Positions 1 through 12,795 of a stretch of DNA of 12,795 bases are shown here, piece after piece. The DNA lies in contig URUW01000030.1 of assembly GCA_900551205.1 (NCBI GenBank), positions 1 through 12,795 of the forward strand, read 5' to 3'. This stretch comes from an uncultured Collinsella sp. GTDB taxonomy: Bacteria; Actinomycetota; Coriobacteriia; Coriobacteriales; Coriobacteriaceae. Position 1 is the stretch's first letter, and every line of letters starts with the position of its first letter. The position numbers and the translations under genes were made by a program. Below the pieces are notes generated by a model, which saw nothing but the letters and a program-made list of their open reading frames with translations, did not search any database and was not told the origin of the DNA.

Positions 1-1
1 G

Positions 2-982
2 TGGGCGCTCGCCCAAGCCTTCCTGTGCGAGCAGGATGGCTGCGGCTCATGCGATAGCTGCGTGCGCGTCGCCCGCCATACGCACCCCGACGTGCACTAT
101 TACACGCCCGAGAGCGCCACGGGCTACCTTATTGCCCAGACCCGCGAGCTGCTCGATGACGTGCCGCTGGCACCCATTCGCGCCAAGGCCAAGGTCTACA
201 TCATAGACCGTGCCGAGCAACTGCGCGCCAACACCGCCAACGCACTGCTCAAGACACTCGAGGAGCCGCCCGAGGGCGTTATGTTTATCTTGCTGGGCAC
301 CTCGGCAGACGTGATGTTGCCCACTATCGTGAGCCGCTGCCAGTGCGTGCCGTTTCGGCTGGTGTCGCCCGCCGTGGCCGCGCGTGCCGTGAGTCGCGCC
401 ACCGGTCAGGACCCTGCGCGTTGCCGCATGGCCGTCGCCGTAGCGGGAAGCCCCACGCGTGGCATCGAGTTCCTCAAGAGCGCCGAGCGCCAGGATGCTC
501 GCCGCCAGATGGTCCGTGCCATCGATTCGCTCATCGCCGCCGACGAGGCCGACGTGCTCAGCCGCGCCAAGTCGCTCATCGTCGCCGTTAAGGCGCCGCT
601 CGCCGAGGTCAAGTCCACGCAGGAAAAGGTGCTCGAGCAAAATGCCGACTACCTGTCGCGTGGAGCATTGAAGCAGCTTGAGGACCGCAACAAGCGCGAA
701 CTCAACGCGCGCGAGCGTTCGGGTATCATGGAAGCGCTGGCGAGCGCGCGGACGCTCATGCGCGACGTGTTGCTGACGCTTCAGGACGAGGCAGCCGACG
801 TGGTGAACGAGGACGTGCGCGACACGATCGGTCGGCTTGCCGCCGCGACCAATGTTGCGGGTGCCACGCGGGCGCTCGAGGCAGTCGCGACCGCCGAGCG
901 CAACATCGCCAGAAACGTTACTCCCCAGCTGGCCATCGAGGTCATGCTGTTCGATATCAGGAAGGCACTGAAATGCCGTTAG
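2..982 (+). CDS. holB: DNA polymerase III subunit delta-prime (HolB), 5' end missing
   Basis: This is the clamp-loader delta-prime subunit, an AAA+ family protein that works with delta and tau/gamma to load the sliding clamp at replication forks. The reading frame is open from base 2, so the start and the P-loop region lie upstream; 326 residues are visible. Near the start, four cysteines (residues 9, 14, 17 and 20 of the visible part, C-x4-C-x2-C-x2-C) form the zinc-binding module typical of DnaX/HolB. Next come the stretches VYIIDRAEQL, NALLKTLEEPP (Walker B/DNA-polymerase III signature region) and TIVSRCQC (the SRC motif that supplies the arginine finger). The C-terminal collar domain is helical and poorly conserved. 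Its last 10 bases overlap the start of ricT; holB next to ricT/yaaT is also the order in Bacillus. An internal GTG at 62 would omit the zinc module and is not the real start. Confidence 0.93.
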   Translation, partial: WALAQAFLCEQDGCGSCDSCVRVARHTHPDVHYYTPESATGYLIAQTRELLDDVPLAPIRAKAKVYIIDRAEQLRANTANALLKTLEEPPEGVMFILLGTSADVMLPTIVSRCQCVPFRLVSPAVAARAVSRATGQDPARCRMAVAVAGSPTRGIEFLKSAERQDARRQMVRAIDSLIAADEADVLSRAKSLIVAVKAPLAEVKSTQEKVLEQNADYLSRGALKQLEDRNKRELNARERSGIMEALASARTLMRDVLLTLQDEAADVVNEDVRDTIGRLAAATNVAGATRALEAVATAERNIARNVTPQLAIEVMLFDIRKALKCR

Positions 983-2673
983 TCGTACCCGTTAAGTTTA
1001 CCTACGCCTCGCGCGACCTGTGGTTCGATCCGCAGGATTTGGATATCCTCGAGGCCGATTATGCCATTTGCTCCACCGAGCGCGGAACCGAGATCGGCCT
1101 GGTCACGGCCGATCCCTTCGAGGTGCCGCAAGACGAGATCGGTCAGCCGCTCAAGCCCGTGCTGCGCGTGGCGAGCGACATCGACCTGCAGCTTGCCGAC
1201 GACCTGGCCATCCAGGGCGACGAGGCCATGGTCGACTTCCGCGGCCTGGTCAAGGAGCTCGACCTCGAGATGAAGCCGGTCGGCGTCGAGTACCTGTTTG
1301 GCGGCGAGAAGGCCGTGTTCTACTTTGCGGCCGAGGAGCGCGTCGATTTTCGTCAGCTCGTCAAGGACCTGTCCTCGACGCTGCACATTCGCGTCGACAT
1401 GCGCCAGATCGGCGTGCGCGACGAGACCCGCCTGGTGGGCGGCTATGCCCAATGCGGACAGGAGCTCTGCTGCACGCGCTTTGGCGGACAGTTTGAGCCC
1501 GTCTCGATCCGCATGGCAAAAGAGCAGGACCTACCGCTCAACTCGTCCAAGATCAGCGGCGTTTGCGGCCGCCTGATGTGCTGCCTGCGCTATGAGTTCG
1601 AGGCCTACAAGGACTTTAAGAGCCGTGCGCCCAAAAAGAAGACGCTCATCGATACGCCGCTCGGCAAGGCGCGTATCCAGGAATATGACACGCCGCGCGA
1701 GCAGCTGGTGTTGCGTCTGGAGAACGGCAAGGTCTTTAAGGTCAACTTGGCCGATATGACGTGCTCTGAGGGCTGCAAAAAGAAGGCCGCCGAGCAGGGC
1801 TGTAACTGCCGCCCCGACTGCGTGACGCGTGACGTGCTCGAGCGCATCGAGTCGCCCGAGATGCGCCTGGCGCTTATGGAGCTCGACCGCGAGAACGGCG
1901 TCGACGTGGGCGATGGCCTGTCGAGCGCCGACCGTCTGGCGGGGACGACGTTGCCCAAGCGCCGCCGTCGCGATGCGGACGCCGATACCCGTGCCGGTCA
2001 GGGTCAGGGCGAGGGTCGTGGCCGCGGAAAGGGCCGTGGCAATGCCGCAACGCCTGAGGCCGAGGAGGCCGCCGGTGGCCGTCGTCGTCGCAAGCGCGCG
2101 GGCTCGGGTGATGCTACCGAGGCTGCAGCCGCGGGCAAGAACGCCTCTCGCGAGCGCGAGGTTCAGCAACCCCAGCAGCAGAATCGCGGCGGTGGCATGA
2201 ACCCCACACGTCGCCGCCGCCGTCATCTGTCGAGCGAGGAGCGCGAGGACGCCTTCCGCGCCGCAGCTGCTCGCGAGGCCGGTGCCGCTTCCAAGGGTCC
2301 CTCGGCCTCCGATGCGCCTGTCGACAAGGGCGGCAAGCCGCGTGGCGAGGAGGAGCGCGCACCGCGTCCTCGTCGTCGCCATTACTCGGGCACGCAGCAG
2401 AAGCCTTCGGTTCCTTCCGTTGCCGATCAGGTTTCGGATGGCGAAGTCAAGGTCACGCGCCGTCGTCCCGGCGATGGCGGAGGGGCTGCCGCCAAGGCTT
2501 CGCGCGGCGGTACTCGCGACGAGCGCGAACCGCGTGAGGATCGCGGTGGCGAGGGTTCGGCCGATCAGGGCCAGAAACGCCGTCGCCGTCGCCGTTCCCG
2601 CAAGCCGCGCCAGGATGGTGGCGAGGGCTCGACCCCGTCTTCGTCTGCACCACAACCGCCCGCCGGCGAATAA
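973..2673 (+). CDS. ricT: PSP1-domain protein RicT (YaaT family) with long basic disordered C-terminal tail
   Basis: This is a 566-residue homolog of RicT/YaaT, which in Bacillus joins RicA and RicF in an iron-sulfur-binding complex affecting RNase Y-dependent mRNA processing, competence and sporulation. Residues 1-262 match the family: the PSP1 core includes YAQCGQELCCTRFGG (Cys161, 166, 167) and SGVCGRLMCCLRYE (Cys198, 203, 204). A second cysteine cluster (264, 268, 277, 279, 283) follows. From about residue 325 the protein becomes low-complexity, rich in Arg, Gly, Ala, Glu and Gln, with basic blocks at 330-333, 370-375, 413-417, 467-469 and 536-547. Ordinary RicT proteins are about 270-300 residues, so the tail nearly doubles the length. 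The start at 973 has AGGAAGG 7 bases upstream and overlaps holB by 10 bases, suggesting translational coupling. No RicA or RicF gene is in the window. The family call is firm; an RNA-binding role for the tail is inference. Confidence 0.92.
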   Translation: MPLVVPVKFTYASRDLWFDPQDLDILEADYAICSTERGTEIGLVTADPFEVPQDEIGQPLKPVLRVASDIDLQLADDLAIQGDEAMVDFRGLVKELDLEMKPVGVEYLFGGEKAVFYFAAEERVDFRQLVKDLSSTLHIRVDMRQIGVRDETRLVGGYAQCGQELCCTRFGGQFEPVSIRMAKEQDLPLNSSKISGVCGRLMCCLRYEFEAYKDFKSRAPKKKTLIDTPLGKARIQEYDTPREQLVLRLENGKVFKVNLADMTCSEGCKKKAAEQGCNCRPDCVTRDVLERIESPEMRLALMELDRENGVDVGDGLSSADRLAGTTLPKRRRRDADADTRAGQGQGEGRGRGKGRGNAATPEAEEAAGGRRRRKRAGSGDATEAAAAGKNASREREVQQPQQQNRGGGMNPTRRRRRHLSSEEREDAFRAAAAREAGAASKGPSASDAPVDKGGKPRGEEERAPRPRRRHYSGTQQKPSVPSVADQVSDGEVKVTRRRPGDGGGAAAKASRGGTRDEREPREDRGGEGSADQGQKRRRRRRSRKPRQDGGEGSTPSSSAPQPPAGE

Positions 2674-2678
2674 CGCCC

Positions 2679-2718
2679 GCGAGCGGATTTAGCTCGCCTT
2701 GCCCCGAGCGCATCGGGG
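2679..2718 (+). other. Two tandem hairpins between ricT and comF
   Basis: GCGAGC (2679-2684) pairs with GCTCGC (2692-2697), and CCCCGA (2702-2707) pairs with TCGGGG (2713-2718). Neither is followed by a T-run, so neither looks like a standard intrinsic terminator. They may slow or end ricT transcription or be mRNA 3'-end structures. TATCAT at 2719-2724 could be a -10 element for comF, but no convincing -35 goes with it. Confidence 0.4.
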
Positions 2719-2736
2719 TATCATAGCGCTGAATCA

Positions 2737-2772
2737 ACAACCCTCCCTGCGACCGAACGTAGGGAGGGTTGT
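2737..2772 (+). promoter_or_regulatory. Hairpin sequestering the comF ribosome binding site
   Basis: ACAACCCTCCCTGCG (2737-2751) pairs with CGTAGGGAGGGTTGT (2758-2772) over 15 base pairs with one G-U wobble and a 6-base loop. The 3' arm contains AGGGAGGG (2761-2768), the only good Shine-Dalgarno sequence for comF, 7 bases before its TTG start at 2776. Translation should therefore be low unless the stem is opened by a ribosome, RNA-binding protein, antisense RNA or other factor. The absence of a following T-run argues against a terminator. The pairing is read directly; the regulatory role is inference. Confidence 0.55.
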
Positions 2773-2775
2773 GTC

Positions 2776-3582
2776 TTGAAGAGCCATCTGAACATATTGA
2801 GCCGTCTGCAGGGTGCCGGCGCCCTACCGTTTGCGGACGAATTGCTACCGTTTGCCGAACGGGTGGCACGCGAGGCGCTCGAGGCATTGTCGCCAACACG
2901 ATGTGCCGGCTGCGAGCGCGCCGATGCGCTTATTTGCCAAGACTGTCTGGCCGCGCTCACGCTCATCGACCCATGTCATAGCTGTACCCGATGCGGCGCC
3001 CCGTTTGGGGATTTGCTGTGCACTGAGTGTTCGGTCGAGGGCACGTCCTCGGCAATGGCGGAGGCGCTCGACCGCTGCCTGGCGTGCGCCGTCTATGCGC
3101 ATCCGCTGCCGCGCATCATTAAAGCGTACAAGGACGCGGGCGAGCGACGCCTGGCGCCGTATCTGGCGGAGCTGCTCTACGACACCGCCCTGCATGCCCA
3201 GGTCGTAGCGCCCGATCGCTTAGGAGGTGTGCTGTCCGGTGCGGATGCGGTGGTGTTTGTGCCTGCGACGGCGGCAGCGTTTCGGCGGCGCGGTTTTGAT
3301 CATATGGAGGCCATTGCGCGCCCATTTTGCGAGCTGTCGGGTGTTCCTCTGCTCGATGCCCTCGTCAAGTACGGGCATGGCGACCAGCGCGAACTCGGTC
3401 GTGAGGAGCGTCGCGAGCGTGCCCAAGGCATGTACGAGACGGTTGAGGACGTGCACGGCCGCCGCCTACTGCTTATCGATGACGTTATCACCACGGGCGC
3501 GACCATGGCAGCAGCCTCGGCGGAGCTCAAGCGTGCCGGCGCTGCGGCAGTCGATGGCCTTGCTATCGCACGTGTTTGGTAG
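2776..3582 (+). CDS. comF: ComF family protein (phosphoribosyltransferase-like, competence)
   Basis: This is a 268-residue ComF/ComFC protein. The family is required for uptake or handling of single-stranded DNA in natural transformation and is also found in non-competent bacteria; it acts in the cytoplasm. The N-terminus carries cysteine pairs that would bind zinc (C43/C46, C54/C57, C67/C70/C73, C82/C85, then C101/C104). The C-terminal phosphoribosyltransferase fold shows RRGFDHME (171-178) and the PRPP-binding loop LLLIDDVITTGATM (231-244). The length is typical to slightly long. The TTG start is chosen because AGGGAGGG lies 7 bases upstream and no ATG or GTG fits before the zinc finger; TTG plus a sequestered ribosome binding site implies weak or controlled expression. 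In Firmicutes comF often sits beside hpf; here hpf lies 3.2 kb downstream. Confidence 0.9.
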   Translation: MKSHLNILSRLQGAGALPFADELLPFAERVAREALEALSPTRCAGCERADALICQDCLAALTLIDPCHSCTRCGAPFGDLLCTECSVEGTSSAMAEALDRCLACAVYAHPLPRIIKAYKDAGERRLAPYLAELLYDTALHAQVVAPDRLGGVLSGADAVVFVPATAAAFRRRGFDHMEAIARPFCELSGVPLLDALVKYGHGDQRELGREERRERAQGMYETVEDVHGRRLLLIDDVITTGATMAAASAELKRAGAAAVDGLAIARVW

Positions 3583-3592
3583 GGGTGGTTTT

Positions 3593-4702
3593 GTGGCAGT
3601 GAAGATTGAGCGGCGCAACGAGCCGACAGGCGAACAGCTGGCGGCTTCCGTAATCCTAACAGGCGCTTCAGCGCTGCGCATGATGCGCGCCGAGCGCCGG
3701 CAGATGGGCTATATCAGCTGGAAGGACCTTGAGCCCGATGAAGAGCGCCGCGTGCTGCGCACGTCGTCGCCCTCGACCGAGGATATCTATCTTCCCGACT
3801 TGGTGCGAATTGGAGCCAAAAGTGGCGAGGTGCAAGAAGATCTGTGCTTGCTGGTGGGATCTGCGGCGCAGCGCCGCCGCATGCCTGGCGTAGGCTGGTC
3901 CGTGTGTTCCAGGTTGCCCGCAGGCTCGATTCTAGAGGTGGAACCGGGGGTGTACAGCCTATCTCCCGAGGCCCTTTGTGTTGCCGTTGCGCGCGAGGTC
4001 GGCTGCATCCAGGCGTTTGCCCTGGCCCAGGAGCTGTGCTCCAAGATTTCACTGAGCGATCGCGGGAAGTATCTGCCTCCCTACACCTCGCCTGTTACGA
4101 ATAAACTTGCAAAGGACAAGGACCAGCCAGCAGACGTGGGCTACTTTGAAGTCGAGCCGGTGCTGATGCCCGATCGTCTGGCAGATTATCTCGCGGTATA
4201 CAAGGGGAACACGGCCAAACAACTGCAGCGTCTGTGTCCCTATCTTTCGGAAAACCTGCGCTCACCCATGGAGTGCATCATGCTCGCTTTGTTTTCGCTT
4301 CCGTTTTCCTATGGCGGTTTTGCCTGCGGTCCCTTTAAGACCGACTACAAGATCGAGTTCGATGACCGCGCGCAGGCAATCTCGGGGATGCCTCATGCAG
4401 TTTGCGATGCGTATCAAGAGGCAGCCCGGTTTGACCTGGAATACAACGGTGAGCTGGGCCATTCGTCTCGCGGTGGGCGCATTCACGACGAAAAGCGTAA
4501 TACGGGCTTTATAGCTATGGGGATCGAGGTCGCAACGGTCAATAACGAGATGCTCTGCGACATGGAGGCGATGGAGGCACTCGCATGGCGCATATACCAA
4601 CGCATGGGCAAGCGGTACCAAAACCGCGTGGAGGCTCGTCGGAAGAAGCAAGACGCGCTGCTGAATACGCTCCGAGCATGTTTTGGGCTTAAGCCAGCAT
4701 AG
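3593..4702 (+). CDS. Uncharacterized protein with restriction-endonuclease-like (DUF559/VSR-like) C-terminal region
   Basis: This 369-residue protein resembles, from memory, a family of hypothetical proteins multiplied in Coriobacteriia: an N-terminal part reminiscent of AbiEi-type antitoxin domains and a C-terminal nuclease-like fold. Visible landmarks are the YSLSPEALCVAVAREVG block (121-137), SPMECIMLALFSLPFSYGGF (225-244), then RFDLEYNGELGHSSRGG (279-295) and KRNTGFIAMGIEVATV (301-316). The conserved Glu228, Asp281, Glu283 and Asp299 fit a PD-(D/E)XK-like active site, but this is inference. The GTG start at 3593 lies 4 bases after AGGGGTGG; GTG at 3599 (10-base spacer) is an alternative. 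It follows comF by 10 bases and may be cotranscribed with it. The open frame extends upstream into comF, but that part is a shadow. No signal peptide or membrane segment is evident. Function is unknown; foreign-DNA defence or DNA processing are both possible. Confidence 0.75.
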   Translation: MAVKIERRNEPTGEQLAASVILTGASALRMMRAERRQMGYISWKDLEPDEERRVLRTSSPSTEDIYLPDLVRIGAKSGEVQEDLCLLVGSAAQRRRMPGVGWSVCSRLPAGSILEVEPGVYSLSPEALCVAVAREVGCIQAFALAQELCSKISLSDRGKYLPPYTSPVTNKLAKDKDQPADVGYFEVEPVLMPDRLADYLAVYKGNTAKQLQRLCPYLSENLRSPMECIMLALFSLPFSYGGFACGPFKTDYKIEFDDRAQAISGMPHAVCDAYQEAARFDLEYNGELGHSSRGGRIHDEKRNTGFIAMGIEVATVNNEMLCDMEAMEALAWRIYQRMGKRYQNRVEARRKKQDALLNTLRACFGLKPA

Positions 4703-4737
4703 ATGTTGGTTTTGAGAGGGGGTCTGTTTATAGGTGC

Positions 4738-4954
4738 TGTGCAAAAAGTGGCAAAAATGAGTACTGATACAAAATTAGTAACAGCAAAATCTGATATTTG
4801 CGGATCGAGAAACGGTAAAAATCGCGAAGATAATAAACAAATGTGGGAAATCAAGGCGCTAAGCAGGGCTAAATGAGCTCGAAACCGGCTCACGAGGTGG
4901 AAAATCGCTGCTACTAAATTGGTAACAGTACTCATATTTGCCGTTTTTTGCACA
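4738..4954. repeat. 217-bp MITE-like element with 49-bp imperfect terminal inverted repeats
   Basis: The left arm 4738-4786 (begins TGTGCAAAAAGTGGCAAAAA) and the reverse complement of the right arm 4906-4954 (begins TGTGCAAAAAACGGCAAATA) match at 41 of 49 positions without gaps. Weaker similarity continues about 15 bases outward (GTTTATAGGTGC against GTTTTAGGGGCCG). The 119-base interior is A+T-rich compared with the neighbouring genes and holds no convincing gene. The shape fits a non-autonomous miniature transposable element or a long mRNA hairpin. No clear target-site duplication is visible. The inverted repeat is certain; mobility is inference. Confidence 0.7.
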
Positions 4955-4973
4955 CGGCCCCTAAAACGGGCGT

Positions 4974-5001
4974 CTCGAGGCTCCCCATAGGGGGCGACGA
5001 G
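4974..5001 (+). other. Hairpin with tandem A-G/G-A internal loop
   Basis: CTCG-AG-GCTCCC, loop CATA, GGGGGC-GA-CGAG forms a 10-base-pair stem interrupted by an AG/GA pair that could form tandem sheared G-A pairs. No T-run follows on the + strand, so a standard terminator is unlikely. It lies between the inverted-repeat element and the promoter at 5074-5102. Nothing else is recognized in 5002-5073. Confidence 0.4.
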
Positions 5002-5073
5002 CTCAATCTGGCCACGCGCAGCCCGTCCTGACCTGCGAAATCTGTACTCGCGATGCGAATGACGCCCCTAACC

Positions 5074-5102
5074 TTAAACTTTAGCTTGAACTTAGCTATA
5101 AT
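5074..5102 (+). promoter_or_regulatory. Sigma-70-type promoter (TTAAAC, 17-base spacer, TATAAT)
   Basis: A perfect TATAAT -10 element (5097-5102) lies 17 bases after TTAAAC (5074-5079), a weak -35 with the TT start kept. The surrounding stretch is A+T-rich in an otherwise G+C-rich region. Transcription would begin near 5109. It would drive the structured RNA region and, unless this terminates, the lipoprotein gene. Confidence 0.6.
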
Positions 5103-5108
5103 GCGCTA

Positions 5109-5430
5109 CGTTCCTACCAGGCTGTGGTTGCGGACGGACGAAATGCCCGTCCTAGTCCAAGACAGACGCGGTCAAAGGGATCCACGTAAGCGACCGCGTG
5201 CGCGCGGCGCGATCATGGCGCGTCCTAGATGTAAGCCGCACCGTCCGTTCTACTTTCTTTGGGGCAATACCGCCTCGCGGGCGAGCGGGCCAGTCGTGAG
5301 GGTGGCTGCGGCCTCCCGAGCAAACACCCCGGTGCGCAAGTGTGGGGTCAAATACCAGGTCAGCTGGTGGGAACAACCCGATATTCCGCGCAACGCACGG
5401 ATCGTATACGACACAGAAGGCAGGGTAGTG
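5109..5430 (+). ncRNA. Candidate structured RNA / long leader, possibly raiA motif RNA
   Basis: About 320 bases without a credible gene follow the TATAAT promoter and can form many G+C-rich helices. Local hairpins are 5132-5140 with 5148-5158 (9 base pairs, TA bulge), 5166-5173 with 5192-5199 (8 perfect), 5270-5288 (CTCG/CGAG core) and ACCAG 5354-5358 with CTGGT 5364-5368. A 3' domain is closed by GTCGT 5293-5297 and ACGAC 5408-5412, with GTGCG 5332-5336 pairing CGCAC 5394-5398 and ACCCC 5326-5330 pairing GGGGT 5344-5348; these last two interleave, as a pseudoknot would. CGGACGG (5131-5137) could instead pair with CCGTCCG (5241-5247). The raiA RNA motif is known in Firmicutes and Actinobacteria near raiA/hpf and comFC; this region lies between those genes. 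I could not match its consensus from memory. A leader or riboswitch for the lipoprotein gene is the main alternative. Both ends are estimated. Confidence 0.5.
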
Positions 5431-5433
5431 GAC

Positions 5434-6459
5434 ATGGTGAGGGGCAGCTTGATGCACGCGGCTCGGTTAGGTGCTGGGACCGCAGCGGTCATTGCCGTTT
5501 TGGGCCTGAGCGGATGCGCGTTCAACCCGCTGTCTACGTTCACGACTCCCACGATCGACCAGATCGAGTACGAGACCGTCACGCCGGCGGTGTCGGACGA
5601 TGCCCTGGTCACTCCCGGAACCCTGACGGTCGCCCTCGATACTTCCGATGCGCCGCAGGCAATGCAGGGCGCCGACGGCGAGCTTACGGGGTATGCAGTC
5701 GATGCTGCCCGCGCCCTCGCAAGCCGCATGGGCCTTAAGGTCGCCTTTGTCGATGCGTCCTCGGCAGGTTCCGCGCTCGGCGACAAAAAGGCTGATATCT
5801 TTATCGGCGAGATCAACTCCACGGACGGGGACGTTAGCTCGCTCGGCACCTGCCTGTACGATGCCGCTTCCGTGTTCGGTAAAACCAGCGATGGTGGGTC
5901 GCTAAGCGTTTCCACCGATACCCTTAACACGTCTACTCTGGGTGTCCAGATGTCCTCGGCCTCGCAGGAGGCGCTTGCTAAGCAGAGCATCACCGCCAAC
6001 CAAAAGACCTACTCCAACATCAACGAGTGCTTTGAGGCGCTCGAGTCTGGCGAGGTCGACTATGTGATCTGCGACTCCACAGCCGGCGGCTATCTTGCAC
6101 GCCTGATGAGCGAGGTCTCCTATGTCGGTGCGCTCGAGGCGCCCTCGACGCTTGGTGTTGCGGGCCTCTCGTCCAATGACGAACTGTGCCGTGCCGTGAG
6201 TGATGCCCTCGACGACATCACGGTCGACGGCACGCTCGAGGCGGTTCACTGCGTCTGGTACGGCCAGATTCCCTACGACCTCACCACTAAGACGGTTTCG
6301 GGCGCTAACGTGCAGCCGGGCGACTCTGAGTCCAGTGAGACCACGTCCTCCGGCAGCGAGTCCTCCGATTCCAACAATGAGACCGCATCCTCCGAGGACA
6401 AATCGTCCAGCCAGGAAGGCACCATCACTGACGACGACATTAACAAACTTAATAGCTAG
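5434..6459 (+). CDS. Orphan extracellular solute-binding lipoprotein (SBP family 3-like)
   Basis: This 341-residue secreted lipoprotein has a positively charged N-terminus, hydrophobic stretch LGAGTAAVIAVLGLSGC and lipobox LSGC, so Cys28 would be lipidated. Residues 62-285 resemble family 3 periplasmic binding proteins (amino-acid or opine type): GTLTVALDTSDAPQ, ELTGYAVDAARALASRMGLKV, KKADIFIGEI and the inter-lobe region GEVDYVICDSTAGGYL. The last 50 residues are Ser/Asp/Glu/Thr-rich, probably a flexible tail. Two starts are possible: ATG 5434 (AGGG 8 bases upstream) and ATG 5452 (GAGG 9 bases upstream); both keep the signal sequence, and 5452 has the better Shine-Dalgarno. The frame extends further upstream to 5053, but that part is not protein-like. 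No permease or ATPase is adjacent, so it may be a sensor, scavenger or partner of a distant ABC transporter. A strong terminator follows. Confidence 0.85.
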   Translation: MVRGSLMHAARLGAGTAAVIAVLGLSGCAFNPLSTFTTPTIDQIEYETVTPAVSDDALVTPGTLTVALDTSDAPQAMQGADGELTGYAVDAARALASRMGLKVAFVDASSAGSALGDKKADIFIGEINSTDGDVSSLGTCLYDAASVFGKTSDGGSLSVSTDTLNTSTLGVQMSSASQEALAKQSITANQKTYSNINECFEALESGEVDYVICDSTAGGYLARLMSEVSYVGALEAPSTLGVAGLSSNDELCRAVSDALDDITVDGTLEAVHCVWYGQIPYDLTTKTVSGANVQPGDSESSETTSSGSESSDSNNETASSEDKSSSQEGTITDDDINKLNS

Positions 6460-6473
6460 TTATTGCTAGGGGT

Positions 6474-6502
6474 GGTGTCTCCTATACGTTGGAAAGGACA
6501 CC
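6474..6502 (+). other. Hairpin after the lipoprotein gene
   Basis: GGTGTC (6474-6479) pairs with GACACC (6497-6502), and the adjacent TCC (6480-6482) can pair with GGA (6491-6493). No T-run follows. It probably forms part of the mRNA 3' end just before the terminator at 6526-6560. Confidence 0.4.
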
Positions 6503-6525
6503 TCTTCACGGTTTCAACACGCACT

Positions 6526-6560
6526 GCCGGGTTTCCCCAATAGGGGAGCCCGGCTTTTTT
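6526..6560 (+). terminator. Rho-independent terminator of the lipoprotein gene
   Basis: GCCGGG (6526-6531) pairs with CCCGGC (6549-6554). Inside, CCCC and GGGG pair around an AATA loop. TTTTTT follows at 6555-6560. This isolates the lipoprotein transcript from hpf. Confidence 0.92.
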
Positions 6561-6776
6561 ATCCCTATAAAACCAGCAGGTCAAAGCCAATTTTCGGGAC
6601 CAAATAAAAAGTCGCCGACGCCCTCCCATAGCGCACTTTGCCACAGAAAAGTGCGAGACTTCGGTATGCGGTATTAAGCAATCGTTATTCGGGTCTTTAG
6701 GAATCCGCGTGATTAAATGCACGGCAATGGGTACATAGCCAGTACAGTAAGTCCCCGAGGCAGATTGGAGCCACGT
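6561..6776 (+). promoter_or_regulatory. hpf leader region with perfect 8-bp hairpin
   Basis: These 216 bases between the terminator and hpf hold no credible gene. They must contain the hpf promoter, but I see no clear -35/-10 pair. A perfect hairpin is present: CGCACTTT (6632-6639) with AAAGTGCG (6648-6655), loop GCCACAGA. The hpf ribosome binding site GGAG is at 6767-6770. Growth-phase control through this leader is plausible but unproven. Confidence 0.45.
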
Positions 6777-7361
6777 ATGGATATCAAGGTTTCTGGACGC
6801 AAGACGACGGTAACCGATGCTCTGCGTGCGCATGTGGATGAGAAGATCGGCGAGGCGCTCAAGGTTTTCGATATCGAGCCCATGACAGTCGACGTCGTGC
6901 TTCGTTATGAGAAGAACCCCTCGAACCCCAACCCGGCAATCGTCGAGGTCACGGTTCGTGCCCGCGGCTCTGTGATTCGCGTTGCCGAGCACGGCGCAGA
7001 TATGTATGCCGCCATCGACCTCTCCGCCGATAAGGTTACCCGCCAGCTGCGCAAGTTCAAGACTAAGGTCGTGGACAACCGCCAGGGTGGTGCCAGCGCC
7101 GCGGATGTCGCACCGGTCGAGCGCGTCGAGGATCTGGCCGACCTGCTGCTGCCCGAGGAGGAAGACGACCTGCTCGTCCGCGAGAAGGTTATCGACGTCA
7201 CTCCGATGACTGAGGAGCAGGCGCTGGTGCAGACCGATCTGCTCGGTCACGACTTCTACGTGTTCGAGAACGCGACGACCGGCCTTATCAATGTGGTGTA
7301 TCACCGTAAGAATGGTGGATATGGCATCATCAAGCCCCGCATCGAAACACTTGACGAGTAA
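6777..7361 (+). CDS. hpf: Long-form ribosome hibernation promoting factor (HPF/RaiA family)
   Basis: This 194-residue protein binds the 30S decoding site and, in its long form, makes 70S ribosomes dimerize into inactive 100S particles in stationary phase or starvation. The N-terminal S30AE/YfiA domain spans residues 1-95 (begins MDIKVSGRKTTVTDALRAHV; core VEVTVRARGSVIRVAEHGADMYAAID). A charged linker covers about 97-134. The C-terminal dimerization domain (135-190) has REKVIDVTPMTEEQALVQ, LLGHDFYVFEN and TGLINVVYHRKNGGYGIIKP, all standard for long HPF. ATG 6777 is chosen because GGAG lies 6 bases upstream; the frame runs further up to 6717, but that stretch is not part of the conserved domain. 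It is monocistronic, between two terminators. secA, a frequent downstream neighbour in Firmicutes, is not here. Confidence 0.95.
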   Translation: MDIKVSGRKTTVTDALRAHVDEKIGEALKVFDIEPMTVDVVLRYEKNPSNPNPAIVEVTVRARGSVIRVAEHGADMYAAIDLSADKVTRQLRKFKTKVVDNRQGGASAADVAPVERVEDLADLLLPEEEDDLLVREKVIDVTPMTEEQALVQTDLLGHDFYVFENATTGLINVVYHRKNGGYGIIKPRIETLDE

Positions 7362-7365
7362 AATA

Positions 7366-7387
7366 CGTTAACTTGCATGAGTTAACG
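7366..7387. repeat. 8-bp-arm inverted repeat after hpf
   Basis: CGTTAACT (7366-7373) and AGTTAACG (7380-7387) are perfect inverted arms around TGCATG. Each arm contains GTTAAC. It lies 5 bases after the hpf stop and 3 bases before the terminator stem, so it could be an RNA 3'-end hairpin or a protein-binding operator. Confidence 0.5.
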
Positions 7388-7390
7388 GCT

Positions 7391-7422
7391 GGCGGCCATC
7401 CCATGCGGGTGGCCGCCTTTTT
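7391..7422 (+). terminator. Rho-independent terminator of hpf
   Basis: GGCGGCCA (7391-7398) pairs perfectly with TGGCCGCC (7410-7417). CCC and GGG extend the stem inside past one bulged T, with loop ATGC. TTTTT follows at 7418-7422. The degV ribosome binding site TAAGGAG begins only four bases later, so degV needs read-through or a promoter inside this region. Confidence 0.92.
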
Positions 7423-7440
7423 ACGTAAGGAGTCGCTTTG

Positions 7441-8394
7441 ATGGACAAGGCCGCATCCGCCGGTCATTCGGACCGTTGCCGCATCGTCGTCGATACCTGC
7501 TGCGACTTTAGCCCCGAGGTCGCCGCGAACCTCGATGTCGATATCCTGGGTTTCCCCTTCATTATCGATGGCGAAGAGCGCACGGACGACATCTGGTCGA
7601 GCATCACACCCAAGGAGTTCTACGACCGTATGCGCGCCGGTGCCCGCGTGTCCACCTCGGCTGTGTCGCTCGGTCGCTATATCGAGTTCTTTACCGAGTG
7701 CGCCAAAGAGGGTACGCCTACGGTCTACCTGTGCTTTACCTCGGCGCTGTCGTCGAGCTACAACTCCGCGTGCCAGGCGGCGGACGCCGTGCGCGCCGAG
7801 TATCCCAACTTTGAGCTGTACGTGGTCGACAACGCTCTGCCCTGTGCGACCGGCGAGCTCTTGGCGCTTGAGGCCGTGCGCCAGCGTTCGGCGGGACTGA
7901 CCGCCAAGCAGCTGGTCGACTGGGCAAACGAGGCCAAGACCTATGTCCACGGTTACTTTACGCTCGAGAGCTTTGACGCGCTGGCTGCCGGCGGCCGCAT
8001 TCCGCCCGCGGCGGCACAGCTCACGGCAAAGCTCGACGTCAAACCCGAGCTGTCCTACGACCTGGCCGGCTCGCTGTCGCTGATCGGCGTCAACCGCGGT
8101 CGCAAGAAGGCGCTCAAGTCCATCCTCAAGTCGTTCCGCGAGAACTATGTGCCCGATCGCACCATGCCCATCGCCATTATGACGGCCGATGCCGAGAAGG
8201 ACGGCGACTGGCTCGAAGCCGCCATCCGCAAGGAGGAGGGTTGCGCCGACGTCACGATCATTCGCAGCTCCGTCGGTCCTACCATCGGCTCGCACGTGGG
8301 CCCCGGCATGGTGGCCTGCGCGTTTTGGGGTAAGAACCGCGCCGACAAGGCGTCGCTTTCCGACCGCATCGCCCGCCGCGTGCGCGGCCAGTAG
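7441..8394 (+). CDS. DegV family fatty-acid-binding protein
   Basis: This 317-residue protein belongs to the DegV/FakB family, which binds a fatty acid and, in Gram-positive bacteria, presents it to the kinase FakA to make acyl phosphate for phospholipid synthesis. Family landmarks are VDTCCDF (17-23), the STSAVS motif (71-76, corresponding to TSQPS), the SALSSSYNSA loop (101-110), FTLESFDALAAGGRI (173-187) and the C-terminal GPTIGSHVGPGMVA (279-292). Length is slightly above the usual 280-290. ATG 7441 has TAAGGAG 8 bases upstream; the adjacent TTG at 7438 is less likely. No fakA is nearby and the gene looks monocistronic. The fatty acid preferred cannot be read from the sequence. Confidence 0.92.
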   Translation: MDKAASAGHSDRCRIVVDTCCDFSPEVAANLDVDILGFPFIIDGEERTDDIWSSITPKEFYDRMRAGARVSTSAVSLGRYIEFFTECAKEGTPTVYLCFTSALSSSYNSACQAADAVRAEYPNFELYVVDNALPCATGELLALEAVRQRSAGLTAKQLVDWANEAKTYVHGYFTLESFDALAAGGRIPPAAAQLTAKLDVKPELSYDLAGSLSLIGVNRGRKKALKSILKSFRENYVPDRTMPIAIMTADAEKDGDWLEAAIRKEEGCADVTIIRSSVGPTIGSHVGPGMVACAFWGKNRADKASLSDRIARRVRGQ

Positions 8395-8491
8395 GCAAGC
8401 GCTGCGTCCGTAATCGCCCTCGACTCACAGCCCAACGCTGGCACCGAGTATTCAACCTGGTAATAACACCCAACCCAAAAGGAAAGGTTTC

Positions 8492-9571
8492 ATGGCAAAC
8501 AAGCTCTCCGTCGCATTCATCGGCACCGGAATCATGGGTGCCCCCATTGCCGGCCACATCCTGGATGCCGGCTATCCCGTCACGGTCAACAACCGCACTA
8601 AGTCCAAGGCCGCCGCGCTTATCGAGCGCGGTGCCGTTTGGGCCGATACGCCGGCAGATGCCGTGGCGAACGCCGACGTCGTCTTTACCATGGTGGGTTA
8701 TCCCTCCGAGGTCGAGGAGCTCTACCTGGCGGGCGACGGCCTGCTCGCGTGCACTAAGCCCGGCGCGGTCCTGATCGACCTCACCACAAGCTCGCCCGAG
8801 CTGGCGCGCGACATTGCCGAGGCCGCCCAGGTTTCCGGCCGCATGGCGTTTGACTGCCCCGTCACCGGCGGCGAGTCTGGTGCTATCGCCGGCACGCTCA
8901 CGGCTATCGTGGGCGCCACCGAGAACGATATCGCCCCAGTCCGCGACATCCTTGCCACCTTTGCGGCCAACATCTGCTGCTTCGACGGCGCTGGCAAGGG
9001 CCAGGCTGCCAAGCTCGCCAACCAGGTGTCGCTGGGCGCCTGCATGGTCGGCATGGCAGACGCCATGGCATTTGCCGAGCTGAGCGGCCTTGACCTGGAG
9101 AAGACCCGCCAGATGATCTTGGGCGGTACCGGCAAGTCCGGCGCCATGGAGAGCCTGGCTCCCAAGGCGCTCGACGGCGACTACAAGCCCGGTTTTATGG
9201 TCGAGCACTTCATTAAGGACCTGCGCCTGGCCCTTGCTTACGCCGACGACCGCGAGCTCGCGCTGCCCGGCGCCGACGTGGCCTTTACGCTCTACGACAT
9301 GCTCGACGCTATCGGTGGCGCCAAGCTGGGCACCCAGGCCATCACGGTCCTCTACAAGGAGGAGGCCGACGCCATCGCCGCCGGTCTGGACTGGTCGCAG
9401 TATCGCCCCGAGGAGCACGGTGCCCACGAGGACGGCTGCGGTTGCGGCGAGCACGGCGACGAGCATGAGTGCGGTTGCGGCCACCATCACGGCGAGGACC
9501 ACGAGTGCTGCGGCGGCCACGGTCATGACGACGGCCACGAGTGCTGCTGTGGCCACCATCACGGGGAGTAG
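8492..9571 (+). CDS. 3-hydroxyisobutyrate dehydrogenase-like oxidoreductase with His/Cys-rich C-terminal tail
   Basis: This 359-residue NAD(P)-dependent beta-hydroxyacid dehydrogenase resembles 3-hydroxyisobutyrate dehydrogenase and tartronate semialdehyde reductase (GarR). The Rossmann motif GTGIMG (11-16) comes early, with NNRTK (33-37) after the second strand. DCPVTGGESGA (121-131) is the substrate-binding signature; GKGQAAKLANQ (168-178) supplies the catalytic lysine, Lys174; KDLRLAL (242-248) matches the conserved C-terminal helix. The enzyme normally ends near residue 300. Here residues 309-359 form a tail with 14 His and 9 Cys, partly duplicated (ECGCGHHHGED at 326-336 and ECCCGHHHGE at 350-359), which looks metal-binding. 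The start has GGAAAGG just upstream (8481-8487). The stop is 5 bases before the next gene, whose Shine-Dalgarno lies inside the tail. The substrate is not determinable from sequence alone. Confidence 0.9.
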   Translation: MANKLSVAFIGTGIMGAPIAGHILDAGYPVTVNNRTKSKAAALIERGAVWADTPADAVANADVVFTMVGYPSEVEELYLAGDGLLACTKPGAVLIDLTTSSPELARDIAEAAQVSGRMAFDCPVTGGESGAIAGTLTAIVGATENDIAPVRDILATFAANICCFDGAGKGQAAKLANQVSLGACMVGMADAMAFAELSGLDLEKTRQMILGGTGKSGAMESLAPKALDGDYKPGFMVEHFIKDLRLALAYADDRELALPGADVAFTLYDMLDAIGGAKLGTQAITVLYKEEADAIAAGLDWSQYRPEEHGAHEDGCGCGEHGDEHECGCGHHHGEDHECCGGHGHDDGHECCCGHHHGE

Positions 9572-9576
9572 CGCCC

Positions 9577-10005
9577 ATGAGCTGGACGTTCGTGGTGCTT
9601 GCGCTGGCGCTCTTTCTCTTTGCGATCTACATCGGCTTTCTGTGCGGCCAGTGGGCGTGCGAAAAGCGCGTCATCACCAAGCGCGACTACTGGATTGCCA
9701 ACTTTGCGGGAGCGGCGGCAGTCGTCCTGCTGACCTGGGTGTTCTCGCTGTTCCCGCTGGTGCAGTTTGCGCCGATCGGCTGGCTCGGCGGCTTTATCGC
9801 AGGCCTTAAGATGAGCTTTGGCGAGTCCGTCGGTCCGTGGCGCAAGCACGACGAGGTCTTTAACGTCAACAAGGCTCATCGCGCCGCCGCCGACGCGGGC
9901 GACGCCGAGGAGCGCCGCCGCGCACGTCGCAATGGCGCGGCCGACCGACAGCTCATCTCGGTCACCGATGAGAGCAAGGGTGCTGGCAAGCACGCTAAGA
10001 AATAG
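9577..10005 (+). CDS. Small membrane protein of unknown function
   Basis: This 142-residue protein is not recognized. Residues 3-23 form one hydrophobic segment (VVLALALFLFAIYIGFL). After a short charged loop (CEKRVITKRDYW), residues 41-60 form a second. A third hydrophobic stretch (64-78, FAPIGWLGGFIAGLK) may be a re-entrant or short membrane segment. The C-terminal 60 residues are hydrophilic and strongly basic, with EERRRARRNG (111-120), probably in the cytoplasm. The ATG start has GGGGAG 8 bases upstream, within the end of the preceding dehydrogenase gene, which suggests coupled translation. It is 15 bases before the HEAT-like gene. A longer reading into the upstream gene (from 9541) lacks a matching signal. 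Confidence 0.8.
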   Translation: MSWTFVVLALALFLFAIYIGFLCGQWACEKRVITKRDYWIANFAGAAAVVLLTWVFSLFPLVQFAPIGWLGGFIAGLKMSFGESVGPWRKHDEVFNVNKAHRAAADAGDAEERRRARRNGAADRQLISVTDESKGAGKHAKK

Positions 10006-10020
10006 TAAGAAGAGGTAACT

Positions 10021-10719
10021 ATGGCAGAAAATAAAGACGAACAGCTCACCGACGAGGAGCTGGCACAGCTCCAGCTGGCAGAGGAGAACGAGAACGCCGT
10101 CGACCGTCTGGTCCAGGAGCTCGGCTGCCCCACGCGCCGCATCCGCCAGTTTGCCGCCCGCGTGCTGCATCTGCTTGCCGAGCGCGATCCGCAGCGCGTC
10201 GTGTCCTGCGTGCCCGCGCTGATCGAGGCGCTCGACCGCCCCGAGGCGCAGACCCGCTGGGAGGCCCTCGATGCCCTGACGGCGCTCGCCACCACCTGCC
10301 CCGAGCAGCTGGGCGATGCCTTTGAGGGCGCCGAGACCGCGCTGTTCGACGAGATTTCCTCCACGCTGCGCTATGCCGCCTTCCGCCTGCTGTGCGTGTG
10401 GGGTGCCACGAGTGTCGAGCGTTCGCGCGAGGCTTGGCCCATCCTGGACGAGGCCATCCAGTGCTACCACGGCGACCTTGAGTATCGCGACATGCTCGGT
10501 TGCCTGTACGAGTTTTGCCAGGGCGAGATCGACGCCGAGGTTGCCGAGAAGCTTGCGCTGCGCCTTAAGTTCGATGCCGAGAACGGTAAGGGCAGCTATC
10601 TCAAGGCCCGTTCGAGCGAGATTTGCGAAATGCTTGTTAAACGTTTTGGCCTGGATCTCTCCAAAAAGAAGAAGCGTGCTAGCGTTAAAAAATCTGAGGC
10701 CGCCGAAGACGAGGAGTAA
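10021..10719 (+). CDS. HEAT-repeat-like helical protein, function unknown
   Basis: This 232-residue protein is predicted to be almost entirely alpha-helical and soluble. Residues 25-130 look like HEAT/armadillo-type helical pairs: AVDRLVQELGCPTRRIRQFAARVLHLLAERDP, then VVSCVPALIEALDRPEAQTRWEALDALTALATTCP, each with the spacing and the Pro/Asp/Arg pattern of HEAT units. The N-terminus is acidic, and the C-terminus is a lysine-rich tail (SKKKKRASVKKSE, 214-226) ending in acidic residues. The start ATG 10021 has GAGG 5 bases upstream. It lies 15 bases after the membrane protein gene and 6 bases before the isocitrate dehydrogenase gene, so cotranscription is likely. HEAT proteins usually act as scaffolds; no partner is identifiable. 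Confidence 0.78.
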   Translation: MAENKDEQLTDEELAQLQLAEENENAVDRLVQELGCPTRRIRQFAARVLHLLAERDPQRVVSCVPALIEALDRPEAQTRWEALDALTALATTCPEQLGDAFEGAETALFDEISSTLRYAAFRLLCVWGATSVERSREAWPILDEAIQCYHGDLEYRDMLGCLYEFCQGEIDAEVAEKLALRLKFDAENGKGSYLKARSSEICEMLVKRFGLDLSKKKKRASVKKSEAAEDEE

Positions 10720-10725
10720 CAGATT

Positions 10726-11811
10726 ATGGCGCACGATGTAGTCCTGATTCCCGGTGACGGTATCGGTCCCGAGATTACGCAGGCCATGCGCCGCGTGGTC
10801 GAGGCCGCCGGTGTCCAGATCAATTGGAATGTCCAGGAAGCCGGTGCCGGCGTCATGGACGAGTTTGGCACGCCGCTGCCCCAGCACGTGCTCAATGCGG
10901 TCGCCGAGACCAAGGTTGCCATCAAGGGTCCCATTACTACGCCGGTCGGCACGGGTTTCCGCAGCGTCAACGTTGCCCTGCGCAAGCATTTCGACCTGTA
11001 CGCCTGCGTGCGCCCTTGCCTGTCGCAGCCGGGCGACGGCTCGCGTTTCCGCGACGTCGACCTGGTCATCGTGCGCGAGAACACCGAGGACCTCTACGCC
11101 GGCATCGAGTTCGATGAGGGCGCTGCCGAGGTCGAGGAGCTCTCGCAGCTCGTCGAGCGTTCGGGCCAAAAGACCTTCGCCGCCGATTCCGCGATCTCGA
11201 TCAAGCCCATCTCTATCGCCAAGAGCCGCCGTATTGTGGAGTATGCCTTTGAGTATGCCCGCCGCTGCGGCCGCAAAAAGGTGACGGCCGTGCACAAGGC
11301 CAACATCATGAAGGCGACCGACGGCCTGTTCCTGCGCGTTGCGCGCGAGGTGGCCGCCAACTATCCCGATATCGAGTTCAACGACAAGATCGTCGACGCT
11401 ACCTGCATGGGCCTGGTCCAAAACCCCAACGACTTCGATGTCCTGGTGCTGCCCAACCTGTACGGCGACATCGTGAGTGACCTGTGCGCCGGCCTGGTGG
11501 GCGGCCTGGGTATGGCTCCGGGTTCCAACATCGGTGCCGACTGCGCAATCTTTGAGGCTACGCACGGCTCCGCGCCCGATATCGCCGGTCAGGATATCGC
11601 TAACCCCACGGCCGAGATTCTCTCTGCGGCTATGATGCTCGATCACCTGGGCGAGAACGACGCTGCCAATCGCATTCGCGTCGCCGTGTCTGCCACGCTC
11701 GACGAGGGCGAGCAGGTTACCGGTGACGTGCGTCGTGCCCAGACCGGCTCCGTTGAGGGCGCTGTGGGCACGCAGGCCTTTGCCGATGCCGTTATCGCTC
11801 ACCTGGCCTAA
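10726..11811 (+). CDS. icd: NAD-dependent isocitrate dehydrogenase (isocitrate/isopropylmalate dehydrogenase family)
   Basis: This 361-residue protein oxidatively decarboxylates isocitrate to 2-oxoglutarate, supplying glutamate precursor. Family marks are [10 protein letters not shown] (8-17), [20 protein letters not shown] (78-97; the S-x-N-x-x-L-R arrangement points to isocitrate rather than isopropylmalate), [12 protein letters not shown] (117-128, catalytic Tyr124), HKANIMK (190-196, catalytic Lys191) and LYGDIVSDL (245-253, metal-binding Asp248 and Asp252). In [15 protein letters not shown] (280-294), Asp285-Ile286 sit where NADP enzymes have Lys-Tyr, indicating NAD. Length fits the short NAD-type rather than the 416-residue E. 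coli type. The start has GAGGAG 9 bases upstream, overlapping the end of the preceding gene. Homoisocitrate dehydrogenase is an alternative but less likely. Confidence 0.88.
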
Positions 11812-11823
11812 GGCATGCACACT

Positions 11824-11854
11824 GCAAACGCCTAAATAGTACTTAAGTGTTTGC
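11824..11854 (+). other. Imperfect hairpin after the isocitrate dehydrogenase gene
   Basis: GCAAACGCCTAA (11824-11835) pairs with TTAAGTGTTTGC (11843-11854) with one wobble and one mismatch, loop ATAGTAC. It is 12 bases after the stop. There is no T-run behind it, so it is a 3'-end stabilizer or attenuator rather than a standard terminator. Confidence 0.5.
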
Positions 11855-11870
11855 GTATAACCTAAGAATC

Positions 11871-11899
11871 AATACGCCCGGCGCTCTGTCGGGCGTATT
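11871..11899 (+). terminator. Probable Rho-independent terminator
   Basis: AATACGCCCG (11871-11880) pairs perfectly with CGGGCGTATT (11890-11899), loop GCGCTCTGT. The tract behind it is only CTATT, but the T-rich end of the arm helps. It separates the four-gene run from the SurA-like gene. Confidence 0.65.
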
Positions 11900-11937
11900 C
11901 TATTGAGGACTATGTTTCCTAACAAGGAGTAACTGAT

Positions 11938-12795
11938 ATGGGTCTGATTCAAAAGAAGGACGAGAAGGACGAGATCGACGGCATCCAGATCATCGAGCGC
12001 GGCGAAGGCCCCGACGGTGACGAGGACGAGAAGATCGATCTGGTCGCCGGTACGTCTGCCGAGCACATTGCCGCCGGCACGACGGCCGAGGAGGAGGACG
12101 CCCGACTGGAGGCTCAGATTGCCGCGGATGCCGCTGACGAGAACCTCATGCCCGAGGAGCAGGACGAGGACGACGACGCCGACGTGGACGACCACGCTTG
12201 CAAGCACAAGAAGACGATGATTGCCGCCTTTGTGGTCGCCGTCGTGATCGCTGCCGTGGTCGGCTTCTTTATCGGCAACGGTGGTTTTGGCGGCAAGGGC
12301 GTCGGCTCGGCGACCCTGACCGAGGACCAGCTCGATTCGACCGTGGCAAGCTATAGCTACAACGGCAAGAAGAGCGACATCACCGCGCGTGAGGCCATCG
12401 AGAGCCAGTACAGCCTCGACACCGTCAAGGATAGCGATGGCAACTACACCGCTCCTTCTGCTGACGTCATCCTGTCCTACGTGCGCAATCAGATTCTGCT
12501 GGACGCTGCCGAGGACGAGGGCATTACCGTTTCTTCCAAGGAAATGAAGCAGTACGCCGAGGATTCCATCGGCACTTCGGACTACAAGACCATGGCCACG
12601 CAGTACGGCGTGTCCAAGGACCAGGCCAAGCAGATCGTCCGTCAGTCCGCGACGCTGCAAAAGCTCTACAAGAAGAAGGTGGGCGATAGCTCTGCAAGCA
12701 TGCCGACCGCCCCGACCGAGCCTGCTGACGGCAACGAGGAGACCGCGAGCAAGGACTACGCCGACTACATCATCAACCTTGTCGGCGATGAGTGG
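11938..12795 (+). CDS. Membrane-anchored SurA/PrsA-like foldase, 3' end beyond the window
   Basis: The frame is open from ATG 11938 to the window end (286 residues seen). AAGGAG lies 8 bases before the ATG. Residues 1-87 are strongly acidic and probably cytoplasmic (DGDEDEK, EEQDEDDDADVDDH). After CKHKK, residues 93-113 form a single membrane segment (TMIAAFVVAVVIAAVVGFFIG), followed by a Gly-rich stretch. Residues 125-246 resemble the SurA N-terminal/PrsA chaperone domain: ITAREAIESQYSL, VILSYVRNQILLDAAEDEGITVSSKEMKQYAED and YGVSKDQAKQIVRQSATLQKLYKKKV. A parvulin-type isomerase domain could follow outside the window but cannot be confirmed. The expected role is folding of secreted proteins on the outer face of the membrane. 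It has its own transcription unit after the hairpin at 11871-11899. The family similarity is from pattern, not search. Confidence 0.8.
   Translation, partial: MGLIQKKDEKDEIDGIQIIERGEGPDGDEDEKIDLVAGTSAEHIAAGTTAEEEDARLEAQIAADAADENLMPEEQDEDDDADVDDHACKHKKTMIAAFVVAVVIAAVVGFFIGNGGFGGKGVGSATLTEDQLDSTVASYSYNGKKSDITAREAIESQYSLDTVKDSDGNYTAPSADVILSYVRNQILLDAAEDEGITVSSKEMKQYAEDSIGTSDYKTMATQYGVSKDQAKQIVRQSATLQKLYKKKVGDSSASMPTAPTEPADGNEETASKDYADYIINLVGDEW

Follow-up and report, generated by a model that had tools for sequence, protein, structure and literature searches.

A raiA (ModT) RNA and its unusually strict linkage to a single lipoprotein gene in the class Coriobacteriia

The chromosomal neighbourhood of comF and hpf in an uncultured Collinsella sp. 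contains a promoter-driven, highly structured stretch of DNA directly upstream of a gene for a solute-binding lipoprotein, and this arrangement raises the question of whether the stretch encodes a trans-acting RNA or forms a long, ligand-responsive leader of the lipoprotein gene. Here, the window denotes the whole stretch of DNA that was analysed (12,795 nucleotides), in which genes for the DNA polymerase III subunit delta' and a PSP1-domain protein (ricT by RefSeq) are followed by comF, an open reading frame termed ORF4, the structured element, the lipoprotein gene (SBP1), hpf and degV. An earlier note, made from the letters of the sequence, proposed a raiA RNA as the leading candidate and a leader responding to a ligand as the alternative. 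We summarize below the evidence on the identity of the element, its linkage to SBP1 and the mechanisms that may underlie this linkage.

The raiA RNA is a family with a published structure of eight helices and two pseudoknots (PMC11751092), which is the subject of a second structural report (PMC12286853), and knock-outs as well as action in trans have been described for it (PMC11706538). In the latter source, Soares and colleagues are quoted for the genomic neighbours of the RNA, comFC in 74% and raiA in 66% of cases. According to PMC11477304, citing Weinberg and colleagues 2017, the RNA often lies upstream of raiA or of genes for periplasmic-binding proteins, and thus an association between the RNA and binding-protein genes is already in print. 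In the literature searched (Soares and colleagues and Weinberg 2017 lay outside this search), no description was found of the linkage across the class, of the gap lengths, of the transporter operon or of the missing arginine discussed below, and no claim of priority is made.

A cmscan search of the window against Rfam yielded one match above threshold, the raiA RNA (RF03072) at positions 5112-5372 of the forward strand, with 146.5 bits (gathering threshold 101.3 bits), an E value of 4.7e-37 and the model covered as a whole (positions 1-209). Together with the covariation described below, this match establishes that the element is a raiA (ModT) RNA and hence a member of an already known family, as the earlier note had surmised when it recommended an Rfam search with raiA first. 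Two further families that scored within 4950-5600, SorX (17.5 bits) and COG3943 RNA (14.6 bits), fell far below threshold and were discarded. Of the approximately 320 bases initially perceived as structured, 5112-5372 correspond to the RNA, while the remainder up to 5433 constitutes the leader of the next gene. The usual neighbourhood of the family is present, with comF (2776-3582, forward strand; Pfam and NCBIfam searches) upstream and hpf, the raiA gene for a ribosome hibernation factor (6717-7361, forward strand; Pfam, TIGR00741), downstream. The proposed position between these two genes is therefore correct only in the wider sense, since ORF4 intervenes between comF and the RNA, and SBP1 between the RNA and hpf.

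ORF4 extends from about 3680 to 4702, between comF and the RNA promoter, its start being inferred from a RefSeq homologue, and it had no match in Pfam, NCBIfam or PADLOC. Matches to ORF4 occur in 17 of 40 loci of the own genus (a short one in L150) but not in L155, and outside the genus only a weak match of 22% was found, in L102. Further downstream, a MITE-like dispersed element with 59-nt inverted arms (80% complementary) occupies 4727-4965; with 4735-4960 as query, 20 of 42 genomes of the genus gave 12-29 matches each, for the most part short pieces of its ends, and the other 22 gave none. In RefSeq, the homologous stretch of C. aerofaciens has the same gene order, SBP1 starting 61 nt after the RNA, and its table, which lists no RNA genes, leaves the stretch of the RNA free of genes. 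A PLSDB "plasmid" record of 900 kb from C. aerofaciens (NZ_OY725717.1) that carries ricT, a comF-like gene, the raiA RNA and hpf probably is a piece of chromosome.

The secondary structure was assessed in a MAFFT alignment of 77 Coriobacteriia sequences, comprising the window, 60 loci of the class and 16 of 40 loci of the own genus. The proposed partners pair in 95.0% of the cells as compared to 85.4% in shuffles, two-sided changes occur at 29 of 43 tested pairs (shuffle mean, 19.1), and pairing falls to 32-46% of the cells once the partners are displaced by 1 to 3 columns. The closing helix P1 joins 5112-5128 to 5354-5372 with covariation; its inner seven pairs are formed in 100% of the cells, and its outer nine, counted apart because of a MAFFT offset of one column between own-family and other sequences, in 667 of 693 cells, several of them with two-sided changes. 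P1 can be lengthened by its flanking bases, by three or more pairs in 41 of the 60 class loci; among the 41 own-genus loci, 24 gain two pairs and 14 gain none, which does not exceed the shuffles. Helix P2 (5132-5152), which the Rfam model treats as an insert, is paired in 94-98% of the cells and shows two-sided changes in five of its six pairs. The inner stem-loop P3 (5161-5173) is paired throughout (100% of the cells), and its loop contributes the 5' strand (5165-5170) of pseudoknot pk1, whose 3' strand lies in the pk-loop (5219-5224). Pseudoknot pk1 pairs in all 77 sequences (100% of the cells, two-sided changes at three of six pairs). By the alignment as a whole, the multiple helices and the interleaved pair that had been noticed in the letters are real.

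The variable helix P5 (5190-5210) has all eight pairs standard in the window and is paired in 73-76% of the cells, in a part of the MAFFT alignment that is loose. The adjacent domain at 5238-5335 consists of P6 (5238-5241/5332-5335), P7 (5242-5246/5279-5283) and P8, the base of which (5287-5289/5327-5329) was tested for pairing; P6, P7 and the P8 base pair in 99.5-100% of the cells with two-sided changes. This P6-P7-P8 multi-stem corresponds to variant 2, which accounts for 68% of the known raiA RNA sequences. Regarding the smaller elements of the family, PMC11751092 describes pk2 as two pairs and the E-loop as present in only 20% of sequences. The minimum free energy of the fold is unremarkable (z = -1.33; 21 of 200 shuffles at least as stable), and folding energy alone would thus miss the structure.

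The absence of a plausible protein, likewise proposed earlier, is upheld by the comparison of relatives. The reading frame of SBP1 is open back through the RNA in the window (ORF 5053-6459), but only in 27 of 98 loci, which makes coding unlikely and disposes of the idea that the RNA region is translated as part of SBP1. As a side observation, many of the 120 listed public database proteins of the SBP1 type are 382-501 amino acids long; their starts probably are set wrongly inside the raiA RNA, i.e., in the region corresponding to 5053-5433 of the window.

The perfect TATAAT noticed initially is located at 5097-5102 on the forward strand, 17 nt after a weak -35-like TTAAAC (5074-5079; three of six consensus letters). 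A strict sigma-70 scan of 4950-7450 called no promoter, and support for the promoter comes from the conserved position of the -10 box. A -10-like box just upstream of the RNA is found in 57 of 60 class loci (13 of 1200 random upstream windows), in 38 of the 38 own-genus loci with enough upstream DNA (3 of 760) and in 27 of 37 loci outside the class (24 of 740). From the TATAAT at 5097-5102, transcription is expected to start at approximately 5109-5111.

The RNA is separated from SBP1 by a gap of 61 nt (5373-5433), which contains a Shine-Dalgarno-like AGGG at 5422-5425. By the thresholds used, the gaps of all 98 loci of the class and the own genus are free of terminator-like as well as -10-like sites (0/98 each). 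Consistent with the earlier description of a lipoprotein gene directly downstream with no terminator in between, the first forward terminator-like site in 4950-7450 is located at 6526-6554, after SBP1 and before hpf; this hairpin with a T run (6526-6560) likely marks the end of an RNA-SBP1 unit. Sites of this kind are rare after SBP1, too: they were detected in 14 of 40 own-genus and 3 of 57 class loci (2 and 1 in shuffled regions, respectively), and a looser test found them in 22 of the 98 loci together. The absence of terminators from the gap is therefore weak evidence if taken alone, and the short median gap of 34 nt in the class provides the stronger argument for one transcript.

SBP1 itself (5434-6459, forward strand) encodes an orphan solute-binding lipoprotein of the SBP_bac_3 family (Pfam PF00497, E 6.6e-15). 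Its conservation next to the RNA was surveyed in the Coriobacteriia, the own genus and the rest of the phylum, with the Bacillota lying outside the survey, and SBP1 was called by profile search of reading frames. The class set comprises 60 loci from 60 distinct genera, picked by us among the matches listed (119 genera have a match); one of these loci extends only 1481 nt downstream and two less than 1000 nt upstream. In 57 of the 60 class loci and all 41 loci of the own genus (40 of 42 RNA matches plus the window), SBP1 lies downstream on the same strand at a distance of no more than 400 nt from the RNA. Among 40 loci from outside the class, taken from the 73 RNA matches in the rest of the phylum, none has SBP1 beside the RNA, and an hpf match lies downstream in 32 of them. 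In the class, 38 of 57 gaps measure between 20 and 40 nt, and three gaps below 20 nt (-41, 8 and 8) are doubtful, the start codons being chosen by script; the gaps of the own genus are wider (median 61 nt, maximum 103 nt).

The other neighbours are less constant. Within the 60 class loci, comF is found upstream on the same strand in 50 and on the other strand in 6, and was not found in 4; hpf lies up to 2.5 kb downstream in 23, further away in 25 and on the other strand in 1, and the downstream DNA fetched for the remaining 11 contained no hpf match. SBP1 is kept where comF and hpf shift, and hence SBP1, rather than hpf or comF, is the persistent neighbour of the RNA. In 30 of 30 genomes, which include the own genome of each query, the best match to two distant SBP1 queries is the gene adjacent to the raiA RNA, in line with SBP1 being a single orthologous gene. 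The named loci among the relatives of the SBP1 gene all belong to Collinsella (20 of 20), many of them to C. aerofaciens.

The RNA is nearly ubiquitous in the class (284 of 296 genomes) and the genus (42 of 43, G300 being the one without it), and it occurs in 94 of 246 genomes sampled from the phylum, 21 of these 94 belonging to the class. A search of viruses with one exact pattern gave 0 matches, and the locus was not found in phages. The three class representatives that lack SBP1 within 400 nt are L094, L099 and L125, and in L125 a different binding-protein gene begins 639 nt after the RNA. Moreover, two genomes, G184 and G115, keep the RNA with hpf next to it and SBP1 absent beside it, and no SBP1-like match was present on the contig of the RNA; these two are the RNA-bearing genomes in which the absence was inspected in place. 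In five more RNA-bearing genomes of the genus of G184, none of the listed SBP1-like matches adjoins the RNA. Conversely, 12 class genomes have no RNA match. Three of them (G100, G148 and G102) carry SBP1 at the start of a contig, where the RNA would be cut off, and the other nine have weak SBP1 matches (best E 5e-15 to 8e-11) or none, an E-value-based absence that is uncertain since a true orthologue in G009 scored just 8e-11 with one query. In two genomes of high completeness (G264, 92%; G294, 90%), the lack of an RNA match coincides with only weak SBP1 matches, and joint losses of the raiA RNA and SBP1 are possible.

The reading that we prefer, at a probability of roughly 80%, is that the raiA RNA has its own promoter, serves as the leader of the SBP1 mRNA and is released by processing to act in trans. 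It draws directly on the family membership, the position of the -10 box, the tight RNA-SBP1 linkage and a gap devoid of terminator-like and -10-like sites. Transcription would begin at the promoter with its -10 box some nine bases ahead of P1, and in Coriobacteriia the transcript most likely runs on into SBP1, as no stop signal is visible between the two, such that the RNA would form the 5' leader of the SBP1 mRNA. With no terminator seen in the gap, a discrete mature RNA would need processing there: cleavage in the short gap after P1 may free the compact RNA or leave it as a stable 5' fragment. The RNA would then act in trans, like its reported counterparts in Clostridioides difficile and Clostridium acetobutylicum, and the remaining transcript would make SBP1.

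A doubtful but possible alternative is that SBP1 is a passenger on the raiA promoter without any functional tie to the RNA, which is compatible with the one-transcript part of the preferred reading. Among the loci examined, none outside this class has SBP1 next to the RNA, and G184 and G115 lack it, as might be expected of a mere passenger. Against this stands the persistence of the linkage in 57 of 60 genera, where it survives a strand switch of comF, a distant or missing hpf and the absence of transporter genes; a passenger would be expected to drift off more often.

It is considerably less probable that the RNA acts mainly in cis, as a riboswitch-like, ligand-responsive leader of SBP1 and, where present, of amino-acid transporter genes. 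The earlier note had offered such a leader as the alternative, and this was half wrong: the RNA indeed occupies the leader position of SBP1 across the class, on the same strand and with a median gap of 34 nt, but the gap shows no terminator, and the RNA also occurs where the gene is lacking. A cis role would also suit the 27 of 60 loci with permease and ATPase motifs up to 6.2 kb downstream, and the 12 RNA-less class genomes, in which clear SBP1 matches are confined to the three contig starts. Furthermore, of all parts of the RNA, the 5' strand of P1 shows the greatest complementarity to the SBP1 ribosome-binding site (RBS) (mean longest duplex 5.0-5.2, versus at most 4.9 elsewhere). Yet P1 matches the RBS of its own locus no better than it matches that of another locus (p 0.73; tested in 53 of the 57 class loci, taken by gap length), so the two do not co-vary. 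Purine runs within the gene are at least as closed as the RBS: its median unpaired fraction is 0.36 with and 0.40 without the RNA, compared to 0.27 for the control (46 loci, again selected by gap length), a weak and mixed result, with the RBS partly paired (below 0.3 unpaired) in 18 of the 46.

In addition, none of the 98 gaps harbours a terminator-like site, all 40 loci outside the class manage without SBP1, and the five relatives of G184 keep the RNA with no listed SBP1-like match beside it. Trans complementation in C. difficile and C. acetobutylicum, as reported in PMC11706538, argues in the same direction. A pure SBP1 riboswitch is thus disfavoured, because no expression platform was found and because the RNA occurs without SBP1 in the two genomes inspected. 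Finally, the notion that the structured look arises by chance in GC-rich DNA, with which the modest folding energy would agree, is refuted by the Rfam match and the covariation and deserves practically no credence.

The SBP1 protein shares its PF00497 domain and a lipobox with the family 3 amino-acid-binding lipoproteins of the glutamine, arginine and cystine type; its best solved relative is AncQR (4zv1), and GlnBP and ArtJ are among the best 60. In family 3 binding proteins an arginine anchors the carboxylate of the ligand. Among 67 SBP1 proteins, in contrast, the corresponding column holds R in only 2, and some R or K lies within three columns in 12, in a region where the alignment is gappy, while the hinge aspartate is kept in 58. 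The SBP1 of the window has no R or K in the stretch around the anchoring position. One may speculate that SBP1 binds a ligand other than a free amino acid, or that it is a sensor.

Unlike the binding proteins of amino-acid ABC transporters, SBP1 of the window lacks a neighbouring permease or ATPase gene, as judged from a Pfam scan of genes in the window. A motif test identified a polar amino-acid permease motif and ATPase motifs in separate frames up to 6.2 kb downstream in the above-mentioned 27 of 60 class loci. These loci include some from other orders and two from the own-order family f6, and accordingly the full transporter operon probably is the ancestral state, from which the Collinsella lineage has retained SBP1 only. 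As an aside, the second binding protein of the operon in L135 (1050-1920 nt after the RNA end) looks circularly permuted, family 3 motifs of the C-terminal half preceding those of the N-terminal half, and the same appearance is seen in L115, L117, L118, L121 and L128.

Compared to the clostridial raiA RNA/ModT, the RNA of the window shares the full-length RF03072 match, P1, P3, pk1 and the P6-P8 domain, as well as comF upstream and hpf further downstream. It differs by carrying P2, an insert in the Rfam alignment, and by being followed directly by SBP1 rather than by hpf or by the PTS antiterminator gene of C. difficile. The C. difficile ModT is described as abundant, stable and trans-acting, with a terminator after the RNA (PMC11706538), which the RNA of the window lacks; for the raiA RNA of C. 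acetobutylicum, the same source reports that no terminator was predicted. Like a riboswitch, the RNA of the window is structured and precedes a conserved gene of the same strand as its leader; in contrast to riboswitches, no expression platform was detected, and G184 and G115 have retained the RNA although the gene is absent there.

Taken together, a known RNA has one and the same lipoprotein gene as an unusually constant neighbour in the class Coriobacteriia. For this widespread and abundant RNA of high structure, the linkage to SBP1 offers a handle on what the RNA does: it provides a defined candidate for a protein partner, it yields a clear prediction of how the 3' end of the RNA forms where no terminator is seen, and the genomes that keep the RNA without SBP1 represent a natural experiment. 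A more tentative idea, which we regard as unlikely but worth stating, is that the raiA RNA and SBP1 form one functional unit with two products, in which the divergent, extracellular SBP1 would sense, rather than import, a nutrient signal for the growth transition controlled by the RNA. If this were true, one could learn from the ligand of SBP1 which signal lies behind the raiA RNA.
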